Positions 1 through 64,000 of a stretch of 64,000 nt of DNA are shown here, one piece after another; the stretch's first letter is position 1; each line of letters begins with the position of its first letter. The stretch is from Phycisphaerae bacterium (GTDB taxonomy: Bacteria > Planctomycetota > Phycisphaerae > Phycisphaerales > SM1A02). The position numbers and the translations under genes were made by a program. The stretch spans positions 124,001 through 188,000 of the forward strand of contig JAEUIU010000066.1 of NCBI GenBank assembly GCA_016795065.1. The letters run 5' to 3'. Under the pieces are notes generated by a model. The model worked only from the letters and a program-made list of their open reading frames with translations. It ran no database searches and had not been told where the DNA came from.

Positions 1-622
1 CAATGGTCGTACTGGCCGCGTCCATTGCGGGGACCAAGTACTCCTCGTAGTCGTCGGGGGCCTTGGCCAGGACCTCGCTGAATTTCTCGGCCCGGCTGAT
101 GATGGTGACGATGTCGGCGGCACTCTTGCTGCCAGCGATGTTCGCAAGGAGTCCCGGTGCCTCGATCGCAGGCAGGCCGCCGCCGGGCGGCAGTGCACCG
201 TCCTTCGCATCGATGATGCCATCGCTGTTCTTGTCCGTAGTCGCCGGGGAGCCGACGCTCGAGAAGTTCACCCACGCGGTGTTGCCCAAGAGTGGCGAGA
301 CGCGAAGCGCTTGGGCGTTCTCGTAGAGGGTGATGGACGACTCAAGCTCGAAGTGCACGTCGATTTGGGTGAGCGTGCCTTCCTTGGTGATCGCCTCGAT
401 CTGGGTGATCCGACCGCGGCGAAGGCCGCCCACGCGGACCTCGCTGCCTGGACTCAGGCCGGTGACGCCGTTCTCGACGGCGAAGTGAAGCACGTATTCG
501 TTCTTCGCCGACCAGTTGAAACGCTGGAGAACGAGGAACGTACCGATCGCCAGACTGAGCGAGACGACCACGAAGATGCCCGCTCGCAGGTGGTCGCGGT
601 TTCGGTCAGTGCCTTCTGCCAT
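1..622 (-). CDS. MlaD/MCE-family lipid-transport protein, 3' end beyond window
   Basis: The first 207 residues of a minus-strand protein are visible; the C-terminus lies outside the window. It begins MAEGTDRNRDHLRAGIFVVV, with one hydrophobic N-terminal helix (about residues 15-32). An MCE/MlaD domain follows, recognisable from NGVTGLSPGSEVRVGGLRRG and the later VSPLLGNTAWVNF stretch. Family members are single-pass inner-membrane anchored substrate-binding subunits of ABC lipid transporters facing the periplasm. The acidic segment TDKNSDGIIDAKDG (about residue 133) resembles a calcium-binding loop inserted in the domain. It lies 47 bp downstream of rho on the same strand, so it may share that transcript. 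The ABC ATPase and permease partners are not in view. Confidence 0.75.
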   Translation of the reverse strand, partial: MAEGTDRNRDHLRAGIFVVVSLSLAIGTFLVLQRFNWSAKNEYVLHFAVENGVTGLSPGSEVRVGGLRRGRITQIEAITKEGTLTQIDVHFELESSITLYENAQALRVSPLLGNTAWVNFSSVGSPATTDKNSDGIIDAKDGALPPGGGLPAIEAPGLLANIAGSKSAADIVTIISRAEKFSEVLAKAPDDYEEYLVPAMDAASTTI

Positions 623-669
623 GGGGCGGATGATACCGGTGGGTGCGTCCCGTGGGCATCCATCAGAAC

Positions 670-2082
670 CTAGCCGGCGACGAGCCGTTCGTTGGTTTCG
701 AACCGGCCCAATGCTCCGAGCAGTTGCTCAATCTGAACATGCGGCGGAACCGAGAGCAGCCGCCGGCGCAGGGCCGTGATCGTCTTGAGGGCCTGTTCGG
801 TGAGGAGCAGGTGCTCCTTCCGGGTACCGCTCGCCGCGAGGTTGATGGCGGGGAAGATCCGCTTCTCGGCGATCTCCCGGTCGAGGATCAGCTCCATGTT
901 CCCGGTGCCCTTGAACTCCTCGAAGATGATCTGGTCGGCGCGGGAGCCGGTGTCGACGAGGCAGGTCGCGATGATGGTTAGGGAACCGCCCTCTTCCGCG
1001 CGGCGGGCGGCGCCGAAGAGTTGCTTCGGGACCTCCAGGGCGCGCGAGTCGAGGCCTCCGGACATCGTCCGTCCCGAACTGCCGTACTTGCGACTGTTGT
1101 TGAAGGCCCGACCGAGGCGGGTGAGGGAGTCGAGGAGGACGACGACGTCCTTGCCCGCTTCCACCATCCGCTTGGCCCGCTCGATGGCCAGGATGCCAAG
1201 GGAGAGGTGGCGTTCGAGGTCCTGGTCGTTGCTCGAGGCGAGCACATGAGCGGGCACGTTGCGCTTGAAGTCAGTGACCTCTTCGGGCCGCTCGTCAATG
1301 AGCAGGGCAACCAGCTCGACCTGTGGGTGGTTCTGCTTGATCCCGAAAGCGATGTTCTGGAGGAGCACTGTCTTGCCCGCCTTGGGCGGGGCCACAATGA
1401 GCCCGCGCGTGCCGAAGCCGATCGGGCAGAAGAGGTCGATGAGTCGGCAGGCCGGTGGGCAGCCCTTGTGTTCAAGGGTCATCCGCGGTGCGGGGTCGAG
1501 CGGGGTCAGCTCGGCGAAACTCCTGCGAGCGTTGAACGCCTCGGGCGCGAGTCCTTCGACGGTCTGAACCGATTGAACGGTCATGCGGCCGCCAGCGCTG
1601 CGTCGGGGAGCGGCCTCCGCCGTGATGCGGCAGTTCTGACGAAGCTGATAGCGCAGGACAACTTCGGCCGGCACAAAGGGGTCGCTGCTTCCGTCGACCA
1701 GTCCGTCCGCCATCTGCCGCAGGCGGCCGTCGCCACCGGCCGAAGCGGAGCCGGATCCGCCGCCTGCAACAAGATCGAGAATGCCCGAGACCGTCACCGG
1801 CGGGGCGTCTTGCGGAGGGGGGGCTTCGCTGCGTCGTGAGGGCGTCGCATTCTTCGTCGCCTCAGGTGCAGAGGTCTTCTCGCCTTCTGGAGCCGGCTCC
1901 GGCGTCACGACATCTGCATCCCCACCGCGGCGTCGCCGATTGCCTCGCCGTCGTCGCTTTGGCTTCGCATGGCTCTCCGAACCCGAAGCCTCCTCACCCG
2001 ACGGTGTGGGGTGGCCATTGGGTCCCGAAGCATCCGAATCAACATCGGGATCGGGGGCCGAGTTGTTGGTGGACACGGTCAT
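670..2082 (-). CDS. rho: Transcription termination factor Rho
   Basis: Hexameric RNA-dependent ATPase/helicase that ends transcription at Rho-dependent sites. About 470 residues from the ATG chosen here (MTVSTNNSAPDPDV). The reading frame extends upstream to 2196, but that part is low-complexity and lies in the leader. The N-terminus is acidic, then very basic (KPKRRRRGNRRRRGG), a common Rho extension in GC-rich phyla. The RNA-binding domain follows (GILDLV, then DPFVPAEVVLRYQLR). The ATPase core has Walker A APPKAGKT, DERPEEVTDFKR, Walker B VVVLLDSLTRLGRA, the R-loop region SGRTMSGGLDSRAL and the EIAEKRIFPAINLAASGTRK segment. All catalytic motifs look intact. A consensus-like promoter sits about 270 bp upstream. 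Confidence 0.97.
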   Translation of the reverse strand: MTVSTNNSAPDPDVDSDASGPNGHPTPSGEEASGSESHAKPKRRRRGNRRRRGGDADVVTPEPAPEGEKTSAPEATKNATPSRRSEAPPPQDAPPVTVSGILDLVAGGGSGSASAGGDGRLRQMADGLVDGSSDPFVPAEVVLRYQLRQNCRITAEAAPRRSAGGRMTVQSVQTVEGLAPEAFNARRSFAELTPLDPAPRMTLEHKGCPPACRLIDLFCPIGFGTRGLIVAPPKAGKTVLLQNIAFGIKQNHPQVELVALLIDERPEEVTDFKRNVPAHVLASSNDQDLERHLSLGILAIERAKRMVEAGKDVVVLLDSLTRLGRAFNNSRKYGSSGRTMSGGLDSRALEVPKQLFGAARRAEEGGSLTIIATCLVDTGSRADQIIFEEFKGTGNMELILDREIAEKRIFPAINLAASGTRKEHLLLTEQALKTITALRRRLLSVPPHVQIEQLLGALGRFETNERLVAG

Positions 2083-2349
2083 GCGAGCGGGTGCCGAGGA
2101 GTGGGGTCCCCATGCGGCAGGAAGCGGTGGCCGAGCATTCGAGACGCAAGCCGCCGCGGACTGGAATGAGCCGCGACCAAGCGCACCGAACGCCAACGAG
2201 ACGTGAACGGGATCCTGAAGGACATGCCCCGGCGGGCCGCAGCAAAGAAGTGGGGGCTGCGGGAAACGGGCCGCGAGGTCGACTTCACCGAAGGAGCGAA
2301 TCGCTCACAGGCAAGGCGAACGCACGAAGGGTTCGTGCCGGGCGACGTG

Positions 2350-2378
2350 AGTAGAGCAACCCGTTCGGGAGGTGTCAA
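2350..2378 (-). promoter_or_regulatory. Sigma-70-type promoter for rho
   Basis: On the minus strand TTGACA (2373-2378) is followed by a 17-bp spacer and TCTACT (2350-2355, four of six matches to the -10 consensus). It lies just past the end of the kinase gene and points at rho. The predicted transcript would carry a leader of about 260 nt before the rho ATG at 2082, which suggests leader-based control of rho. No RNA structure was computed. Confidence 0.6.
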
Positions 2379-2414
2379 GCATGATCGCCTTGAGGAACGC
2401 CGGTTCGTCGTCTT

Positions 2415-4850
2415 TCAGGGAGTCGGAACGAGGTTGACGCGCCACTCTCGAGCCAGCGCGAGGTTCCGCGTCGCCTCGGGTTCGCCCTTCCCGGCTTCCA
2501 ACGCGGCGATGCCTGCATCCAGCGCGGCCTGACCCTCGTCGATCCGTCCAAGTCCAATCAGGGCTCGTCCCCGCAGGCAGTCGCACCACGCGACACGCCA
2601 CGCCGAGGTTCCGAACTGGGGCTGCGCTGCGACGAGATCGGCTCGTAGCGTGGTGGTGGTCGCTTCCGCCTCGCCCCACGCCTCGGCGGTTACGAGAGCC
2701 CGTGCCAGCAGCAGCCCGGTGATGACCGTACCGCGCATCGCCGGTCCCAGGACCCGCCGATGTCGCGCGTAGGAATCGGTGAGCAGGTCGCAGCCACTGC
2801 GAACCTCACCAAGGGCGAGCGTCGACGCCCCGAGATTGGTCTGCACCGTGAGTGTCTCGGGATCGTCTGGTCCCTGCTCGCGGCGGCGAAAGTCAAAGAG
2901 ATCGCGATAGAGTGTGATGGCCTCTGCCTCGCGTCCCAATCGGCGCAGCACCGTAGCGAGATTGTTCTTGGTGGTCGCCGCGGCCATCGGTCCGCCATCC
3001 GCGACCCGCTCCTCGATGGCGATCGCCTCGCGATAGAGCCGCTCCGCGTCCTCGTTGCGTCCCTGACCGAAGCGAACGCGTCCGAGTTGGCCGAGCGTCG
3101 CCGCTGTGCGGATGTTCTCGTGACCTAACACCTCGATTCGGCGGGCGAGGATCGCCTCCAGGAGTTCGGCCGCCTCGTCGCTTCGGCGGACGGAATGAAG
3201 GAGCATCGCGTAGTCGCCGCGGATCACATCGCCATTGATGGGGCTGGCGCCGAACACGCGATCGACATCGGGGAGAAGAAGCGCGTAGGCGCTGAGGGCG
3301 TCATCGGTCTTGCCGGCGTCGCGGAGGAGCCTGGCAATCGCACCGCGGGTAGCGATGCAGTTGGGAGCATCCTCGCCTTCCACGGCGGTGTAGTCGGCAA
3401 GCGAACCTTCAAGGGCCACGCGGGCCTCGTCAAAGCGGCCCACCGCCATGAGGTTGTTGCCAAGTTCGCGCCGCAGCATGCCACGGGCGGCAGGCATGTC
3501 GCTGAACTCGACCTCAACCCGCTGGATCCAGTTGTCCAGTTCGCTGGCGATGCTGCGGGTTGCCGTGCCGCGGTCGTATTCGGTGTTGGTGATGAGGGAG
3601 CGCAGGAACTCGGAGACCCGCTCCAATTCGGCGTTGTGTCGGGCAGTTTCCGCCTCGGCCCGTCTGGCCTGCATGTAGCCGATGCCGATGCCCCAACCTG
3701 CCACCACCATAGCCAGCAGGGCAATGGTCGCGGTGACGACGCCGGCACGATGGCGACGGACAAAGAGCCTCGCCCGCCGCCCGAACGACGGCGGCCGCGC
3801 TTCGATCGGGCGATGGGCAAGGACGTTGGCGACGTCGCGGGAGAAGGCCTCGACCGATGCGTAGCGGTCATCGGGGGACTTTGCCAGCGCCGTCGCGATC
3901 ACCGTCGCCAGATCCTCGCCGCCGGCCCGTGCCAACGGCGCCGGTTTCGTGACGAGCTGCTCGATCGCTGCGCCGAGCGGTAGCCCATCGACCACAAACG
4001 GCGGTGATCCCTGCACCAATTCAAAGAGCATCGCCCCCAAGGCGTAGACGTCGGTGCGCACATCCACGCTTCCTCGCTGGCATTGCTCGGGACTCATGGA
4101 GGTCAGGGAGCCGACGAACTGCCCATCGAGCGTGGTGCGCGGCGAATCGCCGGAGAGGAGGGCGACGCCGAAGTCGATGACCTTCACCACATGGTCGCTG
4201 CCAACGACAACATTGCCGGGCTTGAGGTCTCGGTGAATGACCCCGCGGCCATGGGCATGACTCACTGCGGCGGCGATGTTCAGGAAAAGATCCAGACGCG
4301 CACGCAGCGGGAGTCGGGCAGCCAGGGCGTACTGAATGATCGGTTGGGCCCCCTCGATCCACTCCATGGCGACGTAGGGGATCGCGGCTCCGCCTTCCGT
4401 GGCGTGGGATCCCGCCGCAATGATGTGGGCGACATGCGGATGCTGAAGCCGGCCGAGGGCCTCGGCCTCAAGTGCGAACCGAGCGAGGGCAGAGGGCGAC
4501 GGACGATCGCTGCGGATGAGCTTGAGGGCGACAATGCGCTTCGGGCTGGCCTGCTCGGCACGGTAGACCTCACCCATTCCTCCGGAGCCGGCCCGATTGA
4601 GAATGGTGAAGTCGGCGATCCGTTGGCCAGGCTCCTGAGGTGCGCCGCGCGGCGCTGTCCAGGCGGGCGTCTCGAGAAAGCGATCGCTCTGGCCGACGGC
4701 GCTGAGCAGGCGTTGGACGCGCTCCAGGAGCGCGGTATCTGCGGCACACTCACCAATCACGTACGGGGCGCGCTCGGGCTCTGCCAGACTCAGGGCCTCG
4801 CGGAGCAGGCGATGGGCCATCGCCTCGCGGTCGTCCTCGCTTCGGCTCAT
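2415..4850 (-). CDS. Membrane Ser/Thr protein kinase with C-terminal TPR domain
   Basis: An 811-residue Hanks-type kinase. The catalytic domain (about residues 75-345) has the glycine loop RAGSGGMGEVYRAE, catalytic lysine in VALKLIRS, the HRDLKPGN loop, DFGVAL and the SPEQC motif in the APE position, so it should be active. One transmembrane helix follows (about 365-390, TIALLAMVVAGWGIGIGYM). The C-terminal half is tetratricopeptide-like, with repeats such as AERLYREAIAIEERV and EAITLYRDLFDFRRRE, likely a sensing or scaffold region across the membrane. The ATG overlaps the stop of the upstream ECF sigma gene by 4 bp (ATGA), so translation is probably coupled. The sigma factor is a plausible substrate or partner (inference). 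This sigma plus kinase-TPR layout is common in planctomycetes. Confidence 0.93.
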   Translation of the reverse strand: MSRSEDDREAMAHRLLREALSLAEPERAPYVIGECAADTALLERVQRLLSAVGQSDRFLETPAWTAPRGAPQEPGQRIADFTILNRAGSGGMGEVYRAEQASPKRIVALKLIRSDRPSPSALARFALEAEALGRLQHPHVAHIIAAGSHATEGGAAIPYVAMEWIEGAQPIIQYALAARLPLRARLDLFLNIAAAVSHAHGRGVIHRDLKPGNVVVGSDHVVKVIDFGVALLSGDSPRTTLDGQFVGSLTSMSPEQCQRGSVDVRTDVYALGAMLFELVQGSPPFVVDGLPLGAAIEQLVTKPAPLARAGGEDLATVIATALAKSPDDRYASVEAFSRDVANVLAHRPIEARPPSFGRRARLFVRRHRAGVVTATIALLAMVVAGWGIGIGYMQARRAEAETARHNAELERVSEFLRSLITNTEYDRGTATRSIASELDNWIQRVEVEFSDMPAARGMLRRELGNNLMAVGRFDEARVALEGSLADYTAVEGEDAPNCIATRGAIARLLRDAGKTDDALSAYALLLPDVDRVFGASPINGDVIRGDYAMLLHSVRRSDEAAELLEAILARRIEVLGHENIRTAATLGQLGRVRFGQGRNEDAERLYREAIAIEERVADGGPMAAATTKNNLATVLRRLGREAEAITLYRDLFDFRRREQGPDDPETLTVQTNLGASTLALGEVRSGCDLLTDSYARHRRVLGPAMRGTVITGLLLARALVTAEAWGEAEATTTTLRADLVAAQPQFGTSAWRVAWCDCLRGRALIGLGRIDEGQAALDAGIAALEAGKGEPEATRNLALAREWRVNLVPTP

Positions 4851-5446
4851 GCTCCCTCGCTCCGCTCATCGTGCAAGGCCTCCCACAACCAGGCCTTCGC
4901 GCATGACCATTCGCGGTCGGCACTCCTCGGAGACAGCTCCATGAGCGCAGCTGCCTCGCCCAAAGAGAGGCCACCAAAGAAGCGAAGCTCCACCAGTCGG
5001 GCCTGCCTGGCGTCGATTGATCGGAGGCGCTCAAGAGCGTCGTCGAGGGCGACGACGTCGACCGCAACGTCGCTGGCGATCAGGTCGGGATTCAAAGTGA
5101 TGCGACTTCGGTCACCGCCGCGTTTCTCCGCCCCTCGAGCTCGGGCGTGATCGACGAGGATGCGGCGCATGACCGTCGCAGCGGTCGCCAGAAAACGGTC
5201 GCGCGTGACGTGGCCGGCGTCCAGGTGCCCGGAGAGCCGGCACCACGCCTCATGCACGAGGGCCGTCGGCTGAAGCGTGTGGTCGGGGCGTTCCGAGCGA
5301 AGGTACCGTGCGGCGAGTCGGCGCAACTCGCCGTAGGTGTGGGCAAGCAGTGCCTCCGCGGATTCTGTGGGCGGAGAGGGTTCCGGAGCGGATGGGTCAG
5401 CGTTCGCGGCATCCTCGGCAGGCACCATGGGATACAGCATGTCCAT
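4847..5446 (-). CDS. ECF-type RNA polymerase sigma factor, kinase-linked
   Basis: About 199 residues. The ATG at 5446 is chosen because GGAAGGG lies a few bases upstream; the open frame extends further but overlaps psuG. Region 2 is visible (LLAHTYGELRRLAARYLRSE, LVHEAWCRLSG, and the ending typed IRRILVDHARARGAEKRGG in this family). Region 4 is RLRSIDARQARLVELRFFGG followed by LGEAAALMELSPRSADREW. This pattern fits the planctomycete/acidobacterial ECF group usually found next to Ser/Thr kinases rather than anti-sigma factors. No anti-sigma gene is present here. Its stop overlaps the kinase start by 4 bp. Phosphorylation by that kinase is the likely control, inferred from gene order. Confidence 0.92.
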   Translation of the reverse strand: MDMLYPMVPAEDAANADPSAPEPSPPTESAEALLAHTYGELRRLAARYLRSERPDHTLQPTALVHEAWCRLSGHLDAGHVTRDRFLATAATVMRRILVDHARARGAEKRGGDRSRITLNPDLIASDVAVDVVALDDALERLRSIDARQARLVELRFFGGLSLGEAAALMELSPRSADREWSCAKAWLWEALHDERSEGA

Positions 5447-5492
5447 GCTGCCCTTCCGATGCAACCGTCGCACTTCTCGCAGGCGCGGACGA

Positions 5493-6503
5493 TCAGGTTT
5501 CAAGGGCGGTCGCAACTTGGGCTGCAACCGCCGCGTTTCCCAGCAGGGCCGCGACATTGGCGTGCACCGACCGGCCGGAAGTCGCTGCCGCGACCCGATC
5601 CAGCAGGTACGGGGTGACGGCGGACGACGTGATGCCGGCTGCGGCAGCCTGGGCGACGCTTTCGGCGATGATCGACTCGACTTCGTCAACGGCAAGGGCG
5701 TAGCGGGACGGTGGTGGATTGGCGAGAAGGACGCCCGTCGCGCCACCGAACGTGGACCAGTGGGCCGCACAGATTCGGGCGGCCTCGGCGGGCGACGCCA
5801 CCTCACGACTGACCGCAAGCGGAGGAGCGCCCGCCGTCAGGAACCGCGGGAACCACCGCGTGCCAAGACCGAGGACGGGTATCCCGAGCGTGTCGAGGGC
5901 CTCGATCGTTGCCGCGAGATCAAGGATGCTCTTCGCGCCGGCGCTGATCACGCAGGCTTGTGTCGTTCGCAACGCGAGAAGGTCGGCCGAGACGTCCGGC
6001 TGTTGGGTCCATCCACGATGGACCCCGCCGATGCCGCCGGTTGCGAAGACTCGAATCGGACTGGTTGCGGCACCATTGGCCAGTTCCATCGCCTTGAGCG
6101 TCCCGGCCACCGTTGTTCCGCCATGGGCACCAGCGACATGGGCGGCGGCGAGGTCACGGCCCGAGATCTTCACGACCTCGGGCTCGGCACCGAGCCTGGA
6201 GAGTTCTGTGTCGGTGAGCCCGACGATGAGCTCGCCGTCGAGCATTCCGACGGTTGCGGGCACGGCCCCGTGACCGCGCACGACCGCCCCCATGGCCCTG
6301 GCCAGTTCGAGGTTCGCCGGTGACGTTTCGCTCCAGCGATGTCCGAGCGACCCTAACAGTTCGTCCGCGCAGGGTGGCGGTGGCATGGGCGTCCGCGGCA
6401 GCCCGTGGGTCAGCACCGCCGTCTCCAGGGCCACGACCGGACGACCGTGGGCGACCGCATGGAGAACCTCGTCCGCGACCCGCACCGGCGCGCGGCGCGT
6501 CAC
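5493..6503 (-). CDS. psuG: Pseudouridine-5'-phosphate glycosidase
   Basis: Reversibly cleaves pseudouridine 5'-phosphate to uracil and ribose 5-phosphate. 336 residues, full length for the family. Family landmarks are VALETAVLTHGLP near the N-terminus, PATVGMLDGELIVGL, the AAHVAGAHGGTTVAGT segment, FATGGIGGVHRG, VSADLLAL and the AGAKSILDLAATIEAL block with TLGIPVLG. The start is GTG at 6503, one base from the helicase stop, so it is probably translated by coupling. No pseudouridine kinase (psuK) gene is adjacent, although psuG is normally paired with one; the kinase step must be encoded elsewhere or supplied differently. Confidence 0.94.
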   Translation of the reverse strand: MTRRAPVRVADEVLHAVAHGRPVVALETAVLTHGLPRTPMPPPPCADELLGSLGHRWSETSPANLELARAMGAVVRGHGAVPATVGMLDGELIVGLTDTELSRLGAEPEVVKISGRDLAAAHVAGAHGGTTVAGTLKAMELANGAATSPIRVFATGGIGGVHRGWTQQPDVSADLLALRTTQACVISAGAKSILDLAATIEALDTLGIPVLGLGTRWFPRFLTAGAPPLAVSREVASPAEAARICAAHWSTFGGATGVLLANPPPSRYALAVDEVESIIAESVAQAAAAGITSSAVTPYLLDRVAAATSGRSVHANVAALLGNAAVAAQVATALET

Positions 6504-6504
6504 G

Positions 6505-7866
6505 CTATCGCCCGCCTCGCGTCGTGCGGATCCGGCCGCCCATCCGCTTGTCCGGCATCGCCACCGGAACCATGCCGTCGGGGAAGGCGTTGGCGTCGGC
6601 CTTCCTCGTCACTTCCTCGATCGGCGGCGGCTGGAACCGATTGCGTTGCACGGCCAGCTCGTCCTTGCGCTTCGCGTCGGCCTCGCGCCGCTCGAGCACC
6701 GCCCGCGGGATCGGCCCCGGGACGAAGTCGGGGTATTCCTTCTTCGGGATCTCGACGTTGGCCAACTGCTCGATGTTGGAGAGAAGCTGTCCCTGGTCGG
6801 GGCAGACGAAACTCCACGCGATGCCCGCCCGTCCGGCCCGCGCGGTGCGGCCGATCCGGTGGACGTAGATCTCAGGATCCTCGGGCAGGTCGTAGTTGAT
6901 GACGTGGCTGATGTCCTCGACGTCGAGTCCGCGGCTCGCCAGGTCGCTTGCCACCAGCACCTTCAGGTTGCCTTCGCGAAGGCGTTCCATGACCTTGTCG
7001 CGCTTCGCCTGATACATGTCGCCATGCATCGCGAAGGCATCGATCTTCTTCTCCTTCAGGAACTCGGTCACCTCATCGACGGTGCGCTTCATCCGGCAGA
7101 AGACCAGCGTGAGCGCCGCTTCTTCGTGGCTCAGAAGGTGAAGCAGCAGGCGTCGCTTGTCCCACGGCTCGACCGGAAGGTAGCTCTGGCTGACTCGCTC
7201 GACGGTGAGGCTCTTGGCGACCGAGACGATCTTCTCGGGATCCTTCATGTAGGATCGGGCCAGTCGTTCGATCTCCGGCGATATGGTCGCGCTGACGAAG
7301 ATCGTCTGCGGCCCCTTGCGGAGTGCGGTGAGGATCTTCTTGATGTCGTCGCGGAAGCCGATGTCCAGCATCCGGTCGACCTCGTCGAGGATCGCGAAGC
7401 GGACATGCTGATACGGAAGGAGTCGCCGCTCGTTCAGGTCCATCACCCGCCCCGGCGTGCCGACGATGATCGCCGGAGGGTTGCCGGACGACGGATCGAG
7501 CTTGGTCATCTGCTTGCGGATCGGCTGGCCGCCGTAGACCGCGACCACCCCGACGTTGGCGAAGCTCCCCAGATCGGTGAGCTCCTCCGCCACCTGCACC
7601 GCGAGTTCACGGGTCGGGACGAGGACGAGGGCCGAGAACGCATCTTCCGGGTTGAGAAGTTGCAGCAGCGGCAGGCCGAACGCCGCCGTCTTGCCCGAAC
7701 CGGTCTTGGCTTGTCCGAGGACGTCGCGGCCCTTCAGCGCCGCTGGAATGAGCGACGACTGGATGTGGGTCGGGTTCCGAAAGCCTCGTTTCGTGATCCC
7801 CTCCAAGAGTGCGTCTCGAAGTCCGAGGTCCGCGAATGTCTTGGTGAGATCGAAAATTTCCTGCAT
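6505..7866 (-). CDS. DEAD-box ATP-dependent RNA helicase
   Basis: About 453 residues from the ATG at 7866 (MQEIFDLTKTFADLGL). The frame remains open upstream but that part has no helicase character. Motifs in order: Q motif GFRNPTHIQSSLIP, Walker A AKTGSGKT, PTRELAVQ, GTPGRV, DEVD in the DEAD position (ILDEVDRMLDIGF), SAT (VSATIS), then LVFCRMKRT, ARGLDVEDISHVINYD and HRIGRTARAGR. The second residue of motif II pair reads DEVD rather than DEAD, a tolerated variant. The basic C-tail ends GGRIRTTRGGR, typical of RhlE/CsdA-like helicases in ribosome assembly or RNA decay. psuG follows directly. Confidence 0.95.
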   Translation of the reverse strand: MQEIFDLTKTFADLGLRDALLEGITKRGFRNPTHIQSSLIPAALKGRDVLGQAKTGSGKTAAFGLPLLQLLNPEDAFSALVLVPTRELAVQVAEELTDLGSFANVGVVAVYGGQPIRKQMTKLDPSSGNPPAIIVGTPGRVMDLNERRLLPYQHVRFAILDEVDRMLDIGFRDDIKKILTALRKGPQTIFVSATISPEIERLARSYMKDPEKIVSVAKSLTVERVSQSYLPVEPWDKRRLLLHLLSHEEAALTLVFCRMKRTVDEVTEFLKEKKIDAFAMHGDMYQAKRDKVMERLREGNLKVLVASDLASRGLDVEDISHVINYDLPEDPEIYVHRIGRTARAGRAGIAWSFVCPDQGQLLSNIEQLANVEIPKKEYPDFVPGPIPRAVLERREADAKRKDELAVQRNRFQPPPIEEVTRKADANAFPDGMVPVAMPDKRMGGRIRTTRGGR

Positions 7867-8193
7867 CGTGAGTGTGCTCGTTTCCGCCCCTCGTGTCCGC
7901 GAGGGGGAGGCTCTCGCCGGGTTCTGACCGTACCCCTCGACCATCGCCTCCGCTGACCGCTGTCGCCCCAAACGGGGGATGGACGACAACGTCCGAATCG
8001 TCATGGTACGGCCGAAGGAACGTCGATACAAACCCCCGCGAATTCGCCTGCGCGAACGAGACCTTCGCGGTGCCGAAGCCCTCCTCCAGCCACCTCGCGT
8101 TGGCCAAGGATGGGGGCACACGGCCGCCGGGCCCGAAACCGCCTGCGAAAACTCGCCGTCCAAACGCGCCCCCAACGCGAGGTGACCGCCATA
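7867..8193. other. Divergent intergenic region, helicase / alr
   Basis: 327 bp between the divergent DEAD-box helicase and alanine racemase genes. It contains a weak minus-strand promoter candidate (8003-8031) and, at its right end, the GAGGTGA ribosome binding site of alr. I see no further gene in it; reading frames across it lack family features. Confidence 0.5.
8003..8031 (-). promoter_or_regulatory. Possible promoter for DEAD-box helicase-psuG
   Basis: Minus strand: TTGTAT (8026-8031), a 17-bp spacer, then TACCAT (8003-8008). The -10 matches four of six consensus positions and the -35 three of six. Spacing and position (about 140 bp before the helicase ATG) are right, but the match is modest. 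Confidence 0.3.
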
Positions 8194-9570
8194 ATGCGGC
8201 GGTCGATGCTCATGCACGAGCCGAGCTGTGTCGAGGTCAATCTCTCCGCCCTGGATCACAACATGGCGGCGATTCGTCGTCTCGTGGGTCCAGAGTGCAA
8301 ACTCTGCCCGATCGTCAAGGCCGACGCCTACGGGCTCGGTGCATCGCGCGTCGCCCGGCGGCTCGCGACGGCGGGGGCCGACCTGGTTGCCGTCTACTCG
8401 TTGCCACAGGCGGCCGAGTTGGGACTGGGCGTCGGAAGCAGCTCGGAGCATTCGCCTGCGCCACTCGGCGTTCCCGTCCTCGTGCTCATGCCGGTCGCCG
8501 ACATCCGGCGCGGCGATGAGACGAGTCGCATGCTCATGAGCGGCCGCCTGCACCTGACCATCCATGACCTGGCCCAGTGTGAAGCGCTTGGGGCCATTGC
8601 AGAGCGGTTCGCCACCGTCATCCCGGTGCATCTTGAGGTCGACACTGGACTGAGCCGCGGCGGAGCTCGTCCCGAAGAGGCGGCTCGCCTTCTGGATCGC
8701 CTCGCGAAGGACCCTCGCTTCGTCCTCAAGGGCGTCTTCACCCACTTCGCCAGCTCCCGGACCGATCGGGAGGCGACGGACGCCCAACTAGCGATCTTCG
8801 ACAATCTGCTCACTGCCAACGCTCACGCTTTGGCCGAGGACACCGACGTCCACGTTGCCAGCACCTACGCCCTCTTCCGCCACCGGCGCTATCACCGGTC
8901 GATGGTTCGCTTTGGACTTGCGTGGGCCGGTTTCGGCTTGGAGGAACTCGACGGCGGCGAGATGGAACTGGGTGACGATCTCCTTCGCCCATGCCTTCGA
9001 TGGCGCAGTCGCATTGTGCAGGTGAAGCGAATTCCCGCCGGGACCGCGGTGGGCTACGGCTCGCGCTGGGTTGCCAAGCGTCCTTCAACGATCGGACTCA
9101 TCCCCGTCGGATACGCCGATGGTTTTCCCGTGTACCGACCCGACCTCACGGGGCCCGAGTCCTCCAACGCCCAGCCGCAGCGCATTGCCGTATTGCGCGA
9201 GGTCGCCCGAGGTGCCCGCACCGAGATCGTTCGCGAGTTCGCCCCCGTGATCGGTGCCGTGAACATGGACCAGATCACCGTCGACCTGACCGATTTGGAT
9301 CTTCTCACCCAGCGCGATGGCGGCGTCGGCCTGAGTGTCGAGCTTGTCAGCCCGGATCCGACGGCACCGAATCACCTGCCGAGGTTGGCCGCCCGCTCCG
9401 GCATGATTCCCCACGAAATGCTTTGCCGCGTTCATCCGAAGATCCCACGAATCTACTCGGTGGACGGCATTGCCGCCGAGGATGGGACAAGCGAAGCGAC
9501 CGCGACCGGCGAAGCCACTGGCCAACGGGCCGAGAGCCGCTCCGGCGGCGGTCGCGCTGCGGTCGGCTGA
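8194..9570 (+). CDS. alr: Alanine racemase
   Basis: PLP enzyme interconverting L- and D-alanine for peptidoglycan. About 458 residues from the ATG at 8194, chosen for the GAGGTGA ribosome binding site about 9 bp upstream. The PLP lysine lies in VKADAYGLG. The barrel contains HLEVDTGLSRGG and GVFTHFASS. The catalytic tyrosine is in AVGYGSRW, followed by IGLIPVGYADGF and NMDQITVDLTD. The C-terminus has a 40-residue tail rich in Ala, Thr and Glu (after YSVDGIAAEDG) that has no counterpart in typical enzymes. Its presence fits peptidoglycan synthesis in this planctomycete. Confidence 0.95.
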   Translation: MRRSMLMHEPSCVEVNLSALDHNMAAIRRLVGPECKLCPIVKADAYGLGASRVARRLATAGADLVAVYSLPQAAELGLGVGSSSEHSPAPLGVPVLVLMPVADIRRGDETSRMLMSGRLHLTIHDLAQCEALGAIAERFATVIPVHLEVDTGLSRGGARPEEAARLLDRLAKDPRFVLKGVFTHFASSRTDREATDAQLAIFDNLLTANAHALAEDTDVHVASTYALFRHRRYHRSMVRFGLAWAGFGLEELDGGEMELGDDLLRPCLRWRSRIVQVKRIPAGTAVGYGSRWVAKRPSTIGLIPVGYADGFPVYRPDLTGPESSNAQPQRIAVLREVARGARTEIVREFAPVIGAVNMDQITVDLTDLDLLTQRDGGVGLSVELVSPDPTAPNHLPRLAARSGMIPHEMLCRVHPKIPRIYSVDGIAAEDGTSEATATGEATGQRAESRSGGGRAAVG

Positions 9571-9724
9571 CCCGCTCGCTCCTCGATCCGGCGATCGGCC
9601 GCATCGACAAACATCCCAACCGCAGCCCGACGCAGAATCGCGGAGGGCGTATCCTCATTGTGTGCGTGGGCCAACGTCAGCAAGTGCGGATCGGCGCGAC
9701 GATAGCGTCCGCGACGTGGCCTGC

Positions 9725-10921
9725 ATGACCAGTGCGGCCCCGAGTTCCCTTCACGGCGAACCGATGAGCCATGATGTCATCGTGCTCGGGGCCGGCCCGG
9801 CGGGCGCTGTCATCGCGTGGCAATGTGCCCGGCGCGGGCTGGATGTCCTCCTTGTTGAGCGTCGACCCGACGTGGCTCCGAAGTGCTGTGGCCACTGTCT
9901 CCATCCCGCGGCGATGGTGCACCTGGATGCGATGGGGTGCGGCGAGATCATCCGCCGCTCGGCTCGCGGCTCGACGCGTCGCGGGCTTCTCATCCTCAAC
10001 GGCGACCGCATCGTGATCGATCGTCGCTTCGACGAGGGTGGTCTCGTGATCTCGCGTCGCACGATTGACCCGCTCCTTCGGGTCGCGGCGGCCGATGCGG
10101 GGGCAGACGTCCGCACGGCGACGGCCGCCCGCGTCGTGACGTTGGATTCGTCGGGAGCGACGCTTGAGGTGGTAGAGGAGGTCGGCCAGCGGGAATGGCA
10201 CTCGGCACCGCTTCTCATCGGCGCAGATGGCATCGGGAGCGCCGTGGCCCGCGCCGCTGGGCTGGTGGACCGCGACGCGGTCGGCCGCAAGTTTGGGTTC
10301 TCGATGTCCCTTCCCGCTCGGGCCAGTGCCGCACCGGAACTCGACGGTGCGATCGCGATGTTCGTCGAGCGCGACGGCTACCTCGGCGTCGTGCGCGAGG
10401 GCAGCGAACGGCTTCACTGCGCGGCTCTGATCTCCTCCGACGCCCGGATGCCCACCAGGCCGCTGGACGTCATCACGTGGTTCGCCGAGCGATCGACCAT
10501 CGTCGCCCGGGCCTTGGCGGACGGATGGCGCGACGACGCGGCCGACATCGTCGCCACCGGACCGTTGCCGTGGCGGACGACCGCCCGAACGGCGCCCGGC
10601 GTTGCCTTGGTCGGAGACGCGGCCGGGTACGTCGAGCCGTTCACCGGCGAGGGCATGCGCTGGGCGATCGAATCGGCTTGGCTTCTCGCCGAAGCCCTCG
10701 AACTCGGCCCTTGGAACGAAGCGGTGCGGGCCCGTTACGAGCAGGCCTGGCGCGAGTCAATCGGGGCGATGCATCGACGCTGTGCGCTGGTGGCGACGAT
10801 CGTCGAGAGCCCGGGAATCGTCGGCGCGGTCGGCGGCCTGGTCGGCATGACGAGGCGCGTCTGGCCCAGGTTCAGCGATGCCGCCCTGGCGCCCTTCCTG
10901 CGGAAGTTGGTTCCGCGATGA
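9725..10921 (+). CDS. FAD-dependent oxidoreductase, geranylgeranyl-reductase-like
   Basis: About 398 residues. Start ATG 9725 (MTSAAPSSLHGEPMSHDV) or the internal ATG at 9764; neither has a strong ribosome binding site. The FAD dinucleotide fold opens with VIVLGAGPAGAVIAW and continues with LLVERR. A cysteine cluster PKCCGHCLHP follows, in the position where geranylgeranyl reductases carry a conserved Cys-Gly motif. The second FAD signature is VALVGDAAGYVEPFTGEGM. Its stop overlaps the start of the type III polyketide synthase by 4 bp, so the two are translated together and it probably oxidises or reduces the polyketide product (inference). A FAD oxidoreductase beside a type III PKS is a recurrent bacterial pairing. 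Confidence 0.85.
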   Translation: MTSAAPSSLHGEPMSHDVIVLGAGPAGAVIAWQCARRGLDVLLVERRPDVAPKCCGHCLHPAAMVHLDAMGCGEIIRRSARGSTRRGLLILNGDRIVIDRRFDEGGLVISRRTIDPLLRVAAADAGADVRTATAARVVTLDSSGATLEVVEEVGQREWHSAPLLIGADGIGSAVARAAGLVDRDAVGRKFGFSMSLPARASAAPELDGAIAMFVERDGYLGVVREGSERLHCAALISSDARMPTRPLDVITWFAERSTIVARALADGWRDDAADIVATGPLPWRTTARTAPGVALVGDAAGYVEPFTGEGMRWAIESAWLLAEALELGPWNEAVRARYEQAWRESIGAMHRRCALVATIVESPGIVGAVGGLVGMTRRVWPRFSDAALAPFLRKLVPR

Positions 10922-11952
10922 GTGCCCGGCTCCGCTCGCTCGGCTTCGCGCTCCCGCGTGCGTGGGCGCAGGACGAGCTTGCGAGCGGGCTGGCCCAGGC
11001 CTGGGAGCTCGACGGCGTCGAGAAAGCCCGCTGGGATCGCATCGTGTGTGGCTCGACCATCCGCAGGCGGCATGCCGTGGGCGACCTTGTCTCGACGCTC
11101 CGCATGTCCACCGGCGAGCGGATGCGGGTCTATGAGCGCGAAGCGCCGGAACTTGCCCTTCGCGCCGCGAGCGAAGCGTTAGGCAAGGCCACCATCGACG
11201 CCTCGGCGATCACCGATTGCGTCGTCGTGAGTTGCACCGGCTTCACCGCTCCCGGCGTCGGAAACCTGATTGCCCGGCGGTTGGGCCTGCGGCCGACGGT
11301 GCGACACACCCAGGTCGGATTCATGGGGTGCTTCGGCGGCGTCCTCGGGCTGAGGACCGCGGTCGGGACCGTCGCCGCCGAACCGGGCGCCGTGGTCCTC
11401 GTGGTCTGTGTCGAACTCTGCTCGCTCCACCTGCGGGCCGATCGCTCGCCGGAGAATCTCGTCGCCTCGGCGATCTTCGCCGACGGCGCCGCGGCGGCAA
11501 TCGTCGATGGCGAACGCGAAGGCGGGATCGGTCGACTGACCCTCGGTGCGACGATTGTCTTGGACGAGGCCGCCGACGCCATGACCTGGCGTATCGGCAA
11601 CGATGGCTTCGCGATGACGCTCACCCGCGAAGTGCCCGTGGCGCTGGAGCGGAGCGTGCGGCCGTTCGTCGAATCACTCCAGATCCCGACCGAGGAGCGC
11701 TTCGCACCGCTTGCCCACCCCGGCGGCCCGGGCATTCTCGACGCGATTGAGCGCGGCCTTGCCAGCGTGGCGGTGGTCCCCGAAGCGAGCGCGGCCAGTC
11801 GCGCGGTCCTCCGCGACTATGGCAACATGAGTTCGGGATCGATCCTTTTCGTCCTCGACGAGTACCTCCGCCAAGGCGGGCGGCCGCCGGCCCAGATCAT
11901 CGCCTTCGGCCCCGGCCTCACGATGGACGGCATCGCTCTCGCAGCGCCGTGA
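10918..11952 (+). CDS. Type III polyketide synthase (chalcone/stilbene synthase-like)
   Basis: About 344 residues; ATG 10918 overlaps the preceding stop (ATGA). The catalytic triad is visible: Cys in GFMGCFGG, His in LAHPGGPGILDAI, and Asn in YGNMSSGSILFVLDE. The thiolase fold is further supported by CVVVSCTGFTAPG and ASAIFADGAAAAIV. These homodimeric enzymes condense malonyl-CoA units on an acyl starter to give alkylresorcinols, alkylpyrones or related phenolics. The starter cannot be judged by eye. The usual third partner, a small methyltransferase, is absent; the next gene is an FkbM methyltransferase on the opposite strand, only 8 bp away at the 3' ends. Confidence 0.93.
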   Translation: MSARLRSLGFALPRAWAQDELASGLAQAWELDGVEKARWDRIVCGSTIRRRHAVGDLVSTLRMSTGERMRVYEREAPELALRAASEALGKATIDASAITDCVVVSCTGFTAPGVGNLIARRLGLRPTVRHTQVGFMGCFGGVLGLRTAVGTVAAEPGAVVLVVCVELCSLHLRADRSPENLVASAIFADGAAAAIVDGEREGGIGRLTLGATIVLDEAADAMTWRIGNDGFAMTLTREVPVALERSVRPFVESLQIPTEERFAPLAHPGGPGILDAIERGLASVAVVPEASAASRAVLRDYGNMSSGSILFVLDEYLRQGGRPPAQIIAFGPGLTMDGIALAAP

Positions 11953-11960
11953 GCGAGACG

Positions 11961-12920
11961 TTAGACAAGGAACAGCACGTCCCTCGCCTCGACCGCAGTG
12001 CGGCCGTCGGCGATCGGCTGGAGCGAGCCGTTGGCATCGGGACGGACCGAGCGATAGCCCTCGGGAAGGAGCGAGCGGAAGCGATCGAACTGGTCCGGTG
12101 TGTTGAACTCGACGAAGAGTTGCGGCCGGTCGTGGCGGATGGTCTCGAGCCCGCCTTCCAGCACCTCGCACTCGTGGCCCTCGACATCGATCTTGATGAA
12201 GTCGATGCGCCCGAGGCCGCCAGGAGAGGAACGGGCGAGTTCGTCGAGGGTCATCAGCGGCACCCGAATCGTCTCGCCGCCGTGGGGCGTCGGTCCATCG
12301 AGGCGGTTCGCCCCGCAGTGACCGCGATCAACGGTGAAGGCCGCTTCGCCTCGACGGTTGGAGAGGGCGCAGCGCTTCACGTCGATGTGCCTGAGTGCGC
12401 TGGACATGACGTTGCGTTCTAAGCGCTCGGCCGTCGCCGGCGTCGGCTCGAAGGCAACCACCCGCCGGAAGAAGAGGCCGGCGGTCAGGGTGTGGAAGCC
12501 GACGTTGGCCCCAACGTCGAGCATGGTCCGTCCTCGCCCCTCAAAGCCAGCGAGAAGTCGGGTGAGCCGCACGGTCGGGTTCCTGAGGAGGTACCCGCAC
12601 TCGGGGCTCTCGGCCAAATCAAGCTCCATCGAGAAGCGCTTGCCTCGCAGCGTGAAGTGCACGTCCTTGCGGGCGGAGTCGCCCAATGCCCGAGCGGCGG
12701 AGGCTTCCCAGAGGATCGACCAGAAGACGCTTGGGAGACCCGGGTCGCGGCGCTCCTGTTCGAGTTGACGGTCTAGGTCGACGGTCAGGCCGTCGGGGAT
12801 CGCACGCAGGAAGTCCAGGTCGAGTTCTTGCAGATGCCGCCCGAGCATGCCGGCGACCATCCCGCGAAATCGCGGCGATTGCATGGCACGTTCAAGGAGC
12901 GGGCGGAGAAGTCGTCGCAT
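11961..12920 (-). CDS. FkbM-family SAM-dependent methyltransferase
   Basis: About 319 residues from the ATG at 12920 (MRRLLRPLLERAMQS). A longer start at 12971 would overlap the divergent gene. The SAM-binding core is MLDVGANVGFHTLTAG, followed by VVAFEPTPATAERLERNV, and the FkbM signature is RIDFIKIDVEGHECEVLEGG with PQLFVEFNTPDQFDRF. FkbM enzymes O-methylate sugars, polyketides or other small molecules; the acceptor here is unknown. It is convergent with the type III PKS and 3' ends nearly touch. A role in modifying the polyketide is possible but not shown by operon structure. Confidence 0.88.
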   Translation of the reverse strand: MRRLLRPLLERAMQSPRFRGMVAGMLGRHLQELDLDFLRAIPDGLTVDLDRQLEQERRDPGLPSVFWSILWEASAARALGDSARKDVHFTLRGKRFSMELDLAESPECGYLLRNPTVRLTRLLAGFEGRGRTMLDVGANVGFHTLTAGLFFRRVVAFEPTPATAERLERNVMSSALRHIDVKRCALSNRRGEAAFTVDRGHCGANRLDGPTPHGGETIRVPLMTLDELARSSPGGLGRIDFIKIDVEGHECEVLEGGLETIRHDRPQLFVEFNTPDQFDRFRSLLPEGYRSVRPDANGSLQPIADGRTAVEARDVLFLV

Positions 12921-12955
12921 CAGGGAATGGGTCCGCGGGCTGGTACGATCGAACC

Positions 12956-14695
12956 ATGCCGCGAGCGGCACGGTATCGCAATCCTGCCTTTGAGGAGTTG
13001 GAGCGCCAGCTCTTGTTCGCGCCGCCCGATGCCCTGCGCCGTCAGATGGACGCGGCCGAGCGGCTGGCCCATGAAGTCGAGGACGAGGCGACCTATCCGT
13101 TCGAGTTCGTCGTCTGGCGACTCACCGGCTTTCGGGCCGAGGACGCCGCCATCAAGCCGATGGACGGCTTGACCTTGCGCGGCGATCTTGCAACGTTCGT
13201 CCTGCACGCGTCGGAGCGGATCCTCATCACCCATGACGAGCGGCCCGGGGGTGCGGTGGCCCTGAGCGACCTCGCCGATGAACTGGGGGTGACCGAAAAG
13301 ACGCTCCGACGATGGCGGAACCGCGGGCTCGTCGCCCATCGCATCGAGCTCGCCGATGGGCGAACCCGAGTCGGTGTCTTTCGCGATGAGGTGGAGCGAT
13401 TCACCGCTCGCTACGGCGAACTCGTCGGAGATGCCAAGACCTTCTCGCGCATGGGCGGGGAAGCGGAGACCGCCGCCGTCGCTCGGGTCCGTGAGTTGGT
13501 GCGGGCCGGCCGCTCGCCGAACCTCGCGGCGAAGGCGGTGGCGGTCGAACTGAGTCGTTCCCACGAGACCATTCGACAGCTCCTCCTCCGAGCGGGCATC
13601 CAGTTGGGCAATACACCCGTCGGGCGGAAGAGCGAATCGCCGGGCAGGCAAGCTGGTCGCGGTCGCGAACGGTTTTCGCGGCGTGCCCTCGATCGCTCGG
13701 CGTGGGAACGTCGCTTGGCCTTTCGGGCGTGGCGCTTCGGCGTCGCCGTCGAGCGGATCGCTGAGGCCAGCGGGACATCAGTCGATGCGGTGCGTCGGCG
13801 GATCGACGCGGTGCGGGCCGAGCGCCTGCGGGCGATGCGGCTGTCGTGGATCGAGTTCCCGACGTTCGAACGGCCGGATGCGGCGGAGACGATTCTCGCC
13901 GGCGAAGCGGCTCGATGCGACCTCGCCCCCATGCTTGAACCGGCCGATGTCGTTGGCATGCTCGCCCACCTCAAGCAAGGACGCTGGCTTTCCGGCGGCC
14001 CGACGACCACCACCGCTGCGCCGGGTCAATTGGAGTCGGCCGACGAGGCGATGCTGGCCGCCTACAACTTCCTGAAGCGAGAAGCCCGCCACGGGATTGT
14101 CGAGCTGGGAAAGGCGCCGGCCCGAGCGGACATCGATCGCATCGAGACCGATTTGCGCTGGGCCCTGCGGCTCAAGCGGCGCCTCGTTGAGCGCATGCTG
14201 CCGTTGGCGTTGCTGCGGGTCGAGCAGGGGAGTGGCGGCCCGATGGACCGTCGACCGGCCGAGGAAGTCCGGTCACTTCTTCAGCGCTGCGTCCACCTCA
14301 TTTCTGAGGTGATCGAGTCGGTGGATCCAGCGAAGCGGCAGACGCTGCGGCGCCTCGTCGCCTTGGACACCGACCGCATGCTGGCCCAGCTCAGCTCCGT
14401 CCGCGGCACGCGAGCCGGCGTGCGCCACGAGCCGGGCACGATCGCCATGCGCGGCCTCTTCGATGGGGTCGTCGGATGGGCCGACGTGGTGGATCCCTTC
14501 GCCGCCTTGGCCCCGAGTGCCGCCCGGCTCCCCAAGGAGCACGCGTCCCTCCTCGCTCGCCGCTACGGCTGGGACGGCGCGCCGCCAGCCACGCTTGAGG
14601 CGCTCGCGGCGACCGAACGCACCACCGTCGCCCGCATCACCGCCCGCACCGCTGTTGCGGAACGCCTGCTTCGGGCGATTCGCCGCGGCGCTTGA
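12956..14695 (+). CDS. Multi-HTH protein with sigma-70-like C-terminus
   Basis: About 579 residues; ATG at 12956 (MPRAARYRNPAFEELE). I do not know a named family for it. A MerR/excisionase-like winged HTH is visible at about residues 100-150 (LADELGVTEKTLRRWRNRGL). Two further homeodomain-like segments follow (SPNLAAKAVAVELSRSHETI and VAVERIAEASGTSVDAVRRR). The C-terminal half reads like a divergent sigma-70: AAYNFLKREAR and LRLKRRLVERMLPLALLRV recall region 2, and LPKEHASLLARRYGWDG with LEALAATERTTVARIT recalls region 4. Aromatic and acidic residues needed for promoter melting are poorly preserved. It may be a degenerate sigma factor or a DNA-binding regulator built from one. It diverges from the FkbM gene. 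Confidence 0.6.
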   Translation: MPRAARYRNPAFEELERQLLFAPPDALRRQMDAAERLAHEVEDEATYPFEFVVWRLTGFRAEDAAIKPMDGLTLRGDLATFVLHASERILITHDERPGGAVALSDLADELGVTEKTLRRWRNRGLVAHRIELADGRTRVGVFRDEVERFTARYGELVGDAKTFSRMGGEAETAAVARVRELVRAGRSPNLAAKAVAVELSRSHETIRQLLLRAGIQLGNTPVGRKSESPGRQAGRGRERFSRRALDRSAWERRLAFRAWRFGVAVERIAEASGTSVDAVRRRIDAVRAERLRAMRLSWIEFPTFERPDAAETILAGEAARCDLAPMLEPADVVGMLAHLKQGRWLSGGPTTTTAAPGQLESADEAMLAAYNFLKREARHGIVELGKAPARADIDRIETDLRWALRLKRRLVERMLPLALLRVEQGSGGPMDRRPAEEVRSLLQRCVHLISEVIESVDPAKRQTLRRLVALDTDRMLAQLSSVRGTRAGVRHEPGTIAMRGLFDGVVGWADVVDPFAALAPSAARLPKEHASLLARRYGWDGAPPATLEALAATERTTVARITARTAVAERLLRAIRRGA

Positions 14696-14714
14696 TTGCC
14701 GCCACTGAAAGCCC

Positions 14715-15092
14715 CTACGACCCCGTCACCGCGCCGTGGCCGCCTGTTGAGAGGTTCAGCCCGACGATGCCGATGGCGACGAGGGAAAGCGATGCGATCT
14801 TCATCGCCGTCACCGGCTCCTTGAAGTACCACATGCCGATGACGGCGATGATCGCCATGCCGCTGCCCGCCCAGATGGCGTAGGCGGTGCCGACGTCCAT
14901 TCGCTTGGTCGCGAAGGAAAGGAAGACGACGCTCAGGAAGTAGAGAACGATCGTCACCACCGTCGGCCAGAGCCTAGTGAAGCCATCGGAGAGTTTCATC
15001 GCGATGGCCCAGCCAACCTCGAAGGCGATCGCCAAGGCGAGCCAGAGGTAGAGCCAGAGAAGGGACCCGTGCTGGAGCGAGTCGGTGGGCAT
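14715..15092 (-). CDS. Small multidrug resistance (SMR) family transporter
   Basis: 125 residues with four transmembrane helices. The essential membrane glutamate lies in helix 1 (ALAIAFEVGWAIAMK), followed by LSDGFTRLWPT, the second helix, then AYAIWAGSGMAIIAVIG and LSLVAIGIVGLNL. This is the EmrE/Gdx fold, which exports guanidinium or lipophilic cations in exchange for protons. WAIAMKLSDGF resembles the guanidinium-exporter (Gdx/SugE) subgroup more than EmrE, but this is only by eye. No guanidine riboswitch was recognised in the short upstream region. It lies convergent to the multi-HTH gene, 19 bp away. Confidence 0.9.
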   Translation of the reverse strand: MPTDSLQHGSLLWLYLWLALAIAFEVGWAIAMKLSDGFTRLWPTVVTIVLYFLSVVFLSFATKRMDVGTAYAIWAGSGMAIIAVIGMWYFKEPVTAMKIASLSLVAIGIVGLNLSTGGHGAVTGS

Positions 15093-15130
15093 GTGGGCAG
15101 TATCGCGCCCGCATCGCCAAAGAGGGAGCC

Positions 15131-15158
15131 AAAGAAAAAGCCCGCGTGAAGCGGGCTC
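15131..15158 (-). terminator. Rho-independent terminator after rplM-rpsI
   Basis: On the minus strand a 7-bp stem AGCCCGC/GCGGGCT with a 5-base loop (stem 15139-15145 and 15151-15157) is followed by TTTTTCTTT. It lies about 45 bp after the rpsI stop and ends that operon before the SMR gene. Confidence 0.8.
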
Positions 15159-15203
15159 TTGTTCTTTTGCTCGTGGTCTCGTCGCAGGTGCGGCCGAGAG
15201 CGA

Positions 15204-15650
15204 TTATCGCTTGCTGAACTGGAAGCGACGGCGGGCACCGGCCTGGCCGTACTTCTTACGCTCGACCTTACGGTCATCGCGGGTCAGGTAGCCGCCTTCG
15301 CGGAGAATCGGCTCGAGGTTCGGGTCGTAGTTGAGGACCGCTCGGCCGAGGCCGAGGATCACCGCGCCCGACTGACCGGTGAAGCCGCCGCCGTTAGCAT
15401 TCACTTCGACGTTGACCGAACCCTTGAGGTTGGTCTTCTCGAGGATGCCGTTGATGTTCTTGAGGTCGCGCTCTTCGGTGAAGAAGACGTCGAGATCCTT
15501 GCCGTTCACCTTGAACGAGCCGGTCCCGGCCTTCATGCGAACGCGAGCGACGGCCGTCTTGCGTCGTCCGGTGCCCCAGAACCAGCCTTGGGCATCAGGG
15601 CCGCGGGAAACGTATCGGGATTCGGTAGCGGGAGCAGCGGTGTCTGGCAT
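15204..15650 (-). CDS. rpsI: 30S ribosomal protein S9
   Basis: 148 residues. Landmarks are WGTGRRKTAVARVRMKAG, the NGKDLDVFF segment, TGQSGAVILGLGRAVL, and the invariant C-terminal KKYGQAGARRRFQFSKR, whose tail contacts P-site tRNA. An N-terminal extension of about 20 residues (PDTAAPATESRYVSRGP) precedes the conserved domain. It is the second gene of rplM-rpsI, 69 bp after rplM, with a clear terminator behind it. Confidence 0.98.
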   Translation of the reverse strand: MPDTAAPATESRYVSRGPDAQGWFWGTGRRKTAVARVRMKAGTGSFKVNGKDLDVFFTEERDLKNINGILEKTNLKGSVNVEVNANGGGFTGQSGAVILGLGRAVLNYDPNLEPILREGGYLTRDDRKVERKKYGQAGARRRFQFSKR

Positions 15651-15719
15651 GGACAGGTCCTAACAGTCTCGTTTCGCGTTGGGTGTCGCGTTTGGTGATT
15701 CGTCGACGCGCCGCCTAAA

Positions 15720-16193
15720 TCAGTTCTTCTCGCCGGTCCCTGGCGTGTGCGGGGCCGAGGGCGTGTCGAACGCGATCGGGCTCTGAGCGGTGTGGGTGTG
15801 CTCGGTCCCTGCGAAGACGCGAAGTCGCGTGGTCATCTCACGACCGAGACGGCCGCGGGGCAGCATGCGAATCACGGCCTGGAAGACAACGCGCTCAGGG
15901 TTGGTGTCCATCAGCTCGCGGTAGCTCTTAACCTTGAGGCCACCCGGGTAGCCGCTCCAGCGGCGCAGGGTCTTCTGGTCGAGCTTGCGGCCGGTCAAGA
16001 CGACCTTGGCTGCGTTGGTGATGATCACGGCATCGCCGGTGATGACGTGCGGGGTGTACTCGGGGCGATGCTTGCCCATGAGCGCGGTAGCGACTTCGGT
16101 GGCGAGACGACCAAGCGTCTTGCCGTTCGCGTCGATGTGCCGCCACACGGTCTTCACTTCACCTGGCTTGGCAAGAAACGTCTGGCGTGGCAT
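15720..16193 (-). CDS. rplM: 50S ribosomal protein L13
   Basis: About 157 residues from the ATG at 16193 (MPRQTFLAKPGEVKTVW). Conserved blocks are DANGKTLGRLATEVA, GKHRPEYTPH, GDAVIITNAAKVVLTG, SGYPGGLKV and AVIRMLPRGRLGREM. The C-terminus is longer than usual, with about 25 residues rich in His, Thr and Pro (TEHTHTAQSPIAF). The gene leads the rplM-rpsI operon and has a good promoter about 210 bp upstream, leaving room for a regulatory leader. Confidence 0.97.
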   Translation of the reverse strand: MPRQTFLAKPGEVKTVWRHIDANGKTLGRLATEVATALMGKHRPEYTPHVITGDAVIITNAAKVVLTGRKLDQKTLRRWSGYPGGLKVKSYRELMDTNPERVVFQAVIRMLPRGRLGREMTTRLRVFAGTEHTHTAQSPIAFDTPSAPHTPGTGEKN

Positions 16194-16652
16194 AGCGTCG
16201 TCCGATGGGCTCGAGGCGTTCAGGGGGTGAGACAAGGTCCGTCCCGAACTGACGTTCACACGGGCGTCCCAACCGTTCATTCCGGGTGGCTGCCTAAGGC
16301 GGCTGAGTGGAAAATCCACATCAGATCCACGTTTGGGCTGTCCGGCGGCGAGACACCAATGGCCCTCCGAGTCACCTCGGCTGGCTAAGGGCGGATCGCA
16401 CAAGATAGTGATCCCAAGGAGAGTGTCAAGGTTCAGGCCCGAGGTTGGACCAGTCTGGACCGGCAATTGTCGTTCTTGTCCGGCCAGATCCAGGCATCGA
16501 CTCCGCGGTCGGAGCGGCCTGCGAGCACCGAATTCTCCGCTCGGACCAGGCCGGAAGGGCGTCTGGTTGGGCGAAATCGAAAGGCGACCCGGCTTTCTAG
16601 GTCCGAATCGGATTACCGTCTGGCCACCCGGATGGCCGAAGGAGAAGTCGCG
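16194..16652. other. Divergent intergenic region, rplM / CPBP protease
   Basis: 459 bp between rplM and the CPBP protease gene. It holds the rplM promoter (16402-16429), the roughly 200-nt rplM leader, and the AAGGAG ribosome binding site of the protease gene. The reading frame upstream of 16653 shows no conserved features, so I treat it as non-coding. No plus-strand promoter was convincing. Confidence 0.5.
16402..16429 (-). promoter_or_regulatory. Sigma-70-type promoter for rplM-rpsI
   Basis: Minus strand TTGACA (16424-16429), 16-bp spacer, TATCTT (16402-16407; four of six). The -35 is perfect. The transcript would have a leader of about 200 nt before rplM, where an autoregulatory L13-type leader could sit; no structure was computed. 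Confidence 0.6.
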
Positions 16653-18140
16653 ATGGCACACCCTGAATCGAAACCAGAATCTGGACCAGAATCCGAGCTC
16701 CCCCGGAACGCGTCCACTCCGCCCCCTCTTCCTCCCGCCGGCGACGAGCGTTCGACAGGCCGTCCACCAGCTATCCCGACGCCGCCGGCGGGCACTGCGG
16801 CCGATGGTCGCAGCGCGGGCCTTCGCATTCTGGTCTCGTGGATCCTGATCCTCTCCCTCGCCGTCGGGTGGGTCTTCCTCAGCAACATCCGTCACCCCGA
16901 CGAGGCGGTCAGCGGTCCGTCCCGCGTCTCGATGATCTCTGAGATCGGCGGGCGGCTCATGCACAACCTGATCGAGTGGCTCGGCACCACCGAGGACCGC
17001 GAGAATGTCGTTGCGATGACAATCGACGGGTCGGATCCGGGCGATGCAGCTCCGTGGATCGATCAAGTGGCTTTTGCGATTCTCCAGGCGGACCTCGACA
17101 AACCGTCGCGCGGCCTGGCCAAGCTGCAGGAAATCGGATTGCCTGACGGCGCTTCCGATGCCGACGCGACGCTCTTCGCAACCGTGCGTGACGCGTTGGA
17201 ACAATGGGAGCGGGGCGAGGCTCGTCCGGCGCTTCCCGAAGCCGAAGCTGCCCGCCTGGGCTGGTTCGGCCATGTTCTCGATGGCACCGTTCCGCCGAGC
17301 AACTTGGCGGTCTTGCTTGTGATGGCTTTCGCTTGGTACGCCGCTTTCGTGGTCGTAGGAGTCGTGCTTCTCGTCACGCTTGTCGTCCTGATCTTCTTGG
17401 GGAAAGTGAAGCCGCAGGTGGCGGTCACCGGGCACTCGGCGATCTACGCAGAGACTTTTGCACTCTGGTTCCTCTGCTTCCTCTCCTTCCAACTCGCCGT
17501 CGGTGTCATCGTCCAACTGACCGGACTTGAGGGTTGGATCATGGTCGGCGCCCTCGTGGCGATGTTCGGCAGCCTGGCCGCGCTGGCCTGGCCGGTATTG
17601 CGGGGCATGTCATGGCGTGATGTCCGTCGCGACATCGGGCTGCACACAGGTCGTGGCGTCTTGATCGAATGCGCGTTCGGTCCGCTGACCTATGCCGTCG
17701 CCCTGCCGCTCATGTTCGTTGGGCTGGTGCTCTTCTCGATTCTGAAGAAGCTCTCCGAGGATGCCGCTCAGCCCTCGCACCCGGTCTTTGAAGAATTGGG
17801 CGGGGGCATCCAGGCGGTGATTCCGGTTTACCTCCTGGCCTGCGTCGCGGCTCCGATCGTCGAGGAGATTGCCTTCCGCGGGATCCTCTATCGGCACTTG
17901 CGGGAATCAGGAAGGGTGATCGGAACGGCGCTCTCGGTCCTCGTGGCGATGCTCGTCTCGAGCGTCCTCTTCGCTGGGATTCACCCGCAAGGTCTGCTTT
18001 TCATCCCGGTTCTGGGCGGGCTGGCCACCGGCTTCTGTATCGCCCGGGAATTTCGCGGCTCGCTTCTTCCCGGCATGGTGGCCCACGCGATCACGAACTT
18101 CGTAACCGTCAGCCTTGGAGTCGCTCTGGCTCACGGCTAA
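16653..18140 (+). CDS. CPBP-family intramembrane metalloprotease
   Basis: About 495 residues; ATG 16653 chosen for AAGGAG 8 bp upstream. A Pro-rich N-terminus (PPPLPPAGDERSTGRPP) is followed by one membrane helix (ILVSWILILSLAVGWVFL), an extracytoplasmic region, then several helices and the CPBP (Abi) domain. The catalytic glutamates and arginine are in IVEEIAFRGILYRHL, a histidine lies in FAGIHPQG, and the last in MVAHAITNF. The family includes CAAX prenyl proteases and bacteriocin self-immunity proteins; the substrate here is unknown. The large N-terminal part is not typical and may be a sensor or scaffold. Confidence 0.88.
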   Translation: MAHPESKPESGPESELPRNASTPPPLPPAGDERSTGRPPAIPTPPAGTAADGRSAGLRILVSWILILSLAVGWVFLSNIRHPDEAVSGPSRVSMISEIGGRLMHNLIEWLGTTEDRENVVAMTIDGSDPGDAAPWIDQVAFAILQADLDKPSRGLAKLQEIGLPDGASDADATLFATVRDALEQWERGEARPALPEAEAARLGWFGHVLDGTVPPSNLAVLLVMAFAWYAAFVVVGVVLLVTLVVLIFLGKVKPQVAVTGHSAIYAETFALWFLCFLSFQLAVGVIVQLTGLEGWIMVGALVAMFGSLAALAWPVLRGMSWRDVRRDIGLHTGRGVLIECAFGPLTYAVALPLMFVGLVLFSILKKLSEDAAQPSHPVFEELGGGIQAVIPVYLLACVAAPIVEEIAFRGILYRHLRESGRVIGTALSVLVAMLVSSVLFAGIHPQGLLFIPVLGGLATGFCIAREFRGSLLPGMVAHAITNFVTVSLGVALAHG

Positions 18141-18211
18141 GTGCCAGCGACGGGCCCCAGTTTCCATCTTGCCAGTTCCCTTTTGGCGGGCGCGCGGTCA
18201 GAATTCAGGTG

Positions 18212-19219
18212 ATGAACCGAATCGTGCCGCGACGAGGTCAGCGTGTGCCTGTCGGTGTCAGCCGGGCCGTGCTGCTGGCGGCGCCGCTGACGGGCGCCCT
18301 TCTCCTTTCGGCGACGGCCCACGCGGTCGAACCGAATCAGGGAAGCGCCGCCGGCCTCGGTGCGACGCCGCCGACGACTCGCGAGATCATCGTGTCGGAA
18401 TCCGAGCGCATCGGTGCGTCGATGGACGCGAACACGCTCTTTGGCAAGCTCGTGCACCGCTATCGCGGGATGAGCTTCTATCAGGACTCGGTGAAACTCG
18501 CCCACCGTACGGTCGCACCATCGAGCGGTATCAAGGACGACCCAACCGAGCCGATCCGCAGCGAGCAGTTGATCGACTGTGTGGTCGATGGGAGTTACCT
18601 CGACGTGGTCTCGTCGGCGCTCGGTGGCGGTGCGTCCTGCGATGCCCGCGACGTCTCGCCGATCGGTCGGCTTGCCATGGCCCGGCAACTCTGGACGCTT
18701 CCGCACCTGGCCCTGCGGTTCGCGGACGAGCCCTTGCGTTCGATGCACGGCGGCGGTGATTGCGGATCGCTGGTGCCGACCCGCGTCGAGGAAGTCACGA
18801 TCGACGCGAAGCAACTCCTTCGGCTGCATCTGGAATCAGAGCATTCCAACACGACCGACCCCTTGGCCCGCTGCGAGCAGGCGACGCTTGACCTCTACGT
18901 CAATCCGGCGTCGATGCTCATCGAGCGCATCGAACATAGCCACGGGCTCGGCGAGGGTCTTCGCTACGAGGCGACGCTTGAGATTCGGCCATCGCGAGCC
19001 GTCGAGGAGAAGCCCGCAGCCGCACCGCCTGCCGCGACGACTCCGGAGCCTGCCGCCCCGACGGGTCCGCGCGGTCCGACGATTGATCCGGCGCCTGCGC
19101 CAGCTTCCAGCCCGGTTTCCAATCCGGTTTCCAGTCCGGCCTCCAGCGGCACGAAGCCCGCCCCGACGCAGCCGGAGCTGCCATCGTCCAAGCGTGGCCC
19201 GACGGTCACCATTGATTGA
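18212..19219 (+). CDS. Secreted protein, LolA-like fold suspected, Pro-rich tail
   Basis: About 335 residues, ATG 18212 (a GTG precedes it). The N-terminus has Arg-rich RIVPRRGQR then a hydrophobic stretch ending ATAHAVEP, a signal peptide. The body contains FGKLVHRYRGMSFYQDSVKL, LALRFADEPLRSM and LDLYVNPASMLIERIEHSH. The last segment has the look of the outer-membrane lipoprotein-sorting (LolA-like) fold seen in many planctomycete secreted proteins, but this is a weak judgement. The C-terminus (about 265-336) is Pro/Ala/Ser rich and includes short repeats PVSNPVSSPASS. Function unknown. Confidence 0.7.
   Translation: MNRIVPRRGQRVPVGVSRAVLLAAPLTGALLLSATAHAVEPNQGSAAGLGATPPTTREIIVSESERIGASMDANTLFGKLVHRYRGMSFYQDSVKLAHRTVAPSSGIKDDPTEPIRSEQLIDCVVDGSYLDVVSSALGGGASCDARDVSPIGRLAMARQLWTLPHLALRFADEPLRSMHGGGDCGSLVPTRVEEVTIDAKQLLRLHLESEHSNTTDPLARCEQATLDLYVNPASMLIERIEHSHGLGEGLRYEATLEIRPSRAVEEKPAAAPPAATTPEPAAPTGPRGPTIDPAPAPASSPVSNPVSSPASSGTKPAPTQPELPSSKRGPTVTID
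19105..19147 (+). repeat. 12-bp tandem repeat in coding sequence
   Basis: Three to four imperfect copies of TTTCCAGTCCGG in tandem within the Pro-rich tail of the preceding protein, encoding PVSNPVSSPASS. A site where repeat number could vary. Confidence 0.6.
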
Positions 19220-19251
19220 CGTCGGCTCGGGTGCGTTCGTTCAGACGACGG

Positions 19252-21630
19252 TCAATGCGTCGGCAAGCTGGCGTGACGAGCCGCGTCGACAGCGTCCAGG
19301 AACGCTCGCACGCCGAAAGGTTGGGAGAGCCAGACTGTGCGTGGGTCCTGTGGATGCAGGACGATCGTCTCGTGCCGCTCTGTGGTCAGGACGATCGGCG
19401 TCTCGCATCCGCCGGCGCGGGCGAGGCGCACGGTCTCAAGGGTCTCGATGACCGATTGGCCGCTGGAGGCGACGATGAGAGCGGGTTCGCGCGGACCGGG
19501 CCGCAGCGACTCGCGAAGCGACCGCTGTTCGGAGACGAGAAAGCCGCGCACCTGAAGTGCCGCTAGGACCAGATCGCGCACCGCCGAATCGGTCTCGGCC
19601 ACGATGGCCAGCGGCCGCTGCTGGGCGTCGTCCTTGGCGGGCGAGGTCAGCGGTTGAACGTCGGTTCCGATCGGTGCCGTCGGAAGGCGAATGGTCACGA
19701 TCGTGCCGTGGCTTGGGGCGCTCTCCAACTCGATCGAGCCGCCGAGCCGTTGGGCGATGCCTTGTGACGCCGAAAGCCCGAGTCCGCGGCCTACGCCCTT
19801 GGTGGTGAAGAAGGGCTCGAACGCCTTCGCGACCGTTTGGTGATCCATGCCGGCGCCATCGTCGGTGATTGTGACGGTCACGTGGCCGTTCTCCTCGACG
19901 GCGCCCGCGCGGACGTTGCCACCGGTCGGCGGCAATGCCTCGAGGGCGTTGGTCAGGATGCTCACGAACATCTGCCGAAGGTGCTGCGGGTCGGCGTCGA
20001 TCTCGAGCGTGGCCGCAATCGGTGCGAGCTCGATGCGGGCGTTCCGGGGTGCCGAAGTGGTCACGATCCCGTGGGCCTCACGCAACACCTTCGCCACCGA
20101 GACGCGCTCAGGCGAGAACGGTCCGCGACCTGCGTAGGCCAGGAGCGTCGAGACCAGCCCGGCGGCCCGTTCGCACGCAGCGTCGATCCGATCGGCCGCG
20201 TCACGCACGCCCTCACCTTCGCCCTCACGCAGCCGCAGGAGACCGGCGTTTCCGCGGATGCCCATGACGATGTTGTTGAAGTCGTGAGCGATGCCGCCGG
20301 AGAGAACACCAAGGCTCTCGAGACGCTGGGCTTGGAGGACATTGGTCTCGAGTCTCAGCCGTTCGTCCTCGGATCGGCGGCGGTCGGCGAGATCCTCGAC
20401 CGCGGCGATGACGCCGCGCCGCGAGCCCCGCTCGTCGACGAACGCGCTCAGGTGCAGGCCAAGCCACGCCGTCGAGACGTCGGGGCGCATGCACTCGATC
20501 TCAATGTCGCAGGCCTCGCCGTCGAGGGTTCGGTCGATCGCCCGTTGCAGGCTCTCGCGATGGGCAGGCAGGGCGATGTCGAAGATCGATCGACCGATCA
20601 GGGTCGCCGCGGGCTCGCCGAGCATCGCCTCGAGCCTAGCGTTGGCGTGGGTGGTCCGCAGGGCGAGGTCCATCTGCCAGTACCCCAATCGAGCCGCATC
20701 CACCACGAGGCGCAGCCGGCCCGCGACCGAGGCGACCTCAGCGGTCTTCCGGCGGTTGGACGCGACACTGACGCCCAAAAGGACGGCCATCGTCTGAAGG
20801 GCGAGTGCCACGCCCCAGAGGCCGAGGGCCCGTCGCGAGGTCTCATCACTGAGGGTCGCGTTGAAGGGCCCATCGCCCGTCACCGCCGCGACGAGAAGGA
20901 CGCTCGCACCAACCAGCCCAATGACCGCGGCGCCGAGGCGGTCAAATCGAATCGCGATCGTGACGCCAATCGGCAGGGCCCCGACGGCCGCAAGCGGTCC
21001 GACGATGCGGAGGTCGGGCTTGTAGATCGCGAGCATCGAGGCCAGCGTGAGAAGCGAGACGAGGAGCACCAACTCGATCCAGCGCCGCGCTTTCATCGCT
21101 CCCATCGGAACGCTGAAGGCCAGGAGCATCGCCGGCGTCAGGATCGTCGCCCCGACCACCTCGGCGAGCATCCAGTGCACCCACAGTTCGCCGGCGTCGA
21201 GCTCATGCTCGGCGACCAGACGAAATGCGGTGGTGACGCCAAGAGCGTCCAGGGCGCAGGTGACCGGGATCGCGACAACCAACACCCAACCCAGATCGGA
21301 GACGCGATCAAGCGACGGATCGAAGCCGGCGATGCGACGGACGAACCAGGCCACGAGGGCCGGCACCGTCGCGCTGGTCGTTGCGGCAAGAAGGCCGCCG
21401 CCGACGGGGATGACCGAAAGCCATGAGAACGCGAGCCACGCCGCTGCGAGGAGGGCTGGCAAGAACCGCAGGCCACCAATCAGGAAGGTGCCGAGGGCAA
21501 AGCCGATCGGCAACCAGACGAGAGGTTCGGTGTGGTTGGTCGCGTCCGTCCGCAGTCCGATGATCGCCACGCACAGGTATGCGGCGCACACGCCGATGTG
21601 CAGAAGGATCTCGCGGATGACACGGAGCAT
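19252..21630 (-). CDS. MASE1-PAS hybrid-like sensor histidine kinase with degenerate receiver
   Basis: 792 residues. The N-terminal 290 residues form a multi-helix MASE1 membrane sensor (LVWLPIGFALGTFLIGG, LLAATTSATVPALVAWF). A PAS domain follows (about 305-420; ARLGYWQMDLALRTTHANARLEAM). The dimerisation/phosphoacceptor segment is GVLSGGIAHDFNNIVMGI with the histidine, and the ATPase has TITDDGAGMD and GVGRGLGLSASQGI. The C-terminal 115 residues align in pattern with a receiver (LAIVAETDSAVRDLVLAALQVRGF), but the phosphoacceptor Asp position reads PALIVASSGQS and the conserved Lys before Pro-Phe is Gln (LSQPFG). The receiver is therefore probably not phosphorylated. No response regulator lies adjacent. 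Confidence 0.9.
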   Translation of the reverse strand: MLRVIREILLHIGVCAAYLCVAIIGLRTDATNHTEPLVWLPIGFALGTFLIGGLRFLPALLAAAWLAFSWLSVIPVGGGLLAATTSATVPALVAWFVRRIAGFDPSLDRVSDLGWVLVVAIPVTCALDALGVTTAFRLVAEHELDAGELWVHWMLAEVVGATILTPAMLLAFSVPMGAMKARRWIELVLLVSLLTLASMLAIYKPDLRIVGPLAAVGALPIGVTIAIRFDRLGAAVIGLVGASVLLVAAVTGDGPFNATLSDETSRRALGLWGVALALQTMAVLLGVSVASNRRKTAEVASVAGRLRLVVDAARLGYWQMDLALRTTHANARLEAMLGEPAATLIGRSIFDIALPAHRESLQRAIDRTLDGEACDIEIECMRPDVSTAWLGLHLSAFVDERGSRRGVIAAVEDLADRRRSEDERLRLETNVLQAQRLESLGVLSGGIAHDFNNIVMGIRGNAGLLRLREGEGEGVRDAADRIDAACERAAGLVSTLLAYAGRGPFSPERVSVAKVLREAHGIVTTSAPRNARIELAPIAATLEIDADPQHLRQMFVSILTNALEALPPTGGNVRAGAVEENGHVTVTITDDGAGMDHQTVAKAFEPFFTTKGVGRGLGLSASQGIAQRLGGSIELESAPSHGTIVTIRLPTAPIGTDVQPLTSPAKDDAQQRPLAIVAETDSAVRDLVLAALQVRGFLVSEQRSLRESLRPGPREPALIVASSGQSVIETLETVRLARAGGCETPIVLTTERHETIVLHPQDPRTVWLSQPFGVRAFLDAVDAARHASLPTH

Positions 21631-21747
21631 GGTGCTGGATGGGCCGACAGGGTGTCACACCGATCCGACGATGTCCGCGCCGCTTGATTCGTCGCACGCG
21701 CCCGCAGCGCCAGCCCGGAGGAAGGCGCTACGGACGGCTCGCATTGC

Positions 21748-22302
21748 TCAGCCGTGGCCGTCGCACATCCCCATGAACTCCTCGCGCACGATCTTGCCCT
21801 TGCTCACGGTGTAGACGCCGACTTCCGTCGATGCCATCCGCTGGTCGGTGCCGCGCGGCGAGATTTCCATGGTGAATTGAACGGTGAAGCCGGTGGCACC
21901 GACGAAGGGTCCGACGGCCTTCGCACTGTGGATCTCAAAAGCCCCGTACCACCAGGCGTTCTTCTCGGCGATGCCCTTGCGGCCAAGGAAGACGGTGCCG
22001 TCGCCCTCGATCGACTCGATCTTCTTGTGGTGCCAGAGACGCTCGACCTCGTCGGCCTTGCCTTGGTTGAAGAGCGTCACGAGGCTGTGGCCGATCTCGG
22101 ACGCGGTCGCGCCCTTGCCGGTCGACAGACGCTTCTTGGCGACGTTCTTGAACTTCGGCATCGCCGGCGGACCGCCTGCAGGGGCACCCGCGTCAACGGC
22201 CGGAGCGGATGCCTCGGCCGGGGCCGACTTCGGGGCCTTCGACTTCACTTTCGACTTGGATTTTGAATCGGCCTTCGACGCTTTGGAATTCTTCTTTGCC
22301 AT
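21748..22302 (-). CDS. SnoaL-like domain protein with Lys/Ala-rich N-terminus
   Basis: 184 residues. The first 60 are Lys, Ser, Ala and Pro rich (KNSKASKADSKSKSKVK then PAEASAPAVDAGAPAGG), probably disordered. The remaining 120 look like a SnoaL/NTF2 cone: VTLFNQGKADEVERLWHHK, TVFLGRKGIAEKNAWWYG and STEVGVYTVSKGKIVREEF. Many such proteins have unknown ligands. The basic tail suggests nucleic-acid or membrane association, not shown directly. It lies 28 bp after the HNH gene on the same strand. Confidence 0.75.
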   Translation of the reverse strand: MAKKNSKASKADSKSKSKVKSKAPKSAPAEASAPAVDAGAPAGGPPAMPKFKNVAKKRLSTGKGATASEIGHSLVTLFNQGKADEVERLWHHKKIESIEGDGTVFLGRKGIAEKNAWWYGAFEIHSAKAVGPFVGATGFTVQFTMEISPRGTDQRMASTEVGVYTVSKGKIVREEFMGMCDGHG

Positions 22303-22330
22303 ATGGGAGCTCTTCCGCCTTGCTTTGTTG

Positions 22331-22978
22331 CTACTCGCTCAGTTCAACAGTCCAGTACGCCTCGTCGAGGAACGCCTTCCAGGACTGGTACTTCGGACTG
22401 CCGAGACGGATCGTAATGGCCGGGTTGCGCTTCGGCTTGACCGGCTGGCGCATGAGACGCATGCCAGCCTGGTCAGGCGTGCGGCCACCTTTGCGGGCGT
22501 TGCACTTGACGCACGCGCACACAAGGTTCGTCCAAGCGTTCTCACCGCCCTGCACGCGCGGTCGGACGTGATCGAGGGTGAGTTCCTTCGTCGAGAAATG
22601 CCGGCCGCAGTATTGGCAACGGTTGCCGTCGCGGGCGTATATGTTCCGCCGATTCAGCTTGACATGCTCGCGAGGGAAGCGGTCATACCCAAGCACCCGG
22701 ATGATCTTGGGGACCGCGATCGCGAAGCGTGCGGTCATGACCCAGTCGTGCTGCTCCTTCTCGTGCTCATGCTGAAACGCCGCCGCATCGGCCCAAGAGC
22801 TGAATGTGTACCCCGCGTAGCTCCCGTTCTCGATCGCCACGACCTCGGCGATGTCCTTCACCAGCATGGTGAAGGCCCGGCGCGCATCGATCACCCGGAC
22901 TGCCGCGTACAAGCGGTTCAGCACAAGGACCTTGGCGTCAAGCGCCGTGGCAATGGCGGCCGTCTGGGACGGGTTCAT
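22331..22978 (-). CDS. HNH endonuclease family protein
   Basis: 215 residues. The HNH core includes ARDGNRCQYCGRHF, LTLDHVRPRVQGGENAWTN and LVCACVKCNARKGGRT, with two CxxC zinc pairs (CQYC, CVKC) and catalytic His in LDHV. Proteins with this HxxH/CxxC arrangement are widespread in bacteria and usually stand alone; many are of unknown biological role rather than restriction enzymes. No methyltransferase or defence gene is adjacent. The first 100 residues (MNPSQTAAIATALDAKVLV) form the customary N-terminal domain of this subgroup. Confidence 0.88.
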   Translation of the reverse strand: MNPSQTAAIATALDAKVLVLNRLYAAVRVIDARRAFTMLVKDIAEVVAIENGSYAGYTFSSWADAAAFQHEHEKEQHDWVMTARFAIAVPKIIRVLGYDRFPREHVKLNRRNIYARDGNRCQYCGRHFSTKELTLDHVRPRVQGGENAWTNLVCACVKCNARKGGRTPDQAGMRLMRQPVKPKRNPAITIRLGSPKYQSWKAFLDEAYWTVELSE

Positions 22979-23103
22979 GACGGATCAATGGTAACTATCA
23001 GTCGGACCTTGGGGCAATCTCCGCGCCAAGGACGTGCGAAGATCCGCCGCGCCCCAACCGGAATGACCCGCACCACTCGCAGGGTTGCACCGCTTTCGAG
23101 AGG

Positions 23104-23796
23104 TCAGCGCTGGTCGAGCCATTCGAGCTGTTCGTCTAGCGCCTGGGGCATCAGAACCACCGGCAGGTCAGCCGGGGCGAAGTCGCGAAGAAGGCCTCGG
23201 ACGAGGTCGCGGGGGAGGATCCCCTGTCCGAGCGGCACCGGCACGAGGCGGTCGCCATCACCCACCGCGGCGTCGTGCAGAAGGAACATCGCCGCCCGCG
23301 GAGCGAGGGTGGGGATGATCCGTCGGAGGTGGTCCTCGATGTCCTTGACCATGTCCGGCGTCAGGAGGTCGACCGGCCCGACCGCGATGTCGAAGGGCTG
23401 CCCGTCCCGCTCGCGCAGGAGGTTCATGCAGCCCTGGACGTCGCTCAGGACGTGACGGGCATGCGGCCGGAACGCGAGGGTTCGCTGGCGGGCGAGGAGT
23501 GTCGGGGCCGCGGCGTCGCAGAAGGCGCGGAAGGCGTCGTGGCCTTCGCGCATCCACGTCCGCGGATCGTCACCGAAGAGGTCGTCAGCGAGGGTTCCGC
23601 TCCAGCAGACGATGCGGTCGCCGGGCAATTCGATGTCGAGCATCCACTCCTCGGAGAGCGGGTTGCCATCGGCGAACGAAGCCAGGGGTCGGCCAGCCAG
23701 GCGGCCATGACCAACGAAGATGCCCTCGCAGCAGGGGTGGGTGGCGCCCACCAGTCGAGCGAGGGCCTTGGCGTCGTGGTGGAGGTAGATGTTCAT
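23104..23796 (-). CDS. Conserved-looking protein of unknown function
   Basis: 230 residues that I do not recognise. It starts MNIYLHHDAKALARLVGAT and contains LADDLFGDDPRTWMREGHDAF, RPHARHVLSDVQGCMNLL, IAVGPVDLLTPDMVKDIEDH and RAAMFLLHDAAVGDGD. There is no signal peptide or membrane helix. Base composition is like its neighbours and it sits 22 bp after queD on the same strand, so it is probably a real gene in that transcript. A hydrolase or isomerase-like alpha/beta protein is possible; I would not assign a reaction. Confidence 0.6.
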   Translation of the reverse strand: MNIYLHHDAKALARLVGATHPCCEGIFVGHGRLAGRPLASFADGNPLSEEWMLDIELPGDRIVCWSGTLADDLFGDDPRTWMREGHDAFRAFCDAAAPTLLARQRTLAFRPHARHVLSDVQGCMNLLRERDGQPFDIAVGPVDLLTPDMVKDIEDHLRRIIPTLAPRAAMFLLHDAAVGDGDRLVPVPLGQGILPRDLVRGLLRDFAPADLPVVLMPQALDEQLEWLDQR

Positions 23797-23818
23797 GGGG
23801 CGCGATCGCGAGGAGTTG

Positions 23819-24178
23819 TCACCCCCGATACTCGCACCGCGTAGTGCAGGTCTCGTGGACGACGACCTCGGCCAGCAGCGTGAGGTCGGGCTTCAGTCGG
23901 TCCCAAATCCACTTGGCGATCATCTCGCTGGTGGGATTCTCGAGTCCCTTGATCTCGTTGAGGCAGTAGTGGTCGAGAGCCTTTTCGATCGGTTCGGTCG
24001 CACGCTTGATGTCGCCGTAGTCGACCAAGTAGCCCTTGGCCAGATCCACCTCACCGGCGACGACGATGTCAACCCGGAACGAATGCCCATGCAGCCTCCG
24101 GCACTTGTGCCCCTCAGGAAAGCACGGCAGCCAGTGGGCAGCTTCGAAGGTGAAACTCTTGGCAAGTCGTACGTGCAT
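23819..24178 (-). CDS. queD: 6-carboxy-5,6,7,8-tetrahydropterin synthase
   Basis: 119 residues, normal length. It converts 7,8-dihydroneopterin triphosphate to carboxytetrahydropterin, an early queuosine/deazapurine step. The catalytic Cys and zinc histidines lie in KCRRLHGHSFRVDI, with an additional His in FEAAHWLP. YLVDYGDIK and NPTSEMIAKWIWDRL are typical, and the catalytic Glu region is VVVHETCTTRCEY. A large inverted repeat ends only 8 bp before the ATG. No queC, queE or queF is nearby. Confidence 0.95.
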   Translation of the reverse strand: MHVRLAKSFTFEAAHWLPCFPEGHKCRRLHGHSFRVDIVVAGEVDLAKGYLVDYGDIKRATEPIEKALDHYCLNEIKGLENPTSEMIAKWIWDRLKPDLTLLAEVVVHETCTTRCEYRG

Positions 24179-24186
24179 GGGAGAGA

Positions 24187-24399
24187 TTCACCGCAGAGGC
24201 GCGGCCTGCCCCGAGCCTGTCGAGGGGAGAACGGAAAGAAGAGGGCGGACCGTGTCCCGGCGATCGGGTTCTGACGAGTATGACTTCGGGACGAAAAATG
24301 GGAAGGGACGCCATCGCATCCCTTCCCACAAACATCTCTGCGTCAGGGTCTGCGCTCTCCCCTCGACAAGCTCGGGGCAGGCCGCAACTCTGCGGTGAA
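24187..24399. repeat. Long inverted repeat element between rplS and queD
   Basis: Left arm (24187-24227) and right arm (about 24359-24399) are near-perfect inverted copies, about 38 of 41 bases matching by eye. Each begins TTCACCGCAGAG and includes a smaller palindrome CCCCGAGCCTGTCGAGGGG. The interval between them carries the rplS terminator. A related but shorter pair occurs at 38583-38698, so this is probably a dispersed, non-coding repeat family (REP/MITE-like). No transposase is encoded inside. Confidence 0.65.
24294..24328 (-). terminator. Rho-independent terminator after rplS
   Basis: Minus strand: a perfect 10-bp stem TGGGAAGGGA/TCCCTTCCCA (24299-24308, 24319-24328) followed by TTTTT. 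It lies about 80 bp past the rplS stop, inside the inverted repeat element. Confidence 0.85.
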
Positions 24400-24410
24400 A
24401 GTGTTGCAAC

Positions 24411-24803
24411 TCAGCCCTTCACGGTCGCGCCATCGTCCTTCAGGCCGCGGCGCTGGTCGCGGAGGCGGCGGCTGCGGCCGGTGCGGTCGCGGAGGTAGTA
24501 GAGCTTCGCACGGCGGGCGTCGGCGCGGCGGACGAGGTCGATCTTGGCCATGCGCGGCGAGTGCACCGGGAAGACGCGCTCGACGCCTTCATTGGCGACG
24601 ATGCGGCGGACGGTGATCGTCTTGTTGATCCCCCGGCCCTTCTCGGAGATGAAGACACCTTGGAAGACCTGGATGCGTTCCTTGTCGCCTTCGATGATCT
24701 TGTAGTGCACGTCGATGGTGTCGCCGATGGTGAAGTCGGGATACGCATCGGTGGGCTTGAGCTGGCTGGCGACGATGCCTTCGATGATCTCGGTACGGTT
24801 CAT
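24411..24803 (-). CDS. rplS: 50S ribosomal protein L19
   Basis: 130 residues. Typical motifs are FTIGDTIDVHYKIIEGDKER, QVFQGVFISEKGRGINKTI, TVRRIVANEGVERVFPVHSP and AKLYYLRDRTGRSRRL. Located at the 30S-50S interface. It is the last gene of rpsP-trmD-rplS, 178 bp after trmD, and is closed by a good terminator. The tail GLKDDGATVKG is short and unremarkable. Confidence 0.97.
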   Translation of the reverse strand: MNRTEIIEGIVASQLKPTDAYPDFTIGDTIDVHYKIIEGDKERIQVFQGVFISEKGRGINKTITVRRIVANEGVERVFPVHSPRMAKIDLVRRADARRAKLYYLRDRTGRSRRLRDQRRGLKDDGATVKG

Positions 24804-24981
24804 GACGGTTCAGTCCTTGGGCTCACCTCGTACGAGGGTTTCGAGCCCGGTTGTGCCCACTCAGCGTGTCCTGTCCCCTCGATGCGGGGCGGGTCATAGG
24901 CCGGAGTGGTTCTGCGACTTGAGACGGGTTGGTCCGACGGGCGATTGTTCCGGCGGGAGCCGTTCGCTCAGGGGTCGCGAG

Positions 24982-25734
24982 CTAGTGAAAGGTTGGGGGT
25001 GTGTTCGTTGGCTTCGGATCGCTATCCAACAGGTCCGGGCGGCGGAGCCGCGTCCGCTCGAGCCTTTGCATGTCTCGCCATTTCGCGATCGACCCGTGGT
25101 CGCCGCTCAACAGCACGTCTGGGACGGGTCGGCCTCGCCATTCGCGGGGCCGGGTGAAGTGCGGGCAGTCCAAGAGCCGAGGCCCCAGAGGCGTACCGCA
25201 CGGACCAGTGGGGCCAGAAGCGAAGGAGTCCTCCGCCGCCGATCCTTCGTGGCCGAGCGCTCCGGGTTGGAGTCGCACGACCGCGTCGAGGACGAGCATC
25301 GCCGGCAGCTCGCCGCCTGAGAGGACGAAGTCGCCGATCGAGATCTCGAGGGGTTGCAGTTCCTCGATCACCCGCTCGTCGATGCCCTCGTAGTGGCCGG
25401 CGATGAGGAGCAGCCGCTCCTGTCTCGCCAGCCATTCCACCCGGCTCTGCCGCAAGGGTTCGCCTTGCGGGGTCATGAGCAGCCGGACGGCAGGCCTGGG
25501 GTCCATCGCTTCCACGGCACACACACTGTCGAACACCGGCTGGCACATCATCACCATGCCGGGTCCGCCCCCGAAGGGACGGTCGTCCACCTTGTTGTGC
25601 CGATTGTCCGCCCATGCTCGAATGTCGTGAACGTGGTAGCTCACGATGCCGTTCTGGGCGGCTCTCCCGACGATGCTTGTCCCAAGCACCTGCGGGAACA
25701 TGTCTGGGAAGAGGGTCAGGACGTCGATACGCAT
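24982..25734 (-). CDS. trmD: tRNA (guanine-N1-)-methyltransferase TrmD
   Basis: 250 residues. Methylates G37 of tRNAs that read CNN codons, preventing frameshifts. Landmarks: MRIDVLTLFPDMF, DRPFGGGPGMVMM, the SAM trefoil-knot region LLLIAGHYEGIDERVIE, ISIGDFVLSGGELPAMLVLDA and the C-terminal FTRPREWRGRPVPDVLLSGDH. All catalytic segments look present. Located between rpsP and rplS, but rimM, which normally sits between rpsP and trmD, is missing. Confidence 0.97.
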   Translation of the reverse strand: MRIDVLTLFPDMFPQVLGTSIVGRAAQNGIVSYHVHDIRAWADNRHNKVDDRPFGGGPGMVMMCQPVFDSVCAVEAMDPRPAVRLLMTPQGEPLRQSRVEWLARQERLLLIAGHYEGIDERVIEELQPLEISIGDFVLSGGELPAMLVLDAVVRLQPGALGHEGSAAEDSFASGPTGPCGTPLGPRLLDCPHFTRPREWRGRPVPDVLLSGDHGSIAKWRDMQRLERTRLRRPDLLDSDPKPTNTPPTFH

Positions 25735-25802
25735 GGCTGGGTCTCAACACATGCTGCGGCGAAGGTCCGGACGCCCTTCTGCACCCGTGGGGTGCTTCGT
25801 TC

Positions 25803-26096
25803 TTACTTCTTCTTGGCGCCCTTGTTGGCGCTCTTGGCCGGCTTCACCTCGATGCCGAGCTTCCGGAGAAGATCGCGCACGGTGTCGCTGGGCTGGGCGC
25901 CAACCTCGAGCCAGTGCTTGACACGCTCGGTGTCAAACTTGATCTGGGCGGCGTCCTTCCCCTGGGTGGCCATCGGGTCGTACCACCCAAGTTCCTCGAT
26001 GACGCGGCCATCGCGCGGGCTGCGCTTGTCCATGGCACCAAGGCGATAGAACGGACGATGGGCGCGGCCCATGCGCTTCAGACGGAGTACAACCAT
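25803..26096 (-). CDS. rpsP: 30S ribosomal protein S16
   Basis: 97 residues from ATG 26096 (MVVLRLKRMGRAHRPFYRL); GAGG lies about 11 bp before it. Conserved: KRSPRDGRVIEELGWYDPM and DTERVKHWLEVGAQPSDTV. The C-terminus is Lys rich (SANKGAKKK). It leads the operon rpsP-trmD-rplS. The 68 bp between its stop and trmD hold no rimM. Confidence 0.97.
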   Translation of the reverse strand: MVVLRLKRMGRAHRPFYRLGAMDKRSPRDGRVIEELGWYDPMATQGKDAAQIKFDTERVKHWLEVGAQPSDTVRDLLRKLGIEVKPAKSANKGAKKK

Positions 26097-26247
26097 TGGA
26101 GAATCCTCGTCAGCGTCCACTTCGGTCCCGTCGCGCACATGCGCGACTCGGCAAACCGGGCGGACCGTGGAGCGGGACAACGAAGGAGGACCCTTCAGCC
26201 GTCACTCACCGTGCGGACCACCTTCAGCGGGCGGATGCGAAGGGGGA

Positions 26248-26276
26248 ACGGTAGTGGATTCCTCCCCGCGACGCAA
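26248..26276 (-). promoter_or_regulatory. Possible rpsP-trmD-rplS promoter
   Basis: Minus strand: TTGCGT (26271-26276), 17-bp spacer, TACCGT (26248-26253), about 150 bp before the rpsP ATG. Each hexamer matches consensus only in part; position and spacing are the main support. Confidence 0.3.
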
Positions 26277-26346
26277 CGGCTTGCATGCTCTCCACTACGG
26301 CGGACGATGTGGGGAATCGCGCGGGCGAACCGGTTATCGGGGCCAT

Positions 26347-27033
26347 TTACGCCGCTCCCGAGGTCACCATCCGGGCAATCGCGATGCAGTAGAGAAGGCC
26401 ACCGACCTTGGCCCAGAGGATCACCTTCGAACCGATCCCGGTGGCGAAGATCACCACCAGAAAGAGGATCCCAAACCGCTGCATGCCCTCGGAGTAGTAG
26501 AGGCGGTGGGTCGTCCGGCTCATGTTGGCGACGATTGCCGCACCATCGAGAGGCGGGGCGGGAATCAGGTTGAAGGCAAAGAGGGCGATGTTCAGGGTGC
26601 CGCCGACGATGAAGACCTGGAGGAGCTTCTCGTCGCCGCCCTGAAGGACGTCGACCGGTGAGACGTCGGCCCGGCCGCAGAGGACGCCGCCAATCGTCAA
26701 CAGCACCACCGCCAGGGCGAGGTTCATGAGAGGCCCGGCCGCCGAGACCCAGACATGCCCCCATCTGCCCCAACGGAAACGATTGGGATTCACAGGCATC
26801 GAGCCCCACGTGATCCCGGCGATGGCGAAGGCAAGGAGGGCGAAGCCGCCCATGTGCACGAGCGGATTCCAAGTCATGTGCCCGAGATCGCGCGGCGTGC
26901 TGTCGCCCTGCTGCAGCGCTGCCCAGCCGTGGGCCAATTCGTGCAGGCAGATGGAGACGACCACCCACATCACGAAGAGGTAGAGGATCCAGTACTGGCC
27001 GTCTTCAAGAAGGGGGCGGGCCCACCATTGCAT
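26347..27033 (-). CDS. Site-2 protease family (M50) membrane metalloprotease
   Basis: 228 residues, five or six transmembrane helices. The zinc site is HELAHG in VVVSICLHELAHGWAALQQG, and the second ligand region is NLIPAPPLDGAAI. WGHVWVSAAGPLMNLALAV carries the conserved AGP..N segment. There is no PDZ domain, so this is a compact S2P homologue rather than RseP. Substrates of this subgroup are largely unknown. It lies upstream of rpsP on the same strand, 54 bp after the GH38-like gene. Confidence 0.9.
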   Translation of the reverse strand: MQWWARPLLEDGQYWILYLFVMWVVVSICLHELAHGWAALQQGDSTPRDLGHMTWNPLVHMGGFALLAFAIAGITWGSMPVNPNRFRWGRWGHVWVSAAGPLMNLALAVVLLTIGGVLCGRADVSPVDVLQGGDEKLLQVFIVGGTLNIALFAFNLIPAPPLDGAAIVANMSRTTHRLYYSEGMQRFGILFLVVIFATGIGSKVILWAKVGGLLYCIAIARMVTSGAA

Positions 27034-27087
27034 GGGGCGATCGTAGCGGAGCGCGGCGCGCTCGGCGAGTCGTAGTGCCGTCCACGC

Positions 27088-29895
27088 TCACACCGTCCAC
27101 GCCCCGAGGAGGATCGCCAAGTCCGCGCCGTTGACCGTTCCGTCGCCGTTGAGATCAGCAGACGGCGTGCCCCACGCGCCAAGGAGGATGGCCAGGTCCG
27201 CCCCGTTCACCACGCCGTCGCAGTTGAGGTCGACCGGAGCGCATCCTTCCCCAACCAGGAACCGGAAGGTCCGAAGCTGTTGCGAAGCGAAGCTGACGGG
27301 AAGAACGTCGCCCAACGGCTCTTCCTCTCCCTCGTCGGTCTCGACATGGCTTGTGCGTCGGACGCCTGCGACATCGAATCCGAGGGCTGTGATGTTGGCG
27401 GTCGTTGGGCTGTCGCTCAGGTTCCAGCTCCGCACGATCACGCCGCTGCCGATGCCCTCTTCCGCCGGCTTCACTGCCCAGACGAGGACATCCGGGTTTG
27501 AGACGGCGAGGAGCGAATGGATCGTTGCGGGCAGCGGCGCGGTCGGGCCGCCCGTGGCTGCGACGGCCACCAGGGGGTTCTGTTGTGCAAGAGCGACGCG
27601 CATCGCGCTCGGCGCTGTGTAAGACGCCGAGGTGGCAAGGGCGAAGCGCTGTCGGAAGGAGCTGTCGCCACCCTGGTTCTGGATGCCCAGCCCCGAGCCG
27701 TCCACCTGTCCGCCCGCCAGAACCTTCACGAGCGACGTGTTCGCGTCGAGAACATCCGGCGTGCTGTTGCCAAGCTGCATGAAGAGGCAATCGCTGTTGG
27801 CCAGCGTGACGCCCGCGCCGTCCGAGGCGCGCATGTCGGCGAAGTGGTTGAGGGTGAGCCAGTCGTACCTGGCCCGATCGAGGGCGTAGTGGCCGCCTTG
27901 CGAGATCAGTCTCGCTGTGTTGATCGCCCCGACCTCTTCGTGACGAAGCGTCGGACTGGCCAGCGCGAACCCGAAGCCCCAGGTCTGGATCGCCCCGAAG
28001 TTCTGGGTGATACGGTTGTCGATGTCGACCCGATCACCTTCGCGGTAGAGCGTGATGCGCGTGGTGTGGGCGACCGGTGACGCGGCGACGGCCTTGATGG
28101 TCACCGACACCGGGCCAACGTTCTCAATGGAGAGCGTTCCGCTCGACGCCCCAAGATCGTTCAGGGCTCGGCCACCGACCAATCCGGCAAACTCGCGATC
28201 GGACTGCATGCGATCGATCAGACTCGTGATGGCCCCGCGCCCAGCCACGGTGACGCGATGGTGGCTCGTTTGGTAGGTGAGGGATCCCGCTCCCGATGCG
28301 ACGAGTTCCGCTGCGGGCGTGAACACGCCACCCGCGCCGCTGACGACCTCGAACGTGCGATAGCCGATGGGAGGTACATCGCTGGCGAGCACGCGCAACG
28401 AGGTGACGCCGTCGAGCGTGACGGTTTGCGAAGGCACTTCGGCGCCGGTGGTGACATCGATGACGTGCACCGGACCGCTCGGCACCAATGGCAGGTCAAC
28501 GGCATCATCCCGTTCCCATGAGAGCGGGTTGAAGACGGCAAACCGCGTGGTGCCGACCGGCTCGGGAACGAGCGAACCCACCGCGGCAACGGCCGCGCTG
28601 TGGAGCGCGTCCACGTAGCCAACAACGGTCGTTGCGTTCTGCCGCTGGTAGGTCGCATACGCGGCCTTGCTGATCGGGCCGTCAGCGGTCCAGTCGTGAT
28701 CATGGAAGAGACCGAGCCGTTCCCACGCCTCATCGCGGGCCGACGCGAGAGGCGCCGTGACGTCGGTGCCTTCCAACGCCGCGATCGTGGCTAACGCCTC
28801 GGCCGTGCGCAACCGCTCGATCGACCGCTTCACGGTCGAGGAACTCTCGGCCAACGACGCCAGATACAGCTCCCACTCGTTCCCGTAGGCGAGCGACTCG
28901 CTTGGTAGGGTTGCCCCGTAGGTCGACTCGAACTCGGTGAAGAAGTCGGTCTCGTTGGAGACGATGACCTGCCGCGTGGCGTTGGTCAAGGATTGGGCGA
29001 CGGTGACAAACTCGCCAGTCAGGGTCTTGAGATCGTCCCAGCCCTTGCCGAACGCGCCGATGACGTCGTAAGGGTAGCGGGCGGCGAATCCGTTGAACGG
29101 GGCGTTCGTCGTCACATAGCTGACAGCGGCACTGGGATTCCTCGCCTCGGCGTAGCCACCTAACGATTCGTTCCCGGCGAGCATCGAGTTCCACTTCATG
29201 AGGACCCGCTGCCCGTCCGGTCCGGTCCACCAGTAGATGTCATGCTCGCGATCCCAGGCGTCCTCAACCTTCGATGCGCAGCCGCAAATGCCCTTCCACG
29301 ACCACTTCGCCCCGCTGCCGGCGAAGAGCGAGGCAAGGCCTCGCGGGATCACCTGGTTCTCCATGGTGATGACCAGCGGAAAGCGCGTCTCATAGCGCCG
29401 CTCGAGATGGCCTGCGTAGTACATCGTGCGAAGGACATCCTCGACCGGAGCGCCGCCGTAAAGCGTCACGATCGGTGTCATGGGCGCGGTGAACTGACCG
29501 AGCTTCACGCGCTCCATCAGGGCGTCGAATTGAGCGGGGCTCCGCTCCTCCTCGAAGACGCGGAGCCAGTAGGAACCGTCGAGGTTGAACTTGCTTCGGT
29601 ACTCCGGCGGGTTAGACGCGGTCGAGTCTGCCAGCGCCGAGTAGAAGTCGATCATCTCGAGGAACGCCGCGCGGTAGGTCGCCTCGTCGGCGGTCCACAT
29701 GTAGTCGGTGTGGTCATCACAGGCGATGTAGACTCGCTTGACCGCGCCTTGGGCTGCCTGTTGCGCAGCGATCGGTGCGTTGGGATGGAGTTCAAGCAGG
29801 AGCGACGGGCGGGTCCGGGCAGGCGAGGGAGATTCCTCGGCCGAACTGATTGTTGCGACACTCAACCCGACAGCGAGAGCGACCAGGACGTGCAT
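27088..29895 (-). CDS. Secreted GH38-like glycoside hydrolase with dockerin-like tail
   Basis: About 935 residues. ATG 29895 is chosen because MHVLVALAVGLSVATISSAEE is a clean signal peptide; a longer start at 29946 would break it. The N-terminal region VYIACDDHTDYMWTADE followed by FNLDGSYWLRVFEEE resembles the GH38 alpha-mannosidase catalytic domain, and the central beta-rich part (RFAVFNPLSWERDD, LTYQTSHHRVTV) resembles the family's C-terminal domain. The catalytic Asp was not pinned down. The last 50 residues form two dockerin/EF-like repeats, each with GADLAILLGAW, typical of Phycisphaerae exported proteins. It would act on mannose-containing glycans outside the cytoplasm; the substrate is inferred. 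Confidence 0.8.
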   Translation of the reverse strand: MHVLVALAVGLSVATISSAEESPSPARTRPSLLLELHPNAPIAAQQAAQGAVKRVYIACDDHTDYMWTADEATYRAAFLEMIDFYSALADSTASNPPEYRSKFNLDGSYWLRVFEEERSPAQFDALMERVKLGQFTAPMTPIVTLYGGAPVEDVLRTMYYAGHLERRYETRFPLVITMENQVIPRGLASLFAGSGAKWSWKGICGCASKVEDAWDREHDIYWWTGPDGQRVLMKWNSMLAGNESLGGYAEARNPSAAVSYVTTNAPFNGFAARYPYDVIGAFGKGWDDLKTLTGEFVTVAQSLTNATRQVIVSNETDFFTEFESTYGATLPSESLAYGNEWELYLASLAESSSTVKRSIERLRTAEALATIAALEGTDVTAPLASARDEAWERLGLFHDHDWTADGPISKAAYATYQRQNATTVVGYVDALHSAAVAAVGSLVPEPVGTTRFAVFNPLSWERDDAVDLPLVPSGPVHVIDVTTGAEVPSQTVTLDGVTSLRVLASDVPPIGYRTFEVVSGAGGVFTPAAELVASGAGSLTYQTSHHRVTVAGRGAITSLIDRMQSDREFAGLVGGRALNDLGASSGTLSIENVGPVSVTIKAVAASPVAHTTRITLYREGDRVDIDNRITQNFGAIQTWGFGFALASPTLRHEEVGAINTARLISQGGHYALDRARYDWLTLNHFADMRASDGAGVTLANSDCLFMQLGNSTPDVLDANTSLVKVLAGGQVDGSGLGIQNQGGDSSFRQRFALATSASYTAPSAMRVALAQQNPLVAVAATGGPTAPLPATIHSLLAVSNPDVLVWAVKPAEEGIGSGVIVRSWNLSDSPTTANITALGFDVAGVRRTSHVETDEGEEEPLGDVLPVSFASQQLRTFRFLVGEGCAPVDLNCDGVVNGADLAILLGAWGTPSADLNGDGTVNGADLAILLGAWTV

Positions 29896-29942
29896 GCAAA
29901 CAGCGTGGCACGACAGCGTCGAAACGCAAGCTCGAAAAGGCG

Positions 29943-31481
29943 TCACGCCTCAAAGGTGACCTCGCCGCCGAGGACGGTCATGAGCACCCTCGGTTGGTGA
30001 TTCACCCAGTCGCAGTCATAGGGGTCGCGATCGAGCACCACGCAATCGGCCAGCCGGCCGACGCGCAGGACGCCGGCGTCGAATTGGAGGCACTCGGCGG
30101 CGGTGCGTGTGTACGCCACCAACGCCTCGTGGATGGTGATGTTGTCCTCGGGTCGGAAGGGCGTGCCGGCGAGATCAAGGCCGGTGATCGCGGCGGCCAT
30201 GCCGCGGATCGGATCGGGGCTGACGACCGGCCAGTCGCTTCCGAAGGCAAGCCGCCCACCGGCGTCGGCCAACGCCCGGAAGGGGAAGAAGCGATTGAGC
30301 CGCTGCGGACCGAGTTTCGACAAGGCGCTGCGACAGTCGTAAGGCTTGTGCAGCGGCTGCATGCTGACAAACCGGCCGGCAAAGCGATGGATGTCGGTGG
30401 GAGCGACCGTCTGGGCGTGTTCGATGCGCACCGGCGGGGCGTCGGGCCCGTCGGTGTCGTCGATGGCGTTGAGCGCGACGTGCACCGCCTCGTCGCCGAT
30501 GGCGTGGACCGAGGGCGAGAGGCCGCTTGAGCGCACAAAGCGCATCCATTCCGTGAGAACACCGCGCTGGGCGTATTCGACGAACATGCCACGGCTCTCC
30601 GGCGCATCGGTGTAGGGTTCGAACATGCGGGCGGTGCGCTGGCCGAAGGCACCGTCCACGAATGCCTTGCTGCCTATGATTGCTAGCCGATCGCCGTTGG
30701 AGAACGAATGGGCGAAGGAGAGGTCGAGCGGCCAATCGCGATGGAAGAGGGTGACCAAGATGCGGACGGCCAGATGGTCGCGCAACGCCTCAAGGTGGTC
30801 CTCGATGATGTTGGGCGTCTCCATGCCGCCGACGGCAGTGACGCCCAGCGATGCCAAGTACTTTCCGGCCTTCGTGAGGGCGTCACGCATGAGATCGGAC
30901 CGGAGCGGGGGGATGTGCGGCAGGAGCAGCACCCAAGCGGCCGATTCCTTCAGTACCCCCGTGGGTTCGCCGGTGGCGTCCCGGAGAATCTGTCCGCCCG
31001 GCGGATCCTCGGTCAAGCGGTGATGGGCAGCCAAAATCCGAAGGGCCGCCTCATTCACCACGCATCCGTGGTAGTCCATGCGCCAGCACACGCATGGATG
31101 TTCGCCTGCCACAGCGAGCCACGACTTGTCGGGTCGTTCGCCGCCAGCGAGGTTCTCCTCGCTCCAATTCCGGGCAATCACCCACTCGCCGCTCCGCGAT
31201 CGCGAAGCGCGTTCCGCCACCAAGCGCTCGAAGTCCTTGCGGCTCCGGGCCGGCTCCAGGTCGACTTGGGCGAGCGTTTCCGCGCCCATCGCAAAATGGA
31301 CATGCGAGTCGATGAAGCCGGGGAGCACCGTGCGGCCCTTGAGGTCGATGATCCGTCCGGTGGGGATTTTCGGGTCGAGTTCGGCTACCCGTCCATGGCG
31401 AAAGGCGATCGCGGTTGCCGTGGGGCGATCGAGGTCCATGGTGTGGATCCGGGCCCCTACCAGGGTCATGTCATCGCGCAT
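29943..31481 (-). CDS. Amidohydrolase family protein (YtcJ-like)
   Basis: About 512 residues from ATG 31481 (MRDDMTLVGARIHTMD). The frame runs further upstream without family features. Metal-dependent TIM-barrel hydrolase: GRTVLPGFIDSHVHFAMG holds the first two histidines, SVHAIGDEAVHVALNAID another, VRIEHAQTV a further His, and LAFGSDWPV the Asp. The composite beta domain ends LADCVVLDRDPYDCDW. Members hydrolyse amides or imines; specific substrate unknown. It precedes the GH38-like gene by 48 bp and may be cotranscribed with it. Confidence 0.92.
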   Translation of the reverse strand: MRDDMTLVGARIHTMDLDRPTATAIAFRHGRVAELDPKIPTGRIIDLKGRTVLPGFIDSHVHFAMGAETLAQVDLEPARSRKDFERLVAERASRSRSGEWVIARNWSEENLAGGERPDKSWLAVAGEHPCVCWRMDYHGCVVNEAALRILAAHHRLTEDPPGGQILRDATGEPTGVLKESAAWVLLLPHIPPLRSDLMRDALTKAGKYLASLGVTAVGGMETPNIIEDHLEALRDHLAVRILVTLFHRDWPLDLSFAHSFSNGDRLAIIGSKAFVDGAFGQRTARMFEPYTDAPESRGMFVEYAQRGVLTEWMRFVRSSGLSPSVHAIGDEAVHVALNAIDDTDGPDAPPVRIEHAQTVAPTDIHRFAGRFVSMQPLHKPYDCRSALSKLGPQRLNRFFPFRALADAGGRLAFGSDWPVVSPDPIRGMAAAITGLDLAGTPFRPEDNITIHEALVAYTRTAAECLQFDAGVLRVGRLADCVVLDRDPYDCDWVNHQPRVLMTVLGGEVTFEA

Positions 31482-31567
31482 GGTCGCTACTGTATGCGCA
31501 ACCTGCCCGGCGCCGAATGCGGCCCGACAGGCCGACCCCGAGGCACGCCCCGAAGGCCCGACTCCCC

Positions 31568-32278
31568 ATGAATAGCTCCACACGATTTGCAATCGGTTCG
31601 CTCACCCTTGTCGCTCTCGTTGCCTGCACCGAGGCTCCGAAGCCCAAGCCCCCGGCCCCGCCAGTGAAGGCCCCGAACGCGCCTTCCAATCCGCAACCGA
31701 ATGTTCCGGATTCGGGAAGCGTGTCGTTGCCGCCCTCGCATCCGCCGATCGACGTGCCAGCCCTTCCGGCCTCCGATCCGGCGGGATGGAAGACTTCGAC
31801 GGCAACCGACGACGCCAACAAGATCGAAGTCGCAGGGCTCGAGATGCCAAAGCCCGCCACCTGGGTTTGGCAGCAGCCGACGATGCAGTTCCGCACCCTC
31901 CAGTACTCGGTGCCCGCCCCGGGCGATTCGAAGGACACAGCGGAACTGGTCATCAGCCAGTTCATGGGTGACGGCGGTTCGGTCCAGCAGAACGTCGATC
32001 GATGGGCCGGCCAGTTCCGCGACGCCGAGGGCAAGGCCGCGACGCCGAAGCGCGAGGACAAGTCCATCGGCGGACTTCAGGTCACCCTGGTTGAACTCAA
32101 GGGCGCCTACATGGGCATGGGCAGCACCGGCCCGAAGGAGAACACGCTGCAGCTTGGGGCGATCATCGTCGCTCCGGGGCGTTCCATCTTCGTGCGCCTG
32201 AACGGGCCTGAGAAGACCGTCGAGGCCGAGCGGGCCAACTGGGACAAGCTCATCGAGGGGCTGAAGATCGTCAAGTAA
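31568..32278 (+). CDS. Putative lipoprotein of unknown function
   Basis: 236 residues from ATG 31568. Signal peptide with lipobox LVALVAC, so a lipid-anchored protein (MNSSTRFAIGSLTLVALVAC). A Pro-rich spacer follows (PKPKPPAPPVKAPNAPS). The C-terminal domain (WKTSTATDDANKIEVAGL, TAELVISQFMGDGGSVQQN, LVELKGAYMGMG) is beta-rich and not assigned by me. It diverges from the amidohydrolase and is closed by a strong hairpin terminator. Confidence 0.75.
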   Translation: MNSSTRFAIGSLTLVALVACTEAPKPKPPAPPVKAPNAPSNPQPNVPDSGSVSLPPSHPPIDVPALPASDPAGWKTSTATDDANKIEVAGLEMPKPATWVWQQPTMQFRTLQYSVPAPGDSKDTAELVISQFMGDGGSVQQNVDRWAGQFRDAEGKAATPKREDKSIGGLQVTLVELKGAYMGMGSTGPKENTLQLGAIIVAPGRSIFVRLNGPEKTVEAERANWDKLIEGLKIVK

Positions 32279-32300
32279 GCCTTCGCGTGCCAACCAGAAA

Positions 32301-32343
32301 AACAACGACGGGCGCTCCTCCGTGGAGCGCCCGTCGTGTTGTT
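32301..32343. terminator. Bidirectional terminator, lipoprotein / sodA
   Basis: A 13-bp perfect stem (ACGACGGGCGCTC, 32304-32317, with its complement at about 32325-32338). A T-rich tail is present on both strands: GTTGTT on plus and TTGTTTTTCT on minus. It serves the convergent lipoprotein and sodA genes. Confidence 0.8.
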
Positions 32344-32414
32344 AGGTCAGTCACCGATTTGAAGGAGTGTGCGCCCTTCGACCGGCTCAGGTCGCTACGG
32401 CCTGCTCAAACTCG

Positions 32415-33038
32415 TTAGGCGCTGAACCGGCGGCTGGCCTCGGCCCAGTTCACCACGTTCCAGAAGGCGGCGACGTAATCGGGCCGTCGGTTCTGGTAGT
32501 GGAGGTAGTAGGCGTGCTCCCACACATCGAGGCCGAGGATGGGAATTCCGCCCATTTCCGCGACGCCGTCCATGAGCGGGTTGTCCTGGTTCGGCGTGCT
32601 GGTGATCGCCACCGAGCCGTCGCCCTTTCGGATCAGCCACGCCCAACCCGAGCCGAATCGGCCAGTGGCAGCGGCGGCGAACTTGGCCTTCATGTCATCC
32701 ATCGAGCCGAAGGCCTTGGTGATCGCCGCGGCTAACGCTTCGCTCGGCGAGCCGCCCTTGCCGGCGGGTGCGAGCACTTGCCAGAAGAGCGAATGGTTGA
32801 AGTGGCCACCGCCGTTGTTGCGGACCACGCCACGCACCGCCTCGGGCACCTGGGTGATCTTCCGGCAGATCTCCTCGATCGACTTGCTCGCCCAATCCGG
32901 GTGGGACTCAAGGGCCTTGTTCAGGTTGGTGACGTATGCCTGATGATGCTTCGTGCGATGGATGTTCATCGTCTGGGCATCGATGTGAGGCTCGAGGGCG
33001 TTCTCGGCGTAGGGCAGGTCAGGCAGCGTGAAGGGCAT
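32415..33038 (-). CDS. sodA: Superoxide dismutase (Mn/Fe)
   Basis: 207 residues from ATG 33038 ([17 protein letters not shown]), chosen for AGGAGA just upstream. Metal ligands are in [24 protein letters not shown] and [23 protein letters not shown] resembles the Gln-containing segment more often seen in Mn enzymes. No signal peptide, so cytoplasmic. It disposes of superoxide; it is monocistronic and ends in a shared terminator. Confidence 0.96.
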
Positions 33039-33091
33039 GAAGGTCTCCTGTGGAAATGCGGGATGGAGTGTAGGGCGGGGGTCGCGGCCCG

Positions 33092-33943
33092 TCATCCGTC
33101 GGTCACGATCAGGCCGTCGTAGGCGAGGCGCATTCGATCGGGCAATCGCGGATCGAGTTCCGCGTGCCGAATGTCGTGGGTCATGTGGATGAAGTAGGTC
33201 TGGTCCGCGCCGATCCGCTGGGCCGCGTCAATGGCCTCATCGACCGTGAAATGAGTTGGGTGGGCTCGGTAGCGAAGCATGCCCAGCGCGAGTGTGCGAA
33301 GCCCCGAGAGAAGCCGCCACGAGGCGGGGGGGATGGCGCTGACATCGGTGCAGTACGCCAGCGGGAATGGCCCGGGCTGGGAGGCTGCAATCTGGCCGTC
33401 GGCATCGAGCACATCGGCCCGGAACCCGAGGACCGGCAATCGGCCGTGGAGGAGCGGGACCGGCGTGATGCGAAGGCCAAAGAGGTCGAAGGGCTTCGAC
33501 TCGTCGATGCGGCGCGGGATGAGGTCGGCGACGAAAGAGTCGTTGACGTTCTTGTGCCGCTCGAAAATGTGTCGGTAGACCCGCTTCAGGTGATCGAGCG
33601 TGTGCTCGTCGGCCCACACGTCGATCGGCTGCCGCATGATCGCGTTGTAGCGGCGCACGTCGTCGAGACCAAAGGTGTGGTCGACATGGTTGTGCGTGTA
33701 GAGGATCGCGTCGCAGCGGTCGAAGCGATGGCGAAGCGATTGTTCGCGATGATCGGGCGGTGTGTCGATGAGGAGAAGTCGCGGGGCACCTTCGGCGTCT
33801 TTGAAGCGAATCGCCGCCCCGCAGCGGAGGCGGCGGTCACGGGGGTCGTCGGACGTACACACCGCACATGTGCAGCCGATGACCGGCACGCCCGAACTCG
33901 TTCCCGTCCCCAGAAAAAGAAACGCCGCGTCGCCAGGGCTCAT
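33092..33943 (-). CDS. MBL-fold hydrolase, PhnP-like
   Basis: 283 residues. Metallo-beta-lactamase fold with [16 protein letters not shown] at the start, the metal motif [33 protein letters not shown] and [12 protein letters not shown]. The [15 protein letters not shown] segment near residue 25 is the extra metal site known in PhnP and related cyclic-phosphate phosphodiesterases. The substrate is not certain. Its ATG overlaps the thiE stop by 4 bp, so the two are cotranslated, and a repair or salvage role next to thiamine synthesis is possible. Confidence 0.9.
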
Positions 33944-34989
33944 GAGCGGACCGTCCCGTACGCGTCAAGAAGCGATCGGACGACGTTGCCAGGCGTTGGC
34001 GACGCGCAAACGCAGGAGGACACCGCGACGCCGCGACATCCGGCCTCGATCAGCGGCGCGATCCTCTCCGGTGTGATGCCGCCGATCGCCAGATGTGGCA
34101 CGCGGCCAAAGCGGGCGAGGTACTCGATGAGCCACCCCAGGCCGCCACGACCGGTGCTGGGGTCGGCGCTGGGCTTGACGCTGGTCGGGAACATCGCCCC
34201 CACGCCGCAATAGTCGGCGCCCTCAGCCATGGCCCGCTCGGCCTCGCTGGCATTGTGTGTACTCATGCCGATCACGAGGCGACGGCCACAGAGTTGACGC
34301 ACCCGGCTCGGGGCGAGATCGGTTTGCCCGACGTGCACGCCGTCGGCGCCCGCGATGAGGGCGATGTCAGGTCGATCGTTGACGATGACCTGGACCCCGG
34401 CAGGTCGGGCGATGCTCACCACCCACGCCACGCGATCGGCGAACTCGCCGCCATCGAGTTCTTTTTCGCGCACTTGGATCGCCTCAGCGCCGTTGTCGAC
34501 GGCCGCCCGCACCACGTCGCGCCACGGAAGCGAGCAGAGCTGCTCGGTGATCAGGACGCAGACCCGCCACTGTCGAACCGACCCGGGCATGCGCAGGGCC
34601 ACGGTCGCGGCGAGGTCGTAGGCGACGTAGCGGATCTGTTCAATCTCGCGGGCGATTGTCGGATCGACTGCCTTGCTGCATTCCTCGATCACGCGAAGGC
34701 TCTCACCCAATCGACTTGCCGCCGCAGACGCAATGGCGCCGATGCCGCTCCGGGCGTACTCCGCGGCGGTCTCGTTGGCCGTTCCCACATCTGTCGCGGT
34801 GCTGCGGTTGGCGATAAGCCAGCCGGCAGGAAATCGGGCGAGAGCCGAGGCTAGCCGGTGACGGACCGCCTTCCACGCTGCCGAGAGCTGTTGGTCCTCG
34901 ATTGCGAAGCGCACGACCTCCTCCATGGTCCGCAGCGCCTCCATGGCCCGGTTGGCGTTGGCGTCGAGGATGCGGGGCAGGGGGTCCAT
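33940..34989 (-). CDS. thiE: Thiamine-phosphate synthase with N-terminal extension
   Basis: 349 residues, about 140 longer than classic ThiE. The C-terminal barrel joins HMP-PP to the thiazole phosphate: VQVREKELDGGEF, VIVNDRPDIALIAGADGVHVGQTDL, IGMSTHNASEAERAMAEGADYCGVGAMFPT, and LAIGGITPERIAPL. The N-terminal helical part (DANANRAMEALRTMEEVVRF) is the extension found in some cyanobacterial and planctomycete ThiE proteins and has no known function. The downstream PhnP-like gene overlaps its stop. Confidence 0.95.
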   Translation of the reverse strand: MDPLPRILDANANRAMEALRTMEEVVRFAIEDQQLSAAWKAVRHRLASALARFPAGWLIANRSTATDVGTANETAAEYARSGIGAIASAAASRLGESLRVIEECSKAVDPTIAREIEQIRYVAYDLAATVALRMPGSVRQWRVCVLITEQLCSLPWRDVVRAAVDNGAEAIQVREKELDGGEFADRVAWVVSIARPAGVQVIVNDRPDIALIAGADGVHVGQTDLAPSRVRQLCGRRLVIGMSTHNASEAERAMAEGADYCGVGAMFPTSVKPSADPSTGRGGLGWLIEYLARFGRVPHLAIGGITPERIAPLIEAGCRGVAVSSCVCASPTPGNVVRSLLDAYGTVRS

Positions 34990-35168
34990 CGGAGGGTCAG
35001 TCGGGGTGGGCGTGCAGTCTGGAGGGGGGCCGGTAAGCCGGGAAGGGCCCTTACCGACCAGCCACGCCGGACCTGAATCCTACGGCCCAAACGCACCTCT
35101 CGGCGCGACACGCCGGAAGGCTCGCTCGCACCATGGGCAGGGCTCTTTCTGCTATTCTCTCCGCCCCT

Positions 35169-36047
35169 ATGGCCCAGATCCGCGAGCTCAAGAAGCGCAT
35201 GGTCGCCGTCCGGACGATCCAGCGCATCACCAAGACGATGCAGATGATCGCCACCGCGAAGTTCAACGCGGCGCTTCAGCGGGCTCGCGCGTCCAGGCCC
35301 TACACCGACACCATCCGGAAGCTCGTCGAGGAAGTCTCCGCGGCCGCCGGCGAGGTGACGCATCCGCTTCTCGAGCGACCGGCCAAGCCCTCGGGCACCG
35401 AGACGGTTCTGGTCATCACCAGCGATCGCGGTCTGGCGGGCTCGTACAACGGTCAGGTGCTCCGCAAGGCCGAGCGACTGGTGCGCGAACTTCAGCAGGC
35501 GGGCAAGAAGGTCCAGCTTCTCGTTGCCGGCAAGAAGGGTGTCGCCTTCTTCCGCTTCGCACGTATCCCCCTGACCCGCAGCTTCAGCTTTGGCGACAAG
35601 CCCGCGTTCGAGGAGGCCGCACGCCTCGCCGACGAGTTCATGAGCGACTACGCCGCCGGCAAAAGCGATGCGGTTCACGTCGTGTCGATGCGCTTCGTCA
35701 GTGCCGCGAAGCAACTCCCCGAGGCCATCAACCTTCTCCCGATCTCCTCGACCGCCTCGCCATCGGCCGGTGGCGCTGCAGCCCGGTCGTCCACGCTCGA
35801 GTTCTCGCCCTCGGCGGAACAGATCTTGAGTGACCTCCTCCCGCGCACCGTGCGGATCCAGGTCTTCCAGTGCTTCCTCGACTCCGTCGTGAGCGAGCAG
35901 GCGATGCGTCGCGTGGCCATGAAGGCTGCCACCGACAACGCGACCGGCCTTGGTCGACTCCTGAAGCGCAACTTCAACCGCGCCCGTCAGGCCAAGATCA
36001 CGACCGAACTCACCGAAATCGTCTCGGGTGCAGCGGCGCTCAGCTAG
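35169..36047 (+). CDS. atpG: ATP synthase F1 gamma subunit, solitary gene
   Basis: 292 residues from ATG 35169 (MAQIRELKKRMVAVRTIQ). The N-terminal coiled-coil QRITKTMQMIATAKFNAA and the C-terminal helix with RRVAMKAATDNATGLGRLLKR are both conserved, together forming the rotor shaft; the globular part has LVITSDRGLAGSYNGQVL. Length is normal. No other F1Fo subunit gene is in the window; the neighbours are thiE and a rhodanese-like lipoprotein, so the rest of the ATP synthase must be encoded elsewhere or this is a spare copy. A likely -10 TATTCT lies about 15 bp before the ATG. Confidence 0.95.
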   Translation: MAQIRELKKRMVAVRTIQRITKTMQMIATAKFNAALQRARASRPYTDTIRKLVEEVSAAAGEVTHPLLERPAKPSGTETVLVITSDRGLAGSYNGQVLRKAERLVRELQQAGKKVQLLVAGKKGVAFFRFARIPLTRSFSFGDKPAFEEAARLADEFMSDYAAGKSDAVHVVSMRFVSAAKQLPEAINLLPISSTASPSAGGAAARSSTLEFSPSAEQILSDLLPRTVRIQVFQCFLDSVVSEQAMRRVAMKAATDNATGLGRLLKRNFNRARQAKITTELTEIVSGAAALS

Positions 36048-36109
36048 GCAAAGGCCGTCCGCCAACGCGATCGATCGAGCGCCTGTTGCGAGATGCCGCA
36101 GTCGTCCGA

Positions 36110-36574
36110 TCAGCCCTTGTCAGTCATGTTGCCATCGCGCTTCCAGGCCTTAAGGCCGCCGCGCATGCAGTAGACGTCTTTGTAGCCAAGGGCCAGAAGT
36201 CGCTTCGCGTAGGTGAGAGCCAAGGCGCTGTCGGCGTCCGAGTCGTAGATGATCAGGACGTCCCTGTCCTTGAAAGCGACCATGTGCTCGGCCTCAATGC
36301 GGGCGAAGGGCAGGTTGATCGCCCCCGGAATGCGTTCGGCCTTGAATTCGGCTTCGCCCCGCGGGTCGACCCACGCAGCCCGGGGTGTGCCGGCGATCCC
36401 GAAGGTGCCGCGCGGCTTGGCCATGATTTCCAAGGCCTCGGCGCTGGTCTCGGCCCAGGTGACGTTGCTGTCGACGATGTTCGTGCTGCAACCGAAGACG
36501 ACTGAGAGCGTTGCCACGACTGCACTTAGGAAGAGTGGTCGGGACGGTGCGAACGGTTGTGCCGAGGAGTTCAT
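36110..36574 (-). CDS. Rhodanese-like lipoprotein lacking catalytic Cys
   Basis: 154 residues. Start ATG 36574 chosen: MNSSAQPFAPSRPLFLSAVV leads to the lipobox VVFGC. The rhodanese domain shows AAWVDPRGEAEFKAERIPGA, DVLIIYDSDADSALALTYA and MRGGLKAWKRDG. The active-site loop normally reads YC-x-x-G; here it is YDSDADS, Asp in place of Cys. It is therefore unlikely to transfer sulfur and may bind a partner or ligand. It is anchored outside the cytoplasm and converges with atpG. Confidence 0.85.
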   Translation of the reverse strand: MNSSAQPFAPSRPLFLSAVVATLSVVFGCSTNIVDSNVTWAETSAEALEIMAKPRGTFGIAGTPRAAWVDPRGEAEFKAERIPGAINLPFARIEAEHMVAFKDRDVLIIYDSDADSALALTYAKRLLALGYKDVYCMRGGLKAWKRDGNMTDKG

Positions 36575-36745
36575 GAAGTGGGGGAATCGCACAGAGACCT
36601 CCGTGTCAACGCCGACTTCGTCGCTTCGTGCGACGGCGGCAAGCCCCAGCGGCTCGACCAGCACATGCTGTCCTGAGTCAACTGAGGCCGTCATCATGCC
36701 CGAAAAGAGGCGGCATGAGGGGCCGAACGCCGACCAATCTCGCCC

Positions 36746-37720
36746 ATGCCGCCCGTCCCTACCCCCGCGTTGCCAACCATGTCGACAGCACTTGTCGGGC
36801 TCGTTTCACTCGCCATGTCGTTCGCCGGAGAGGGTCCGGCCCGGGCGTCGACGCTCGCGGCGGCGACTCTTCAGTCCCCGCCTCCTATCTCTGGTCGAGC
36901 GGCCGCAGCGGAGGTGACCGGAGAGACCTTGGTCCAGACCGACATCGTGCCGTTGGCCGCCGCGATGGAACCGGGCAAGCCCTTCCCGATCGGCGTCCGC
37001 TACAAGGTCGCCCCAAAGTGGCATCTGTACTGGAGAAACCCGGGCGAATCGGGCGCGCCCTTGGGTATTGAATGGGTCGTCCCAGAGGGCTTCAAGGTTG
37101 GCCAACTCGAGTATCCGCGGCCTCTTATCATTGAACATCCAGGCGAGGTGACGATTGGCTACGAGAGCGAGCTCGTTCTCCGCACGACCCTGACCCCGCC
37201 CGCCGATCGACCGCTTCCGGACCTGATCTCCGTCGAGGCGAAGCTGGACTGGCTCGTCTGCAGCAACAAGTGCCTGATGGGGAGACGGACATCGAAGGTC
37301 ACCCTCACGAAGAGCGGAATGACCCCGTTCGCGCCGAGCGGGGAGTATCCGACGACGCTTGAGAAGCTCGGTCTGGTGGCCATGGTCAACGACGACAGCC
37401 TGATCATCCGAGCCGGCGCTCTTTCCTCTTCGCCCGGCTCTGTTTCCCGCGGCTCCTCGATCCGCTTCGTCCCGGACCTGACACCCGGTGTGACCTACGG
37501 CGCTACAGTCCCGCCGGCCGTGGTCGTAGGAGACGCCACGGAACTGACCATCCCGCTCACCGTGAAACCGCAGAACGCCTTGGGCGAACCGCTTCGCGCT
37601 GCGGGCCTCGTCATCATCACCCTCCCCGACGGCAAGCCTGCCGGCTGCGCCGAGATTGCCTTCCCTTTGGGTCTCCCGCAGACCCCTTCGGGCGCCACGC
37701 CTGCGAAGGAACAGCGCTAA
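36746..37720 (+). CDS. DsbD N-terminal domain-like periplasmic protein
   Basis: 324 residues from ATG 36746; an ATG at 36779 starts the more obvious signal sequence (MSTALVGLVSLAMSFAGEG). The domain resembles the DsbD alpha domain: VAPKWHLYWRNPGESGAPL, IEWVVPEGFKVGQLEYP, TIGYESELVLRTTL and the cysteine pair in DWLVCSNKCLMG. The membrane and thioredoxin parts of full-length DsbD are absent. It probably receives electrons or interacts with a thiol-relay partner. A redoxin gene follows 78 bp downstream on the same strand. Confidence 0.8.
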   Translation: MPPVPTPALPTMSTALVGLVSLAMSFAGEGPARASTLAAATLQSPPPISGRAAAAEVTGETLVQTDIVPLAAAMEPGKPFPIGVRYKVAPKWHLYWRNPGESGAPLGIEWVVPEGFKVGQLEYPRPLIIEHPGEVTIGYESELVLRTTLTPPADRPLPDLISVEAKLDWLVCSNKCLMGRRTSKVTLTKSGMTPFAPSGEYPTTLEKLGLVAMVNDDSLIIRAGALSSSPGSVSRGSSIRFVPDLTPGVTYGATVPPAVVVGDATELTIPLTVKPQNALGEPLRAAGLVIITLPDGKPAGCAEIAFPLGLPQTPSGATPAKEQR

Positions 37721-37798
37721 CAACCTCATTCGTCCTCTGGGGAATGTTTGTCCAGGGGACCTTCAACGTGACCGTTCCGTACCTCTTTGGAGACAACC

Positions 37799-38512
37799 AT
37801 GAAGAAATCGATTGCCCTGATTCTTGCCTCGACGTTCACCGCCTCGGTCGCCTTCGCGACGTTCGCCGACGACACCAAGAAGCCCGCGACGACCGACACC
37901 AAGCAGACCGAGAAGCGCGAGCGCAAGGCTGACGGCGAGAAGAAGACCGACCAGAAGGCAGACAAGAAGACCGAAGGCACCGCCAAGGCCAAGATCGGCG
38001 AGGCCGCCCCGAACTTCACCCTCAAGACCACCGACGGCAAGGACTGGAGCCTCACCGACGCGAAGGGCAAGATCGTTGTCCTCGAATGGTGCAACCCGCA
38101 GTGCCCGGCTTGCCAGGGCGTCTCGAAGGACGGCACCGTCACTTCGATGCTCACCGACCTGAAGGCGATCGACTCCAACGTCGTCGTCGTCTTCATCAAC
38201 TCCAGCGCTGACGTTCCCTCCAGCCTCGAGGCGACCGGCGCATACCTCAAGGAGCACAAGATCGACGTCCCGGCGCTTCTCGACACCGAAGGCTCCGTCG
38301 GTCAGCTCTACGGCGCCCGCACGACCCCGCACTGCTTCGTGATCGACGACAAGGGCGTCCTCCGCTACAACGGCGCGATCAACGACGCGCGGGGCGGCAA
38401 GAAGGCGACCACGAACTATGTGGTCAACGCCGTCAAGCAGATCAAGGGCAACGAGACCGTGTCGCCCGACACGACCACTCCCTACGGCTGCTCGGTCAAG
38501 TACAAGAAGTAA
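37799..38512 (+). CDS. Exported redoxin (thioredoxin-fold) protein
   Basis: 237 residues from ATG 37799, with GGAG upstream. Signal peptide MKKSIALILASTFTASVAF. A highly charged Lys/Asp/Thr linker (about 25-65) precedes the fold: IGEAAPNFTLKTTDGKDW, VLEWCNPQCPACQGVSKD with CPAC redox pair, and the cis-proline loop ARTTPHCFVIDDKGV. This looks like an AhpC/TSA-type redoxin in the periplasm. The upstream DsbD_N-like protein could supply reducing power (inference). A strong terminator follows. Confidence 0.88.
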   Translation: MKKSIALILASTFTASVAFATFADDTKKPATTDTKQTEKRERKADGEKKTDQKADKKTEGTAKAKIGEAAPNFTLKTTDGKDWSLTDAKGKIVVLEWCNPQCPACQGVSKDGTVTSMLTDLKAIDSNVVVVFINSSADVPSSLEATGAYLKEHKIDVPALLDTEGSVGQLYGARTTPHCFVIDDKGVLRYNGAINDARGGKKATTNYVVNAVKQIKGNETVSPDTTTPYGCSVKYKK

Positions 38513-38535
38513 TCAACCGCTGACAAGCTGATTCA

Positions 38536-38575
38536 CCCGGCCGTGGAGTTCGCTCCGCGGCCGGGTTTGTTTTTG
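38536..38575 (+). terminator. Rho-independent terminator after redoxin gene
   Basis: Plus strand: CCCGGCCGTGGAG, loop TTCG, CTCCGCGGCCGGG, then TTTGTTTTTG. The stem is near-perfect and lies 25-60 bp past the stop. Confidence 0.88.
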
Positions 38576-38582
38576 TCCTTGT

Positions 38583-38698
38583 TCACCGCAGAGCCGCGGA
38601 GGGCGCGGAGACCCGAGGGAGGAAGGCGAGGGGTTGGGTTCGCGCCACCTGGACCGCCTCGGCGCCGGTCTCGTCGATCTCTGCACCTCTGCGGTGCA
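38583..38698. repeat. Inverted repeat, short relative of the 24.2-kb element
   Basis: Left CACCGCAGAGCCGCGGAG (about 38584-38601) and right CTCTGCACCTCTGCGGTG (about 38678-38695) form an imperfect inverted pair. The sequence CACCGCAGAG is shared with the arms at 24187-24399. It lies between the redoxin terminator and the 3' end of dnaN, in non-coding DNA. Confidence 0.5.
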
Positions 38699-38715
38699 TC
38701 CGAGATCGTCAGGGC

Positions 38716-39831
38716 TTAGCTCAGATTGACCGGCATCACCACATACAGGAAGTCAGTCCCGGCCTTGATCACGCCCGGCTTGTTCGGGGCCTTCAGCTCG
38801 ATGATGACCTGTTGGGCATCGATGACCTTCAGGACATCGGTGATGAACTGCGGGTTGAAGCCGATCTCGATCGGGTCGCCCTCGTACTTCTCGACGTCGA
38901 CCTTGATCTCGGATTCGCCGAGCTCCGGGGCACGGCTCGAAAGCACCAACTGCTCGCCTCCGAAGGCCATACGGACGCCCTTACTCTCCTCGTTGGTGAG
39001 AAGTGCCGCGCGACGCACGGCCGAGGTGAGTTCGATCGCGTCGAAGGTGACCTTCTTGTCCTGCTCCTTCGGGATGACGTCCTCGAAGGGCGGGAAGCTG
39101 CCTTCGACGAGGCGCGTCGAAAGCACCGCGGCGTCAGCGCCTTCGCCGACGCGGAAGAGAATCAGGTTGTCCTCGCGGGCGACCGAGACGAGTTCGTCCG
39201 GGTCGGAGAGAAGCTTGCCCAAGACGTTGAGGGCCTTGGTCGGAACGATGCACTGGCTGTCGGCCTCGGCGGCGCGGGAGCACTCACCCTTGGCCAGGGC
39301 GAGACGTCGGCCGTCGGTCGCGACCATGCGCAGTCGCTTCGCCTTTCGCTCAAGCTGCACGCCGTTGATGGCGTAGCGGCTGTTGTCGACGGCGGTCGCG
39401 AAGAGCGTTCGGTGGATCAGGCGGGCCAACGTGCCGGCGGTCGTCTCGAAGTCGATCCGGTTCGGCGAGAAGGCGTGCACGCCGGGGAAGTCCTTCGGGT
39501 CGTATCCGAAGATCTTGAAGGTCGAGTCCTGTCCCTTGATGACGGCGATGTTGTTCTTCACCTCGATCGCCAGCGTCGAGTCCTCGCTCGCTCGCACGAT
39601 CTGGTTGAGCTTGTCGGCCTGGATGAGGGCCTCGCCCTCGTCGGTCACCGAAACGCTCGCCACCGGAACGCTCAAGCCAACCTCGGTATCGGTGGCACTG
39701 ATGGTCAGGATGCCGTTCTTCGCCGCGAACTTCAGGCAGAGCAGCACCGGTGATGGTGTCCGCGACGCCACGACGCTCCCGGCAAGGGTGAGGGCATCGA
39801 GCAAGGCCGAGCGGTCACAAACGAGCTTCAT
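38716..39831 (-). CDS. dnaN: DNA polymerase III sliding clamp, beta subunit
   Basis: 371 residues from ATG 39831 (MKLVCDRSALLDALTLAGS). Three clamp domains are visible: LCLKFAAKNGILTISATDTE, the second with TLFATAVDNSRYAINGVQLE and ATDGRRLALAKGE, and the third with RVGEGADAAVLSTRLVEGSFPPF. The C-terminus is the typical FLYVVMPVNLS. Not next to dnaA, recF or gyrB, as is common in planctomycetes. A -10-like TACACT lies about 60 bp upstream (39888-39893), without a clear -35. Confidence 0.97.
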   Translation of the reverse strand: MKLVCDRSALLDALTLAGSVVASRTPSPVLLCLKFAAKNGILTISATDTEVGLSVPVASVSVTDEGEALIQADKLNQIVRASEDSTLAIEVKNNIAVIKGQDSTFKIFGYDPKDFPGVHAFSPNRIDFETTAGTLARLIHRTLFATAVDNSRYAINGVQLERKAKRLRMVATDGRRLALAKGECSRAAEADSQCIVPTKALNVLGKLLSDPDELVSVAREDNLILFRVGEGADAAVLSTRLVEGSFPPFEDVIPKEQDKKVTFDAIELTSAVRRAALLTNEESKGVRMAFGGEQLVLSSRAPELGESEIKVDVEKYEGDPIEIGFNPQFITDVLKVIDAQQVIIELKAPNKPGVIKAGTDFLYVVMPVNLS

Positions 39832-40011
39832 AGCGTGCGCATCCTCGGGAAAATTCCCCTTGCGCGACTGCGCCTCGGGGAGGTGCGGAGTGTACGACAC
39901 GCTGGCGAAACCGGCGAAACCGCGGGCTGGCGGCGCGGCCTGGTGGCGACACAGGGGCTCGGGCACCGGTGATGTGGGGCAGCACGCGACTTCCCCGCAT
40001 ACCATCCCCCC

Positions 40012-40443
40012 ATGCTCTACCGGATCGCCCGAGCCGTCGCCGAGGCATTCAAGTTCGTCGCTTTCGGCGGGTTCGTGGTGGCGTTCTTCGTCGCATTTGC
40101 GTTCGTCTTCATCCTGCCGGTCGTTCCGCTCTTTCTCATCATCTCCGCCCCCTTCGTCCTGGTCCTTTGTTGGATCGCCAGCGACCTTCTGGGCGCCCTC
40201 GAGCAAGCCATCGCCCGGCGGTCGCTGCGGCGGGGCAAGTGCCCGGCCTGCGAAAACGGTATCGAGCGGTTCCGGTTTGATGGCCAGGAGATCCATGAGT
40301 GCGGCCACTGCCGAAGGATCTTCGAGAGCGACGGCGACATCTGGCAGCGCTCCCCGGACGCGCCGCCGCGGGAGCCAGCCGATTCGGGCCACCCTTTCCG
40401 TCCCGACGGCATGGGGGATCGTTCCGAGCTCGCGTCGTCCTGA
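40012..40443 (+). CDS. Small membrane protein with zinc-ribbon
   Basis: 143 residues, ATG 40012. Two adjacent hydrophobic helices (FVAFGGFVVAFFVAFAFVF and VPLFLIISAPFVLVLCWIA) are followed by a cytoplasmic tail with two CxxC pairs (GKCPACENG and HECGHCRRIF), a zinc-ribbon. I do not recognise a named family. It is divergent from dnaN by 180 bp and convergent with the DUF2007 gene. Its role is unknown; it may be a membrane-anchored zinc-binding adaptor. Confidence 0.65.
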   Translation: MLYRIARAVAEAFKFVAFGGFVVAFFVAFAFVFILPVVPLFLIISAPFVLVLCWIASDLLGALEQAIARRSLRRGKCPACENGIERFRFDGQEIHECGHCRRIFESDGDIWQRSPDAPPREPADSGHPFRPDGMGDRSELASS

Positions 40444-40467
40444 CGAAAGTCGCCCAGGTCGCAGGCG

Positions 40468-40776
40468 TCACTCGGCGTCTGGGTCGGCGTCCGGGTCGTC
40501 GATGGGGTCATCGACGTCGGCATGACCATCGAGATCGACTTGGGACCAGTCGATACTCATAGCCTCCTCGCGTCGCCGCCTGATGGCGCTGGCCGCCCGA
40601 CCCAAGTCAGTTGCGCGAACGAGGAGCTTCACCCGGCCAGGTGCCTCGGCTCGAAAGTTGCCGGTGTAGGCGCCGGCGATGACGCAGGGGATGCCTTCCG
40701 ACAAGAGCGTTTCCCGCACCAGCGAGGCCTGCCATTCGTCCTGGAAGGTCGCGGCCGCAACGTGGCGCTCATGCAT
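40468..40776 (-). CDS. DUF2007-family small protein
   Basis: 102 residues from ATG 40776 (MHERHVAAATFQDEWQASL). The DUF2007 fold is visible in FQDEWQASLVRETLLSEGIPCVI and VKLLVRATDLGRAASAI. It is thought to be a small signal-transduction-like domain of unknown ligand. The C-terminus is acidic (DDPIDDPDADPDAE). The ATG overlaps the preceding gene's stop, so they are coupled. Confidence 0.8.
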   Translation of the reverse strand: MHERHVAAATFQDEWQASLVRETLLSEGIPCVIAGAYTGNFRAEAPGRVKLLVRATDLGRAASAIRRRREEAMSIDWSQVDLDGHADVDDPIDDPDADPDAE

Positions 40777-41449
40777 CGGCGTTGGTTCCTCCCGTGGAAC
40801 CGCCCACCGAGCCATTCAGGAAGTGCTGCGCCGCGTCGCGAAGCTGGCCTGCCACCGTCGCACTGCCGACGGCGATCTGTACGGTTCGCTTGGGCTCGAC
40901 GCGAGCCACGATGAGTTGCCCCGTCGCGGCGATGGTGATCCCCTGACGCTCGTCCGCTTCGCCCTCGACTATGAGGACGCGGAGGAATTCCCGCAGCATG
41001 TGCAGGTCGCGTGGCCCGCAAACCAAAGGGTCGCGGCCATTCTGCTGCAAGCTTGCCTGCGAGTCGATCTCCTGCCAAGCATCATGGACGGCGAGGCCGA
41101 AGCTCACCACGTCGAAGATCTCCCGCCACCGGCCGACCGGTATGAGGTAGAGCGGTGCGAGGTGGAGCTTGTGCAGGACGGTCTCAAGCGCCGCCGGTAC
41201 GTGATCGAGGTCGCAGCGAATGTCGATGGTCGACGCGGCGGCCTTCCGGATCGGCTTTCCCTCGGGGCCAAGGAGCACGCAGACCGGTTGGCGGGAGGGG
41301 TCAATGCCCAGCTCCAGCGCCTGTTCATCGCGATGCCGTTCAACGACGCCTCGCGCCTTGAGTTCGGACCACACTTCGCCGAAGCCAACGAATTCCACGT
41401 CGGGGCTCCCTGTTGGCCAATCTCGACGGCACCGTCGAGCCGTTTGCAC
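40769..41449 (-). CDS. Protein of unknown function, coupled to DUF2007 gene
   Basis: 226 residues from a GTG at 41449; a later GTG (about 41406, giving VEFVGFGEVW) is also plausible. I do not recognise the family. It has no signal peptide or membrane helix. Visible segments: IDIRCDLDHVPAALETVLHK, APLYLIPVGRWREIFDVVS, LVCGPRDLHMLREFLRVLI and TIAATGQLIVARVEPKRTV. Its 3' end overlaps the DUF2007 start by 8 bp, so they form a two-gene unit. Confidence 0.55.
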   Translation of the reverse strand: MQTARRCRRDWPTGSPDVEFVGFGEVWSELKARGVVERHRDEQALELGIDPSRQPVCVLLGPEGKPIRKAAASTIDIRCDLDHVPAALETVLHKLHLAPLYLIPVGRWREIFDVVSFGLAVHDAWQEIDSQASLQQNGRDPLVCGPRDLHMLREFLRVLIVEGEADERQGITIAATGQLIVARVEPKRTVQIAVGSATVAGQLRDAAQHFLNGSVGGSTGGTNADA

Positions 41450-41607
41450 GATAACGCTTTCCCAACCGGCCTCAAGCCTCAGCCCTCAAGACATCGAGTT
41501 TCCCGCGCCGATGGCTGCGCCGTGTACCATCCCGTTTCTCCAGCCTTTGCGTTGCTGCCCACCCACCAAGGCGCGGGCAGGCGGCGGGCTGACCGGCTCC
41601 ACCTCCG

Positions 41608-42063
41608 ATGCGTACCGTCCTTTTCGTCTGCACAGGCAACACGTGCCGCTCACCCTTGGCGGAAGGGATTGCGCGGCACCTTCAGCGCAACGGTAAGTTG
41701 CCCGCTGACCTGTTCTTCGCATCAGCGGGGACCGCTGCCGGCGATGGATGGCCGATGAGCGAGGAGTCGGCCGCGGTACTCTTGCGGCTCGGGGCGACCC
41801 CGGAAGGACACTCGAAACAACTGACGCCGGCCATGGTCGCGAAGGCCGATGTCGTCCTGGGAATGACCAGGAGCCACGTGGCCCAGGTGCAGGCCCTGAC
41901 CTCCGCAGTCGCCAGTACGCCGACATTCGACAAGATCCTGCCGCTCGACCCGCACGGCGACATCGAGGATCCGATCGGTCTGGGGCAGTCCGCCTACGAC
42001 TCCGTCGCGAACCGACTTTTGGAACTCATCCCCAAACGCCTCGGCGAGGTGCTGAAGCAATGA
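41608..42063 (+). CDS. Low molecular weight protein-tyrosine-phosphatase family protein
   Basis: 151 residues. The P-loop VLFVCTGNTCRSPLAEGIA is at the N-terminus and the catalytic acid Asp in IEDPIGLG. DVVLGMTRSHVAQV and SAGTAAGDGWPMSEES are family features. It could be a phosphotyrosine phosphatase or an arsenate reductase-like enzyme; extra Cys residues needed for arsenate reduction are not obvious. The stop overlaps the rpiB start by 4 bp, a pairing seen in many genomes. Confidence 0.93.
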   Translation: MRTVLFVCTGNTCRSPLAEGIARHLQRNGKLPADLFFASAGTAAGDGWPMSEESAAVLLRLGATPEGHSKQLTPAMVAKADVVLGMTRSHVAQVQALTSAVASTPTFDKILPLDPHGDIEDPIGLGQSAYDSVANRLLELIPKRLGEVLKQ

Positions 42064-42524
42064 AAATCGCGCTTGGGACAGACCATCGTGGGGTCGTTGT
42101 TGCAAACAGCCTCGTGAACCACCTTCGCGCCGAAGGCCACGAGGTCGACATCCTCGGGGAATGCAACACAACCTCGATCGACTATCCCGACGTGGCCTTC
42201 CTCGTCGGCCGGGCAGTGAGCGAGCGACAGGCGGATCGCGGCATCCTGATCTGCGGCACCGGCATCGGCATGTGCATCGCCGCGAACAAGCTCACCGGCA
42301 TTCGGGCCGCGATGGCCCAGGACGAACTCAGCGCCCAGTTGAGCCGGACTCACAACGACGCAAACGTCCTTTGCCTCTCGGCAGACCTGATCGGGCAGAC
42401 CCTCGCCAAGCGCGTGGTGGACGTCTGGACGAAGACGCAGTTCGAGGGCGGACGTCACCAGCGCCGTCTGAACAAGATCGCGGCAATCGAGCGCGGCGAG
42501 GATCCGGGCGCGATCAAGGCCTGA
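42060..42524 (+). CDS. rpiB: Ribose 5-phosphate isomerase B
   Basis: 154 residues. Interconverts ribose 5-phosphate and ribulose 5-phosphate. GTDHRGVVVANSLVNHL and ILICGTGIGMCIAANKLTGIRA contain the active-site Cys and anion-binding loop; SRTHNDANVLCLSADLIG carries the catalytic His. The ATG overlaps the phosphatase stop. It converges on pepA with 16 bp between the stops. Confidence 0.96.
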   Translation: MKIALGTDHRGVVVANSLVNHLRAEGHEVDILGECNTTSIDYPDVAFLVGRAVSERQADRGILICGTGIGMCIAANKLTGIRAAMAQDELSAQLSRTHNDANVLCLSADLIGQTLAKRVVDVWTKTQFEGGRHQRRLNKIAAIERGEDPGAIKA

Positions 42525-42540
42525 GGTGACGAACGAATCG

Positions 42541-44010
42541 TTAGGAAACGGCGAAGCCGCGGGCGACGTCGTACAGCAGCTTCACGCCAAAGCCGGTCGG
42601 TCCCGGCGTCGTGTAGACGTCGGTCGAGCCGTCGACGCTGGCCACGCCGGCGATGTCGACGTGGGCCCACGGGACTTTCTCGTCGACGAAGTAGGAGAGG
42701 AACGCACCACCCTGCAGCGGATGTCCGAGGCGGCTCGGGTTGGAGTTGATGATGTCGGCGTGCTGGCTCCGCATGTGTTCGCGATGCTCGGTCCAAAGCG
42801 GCAAGTGCCAGACGCGATCGCCGGTCGCCTGTCCGGAGCGTTCGACGCGGCCACGCAGGTCAGCGTCGGTGCACATGAGTCCGGCGCACCAGGAACCTAA
42901 CGCGACGACCACGCCGCCGGTGAGGGTGGCCATGTCGACGATGTGCGAGGGCTTGAGCATCTTGCACGCCCAAGCGAGTGCATCGGCGAGAACCAGCCGG
43001 CCCTCGGCGTCGGTGTTGGTGACCTCGACGGTGACGCCGTTGAAGAGGGTGATGATGTCGTCGGGGCGGTAGGAATCTCCGGAGACCATGTTCTCGGCGG
43101 CCGGCAGGAGGGCTGTGACCCGCACCGGGAGCTTCGCCGTGGCGATGGCGTGCATCGCTCCGAGCACCGCGGTCCCCCCGCACTTGTCGTACTTCATCCC
43201 CTTCATCCCGTTGTTCACCTTGAGCGAGTAGCCGCCGGTGTCGTAGGTCACGGTCTTCCCGACCAGGCAGAGATGGACGTCCTTCGCGGCTCCCCGGGTG
43301 CCGCGGCCGGTCTTGGCGGGTCGCCAATCAAGTACGACGATGCAGGGCTTCGCTTCCGAGCCCATGCCGACCGCGGTGAGGCCGCCCATGCCCAGGCGGC
43401 GAGCCTCGGCATAGGAGATGACCCGGCAGGTCATGCGATGCGAGCGGGCCAGCTTCTGGGCCTGGGACGCGATCCATGCCGGTGTGCAGATGTTGGGCGG
43501 CGTCGCGGCGATGGTCCGCGAGTAGTTGACGCTCTCGGCGATGCGCAGGCCCGTTGCCAGCCCCGTCGCGAAGTCGCGATCGGTCGCGCCGAGGGCGAGC
43601 GTACCGTTGACCTTCTTCCGGGTGGACGCGCTGCCCCGATAGGTCGCGAACTGCCAGTTGGCGACGCCGGCGCCTTCTCCGAACTGTGCGCCGAAGGCCA
43701 GGCGATCGGCGTCCTTGGCAAGTGTGCCCTCCTCGAAGGTGACCTTGGCGAATCGTGCCTTCATCCGCTCAAGGGCCTTGATGGCCTTTCCGCCGGCAGT
43801 GCGCATGGTCAGGCCGTTGATGGATTCTCGCTTTCCCAAGCCGACCAGGAGCGACCCGTCCGAGAGGACTCGGGTCTCACCGTTGTCGCCTGCGAATCCC
43901 GGGGCAGCGCCGATGCGCTTGAGTGTCCGCTCGATCTCCTCGGAAACGACGAGATGGATGTGAAGGGATTGGCGGGAGGGCTTGGCGACGGAGTTGATCG
44001 ATGAGTACAC
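42541..44010 (-). CDS. pepA: Leucyl aminopeptidase, M17 family
   Basis: About 489 residues from GTG 44010 (VYSSINSVAKPSRQ), with AGG 7 bp upstream; the frame is open to 44085. The N-terminal domain is divergent, while the catalytic part is typical: VGKTVTYDTGGYSLK, NGMKGMKYDKCGGTAVLGA and the M17 signature NTDAEGRLVLADALA. The first motif reads GKTVTYDTGG where classic enzymes have GKGVTFDSGG, so the metal Lys and Asp are kept. Cleaves N-terminal residues of peptides and may bind DNA in some species. Confidence 0.93.
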   Translation of the reverse strand: MYSSINSVAKPSRQSLHIHLVVSEEIERTLKRIGAAPGFAGDNGETRVLSDGSLLVGLGKRESINGLTMRTAGGKAIKALERMKARFAKVTFEEGTLAKDADRLAFGAQFGEGAGVANWQFATYRGSASTRKKVNGTLALGATDRDFATGLATGLRIAESVNYSRTIAATPPNICTPAWIASQAQKLARSHRMTCRVISYAEARRLGMGGLTAVGMGSEAKPCIVVLDWRPAKTGRGTRGAAKDVHLCLVGKTVTYDTGGYSLKVNNGMKGMKYDKCGGTAVLGAMHAIATAKLPVRVTALLPAAENMVSGDSYRPDDIITLFNGVTVEVTNTDAEGRLVLADALAWACKMLKPSHIVDMATLTGGVVVALGSWCAGLMCTDADLRGRVERSGQATGDRVWHLPLWTEHREHMRSQHADIINSNPSRLGHPLQGGAFLSYFVDEKVPWAHVDIAGVASVDGSTDVYTTPGPTGFGVKLLYDVARGFAVS

Positions 44011-44110
44011 GATGAAACCTGAGGGTGGGACGGATCTTGCGAGCGGTCGGAGACGCGCAGGATACCGCGGTGAACGGCCCTGCATCGCACGAGTGCGTCA
44101 CCGAGCAAGC

Positions 44111-46042
44111 TCAACCGCGGCGGCGCACCGCGAGAGCCAGTAGCGTCATGTCCCCCGGGGTGATGCCCGCAAGGCGACTCGCCTGACCCATGGTCGTGGG
44201 GCGGAAGCGCCGAAGCGCCTCGACGGCCTCGCTGCGCAGGCCCAGAATCGTGGCCGGGTCCAGTTCGTTCGGAATGAGCGCACGCTCGCCCTCACGCTGG
44301 CGTTTGATCTCGTTCTGCTGTCGACTGACGTAGCCCTCGTAGCGAAGGTCGGTGATGACCCGTTCGACGAGTCCCTCGGCGACGTTTCCGCCAAGTTCAG
44401 CGGCCAAAGCGCGGGGGCTGACCTCCGGACGCCGAGCGATCTCAGCAAGTGTGCGGCCTTCGCGACGAGTCGTTGCCATGGCCGCGCGAATCGAGGCGAG
44501 ATCGGCCATGCGCCGCTCGTAGAGGCGCCACCGTTCGTCGTCCACCAGACCCCATTCGCGGGCGATGCTGGTGAGCCGTTCGTCAGCATTGTCGGCCCGA
44601 AGAAGCAGCCGATGCTCGGCCCGGCTCGTGAACATGCGATAGGGCTCGCGCGGCGTGCGCGTGACCAAGTCGTCCATCAAGACTCCGAGATAGGCCTGAT
44701 CGCGACCCAGCCGAATCGTTTCCAGCCCGCGGGCTCGTCGCGCGGCGTTCAGGCCCGCGATGAGGCCTTGGGCACCGGCCTCCTCATAGCCGCTGGTGCC
44801 GTTGATCTGCCCGGCGAGAAAGAGCCCGGCGACCAGCTTGGTCTCGCCCGTCGAGTCGATCTGGTGCGGCCAGACCATGTCGTATTCGACGGCGTACCCG
44901 TAGCGGAGGATCACCGCCCGTTCGCAGCCGGGCATCGCATGCACGATCGCATCCTGCACGTCGGTCGGCAGCGAGGTCGAGATGCCGTTGCAGTAAATCT
45001 CGCAGGTGTGCAGCGTCTCGGGCTCGAGGAAAACGTGGTGCTCGTCGCGGTCGCCGAAGCGCACGACCTTGTCCTCGATCGAAGGGCAATAGCGAGGTCC
45101 GCATTCGGCATCGACCTGGCCTGCGTACATCGGGGCTCGGTGGAGATTGGCCCTGATGAGGGCGTGCGTTGCCGGCGTGGTGTGCGTTTCCCAACAGAGG
45201 ATCTGCGGCAGGTAGGGAAAGGGGAGCGTCGTCGGAAGGGTGCAGTCGGAAAAGGGCGTCGGCGGTTCATCACCGGGCTGTGCCGGAAGCGACTCGAGCG
45301 CAAGGGAGCGTCGATCGAGGCGCGGCGGCGTGCCCGTCTTCAGGCGACCGAGATCGAAGCCCAGGCGCTTGAGGCATCCGCTGATGCCGGTCGCGCTCCC
45401 CTCGCCGACACGACCACCTTCGGTCACCGCCTCGCCGGTGTGCATCAGGGCCCGCATGAAGGTGCCGGTGGTCAGGACGACCGCCGAGGCCTGAAGCATC
45501 GTCGATGTGGGGCAGGGGTCCGCGGCTCGCGATCCGAACGGCGGCAGCGGCGCCCCCGGCGTACGAAGATCGGAGTCAAGCGCGGCCCGATCGGGTTGGA
45601 CGATGCCTGCGCCGGGCGGAAGCACGACGCCGATGGTCCGGCCGTCGCGCACGATGATGTCGTCGATCGTGCCGGCGATGACTTCGACGCGGGTGTGGCT
45701 GGCGATGCGCCGTTGAATCTCGCAGGCGTAGCGATCCTTGTCGCACTGGGCGCGAGGGCCGCGCACCGCGGCTCCCTTGCTCGTGTTGAGCATGCGAAAC
45801 TGGATGCCGGTGACGTCGGTGGCGAGTCCCATGATGCCGCCCAAGGCGTCGATCTCTCGCACCATCTGGCCTTTCGCCAGTCCGCCGATCGCGGGGTTGC
45901 AGGACATGGTTCCGATCCGCCGCGGATCCATGGTGATGAGGGCCACCGAACCCGCGGGCCCGAGCGCGTTCGCTGCTGCCCACGCCGCCTCGGTTCCTGC
46001 GTGACCGCCGCCAATCACGATGACGTCGTAATGGCTCTTCAT
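44111..46042 (-). CDS. mnmG: tRNA uridine-5-carboxymethylaminomethyl modification enzyme MnmG
   Basis: 643 residues from ATG 46042 (MKSHYDVIVIGGGHAGTE). FAD-dependent partner of MnmE in making cmnm5U34. Landmarks: GGGHAGTEAAWAAA, MSCNPAIGGLAKGQMVREID, QFRMLNTSKGAAVRGPRAQ, CPSIEDKVVRFGDRDEHHVF and GQINGTSGYEEAGAQGLIAGLNAA. The C-terminal region ends LAGITPGDMTLLALAV. Between the lines GVVLPPGAG and SAVVLTTGTF is an insertion of about 40 residues (VQPDRAALDSDLRTPG and onward) not present in the usual protein. mnmE is not nearby. Confidence 0.96.
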   Translation of the reverse strand: MKSHYDVIVIGGGHAGTEAAWAAANALGPAGSVALITMDPRRIGTMSCNPAIGGLAKGQMVREIDALGGIMGLATDVTGIQFRMLNTSKGAAVRGPRAQCDKDRYACEIQRRIASHTRVEVIAGTIDDIIVRDGRTIGVVLPPGAGIVQPDRAALDSDLRTPGAPLPPFGSRAADPCPTSTMLQASAVVLTTGTFMRALMHTGEAVTEGGRVGEGSATGISGCLKRLGFDLGRLKTGTPPRLDRRSLALESLPAQPGDEPPTPFSDCTLPTTLPFPYLPQILCWETHTTPATHALIRANLHRAPMYAGQVDAECGPRYCPSIEDKVVRFGDRDEHHVFLEPETLHTCEIYCNGISTSLPTDVQDAIVHAMPGCERAVILRYGYAVEYDMVWPHQIDSTGETKLVAGLFLAGQINGTSGYEEAGAQGLIAGLNAARRARGLETIRLGRDQAYLGVLMDDLVTRTPREPYRMFTSRAEHRLLLRADNADERLTSIAREWGLVDDERWRLYERRMADLASIRAAMATTRREGRTLAEIARRPEVSPRALAAELGGNVAEGLVERVITDLRYEGYVSRQQNEIKRQREGERALIPNELDPATILGLRSEAVEALRRFRPTTMGQASRLAGITPGDMTLLALAVRRRG

Positions 46043-46170
46043 AGGAGTGGTTGGAGCGTAGGACGTGAAGCCGTTCGGGACCGATCGCTGACCAGCGGTG
46101 GCGGGGCCAGTGGCCCTTCGACTACCATGCCCGCCCGCGATGAGTCGCATCAGCATCGCCGGTCAGGCAC

Positions 46171-46243
46171 GCCACCGTAGCTCAATTGGCAGAGCACCTG
46201 ATTTGTAATCTGGAGGTTGACGGTTCGATTCCGTTCGGTGGCT
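46171..46243 (+). tRNA. tRNA-Thr (anticodon UGU)
   Basis: 73 nt cloverleaf. Acceptor GCCACCG pairs with CGGTGGC; D-arm with AGCTCAATTGGCAGAGC; anticodon stem CCTGA/TCTGG-type with loop TTTGTAA giving anticodon TGT; T-arm GACGGTTCGATTCCGTT. The discriminator is T and CCA is not encoded. It lies 128 bp after the mnmG start region, on the opposite strand. Confidence 0.95.
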
Positions 46244-46526
46244 TTGCGGTCTGTGAGTTTTGGGGCGAAAGTCCACGTTGAAATGGGCGCGGGGTGCTTG
46301 GTACAGTCCGGCTTGGCGTGTCTGGCGCCCAGAGAGGTCCAACCCGATGTCGTGGCGGTCACCAAGGCGATCGTCGCGCGCATCGCTCATTCGCTCTCTT
46401 TGGGGAGGCGCGACTCCTCCAGTCGCGCATGCCACACGGCCGCCGGCGGGCAACCGCTGGCGGTCTTCTTCCGATGGCGACGCCCCATTCCCTCCAACGG
46501 GGCGTCGGCCATGCGGTTTGTTCATC
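46244..46526. other. Non-coding stretch after tRNA-Thr
   Basis: 283 bp between the tRNA gene and the small repeat-protein gene. It contains a perfect 8-bp hairpin GCGCGACT-CCTCC-AGTCGCGC (46408-46428). Reading frames here have no family features. GC is somewhat below the surrounding genes. Confidence 0.4.
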
Positions 46527-46751
46527 TCAACGGAAGTCGACGACGCCGGGTCCAGCGGCCGCGATTCGCAGCAGCGTGTCGAAGTCGCCATCGCCCAAGT
46601 CGGTCAGGCAGATCCGCGCGCTGCCCATCTTGGCGGCGGTCGCAATGCGCAGAATGTCATCAAACGCACGATGGGTGCCGGAAATGGTGAAACTCGCCCC
46701 GGCCGCAGCAAGTCGGATCAGCTCTTCGGTTGATCGATCGTCAAACTCCAC
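46527..46751 (-). CDS. 74-residue repeat protein of unknown function
   Basis: Start is GTG at 46751, chosen for AAAGGAG, a strong ribosome binding site, 5 bp upstream. The protein contains three short alpha-helical repeats: ELIRLAAAGASFTISG, ILRIATAAKMGSARICL and LLRIAAAGPGVVDF. The alternating LxxLAAAG and beta-like VxFxx pattern suggests an alpha/beta repeat. No known family. It lies in a loosely coded island with two paralogous small genes on the same strand. Confidence 0.7.
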   Translation of the reverse strand: MEFDDRSTEELIRLAAAGASFTISGTHRAFDDILRIATAAKMGSARICLTDLGDGDFDTLLRIAAAGPGVVDFR

Positions 46752-47280
46752 GGGGGCTCCTTTCGTCGGCCGCCTCGCCGCCTTGCGGTGTGCTGTCGTG
46801 GCAAGGGCAAAGACCGTCGGCGCCGTGGGCAGCGGTCGTGATGAAGGACCGACTGCCCAACTCGTTGCATGACGTGCCGATCACGTCAAGAGCGAGTTGT
46901 CGGCGTCCGACCGCATAGAAAATCGCCCGTCATCTCGAGAGTCTGCCAAAGGCTGCTAGATCGGGACAACGGGCGCGAACTGGGGGCACGAGATTGGTCA
47001 GAACACCAGGCGGGCAGTTGAGGTTGTTCCGCGTTGCGGCACTCCGAAACAACCGTCCGGCTGGCTGCAAGAGAATCGACGCGGGCACATCGCCGATCAA
47101 ATGTCCTTGGAGAGTTGCCGCCATCCGGCACGAGACTGGGGCCTTCCATTGCAAAGCGTTCGCACAAACTGATCGCAGGTTGGTTCGAAAAGAAGGCGGT
47201 CGCCCCGTTCGCTGCCCAGCCGAAGAACTGCGTCAGGCTGCGTTGAGAGCAACTGCCTCGCCTCTTGCGTCGCAGTGGCG
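46752..47280. other. Loosely coded stretch, no supported gene
   Basis: 529 bp between the repeat-protein gene and the first paralogue. Several short frames exist on both strands (for example minus 46930-47154), but none has a ribosome binding site, conserved composition or recognisable motif. GC is about 60 percent in the lines sampled, below the roughly 68-72 percent of neighbouring genes. It may contain decayed genes. Confidence 0.4.
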
Positions 47281-47658
47281 TTAGCGGCCTTCGAACTCAA
47301 AGCTGACCACAACTCGATCTGGCGCTTGGGCTCGCAGCCTCTCCGCCCCATCGCGCGTGACAAATCGAATCGAGAGCGGTTCCCTTTGGCGGGAGTAGTC
47401 GCGTGAGCCGACGGTGACGATGACCGGTCCGGTGAGCCGGCCGTGCAGGCGGCGGGCGAGTCGGCGGGCCAGGGTGATCCAGTTCAGATCCAGATAGATC
47501 GGGCCGGAGAAGCTGCGAATCGTCGTCCTCCACGCGGTCAGCCCGTGCTGCGTGGACGGGCCTTGCACGACAGGGTCGTCATGTTGGACGAAGAACAGGT
47601 CCATCCCAACCAAGGGACGTCCCGCTGCGAAGCGGCGCTTGTTGTCCATGTTCTTCAT
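47281..47658 (-). CDS. Unknown-family protein, paralogue A
   Basis: 125 residues from ATG 47658 (MKNMDNKRRFAAGRPLVGM). Aligned without gaps to the protein at 48000-48368, 38 of the first 100 positions are identical by my hand count. Shared features are FF at 22-23, WR at 43-44, a central segment ending in NW (LDLNW), RLAxxL, and a C-terminal block GSRDYSRQREPLSIRF. No signal peptide or membrane helix. The shared block GxRxYSxxREPLSIxF looks like a functional core. Function unknown. Confidence 0.7.
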   Translation of the reverse strand: MKNMDNKRRFAAGRPLVGMDLFFVQHDDPVVQGPSTQHGLTAWRTTIRSFSGPIYLDLNWITLARRLARRLHGRLTGPVIVTVGSRDYSRQREPLSIRFVTRDGAERLRAQAPDRVVVSFEFEGR

Positions 47659-47999
47659 GCAAGACCATTCAATGTCAACCCAATGGGATCGTCGAACGTC
47701 GCGCATGCGGATGACCTCAATTGCGTGGTCGCACTCACTGCCACGTCGCGCCTGTAGATAGAGACACTTGGTGTGCTCGTGTCGCGAAAACGGACCGCCC
47801 GGCCGAGGCAAGCCGCTCGAAACGCCTGATGAGGAATCGGCGCTGGAGCGGGTCCTTCGGTCCGGGCGGTCACCCCCATTCGCATGACCCAGGCGGAGAA
47901 CCAGTCACTCCCGATCTTCGGATCGGATCCAGCGGAAGTCGAGCGGACTCGTCGCTCACAGCCCCAATTGGTTGGCGTCACGCAACGCGAAGCTGCGCT
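47659..47999. other. Gap between two paralogous genes
   Basis: 341 bp. Some frames run through it without a start signal or motif; the frame upstream of 47658 (to 47811) lacks counterpart in the paralogue, so I exclude it. No promoter was convincing. Confidence 0.35.
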
Positions 48000-48368
48000 T
48001 TAGGAGAGTAGGAAGCGCACTACGACGTCCGCATCGTCCTGCAATGGCAGCGACGAACCGGGCAGCGTGTGAAACAGGATGGAGAGGGGCTCTCGCCGAG
48101 TCGAGTAGGAACGGCATCCCATGAAGACGACCACGTCGCCTGAGAGCTTGGCGTCAATCGCTTCGGCGAGACGGGACGCCAAGGCCTTCCAATGGCGGTC
48201 GATGTAGGGAAGCCCGGTGAAGTTGCTGATCTCAACACGCCACTGGGCAGGTTGTCCGTCCTTGCCGGGGGCCGTCAGTACCGGTGTGCCATGCGCGGCA
48301 AAGAACTCATCCGTCGCCAAGCCCTGATGGTCCTTCTCCAGACGCGGGCTTGACGAGCGGGTCTTCAT
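48000..48368 (-). CDS. Unknown-family protein, paralogue B
   Basis: 122 residues from ATG 48368 (MKTRSSSPRLEKDHQGLA), with GAGG 5 bp upstream. It is the gapless paralogue of the 47281-47658 protein; both start MK and reach their central Trp at residue 60. Shared block: CRSYSTRREPLSILF, with conserved Tyr, Ser, Arg-Glu-Pro-Leu-Ser-Ile. It has no signal peptide. Residues GLPYIDRHWKALASRLAEAI and VVVRFLLS at the end complete an apparently globular alpha/beta protein. Function unknown. Confidence 0.7.
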   Translation of the reverse strand: MKTRSSSPRLEKDHQGLATDEFFAAHGTPVLTAPGKDGQPAQWRVEISNFTGLPYIDRHWKALASRLAEAIDAKLSGDVVVFMGCRSYSTRREPLSILFHTLPGSSLPLQDDADVVVRFLLS

Positions 48369-48842
48369 CGGGTCCTCGGCGGTGCTCGATTGAGGAGGAT
48401 GCATCAGCCTCGTTTCGGCGACCGGGCCCGCCGCCGAACTGGTGTGGCCGGTAGATCGGTCCGTCTCGTGTTGCACTGGAAATTCTGCTCTCGCCAAAGT
48501 AGATCCGGCGTGTCGTTCCGCGACGTGTGCAGGCAATCGCCGATGCGGCGATTCGGTCGGCCCAGAGTCTGGATTCGCCGGCGCGAGAATTTCCCTGCGG
48601 ATGGGCAGGTGCTCGGGCCGCCAGGACCACCGACGCCGGCGCATAAAACCGGCCGAGGCACGCTGGGTGCCTCGGCCGGGAACTGGGCCGCGAGTCTGCG
48701 GCAGGGGATTCTCCGAAGGCGGCCGATCAGTCTTCCTCGATCCCCTCGCCATCACTCACAGCCAGCGAAAAGCGCTCGTTCCCGCACCGGGGGGACGGGG
48801 TCGGGATACGAGCGCCAACGGGGTTCTTTCCGCCGATGGCTG
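48369..48842. other. Non-coding region upstream of paralogue B
   Basis: 474 bp containing the MCP-gene terminator (48644-48679) and the presumed promoter of paralogue B to its left. I see no gene with support; the open frame running into 48000-48755 lacks family features before 48368. Confidence 0.4.
48644..48679 (-). terminator. Rho-independent terminator after MCP gene
   Basis: Perfect 12-bp stem CCGGCCGAGGCA/TGCCTCGGCCGG (48649-48660, 48668-48679). On the minus strand it is followed by TTTTA. It sits 163 bp past the MCP stop and separates it from the paralogue cluster. Confidence 0.75.
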
Positions 48843-50534
48843 TTAACGGCTGGTCTTGAACTGGCGAACGCGCTGCCGAAGCACCGCAGTCTGTGAGGCG
48901 GTTTCCTCACTCGATGCCGCGAGCTCCTCCGAACTCGCCGCAGTCCCTTGGGTGACCTTGTCCAGCTCGGTCATGCCAACGGTGATCTGCGAAAGGCCTT
49001 GGGCCTGTTCGTCGCTGGCGTTGGAGATCTTGCCCAAGAGCTGGTTCACCTCGGTCGCCGACTTGGTGATCGCGTCGAGCGACTCGGCGACTTCGCCGCA
49101 AAGGGAGACCGCCCTGTTGGCCCGATTGGTGCTCTCCTCGACCATGGTGGCGGTTTCGCGAGCGGCGCTGGCGGAACGGCCAGCCAGGCTGCGGACCTCC
49201 TCGGCGACGACGGCGAATCCCTTGCCTGCTTCGCCAGCACGAGCCGCCTCGACGGCCGCATTGAGGGCAAGCAGGTTCGTCTGGAAGGCAATCTCGTCGA
49301 TGACGCGCAGGACCTTGGCGATTCGGTCGCTGGACTGCTTGATGTTCTCCATCGCCTCGGTCATGGCCTGCATGCGCTGCTGGCAGAGTTCCGCGGCGGA
49401 GCGACTCTCCTCGGCGGTCCCGAAGGCCGACTTGGCGCTCTGGGCGTTCTGGTTGGTCCGCTCGCTGAGGTCCCGCAGGCTGGCGCTGATCTCCTCGAGG
49501 CTCGCGGCCTGCTGGCTGGCGCCGCTCGCAAGCGACTGACTCGCGCCACTCACCTGTCCGCTTCCGGCCTCGATCTGCTCGGAACCCTCGCGCACCTCGG
49601 CGATGGTCTGGTCGAGCTTGTCGAGGAACTTGTTGAACCACGTGCCGAGCTGGCCGAGTTCATCCTTTGAGACGCTCGGGATGCGCTTGGTGAGGTCGCC
49701 CTCGCCCTCGGCGATGTCCTTGACCTGGTCGGTCAGGCGGCCGATCGGCCGCGAGAAGGAGCGCCGGAGAACGAACAGGAAGAATCCGATGAGGGACGCG
49801 GCGATGACCGCCGTGACCACGATGCCCTCGATGATGAAGGTGGTCACCCGGGCGTCCGCCGCTGCCAGCGGCAGTTCCACGTGATAGGCGCCGTGCGTTT
49901 GTCCGGCCTTCCAACCCTCCATGTCGAATCCAAGGACGTCCTTTCCATCTCCGTCGACGTCGAAGCTGTTGCCTCGGTCGCCATGACAACGCATGCAGCT
50001 CTCGTTGAGTGTGATCGCATGCATCACATGCAGCGTGTTGGTGGAGGAGTCGATTCGGGAGATCGAGTGCTCCCCGCTAGCGACCTTGCCATCAAGTTCG
50101 CGGAGCATCGACTCTTCGAGCGAACCGGGCGTGGGGGCGTGTTCCTTGTTGCGCGGCTCGAAGGCAACGATGGAGAGGGCGATGCCATCCTCCTTGGCTG
50201 CGGCTTCGGCACTGCGCCAGGCAACCACAATCGGGAGCATCGAAAAGAGCGTGGTGTCCGCGTAGGGGCGACCGGCTTCCAGATCGATCTTAGCCTGTGC
50301 TTCCAGGGCATTGAGGTCGATGCCGCCGAGTTCCACGGCGTGCTCCTGGTACTCCATCACGCTGGTGGCGAAGTCGGCGTAAGCGCGGGCTTCGGCGATC
50401 TTCTCATCGAGGATCGCGCTTCGGTGCTCATGGATGAGGACGGCGTAGTTGGCGACCACGACCACAACGATGGTCGCGACGACAAGGGCGGCGAGCCGGG
50501 TGCTCAGTCGGGTGTTCTGGATCCAAGTCCACAT
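48843..50534 (-). CDS. Methyl-accepting chemotaxis protein with CxxCH haem-binding sensor
   Basis: 563 residues. TM1 is near residues 12-35 ([20 protein letters not shown]); TM2 about 240-262. The periplasmic sensor contains [14 protein letters not shown], a CxxCH c-type haem site, within a DUF3365-like (Tll0287-type) haem domain. HAMP follows ([20 protein letters not shown]). The cytoplasmic signalling hairpin is [19 protein letters not shown] plus [19 protein letters not shown]. No chemotaxis genes are adjacent, so its partner CheA/CheW is elsewhere. It likely senses redox or a gas. A strong terminator follows. Confidence 0.92.
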
Positions 50535-50962
50535 GGCGGCAACTCCGATTTGGGTTCAACCCCCGGGAGCCCACGGATGTGGGCGAGGCGAACCCATCGG
50601 AATTGCTTCACGGAGCCTTCATCGCAAATGCGGTCATTGCAGAAGCGAAAGCGGTGAAAAGCGAGTGGAACCTGTCAAGCCGGTGGCGCAACTCGTTTCG
50701 CGCATACCCTGACAGGGTGATTGCAGGGCCTTGTGATTGCATGACTTAGGGTGCAGGGAAAGCTCCTTGCGTACTTTCGCCTTATGTCGAACACCTATGG
50801 GTTCCTCTGGTTGTCGATAGAACTGCCGCGGACGCCTCATTCTCCAATGGGGTCCACCAGTCCAGTCCCAACGGGAACTCCAAGAGACCCTCACTCGCAT
50901 GACGTCAAGTCGTGCAAGAAGCGGGGCTCTTGGGTCGCTCGCTTATCTTCCAACGCGACGCC
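50535..50962. other. Intergenic region between MCP and MscS genes
   Basis: 428 bp, distinctly lower in GC (about 52 percent in a sampled line). It is divergent: MCP promoter reads left and mscS promoter right. TTGACA (minus, 50671-50676) has no convincing -10. Short repeated words GTGATTGCA occur (50717-50745). No gene is supported. Confidence 0.4.
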
Positions 50963-52378
50963 ATGCAGACCACGTCTCCTCCGCCTGCCTCTTCTCAGGA
51001 ATCAACTCTCGCCCAGGATGCGGCAGTGTCTGCCGGGACACCTCCGGCGCCACCGAGCGAGCTCGAGCGGAGCATCGCCGAGAGCATTCAGCAGAACCCG
51101 CTGGTGCAGTGGGTCCGCTCCCACCCGACGCCCTACCAGGCCATCGCGCCGGGCGTGACGCTTCTCATCGCGATTCTGATTTACGTCGCCCTCCGCACGG
51201 TTCTCTTCTTGCCGCTGATGCGCTTTCTCGGCAAGCGCGAGGCCAAGGCCCGCGAGGCGACCATCGCGGCGAAGCAACGACATGGGCTTCCGCTGGTGCG
51301 TGCGGTGCGCGAAACGAAGCTCATTAACGCCTTGGCCTGGATTCTCCCGTGCCTCGTTGCGTGGCGCGGGATCCACCTCTGGCCGGAACTCCTTCCCGCG
51401 GTCTCGGAGACCTTCGGCCGGGTGATGCTCTCGATCGGGATCGCCTTCGGACTGCTCGCGTTCGCCCGGGTGCTCTCCTGCGTCGACATCGTCATGAGCG
51501 AACGGTTAGGTCGGCCCGGTGCCATCCGCGGCTACGTTCAGGCGATCAGCGCGATCGTCGGCGCCGTCGGCGGCGTCACCATCATCTCGATCCTCTTGGG
51601 CCGCAGCCCGATCTACTTTCTCACGGGCGTCGGGGCGTTCGCGGCCCTGCTGGCCGTGGTGCTGAAGGACACGCTCCTCTCGATGTATGCCAACATCCTC
51701 ATGACCACCGGCGACACGCTGCGGGTCGGCGACTGGATCGAGATGCGGCAACATGGTCTCGACGGGCGAGTCGAGGAGATCCGGCTGACCTCGACCAAGG
51801 TCCGCAACTGGGACGAGACGACGCTCACCGTGCCGAACTACCGATTCGTGTCGGAGATCTTCGTCAATTACCGAACCCAGAATCCCAAGGGCGGTCGGCG
51901 CATGAAGCGTTCGATCCGCCTCGACCAGCGCACCGTGCGCGAGCTCACCGAGGCCGAGCTCGTCGCCGCCTCGGCGGTCACGGTGCTGCACCAGCCGGTG
52001 GCCATTGCCCGCGCCGCGGCAACGCTCGCCGCCGGTGGAGCGGCAAGCGTGGTCACGAACCTGGCGCTCTACCGTGCCTACCTCGAGCGATTTCTCGCGG
52101 TCCATCCGCTGCTCGACCGGTCGCGGCCGATTGTGGTTCGGCAAAACGAACCGATGGGAACGGGCGTGCTGATAGATGTCCTGTGCTTCTATCAGGACAG
52201 TGAACTGAAGGACTACGAAACCCTCCAATCCGGCATGCTCGATCACTTTACCGCTGTCGCTGCGGTCTTCGGCCTTCGCATCTACCAGCAGGGAAGCGAC
52301 CTGAACGTGGCCCGCGAGCCCTTCGCATTCCTCTCGGAAGACCAGACGCGACTCCTGTCGGCCGCGGCATCGGGATGA
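50963..52378 (+). CDS. Mechanosensitive ion channel, MscS family
   Basis: 471 residues from ATG 50963 (MQTTSPPPASSQESTLA). Several transmembrane helices (IAPGVTLLIAILIYVAL, ETFGRVMLSIGIAFGLL, IVGAVGGVTIISILL, LTGVGAFAALLAVVLKDT). The pore-lining TM3 and MscS beta domain are at ADTLRVGDW-like DTLRVGDWIEMRQHGLDG and VEEIRLTSTKVRNWDETTLTVPN. The long C-terminal domain (VRELTEAELVAASAVTV) is typical of larger homologues. It releases solutes under membrane tension. Confidence 0.93.
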   Translation: MQTTSPPPASSQESTLAQDAAVSAGTPPAPPSELERSIAESIQQNPLVQWVRSHPTPYQAIAPGVTLLIAILIYVALRTVLFLPLMRFLGKREAKAREATIAAKQRHGLPLVRAVRETKLINALAWILPCLVAWRGIHLWPELLPAVSETFGRVMLSIGIAFGLLAFARVLSCVDIVMSERLGRPGAIRGYVQAISAIVGAVGGVTIISILLGRSPIYFLTGVGAFAALLAVVLKDTLLSMYANILMTTGDTLRVGDWIEMRQHGLDGRVEEIRLTSTKVRNWDETTLTVPNYRFVSEIFVNYRTQNPKGGRRMKRSIRLDQRTVRELTEAELVAASAVTVLHQPVAIARAAATLAAGGAASVVTNLALYRAYLERFLAVHPLLDRSRPIVVRQNEPMGTGVLIDVLCFYQDSELKDYETLQSGMLDHFTAVAAVFGLRIYQQGSDLNVAREPFAFLSEDQTRLLSAAASG

Positions 52379-52394
52379 GTCTCCCTTTAGCCCG

Positions 52395-52430
52395 TCACTT
52401 CGGCCCTCACTTCGGCCCTCACTTCGGCCT
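52395..52430. repeat. 12-bp tandem repeat, three copies
   Basis: TCACTTCGGCCC three times, last copy ending in TCACTTCGGCCT. It spans the short gap after mscS and the stop of the next minus-strand gene, whose last residues RPK and stop are encoded in it. Confidence 0.8.
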
Positions 52431-54062
52431 GACGGCTGCGGCGTAGCGCTTCGGGTCGGCCCAAAACTGGGCGGCGCACTTCTCACAGCAGAGGCCGATG
52501 GCCTTGCCTTCCCAGACGATCACATAGGTTGGGCAGACCGCAGCGCCGCTGACGGGACATACGCTGTTGATCGGCTCGATCGACGCTCCCGGCGCGGCAG
52601 CGGTCGCCCCCGGCAGGGGAGCGTCGCTTGAGAATGCAAGGACCGGCTCTGTTTCGATGGCGGCGGAGGTGGTCGATTCGTCCGCATCCGCAAGAAGCCC
52701 GGGCCGCTCGGCGCGAAGGGCGACGAGGGCGTCGCGGCTGATCGCGGTGCGCCAGACGTAGAGTCGCGAGAGCTTCGGCAGCGACCGGATTGCCTCGAGC
52801 GATGCGTCCGTTGCCTTCGTGCCTACCAGGATGAGTTCCTGAAGGCTCGGATGGGCGTTGAGCTGGCGAACGCTCTCGTCGGTGATGGCGGTGTCGCGGA
52901 GGTCCAGGCGATGCAGCGAACGCATGTTGACCAGGAACTTGGCCGACGCGTCGGTCACGTTGGTACGTGCGAGCGAGAGGTCGCCCACGAAGGCCAGGAG
53001 GGGCGAGAGAAGCGTGCGCAGGTCGTCGTCGTTCACGCCCGTCGTGGCTGCGAAGTCAATCCACAGAAGCGGCGAGTCGCCGGCCAATGGTTGGACATGG
53101 ACAAGCCGGGCCTTCAGGGCCTCGATCGCCGCGAGGTCGGGTTTGGGGGCCGCTGGCGCGGGCGGAACGGTGGTGAGGGAAGGAGCTGTGGCCGCCGCGT
53201 TCGCGAGGTTTCCTTCGGCTGCGCGATCCTCGTTCGACACCCACTCCCGAAGCCGAGCGCGTTCCGCCGCGGTGAGCTGCGGCTTGCCCGCTGGGGGCAT
53301 GTGGTCGTCGTCGTCGAGCGGAAGTTCGATGCGATAGACGAGCGTGCTCTCATCGGGCTTCCCAAACCGAACGACCTCGCCGTGCTCGCCGCCGGCCCTC
53401 ACGGCGTCCATGGTGTGCAGGGCGAGGAGGCCCTTGGTGCGGCTCGCCCCGTGACAGGCGGTGCACGTGCGCTCGAGAATCGCACGGATGTCGGACGGCA
53501 TGGAGTCGGCATGGGTCGCCTCCTCGCTGTTGGCGGCGGGCTTGGCGATCGGTTGGATGTCGCTTGCCGTACGCGATGCGAGCGGGGCGGTCAGAAATCC
53601 CTCGCCGTGGGTCATCGTTGCCCCGAGATGGCCGACTGGCACCAAGAGGAGTGCACACGCCGCGAGGAGGAATCGGTAGCCCCCGAGCCCGCGGCCGTCG
53701 AGGCGCCGAATGCCTCGGGTGAGGGCGATGGCTAACAGGACGCCCACCACGCCGAGGACGATCCCAAGCAGCCGATGCCGATCGAGGGTCAGCCCGGCGT
53801 AGCCTGGCTCGTTGGCAAGGACGAGCCCGCTGATGGCGGCGGCAGCGCCGGTTGCGGCGTTCATCCAGACCAAGGGAAGGGCAGCACTCGGCAATCGGGG
53901 CTCGCCGCGCCACCATCGCCATGCCTCCAGAATGACCAGCGCGCCGACCAGCCCGATCGGCATGTGCAGGATGAGGGGGTGAAGCCGACCGACCACTCCA
54001 AGCGGGGCACCGCCCATCGAGGCGAGCCACGGCAGGGTAAGGATCATCGGGTCGGTGTCCAT
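52419..54062 (-). CDS. DUF2231 - cytochrome c - LRR - YHS-like fusion protein
   Basis: 547 residues. Four to five N-terminal transmembrane helices form a DUF2231-like membrane domain (LHPLILHMPIGLVGALVIL, LLGIVLGVVGVLLAIALT). A planctomycete-type cytochrome c region follows with CTACHG (haem) and SDIRAILERTCTACHG. Leucine-rich repeats, three, come next: LHRLDLRDTAITDESVRQL, LQELILVGTKATDASLEAI and LSRLYVWRTAISRDALVAL. The C-terminus (PVSGAAVCPTYVIVWEGK, CCEKCAAQFWADPKRYAA) resembles a YHS/TRASH metal-binding domain. It probably sits at the inner membrane with its cytochrome outside. It precedes DUF1501 and PSD1 in reverse order. Confidence 0.8.
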   Translation of the reverse strand: MDTDPMILTLPWLASMGGAPLGVVGRLHPLILHMPIGLVGALVILEAWRWWRGEPRLPSAALPLVWMNAATGAAAAISGLVLANEPGYAGLTLDRHRLLGIVLGVVGVLLAIALTRGIRRLDGRGLGGYRFLLAACALLLVPVGHLGATMTHGEGFLTAPLASRTASDIQPIAKPAANSEEATHADSMPSDIRAILERTCTACHGASRTKGLLALHTMDAVRAGGEHGEVVRFGKPDESTLVYRIELPLDDDDHMPPAGKPQLTAAERARLREWVSNEDRAAEGNLANAAATAPSLTTVPPAPAAPKPDLAAIEALKARLVHVQPLAGDSPLLWIDFAATTGVNDDDLRTLLSPLLAFVGDLSLARTNVTDASAKFLVNMRSLHRLDLRDTAITDESVRQLNAHPSLQELILVGTKATDASLEAIRSLPKLSRLYVWRTAISRDALVALRAERPGLLADADESTTSAAIETEPVLAFSSDAPLPGATAAAPGASIEPINSVCPVSGAAVCPTYVIVWEGKAIGLCCEKCAAQFWADPKRYAAAVRPK

Positions 54063-54109
54063 GCGTTCGGATCGGGTTGGCTGTGCCTCAGCGGCACCTG
54101 AGCGAGTTG

Positions 54110-55600
54110 TTAGGTCACGATGCCGGGTGAGGCCATGATGCCGGGCACGAGTTCGCCGGCGATGTCGGTGAGCCGGAAGTCACGGCCCTGATGGCGGTAG
54201 GTCAGGCCCTTGTGGTCGATTCCGAGGAGGTGAAGCATCGTGGCGTGCAGGTCGTGCACCGTGACCGGGTTCTCGGTGATGTTGTAGGAGTAGTCGTCGG
54301 TGCTTCCGTAGCAGACGCCGGGCTTGATGCCGCCGCCGGCGAGCCAGATGGTGAAGCAGCGAGGATGGTGGTCGCGGCCGTAGTTGGTTGTCGAGAGTTC
54401 GCCTTGGCTGTACACGGTGCGGCCGAACTCGCCGGCCCACATGACTAACGTATCGTCCAACATGCCGCGGCGCTTCAGGTCGCGCACGAGAGCCGCCTGC
54501 GGCTGGTCCACCGCGGCGCACTGGGCCCGAAGCTCGCTTGGCAGGTTGCCGTGCTGATCCCAGCCGCGCATGAAGAGTTGGATGAAGCGCACTCCGCGCT
54601 CGGCAAGGCGACGGGCGAGCAGGCAATTCGAGGCGAAGCTGCCCGGCTTGCGAACTTCAGGGCCGTACATCTCCAGCGTCGCCTCGTCTTCGCCGGAGAG
54701 GTCGGTGAGTTCGGGCACGGACGCCTGCATGCGGTAGGCCATCTCAGCCTGGGCGATGCGCGTGCGCACTTCGGGATCAAGCGTCCGTTCGAACTCCTCG
54801 GCGTTCAGGTCGTTGACGAGGTCGAGCATCTTTCGGCGGTCATCGCGGGTCACACCTGCTGGATCACGCAGGTACAGCACCGGATCGGCGCCAGAACGGA
54901 GTTTGCAGCCCTGATGCTCGCTCGGCAGGAATCCGCTGCCCCAGAAGCGGGCCGACAGCGCCTGCATGTTGCCGAACCCCTGGGTGATCATCACGACGAA
55001 GGTGGGCAGGTTGGCATTCGCGCTGCCGAGGCCGTAACTCATCCACGAGCCGAAGCTCGGTCGACCCGGCTGTTGTGTGCCGGTCTGGAAAAAGGTGATG
55101 CCGGGCTCGTGGTTGATCGCCTCGGTGTGCATCGAGCGGATGAAGCAGAGTTCCTTCGAGAGCGAGGCGGTGTGTGGCATCAGCTCGCTCACCCACATCC
55201 CGTCCTGGTTGTTGGGATAGCGGGAGAAGCGGAAGATCGACGGGGCGATCGGAAAGCGGGACTGACCGCTGGTCATGCCGGTGAGGCGCTGGCCGCTGCG
55301 GATGGAATCGGGGAGGTCCTGGTTGAAGCGCTGGCGCAGCCCGGGCTTGTAATCCCAAAGGTCGAGCTGGCTCGGGGCGCCTTCCATGTGCAGGTAGATG
55401 ACCCGCTTTGCCTTCGGCGCGAAGTGGGGCCGCGGCATCGCGAGGCCATCCGACCCGCCGGCCGGTGAGCCGAGCAGGGCCTTCTCGCCGACCAGTTGGG
55501 AGAGGGCGGCAATGCCAACACCACCCGCGATCGAGTTGGCGATACGGCCGAAGAACCGCCGCCTGGTCATGTCGAGGTAATGGAGCTCAAGGGGATCCAT
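54110..55600 (-). CDS. DUF1501 domain protein, Tat-exported
   Basis: 496 residues. N-terminal twin-arginine signal TRRRFFGRIANSIAGGVGI, so exported folded. The DUF1501 body follows (RVIYLHMEGAPSQLDLWDYKPG, FIRSMHTEAINHEPGITFF, WAGEFGRT, HHPRCFTIWLAGGGIKPG). Its fold resembles alkaline-phosphatase/sulfatase-like proteins but the family has no established reaction. In planctomycetes it is nearly always beside a PSD1 (DUF1549/1553) protein, as here (35 bp apart). The PSD1 gene lies upstream on the same strand. Confidence 0.93.
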   Translation of the reverse strand: MDPLELHYLDMTRRRFFGRIANSIAGGVGIAALSQLVGEKALLGSPAGGSDGLAMPRPHFAPKAKRVIYLHMEGAPSQLDLWDYKPGLRQRFNQDLPDSIRSGQRLTGMTSGQSRFPIAPSIFRFSRYPNNQDGMWVSELMPHTASLSKELCFIRSMHTEAINHEPGITFFQTGTQQPGRPSFGSWMSYGLGSANANLPTFVVMITQGFGNMQALSARFWGSGFLPSEHQGCKLRSGADPVLYLRDPAGVTRDDRRKMLDLVNDLNAEEFERTLDPEVRTRIAQAEMAYRMQASVPELTDLSGEDEATLEMYGPEVRKPGSFASNCLLARRLAERGVRFIQLFMRGWDQHGNLPSELRAQCAAVDQPQAALVRDLKRRGMLDDTLVMWAGEFGRTVYSQGELSTTNYGRDHHPRCFTIWLAGGGIKPGVCYGSTDDYSYNITENPVTVHDLHATMLHLLGIDHKGLTYRHQGRDFRLTDIAGELVPGIMASPGIVT

Positions 55601-55635
55601 GGTTGTTTGGCCTGCTTCTCGTGGGTGAGCTCGGA

Positions 55636-58600
55636 CTAGTCGCGAGTGATGGTGCTGTCGAGGCTGAGGGTGGCGTTGGCGATGAGCGTCCAGGCCGCGA
55701 GTTCGCTCGGATTCAGCTCCTGGGGGACGGGAGCGTCGCCGATCGTGAGCAGGCGGGCCGCGTCCTCGGGCGATGCCGCGTAACGGGCCTTGAAGGCGTC
55801 TAACGTGGCGCGCAGCTTTCCGAGGGTGCGCTCGTCGGGCACATGGCCGGTGCAGCGCTGGTGAAGGCGGCTCAGTCGCTCGCGGTCGTCGGAGCGTTCG
55901 ATGAGCGTGTGGGCCGCGAGGACGCGGGACGCCTCGATCATCTGCTCATCGTTCCACAAGGCAAGGGCCTGGAGCGGCGTGTTGGTCGTGCCGCGGCGTA
56001 CGACGCAGGACTCGCGGGTCGGGGCGTCGAAAGTGAGCATCGATGGCGGTGGAGCCGCCCGCTTCCAATAGGTGTAGATGCTGCGGCGCCAGAGATCCTC
56101 GCCGGTGCCGCGTTGGAAGACGCGGGTGTTGGACTGGATCATCGCCACCTCTTCCCAGAGGCCCGGTGGCTGGTAGGGCTTCACCGACGGGCCGCCGGTC
56201 CGCTCGACGAGAAGGCCGGCGATCAGAAGGGCCGAGTCGCGGATCTGCTCGGCGGAGAGACGCTTCCGCTGGAAGTGAGTGAGGTAGCGGTTGTCGGGGT
56301 CGCGTTCGGCCATCTCGGGACGGATCGCCGCGTCCTGCCGATAGGTCGCGCTGGTCACCATCAGCCGAATCATGTGCTGAAGGTCCCAGCCGCTCTCGCG
56401 GAACTCAACCGCCAGCCAATCGAGCAGCTCCGGATGGGTCGGCCAATCTCCCTGAAGCCCGAAGTCCTCGGTGGTGCGAACGATGCCGTTGGCGAAGAAC
56501 TGCTCCCATAAGCGATTCACCGTCACGCGTGCAACGAGCGGGTTGCCCGGCGAGACCAACCACTGGGCAAGGCCGAGACGGTTCGCTGGGGCATCCGGCG
56601 GCAACGCGCCGAGAGCCGCGGGCACGGATCGCTTCGCGGGGCGCGAGGTGTCCGCCATGTCGTATTGCCCACGTTTCAGGACGAACGTCTCGCGCGGCGT
56701 GGGGAGCTCGCGCATCACCATCGTCAGCGGGATCTCGGAGCGAATCGTCCCTTCCTCGCGCTCCAGCTTGGCGACCTCGGCGGCAAGCTCACGGCGCCGC
56801 GGCGAGTGATTCGCAAGCCAGAGCCCGGCCATCCTCTCACTCAGGTGCTTCGGGCGCACGATCGGCGGCGTGATGACCGCGGCCAAGGCGTCCTGAAGGA
56901 GATCAGGCCGATCGGCGATGCGGTGATAGATCGCTCCCGGTCCGCCGGTGTTGGCGATCTTCAGGACCAGGGCGTTCATCCCGGCCTGGAGCGGGACCTC
57001 GATCGACTCCTGGTTCGGCGCCGCGGACCGGTCGACCTCGCGGGCGAAGACTTGCTTGCCGTTGAGGTAGACGCGAAGGCCGTCGTCGCTGCCCAGGGAG
57101 AGGGGCATGTTTCTCGCGCTGGGCGAGAAGATCCGCCGAGCGACGTAGTGGGCCGAGACGCCCGGATCCAGCGGGACGATCTCGCCGTCCCGCATGGTGA
57201 GGAAAGGCTTCCACGCCGCCCCGCCGGGGAACTCGTGGAGCGGGAGAAGATTGGTGTCCAGCTCCGGCCCGAACTCTTTGGCGAAGGCATCGGTTCGCTG
57301 CTCCACCGGGAAGGGGCCCGCGACCAACCAGCGGCCGAACCCTTCGGGCAGGTTGCCTAACGCTTCGTCCTTGGCGGTGCCGAAGGAAACCCGCACGCGA
57401 CCGAAGGCATGCCCGCTCCAAGGTGAGCGGAAGGACAGCGTGACCGTCACGAGGGTGCCGCCTTCGTAGCCAAACGGCGCGTCGGCGAGGAACATCGCCA
57501 GCCGCCCACCGGCCAGGTGCTGTCCGCCGACGGCCCAGCCGATCGCGCCCGGGGCAAGCAGGTTGGTGACGTCCCAGTCGCCGTCGGATTGGGAGGTGTC
57601 GGCCCACGCCCACGTCAGCTTCACGTCCCTTGATTCTGCTGGATTCTTCACCGAACGGGCGGTGACGCGGAGGCCGGTCATGACCACGTTGCCATTCTCG
57701 GAGCGACCGACGCGCTCCGCAGGCATCGAGGGATCGGTGAGGCCTTCCAGAAGGACCAGTCGCGAGTCCGTCGCGTCGAGACGATAGGTCAGCTCGTATT
57801 CGTCCTGGGCGGGATTCGTGCCGGTGACCAGCACCGAGCGATCCTCGCCCACCGCCATCGTTGCACCGCTCTCGGCCCGAGCCGCTGTCGGGGCGGTGAC
57901 GGACCAATGCACGCCTAACGATTCGTCCATGCCGCCCAAGAACGCATCGCGCTGGGCGATCTCCTCCGGCGAGACCTTCGAGGCAAGCTCACGCGTCTCG
58001 GCCAGCTTGGCCCCGATCGCGCTCAGCTTCGCCTCCTGGTCCTTGGTAGGCACCGACATGAAGGGCTCGAAGGCCCGTTTCGGATCGGGAAGCTGCGAGT
58101 AGAGTCCCGGCTCCTCGATCGAGTTGAAGTAGGCGTAAAGCCCGTAGAACTCGGAGGCCGTGACCGGGTCATACTTGTGGTCGTGGCAGCGGGCGCAGCC
58201 AAGGGTGAGGCCGAGGAAGACCGAGCCGGTGGTCGTCACGCGATCGACCGCGTACTCGACGAGGTACTCCTCGGCGATCGCGCCGCCCTCATCGGTCGTG
58301 ACGTGGTTGCGGTGGAAGCCGCTGGCCACTCGGGTCGAGTCGTTGGCATCGGGGAGAAGGTCGCCGGCGATCTGTTCGATCACGAATCGATCGAAGGGCA
58401 TGTTCGCTCGGTAGGCCTCGATCACCCAATCGCGCCACAGCCAGATCGATCGGCCGGCGTCCATGTGGATGCCGCAGGTATCGGCGTAGCGCGCAGCGTC
58501 GAGCCACGGGGCCGTCATGCGCTCGGCATAACGGGTGCGATAGGGTTCCTCGGTGAGCAGCCGGTCGACCCAACGCTCGTAGGCATCGGGGGCCGTGTCG

Positions 58601-59280
58601 ACGAGAAAGGCATCGATCTCTTCCGGCGTCGGCGGAAGGCCGGTCAGGTCAAGGAAGATTCGTCGCAGAAGGGTCGCCCGATCGGCCTCGCGGTTGGGCG
58701 TCAGCCCGGCGGTCTCCATCGTTGAGCGGGTAAACCGATCGATGGGGTTCTTGGCCCACGACTCGTCCGAAACCGAGGGCACCTCCGGCTTGCTCGGGGG
58801 AACGAACGCCCAATGGGCCTCGTAGACCGCCCCGTCGGCGATCCATTGGCGAAGAAGAGCCTTCTCCTCGTCGGTGAAGGGCCGCTTGTTGGCGGCTGGC
58901 GGCGGCATCATGTCCGTCGCGTTGTGGCTGGTGATGCGACGCCAGACCTCGCTTCGTTCTGGGTCGCCAGGGACGATCGGAATGCCGTCCTTGCGGGCGG
59001 TCGTGGCGTCCTCCCGGATGTCGAGCCTGAGATTCGCCTCGCGTTTCGCGGCATCCGGGCCGTGACAAGTGAAGCAGCGATCCGACAGGAGGGGCCGAAT
59101 GTCGCGGCCGTAACGCACCGTGGGACGGTCCGAGCCGGGGTCTTCGGCCGGCGAACCTCGGGCTGTGAAGACGGCTCCGGCGAGCAATCCACTGATGGCC
59201 ACACCCAATCCAACCCGTGACCGGAGCTGCGCAAGGAGCGTCCGGGACGAGACGACGGACGAATCCCACGCGGCTGGCAT
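55636..59280 (-). CDS. PSD1 and planctomycete cytochrome c domain protein (DUF1549/DUF1553)
   Basis: 1214 residues. N-terminal hydrophobic stretch (VGLGVAISGLLAGAVFTARG), then cytochrome c-type SDRCFTCHGPDAAKREANL (haem site CFTCHG) and ITSHNATDMMPPPA. DUF1549 occupies about residues 175-385 (NPIDRFTRSTMETAGLTPN, RYADTCGIHMDAGRSIWLWR). A long insert (about 480-840) of beta domains includes PFLTMRDGEIVPLDPG. DUF1553 follows (NRLGLAQWLVSPGNPLVARV, TVNRLWEQFFANGIV, PSMLTFDAPTRESCVVRRGTTNTPLQ). It is exported and membrane-linked; the reaction is unknown. Adjacent to DUF1501. Confidence 0.94.
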   Translation of the reverse strand: MPAAWDSSVVSSRTLLAQLRSRVGLGVAISGLLAGAVFTARGSPAEDPGSDRPTVRYGRDIRPLLSDRCFTCHGPDAAKREANLRLDIREDATTARKDGIPIVPGDPERSEVWRRITSHNATDMMPPPAANKRPFTDEEKALLRQWIADGAVYEAHWAFVPPSKPEVPSVSDESWAKNPIDRFTRSTMETAGLTPNREADRATLLRRIFLDLTGLPPTPEEIDAFLVDTAPDAYERWVDRLLTEEPYRTRYAERMTAPWLDAARYADTCGIHMDAGRSIWLWRDWVIEAYRANMPFDRFVIEQIAGDLLPDANDSTRVASGFHRNHVTTDEGGAIAEEYLVEYAVDRVTTTGSVFLGLTLGCARCHDHKYDPVTASEFYGLYAYFNSIEEPGLYSQLPDPKRAFEPFMSVPTKDQEAKLSAIGAKLAETRELASKVSPEEIAQRDAFLGGMDESLGVHWSVTAPTAARAESGATMAVGEDRSVLVTGTNPAQDEYELTYRLDATDSRLVLLEGLTDPSMPAERVGRSENGNVVMTGLRVTARSVKNPAESRDVKLTWAWADTSQSDGDWDVTNLLAPGAIGWAVGGQHLAGGRLAMFLADAPFGYEGGTLVTVTLSFRSPWSGHAFGRVRVSFGTAKDEALGNLPEGFGRWLVAGPFPVEQRTDAFAKEFGPELDTNLLPLHEFPGGAAWKPFLTMRDGEIVPLDPGVSAHYVARRIFSPSARNMPLSLGSDDGLRVYLNGKQVFAREVDRSAAPNQESIEVPLQAGMNALVLKIANTGGPGAIYHRIADRPDLLQDALAAVITPPIVRPKHLSERMAGLWLANHSPRRRELAAEVAKLEREEGTIRSEIPLTMVMRELPTPRETFVLKRGQYDMADTSRPAKRSVPAALGALPPDAPANRLGLAQWLVSPGNPLVARVTVNRLWEQFFANGIVRTTEDFGLQGDWPTHPELLDWLAVEFRESGWDLQHMIRLMVTSATYRQDAAIRPEMAERDPDNRYLTHFQRKRLSAEQIRDSALLIAGLLVERTGGPSVKPYQPPGLWEEVAMIQSNTRVFQRGTGEDLWRRSIYTYWKRAAPPPSMLTFDAPTRESCVVRRGTTNTPLQALALWNDEQMIEASRVLAAHTLIERSDDRERLSRLHQRCTGHVPDERTLGKLRATLDAFKARYAASPEDAARLLTIGDAPVPQELNPSELAAWTLIANATLSLDSTITRD

Positions 59281-59395
59281 GGGTCAAACAGTAGTGGAAG
59301 CGGGCAGCCGCTCCTATCGGGAAAAGCCCCGAACGGCTACGCTTCCCGCGATTTCGAACCGTTTCGATCTGCAATTCACCCCACCGGAGACTCTC

Positions 59396-60745
59396 GTGTC
59401 CCAGTCCGTATCCGCGCTCGCGCTCGCGGCGCTCGTCGCCCTTGTGCCCGCCTCGACTCTCGTCGCGCACCCGTCGCAGGCGACTCCCGCCGCACCCGCA
59501 GCAGCGCCCGCCGCTCAGACTCCCGCCACCCCGGCAGCTCCCGCAGCGGCTGCTTCAGAATCCGATCCCGCGGCACACGCCCTTCTCGAGAAGGCTCGCG
59601 CCGCAGCGAAGGCTGCCGAGGACCTCAGTGCGGTGGTGACGTCGAAGGTCTCCGGTGAAGGTCAGTCGGCTGGAATGAAGGGGCGGGTCACCGTCGTCTT
59701 CTCGAACGAACTCTTCCCAATCAAGGCATGGCGTTTCGACATGCTCCCGGAGAAGGACGGCGACACCACGGCGATGGAAAGCGTCGCCGGGACCAACGGC
59801 AAGATCTATCGCCTCGTTCCCGCCGACAAGGAGCTCATCGAGCTCGACCTCGGCGGCATGCCGGCGTTTCCCCAGGATGAGTCCTTCGTCCTGCTTCCGA
59901 CCTGGTACATGTCCGAGCGAAGCGACGGTTCGCTCATGCCCGGCATGCCCAAGCCGGTGATCCTCAGCGAGAAGATGGGCGAAGACCGGGCGGTCGACGG
60001 CGTGAAGTGCAACGTCGTGCACTTGGTCCGTGAGACCAAGATGACCGGCATGGGCGACGGGGAAGTCGTGATCCGCGACGAGCTCGTCCTGGCCCTTGGC
60101 GCCGACGACGCGCTTCCCCGTCATGTCCACTCGAAGCTCACCCAGAAGATGGGCGAAGAGGCGATGACCCAGGAGTTCGAGACCAGCTACTCCGACCTCA
60201 AGATCAACACCAAGCCGGCGGACGAACTCTTCGCGATGAAGGCCCCCGAGGGCTTCAAGACGACGGCGAAGAAGATGGAAGACATGATGCCCAAGGCGCC
60301 GGAAATGAAGGCGAAGGTGGGTGAGCCGGCCCTCGACTTCGCGCTCAAGGACGCCAGCGGCACCGAGGTCACGCTGGCCAGCCTCAAGGGCAAGGTCGTG
60401 GTGCTCGACTTCTGGGCGACTTGGTGCGGACCCTGCAAGCAGGCGATGCCGGACATCCAGGCCATTCACGAGCACTTCAAGGATAAGCCCGTGGCGGTGC
60501 TTGGCGTCAACGTCAGTGAGCGTTCGCCGACCGCCGGTCCGGACTACATGAAGTCAAAGAACTTCACCTACGGCTGCTTGCTTGCTGGCGAGAAGCTCGC
60601 CGAGGGCTACGCGATCTCGGGCATCCCAACCATCATCGTGATCGATCAGAAGGGGACCATCCTCTTTGCCCAGTCCGGCTTCGGTCCGGGCGAGAAGGAG
60701 AACCTCATCAAGCTGATTGAGAGCGCCCTGACGACGAAGGGCTGA
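59396..60745 (+). CDS. Secreted protein with LolA-like and TlpA-type redoxin domains
   Basis: 449 residues from GTG 59396, with GGAG 6 bp upstream. Signal peptide (VSQSVSALALAALVALVPAS), then an Ala/Pro-rich linker (ATPAAPAAAPAAQTPATP). The first domain (about 75-290, RAAAKAAEDLSAVVTSKVSG, LFPIKAWRFDMLPEKDGD) looks like a LolA/DUF2092-type sheet. The C-terminal redoxin is TlpA-like: VVVLDFWATWCGPCKQAMP with WCGPC and the cis-Pro loop SGIPTIIVIDQKGTI. It may use its thiol in the periplasm; partner unknown. A strong terminator follows. Confidence 0.9.
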   Translation: MSQSVSALALAALVALVPASTLVAHPSQATPAAPAAAPAAQTPATPAAPAAAASESDPAAHALLEKARAAAKAAEDLSAVVTSKVSGEGQSAGMKGRVTVVFSNELFPIKAWRFDMLPEKDGDTTAMESVAGTNGKIYRLVPADKELIELDLGGMPAFPQDESFVLLPTWYMSERSDGSLMPGMPKPVILSEKMGEDRAVDGVKCNVVHLVRETKMTGMGDGEVVIRDELVLALGADDALPRHVHSKLTQKMGEEAMTQEFETSYSDLKINTKPADELFAMKAPEGFKTTAKKMEDMMPKAPEMKAKVGEPALDFALKDASGTEVTLASLKGKVVVLDFWATWCGPCKQAMPDIQAIHEHFKDKPVAVLGVNVSERSPTAGPDYMKSKNFTYGCLLAGEKLAEGYAISGIPTIIVIDQKGTILFAQSGFGPGEKENLIKLIESALTTKG

Positions 60746-60787
60746 TGAGATTACGTCGTGCGGATCCGCACGAACACCACATCGATC

Positions 60788-60826
60788 ACAACGCCCGCGA
60801 CCTCTCGTCGCGGGCGTTGTCTTTCT
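60788..60826 (+). terminator. Rho-independent terminator after TlpA-like gene
   Basis: A perfect 14-bp stem ACAACGCCCGCGAC/GTCGCGGGCGTTGT (60788-60801, 60807-60820) with loop CTCTC, followed by CTTTCT. It lies 40 bp past the stop, between convergent genes. Confidence 0.85.
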
Positions 60827-60842
60827 CCGGGCAAGGGAACAA

Positions 60843-62165
60843 CTAACGCGTCGTTGGTGCCACGTACGGTCGCTCCGGTTCGGCCTTCACGCCCTTGTCC
60901 GGAATCGTCGTCTCGTCGCCTGCTGCCCACAGGATCATCTGTTCGACGAGGCGCCGAACCTCGACCTGCTCGAAATCGCCCGGATGACCCAGCGTCGTGA
61001 AGGCCATGCGTCGGGCGGCGCGACCACCGCTTGGAAACGGCGTCGCGGTCGAGGGCGTTCGCTCGCGCACCCAGAGAATCGGTTGCCGCGCGGGTGAGGC
61101 CTCGGGCTTGACGCTGACGACCTCACCCCAGAGGAGGACGGTGCAGTCCTTGGGTAACGGTTCGACGTCGTAGAGCCAGCTCGGCACGACGAAGTCGCCG
61201 CGGATGCCGCGCAGGATCGGATGGCTGCGCGCCTCCGGCAATGGAGCAAGCACTTTCGTGCGCGACTCGTGCCCGTGATGCGAGATCCACCGCTGCCCGA
61301 AGATGCGAGTCGGCCACTCGTCGTTGATGGACTGGTCGGGCGACTCGGGCTTGGCCCGCAACATGTGGGTCGATGTCCGCAGACCGACGATCGGTGTGCC
61401 TGAGCCGAGGAAGGCGGTGAGGGCGTGCATCGTCTGGACGTCGGGCTCGCGCCAACGCATGAAGAGGACCCCGACGTCGCAGTCGCGCAACGCCTCGATC
61501 CCGGCGATGTGCTCGCGGTTGTCGGCGTCGGGCTTTCCCGTCGTGGGATCGGCGGCGAACGCAACCGACGTCTGGGCCTTGGCGTCGCGGGTCAGGCATG
61601 CGGCCACCAGCGGCATCGAAATCTCGCTGCGGTATTCGTCGTCGGCGGCGACGAAGGCGACCCGTCGCTCGACCGGCTGCCAGCCGTTGGGGAGCAGGAC
61701 GTTCAGCCAGGGACGGGCGTCCTCGCCCGAGCCGCGCTTGGCCTTCGGATCACCTTTGGCGTAGACCCTCCGCCGTTCGCCCTTCGTGGGAAGTCCGCGG
61801 TGTCCGCTGCCATAGGTGGGTGGAGTCCCCGTGCCTGTCCACGCGTCGTTCCAGGAGAGGAAGACCACGATGTCCCCTGGCTTGAGCGAGCCGCTCGAAT
61901 CCCGTTCGACCCGTTCCAGGCGAAGGTGATGGAACCAACCGGTGTGGCGCATCGAGCCGCTCGACGATTCCTTTGACTCGACCTTCACGCATTCACCGAC
62001 CACGATCACCGTGGCGACCTCGGGAAGGTAGGACCGGGGGATGTCGGCGATCTCGGCGTGGGCCTGCGGAACGCACAGGCCGAACAGGAGAAAGGCACCA
62101 AGAAGCGGGCTGAGGAGACGTGCCCACCAGGAGGGGAAGAACGCGGCGGACATGGATTCGGGCAT
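60843..62165 (-). CDS. Secreted protein with C-terminal ThuA-like domain
   Basis: About 440 residues from ATG 62165 (MPESMSAAFFPSWWARLLS); an ATG at 62153 is also possible. Signal peptide ends VPQAHAEIADIP. The N-terminal domain (TVIVVGECVKVESKESSSG, HHLRLERVERDSSGSLKPG) is beta-rich and not assigned. The C-terminal ThuA-like fold has VAFVAADDEYRSEISMP, DCDVGVLFMRWREPDVQTM, LGSGTPIVGLRTSTHML and RRMAFTTLGHPGDF. ThuA is linked to sugar-related processes; its reaction is unknown. The last Leu in VEPLPKD is encoded TTA in context GTTAC. It diverges from the fucosidase with 37 bp between starts. Confidence 0.85.
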   Translation of the reverse strand: MPESMSAAFFPSWWARLLSPLLGAFLLFGLCVPQAHAEIADIPRSYLPEVATVIVVGECVKVESKESSSGSMRHTGWFHHLRLERVERDSSGSLKPGDIVVFLSWNDAWTGTGTPPTYGSGHRGLPTKGERRRVYAKGDPKAKRGSGEDARPWLNVLLPNGWQPVERRVAFVAADDEYRSEISMPLVAACLTRDAKAQTSVAFAADPTTGKPDADNREHIAGIEALRDCDVGVLFMRWREPDVQTMHALTAFLGSGTPIVGLRTSTHMLRAKPESPDQSINDEWPTRIFGQRWISHHGHESRTKVLAPLPEARSHPILRGIRGDFVVPSWLYDVEPLPKDCTVLLWGEVVSVKPEASPARQPILWVRERTPSTATPFPSGGRAARRMAFTTLGHPGDFEQVEVRRLVEQMILWAAGDETTIPDKGVKAEPERPYVAPTTR

Positions 62166-62202
62166 GCCGGTAGTATCGGCGGACGAACGGAGACCGGTAC
62201 CG

Positions 62203-63756
62203 ATGTTCCTCGCACAGACCCCCACATGTTTCGCACTCGCGGTTCTCCTCGCGAGTTCCTGGATCATCGCCATGCAATCCCCGCCCTCATCGACCCCTAC
62301 GCCGTCGTCCGCGTCGGTCACGGTTCCGGCGCCGGCACCGCTGCTTCCCATCCCGACCGCCGCCCAGCGGGCCTGGCATGACCTCGAGTTCACGGCCTTC
62401 ATCCACTTCGGTCCCAACACCTTCACCGATTCTGAGTGGGGGCACGGCGACGAGCCGGGCGACGTCTTCAACCCAAGCGACCTCGACACCCGCCAGTGGG
62501 TGCGGGTCTTCACCGACGCAGGCATGAAAGGCGTCGTGATCACCGCCAAGCACCATGACGGCTTCTGCAACTGGCCGACCGCGAAGAGTACGCATTCCGT
62601 CGCCAACAGCCCGTGGAAGGGCGGCAAGGGCGACCTGCTCCGCGAGTTGAGCGATGCCTGTCGCGACGCGCGAATCCGCTTCGGCGTGTACCTCTCGCCG
62701 TGGGACCGCAACAACTCGGCCTATGGGACCGGTGAGCCATACAACGAGTACTTCCGGGCCCAGTTGCGCGAAGTGTTAGGGAACTACGGTCCCATCCACG
62801 AGGTCTGGTTCGACGGCGCCTGTGGTGAGGGCCCCAACGGGAAACGGCAGGTCTACGACTTCCCGAGCTTCGAGCGTGTCGTGCGCGAACTTCAGCCCAA
62901 TGCGGTGATCTTCAGCGACGTCGGCCCCGACATCCGCTGGGTCGGCAACGAGCAGGGGTGGGCCGGCGAGACCTGTTGGGGAATGCTGAAAGTGAAGGGG
63001 CATGGCCGCGGAAACGACAATCCGCCCCCGACCACCAGCCTCAATGAGGGCGATGAGGATGGCGAGGCGTGGATCCCCGCCGAGTGCGACGTGAGCATCC
63101 GACCGGGCTGGTTCTACCACGCACACGAAGACGACAAGGTGAAGTCGCCGGAAGCGCTCCTTGACCTCTGGGAGCGCAGCGTCGGGCGCAACGCGAACCT
63201 CCATCTCAACTTCCCAGTCGACCGACGGGGACTGATCCACGAGAACGATGTCGCCGCGGTGCGCGGGTTGCGCAAACTGTTAGACGCGACCTACGGCCCC
63301 GGCACGAATCTCGCCCAGGGACGCCCGGCGACCGTCTCGAACGGCCGAGGGAGCAAGGGAAGTGGGACGGGTCCGGACGCTGCGGCGACTGCCTTCGGCG
63401 CTTCGCGTGCCGTTGACGGCGATCCGAGCACCTACTGGGCGACCGACGACGATGTCCGAATCGCCTCGATCGAAATCGAACTTCCGCACGATCGCGACTT
63501 CGACCGCGTGGTCCTCGGCGAGCCGACCTGGCTCGGGCAGCGGGTGAGGCGGTTCTCGGTGTCGGTGCCGGATGGCAAGGACTGGCGGGTCATTGGACAA
63601 GGCACGACCATCGGCCGAAAGCGGATTCTGGGCGTTCCCCTCACTCGTGCGCCGCGACTGCGCGTCGACATCCTCGACAGTCGTGCGTGCCCGCTTCTTA
63701 CCGAAGTCGCCGTCCATGCGACGGTACGTCCTCCGACCCCGCCCCAGGGATCCTGA
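62203..63756 (+). CDS. Secreted alpha-L-fucosidase (GH29) with F5/8-like C-terminal domain
   Basis: 517 residues from ATG 62203, with GGAG upstream. Signal peptide [21 protein letters not shown]29 landmarks: [48 protein letters not shown] and [19 protein letters not shown] with the nucleophile Asp in VWFDGA. The C-terminal domain ([31 protein letters not shown]) resembles a discoidin/CBM32-type fold that would bind sugars. It acts on fucosylated glycans outside the cytoplasm. It ends 59 bp inside the opposing histidine kinase gene's 3' end, so stops overlap. Confidence 0.92.
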
Positions 63757-64000
63757 ACTTGAAGGTCGCGCCCTCTCCCGGTGAGGCTTCCGCCCAAACC
63801 TGACCACCGTGGCGCTCGATGATGCGTTGCACCGTCGCCAGGCCGATGCCGGTGCCGGGAAAGAGCTCCGCCCCGTGCAGGCGCTGGTAGGGATGGAAGA
63901 GGCGCTCCGCCTCTGTCATGTCGAAGCCGATGCCGTTGTCGCGCACGAAGTGGACGACCTCGCCGCCCTCGCGCACCTGCCCGACCTCGATCTGCGGCGA
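63698..64000 (-). CDS. Sensor histidine kinase, C-terminal ATPase domain (5' end beyond window)
   Basis: Only the last 100 residues are in view; the gene continues past the edge. The visible HATPase has the N box-like [24 protein letters not shown], then [44 protein letters not shown] and GTGIGLA are typical. Its stop is inside the fucosidase 3' end on the opposite strand. Sensor type and partner cannot be seen. Confidence 0.9.

Follow-up and report, generated by a model that had tools for sequence, protein, structure and literature searches.

The window analysed here, a stretch of 64,000 nucleotides, carries on its forward strand an open reading frame of 579 aa that starts with an ATG at 12956 and ends with a stop codon at 14693-14695. 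The same frame stays open upstream of this ATG as far back as 12686, and the start at 12956 is matched by the relatives, which open with MPRxARY. The features of the gene and the evidence on which each was delineated are as follows.

12956..14695, + strand: whole gene (579 aa and stop), a three-HTH front end joined to a degenerate sigma-70 core.
12956..13240, + strand: N-terminal helical domain, residues 1-95 (alignment, model, Pfam).
13247..13411, + strand: HTH 1, winged and MerR/excisionase-like, residues 98-152 (Pfam, alignment, model).
13451..13597, + strand: HTH 2, homeodomain-like, residues about 166-214 (Pfam matches of relatives, alignment, model).
13598..13684, + strand: linker, residues 215-243, predicted to be disordered (model, alignment).
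13685..13831, + strand: HTH 3, residues 244-292, resembling HTH_23, Mor and sigma-4 HTHs (NCBIfam, relatives, model).
13943..14395, + strand: sigma 1.2-2-like domain, residues 330-480, with the fold retained and the functional residues of regions 2.2, 2.3 and 2.4 lost (VIA-align, residue table, hhalign).
14135..14164, + strand: D..ETDLRWA-type motif, residues 394-403 (alignment).
14396..14479, + strand: linker, residues 481-508, at the position of sigma domain 3, a domain that is also absent in the canonical relatives.
14480..14692, + strand: sigma 4-like domain, residues 509-579, with the -35 recognition residues replaced (family profile against RpoD sigma 4, residue table).

The gene is present as a single copy in its own genome. 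Its closest relative in the named genome collection lies in a Phycisphaerae MAG (L001), and the protein extracted from L003 (G026), a relative of the same genus, equals that of L001 in length and identity. A search of the plasmid collection returned partial matches only, with no record reaching 80% query coverage. Next to the gene, a divergent open reading frame recognised by eye as an FkbM-type methyltransferase occupies 11961-12971 on the minus strand of the window, so that, as listed, the starts of the two genes overlap by about 15 nt. Translation of the FkbM-type frame probably begins further inside, which would leave a very short promoter region shared by the two genes.

The front end spans about 300 aa; the AlphaFold model of the whole protein has a pLDDT of 90.5. 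The earlier note had proposed a MerR/excisionase-like HTH and two further HTH-like segments in this half, and all three were recovered. A Pfam match to MerR_1 covers residues 103-142 at 22.4 bits, the gathering score being 21.6, and the model places a helix-helix-wing-helix arrangement over residues 103-152. HTH 1 is the most conserved part of the protein (T116, R119, R121, G124 and L125), with T116, R119, G124 and L125 invariant across the family in the alignment. The second and third segments were modelled at about 166-214 and 244-292; the former corresponds to HTH_23/HTH_28 in relatives and carries a conserved GRS.E.(I/V)R, and the latter lies over an NCBIfam match of the window protein to TIGR02989 (residues 251-288, E 1e-4). 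The linker between them has a pLDDT below 50 at residues 219-243 and is gapped in relatives, which points to a partly lineage-specific insertion. A conserved stretch within residues 1-95, YP(F/Y)EF..(R)(I/L)TG(Y/F), had no match in Pfam. Besides, the first 80 residues of the front end, and no more of it, are matched at G572:C93:34137-34382 and G637:C154:24623-24865, inside frames of about 380 aa from a different planctomycete family, in which this domain may have been put to a use of its own.

The C-terminal half had been read by the earlier note as divergent sigma regions 2 and 4, and the two motifs it quoted fall on regions 2.1 and 4.1: 'LKRRLVERMLPLALLRV' aligns to sigma region 2.1, where homologues read NLRLVVSIAKRH, and 'LPKEHASLLARRYGWDG' aligns to region 4.1, where homologues read LDEREQKIIIRRFGLD. 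With the window protein searched as a single sequence, Pfam placed no sigma domain significantly in the C-terminal half and phmmer returned no matches to PDB. Absence from single-sequence searches (Pfam, NCBIfam, PDB) was not counted as evidence, the sigma signal lying below any single-sequence threshold; family profiles and structure are needed to bring it to significance. With 46 relatives from the same order combined in a profile, RpoD sigma 4 in PDB was matched at E 5e-8, and the sigma 2 segment was collinear but weak (2.8 bits). The comparison with sigma factors that the earlier note had suggested was carried out with hhalign, in which a profile of the C-terminal half from families f1 (that of the window), f2 and f5 of the order matched the RpoD of the window genome, together with two more sigma factors, with 97.9% probability and E 3e-12, the reversed control giving 0.08%.

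The predicted fold pointed the same way. All 50 best PDB rows in a VIA-align comparison of the model were sigma factors; residues 330-484 were superposed on sigma 1.2-2 of sigma70 with an rmsd of 3.0-3.4 over about 132 residues and a Z of about 9, and the rows that extend to residue 579 include sigma 4. A Z of 9 is by itself modest for a helical protein, and the sigma assignment rests on the uniformity of this list together with its agreement with the sequence profiles. The top Foldseek matches were also sigma factors, but none had an E-value <0.001; a different arrangement of the domains in the model accounts for the low pairwise TM-scores. Fold markers R536, G538 and P544 are retained in the sigma 4-like domain. 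Residues 330-579 therefore have a sigma-70 fold that comprises 1.2-2 and 4 and lacks domain 3; the match is significant at profile level and the fold distinct from other HTH families. By homology the protein belongs to the sigma-70 family, with both folds, region 2 and then region 4, in place.

The survey of orthologues in Phycisphaerae, likewise suggested beforehand, found the gene in 369 of the 397 class genomes sampled (93%), in 141/151 genomes of the family and, by a front-end profile, in 90/392 genomes of the phylum. It is nearly always present in one copy per genome across these sets, and almost all relatives have an uninterrupted full-length frame. Elsewhere in the class and phylum, beyond the window's order, the same front end is joined to an intact sigma-70. 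These intact relatives reached E-values down to 8e-22 for Sigma70_r4 and 1e-13 for Sigma70_r2 in Pfam, about 1e-40 against RpoD-type models, with scores below the RpoD equivalog cut-offs, and 2e-34 against PDB SigA; a model of one of them (L058) gave Z 14-15.5 against sigma70. Canonical relatives measure 553-568 aa with a pI of 8.9-9.6. Domain 3 (PF04539) was absent from all ten homologues scanned, and no region 1.1 was seen in homologues. On this domain make-up the family is a phylum-level sigma family with a putative DNA-binding front end of its own, the second of the two alternatives raised in the earlier note, which thereby holds for the relatives outside the window's order. In such an ancestral form, persisting elsewhere in the class and phylum, region 1.1 would have been replaced by three HTH modules and domain 3 would be missing; a specific site upstream is probably recognised by the front end, and regions 1.2, 2 and 4 would engage the promoter and core RNA polymerase, which would unite activator and sigma in one chain.

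Within the window's order the sigma features are lost in a clade-specific manner. Clades were scored with region 2 and region 4 profiles built from intact phylum members. The other lineages of the class and phylum scored 57-150 bits for region 2 and 11-124 bits for region 4, family f3 of the order was intermediate (44-78 and 11-66 bits), and f1, f2 and f5 reached at most about 5 bits for region 2 and at most 27 bits for region 4. Orthologues in f4 (L073, L087-L093) are about 490 aa long with region 4 undetected, and this family appears to represent a stage of sigma loss that is either independent or intermediate. At residue level, the E, R, Q and E of region 4.2 and the SDGN, FSTY and W of regions 2.2/2.3 are near-invariant in phylum members and largely retained in the rest of the class (the W in 69%). 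They are mostly retained in f3 and lost in f1, f2 and f5; SDGN, FSTY and W are also largely lost in f4. The lost positions are those which, by E. coli sigma70 numbering, we take to serve -35 recognition, core binding and melting/-10 recognition: f1, f2 and f5 lack the residues expected of a functional sigma-70 at the core-binding positions of region 2.2 and the melting/-10 positions of regions 2.3/2.4, and the -35 residues of region 4.2 (E, R, Q, E) are replaced.

A tree of the front end placed the entire order on one side (100/100) and joined f1, f2 and f5 in one clade (95/95), with f3 and f4 outside it; the order of f3 and f4 was unsupported either way. This topology fits one conversion before the split of f1, f2 and f5 and a separate or earlier change in f4.

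The loss of sigma features did not extend to the gene itself. C-terminal dN/dS in the converted families was 0.04-0.31, similar to that of the front end; dS was near saturation in most pairs, the most reliable values coming from the close pairs L020/L021 and L030/L031 (0.19-0.23). The converted clade also has a near-invariant D..ETDLRWA motif of its own, in which D394, E397, T398, L400, R401 and A403 are invariant or nearly so and which, on alignment evidence, demonstrates a conserved role for the C-terminal half. From the low dN/dS and this motif, the gene is judged to be maintained under purifying selection and not decaying. A decaying pseudogene, which the progressive loss of sigma features within the order might suggest, is very improbable given a C-terminal dN/dS well below 1, a full-length open frame in nearly all relatives and a single copy retained in 93% of the class genomes sampled.

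The same conservation could be claimed for a protein that is still a working sigma factor, its regions 2 and 4 having diverged to suit a new class of promoters and the HTH front end supplying specificity. The 1.2-2 and 4 folds are retained, the C-terminal half is constrained, and the canonical relatives already deviate from housekeeping sigma factors at some positions of region 2.4, reading WAIMKNFA where sigma70 usually has WWIRQAIT. Loss of the signature residues is no proof that core binding was lost, and a divergent sigma factor could use altered contacts. We nevertheless regard this explanation as unlikely, as the losses of SDGN (N-terminal part of region 2.2), FSTY/W (region 2.3) and R/Q/E (region 4.2) come together and the sister family f4 is without any region 4.

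The genome of the window encodes 36 ordinary sigma region 2 proteins, a canonical RpoD included, so that sigma function in general is covered; the window protein is not among them. PF04539 occurs at three other loci of this genome and not at the 12956-14695 gene. Many members of the order have mqnA, recognised by eye, immediately 5' of the gene and in the same orientation, the distance being mostly about 35 nt or less (L077-L086, L088-L094, L132, L133, L136), an adjacency that spans four families of the order and some of f1. MqnA is the chorismate dehydratase of the futalosine pathway. A functional tie to mqnA was considered and judged not to be essential, since the window genome has no match at all to the MqnA family yet keeps the gene. 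In Planctomycetia-like relatives tuf lies downstream.

A fold retained while its DNA-contacting residues are lost would also suit a sigma mimic, by analogy with PhyR of Alphaproteobacteria, in which a sigma fold is reused outside transcription initiation. The C-terminal half would then sequester an anti-sigma, another sigma factor or RNA polymerase, and the HTHs would be secondary. PhyR is a precedent for such use of a sigma-like domain, though there an ECF-type mimic is joined to a receiver domain, whereas the present protein carries a relic of 1.2-2-4 type fused to HTHs. Against a mimic stand the strong conservation of the front-end HTHs across the family, with invariant positions in HTH 1, and the neighbourhoods of the relatives, where no conserved anti-sigma or kinase gene stood out. 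We consider it slightly less likely still than a working sigma factor.

A block 5' of the gene is conserved amid diverged surroundings in nine g345 genomes and three of g323. In g345 it has the form TGTGAACTTTTT-N11-CGTCT-N6-CGTA, and all seven genomes tested (6-8 Mb) have a single occurrence each of TGYGAACTTTTT-N(8-14)-CGTCT, always 5' of the gene, with 0 occurrences of the reversed pattern used as a control. Genera g480, g374 and g492 also have the element 5' of the gene, reading GTTCGCATGCGAACTTTTTT or close to it; in total, five genera, all of one family, carry GTTCGCATGCGAACTTTTT..CGTCT..CGTA ahead of the sigma gene (L145-L153, L158-L160, L125/L198, L196, L199). In a wider search other matches were located elsewhere and several genera were without the element, and the window gene's own upstream region did not rank with the best-scoring ones. 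The element may be an operator for the HTHs, implying autoregulation, or a promoter, or, in some genera, a terminator-like signal, the last being suggested by its palindromic core followed by T.

No description of this three-HTH and sigma architecture was found in the open-access literature searched, in agreement with the earlier note, whose author knew of no such family. The protein shares regions 1.2, 2 and 4, in the same order, with RpoD/SigA-type (group 1/2) factors and differs from them in that the family is without detected region 1.1 or domain 3, has about 300 aa of three HTHs in front and, in the window protein, has lost the promoter-contacting residues. It is no housekeeping RpoD, as PF04539 is missing and even the canonical relatives score below the RpoD model cut-offs. 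The winged HTH at residues 98-152 resembles MerR/excisionase proteins (HTH_17), but the protein has neither the coiled-coil dimerisation helix nor the effector domain of MerR regulators, and the HTH is internal and followed by two more HTHs and a sigma fold. MzaA, the sigma-70 protein of the MZA anti-phage system (NF041931), was the top NCBIfam model for several canonical relatives and likewise has a long front part, the model being 726 aa; the best-scoring stretch is, however, limited to the sigma 1.2-2 region (model positions about 414-545), the scores of 64-164 bits lie far below the 800-bit cut-off, and the window protein gave no match to NF041931.

Lineage-specific sigma factors are known in planctomycetes as ECF factors with Ser/Thr-kinase or WD40 links, which belong to group 4, whereas the family described here has region 1.2 and an HTH front end. 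WD40-linked planctomycete sigma factors are mentioned in PMC8567305, and a study of essential genes in P. limnophila describes the housekeeping sigma factor as essential (PMC10632474). In Rhodopirellula baltica, RB12251, a 567-aa 'RNA polymerase specialized sigma factor' with a pI of 9.4, is repressed by heat, cold and salt together with ribosomal genes (PMC2754498). Similar in length and pI, RB12251 is possibly the R. baltica member of the family.

Taken with the residue losses, we favour, with a probability of roughly two in three, a planctomycete sigma factor with a DNA-binding front end that was converted in the window's lineage into a DNA-binding regulator no longer melting promoters. In that lineage the sigma half has kept its fold, and its residues for promoter melting, -35 recognition and the usual core contact are gone. 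The window protein would now most likely be a sequence-specific DNA-binding regulator acting through HTHs 1-3, with the old sigma half reused for dimerisation or protein docking and possibly contacting RNA polymerase in a non-sigma way. The earlier note had raised a sigma factor turned regulator without melting; the loss of the residues in f1, f2, f4 and f5 and the purifying selection support the first part of this idea, and the regulator role is our reading of them.

A sigma factor is the RNA-polymerase subunit that finds and opens promoters; as a rule it is a different protein from the DNA-binding regulators. We put forward more tentatively, at appreciably lower confidence, that in much of the planctomycete phylum the family acts as a self-activating sigma factor whose HTHs sit on a gene-specific operator, its own upstream element, while the sigma core initiates transcription, and that in one order it became a free-standing transcription factor through a series running from intact, through no region 4, to full residue loss. 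If so, this lineage-wide fusion of sigma factor and regulator would be a distinct route to a promoter-specific holoenzyme, and the window's order would hold a stepwise record of the loss of sigma function while the gene is retained. The intact, intermediate (f3) and degenerate orthologues allow direct comparison in vitro. The gene is near-universal in the class, yet in the window's family standard profile searches do not reveal it as a sigma factor.
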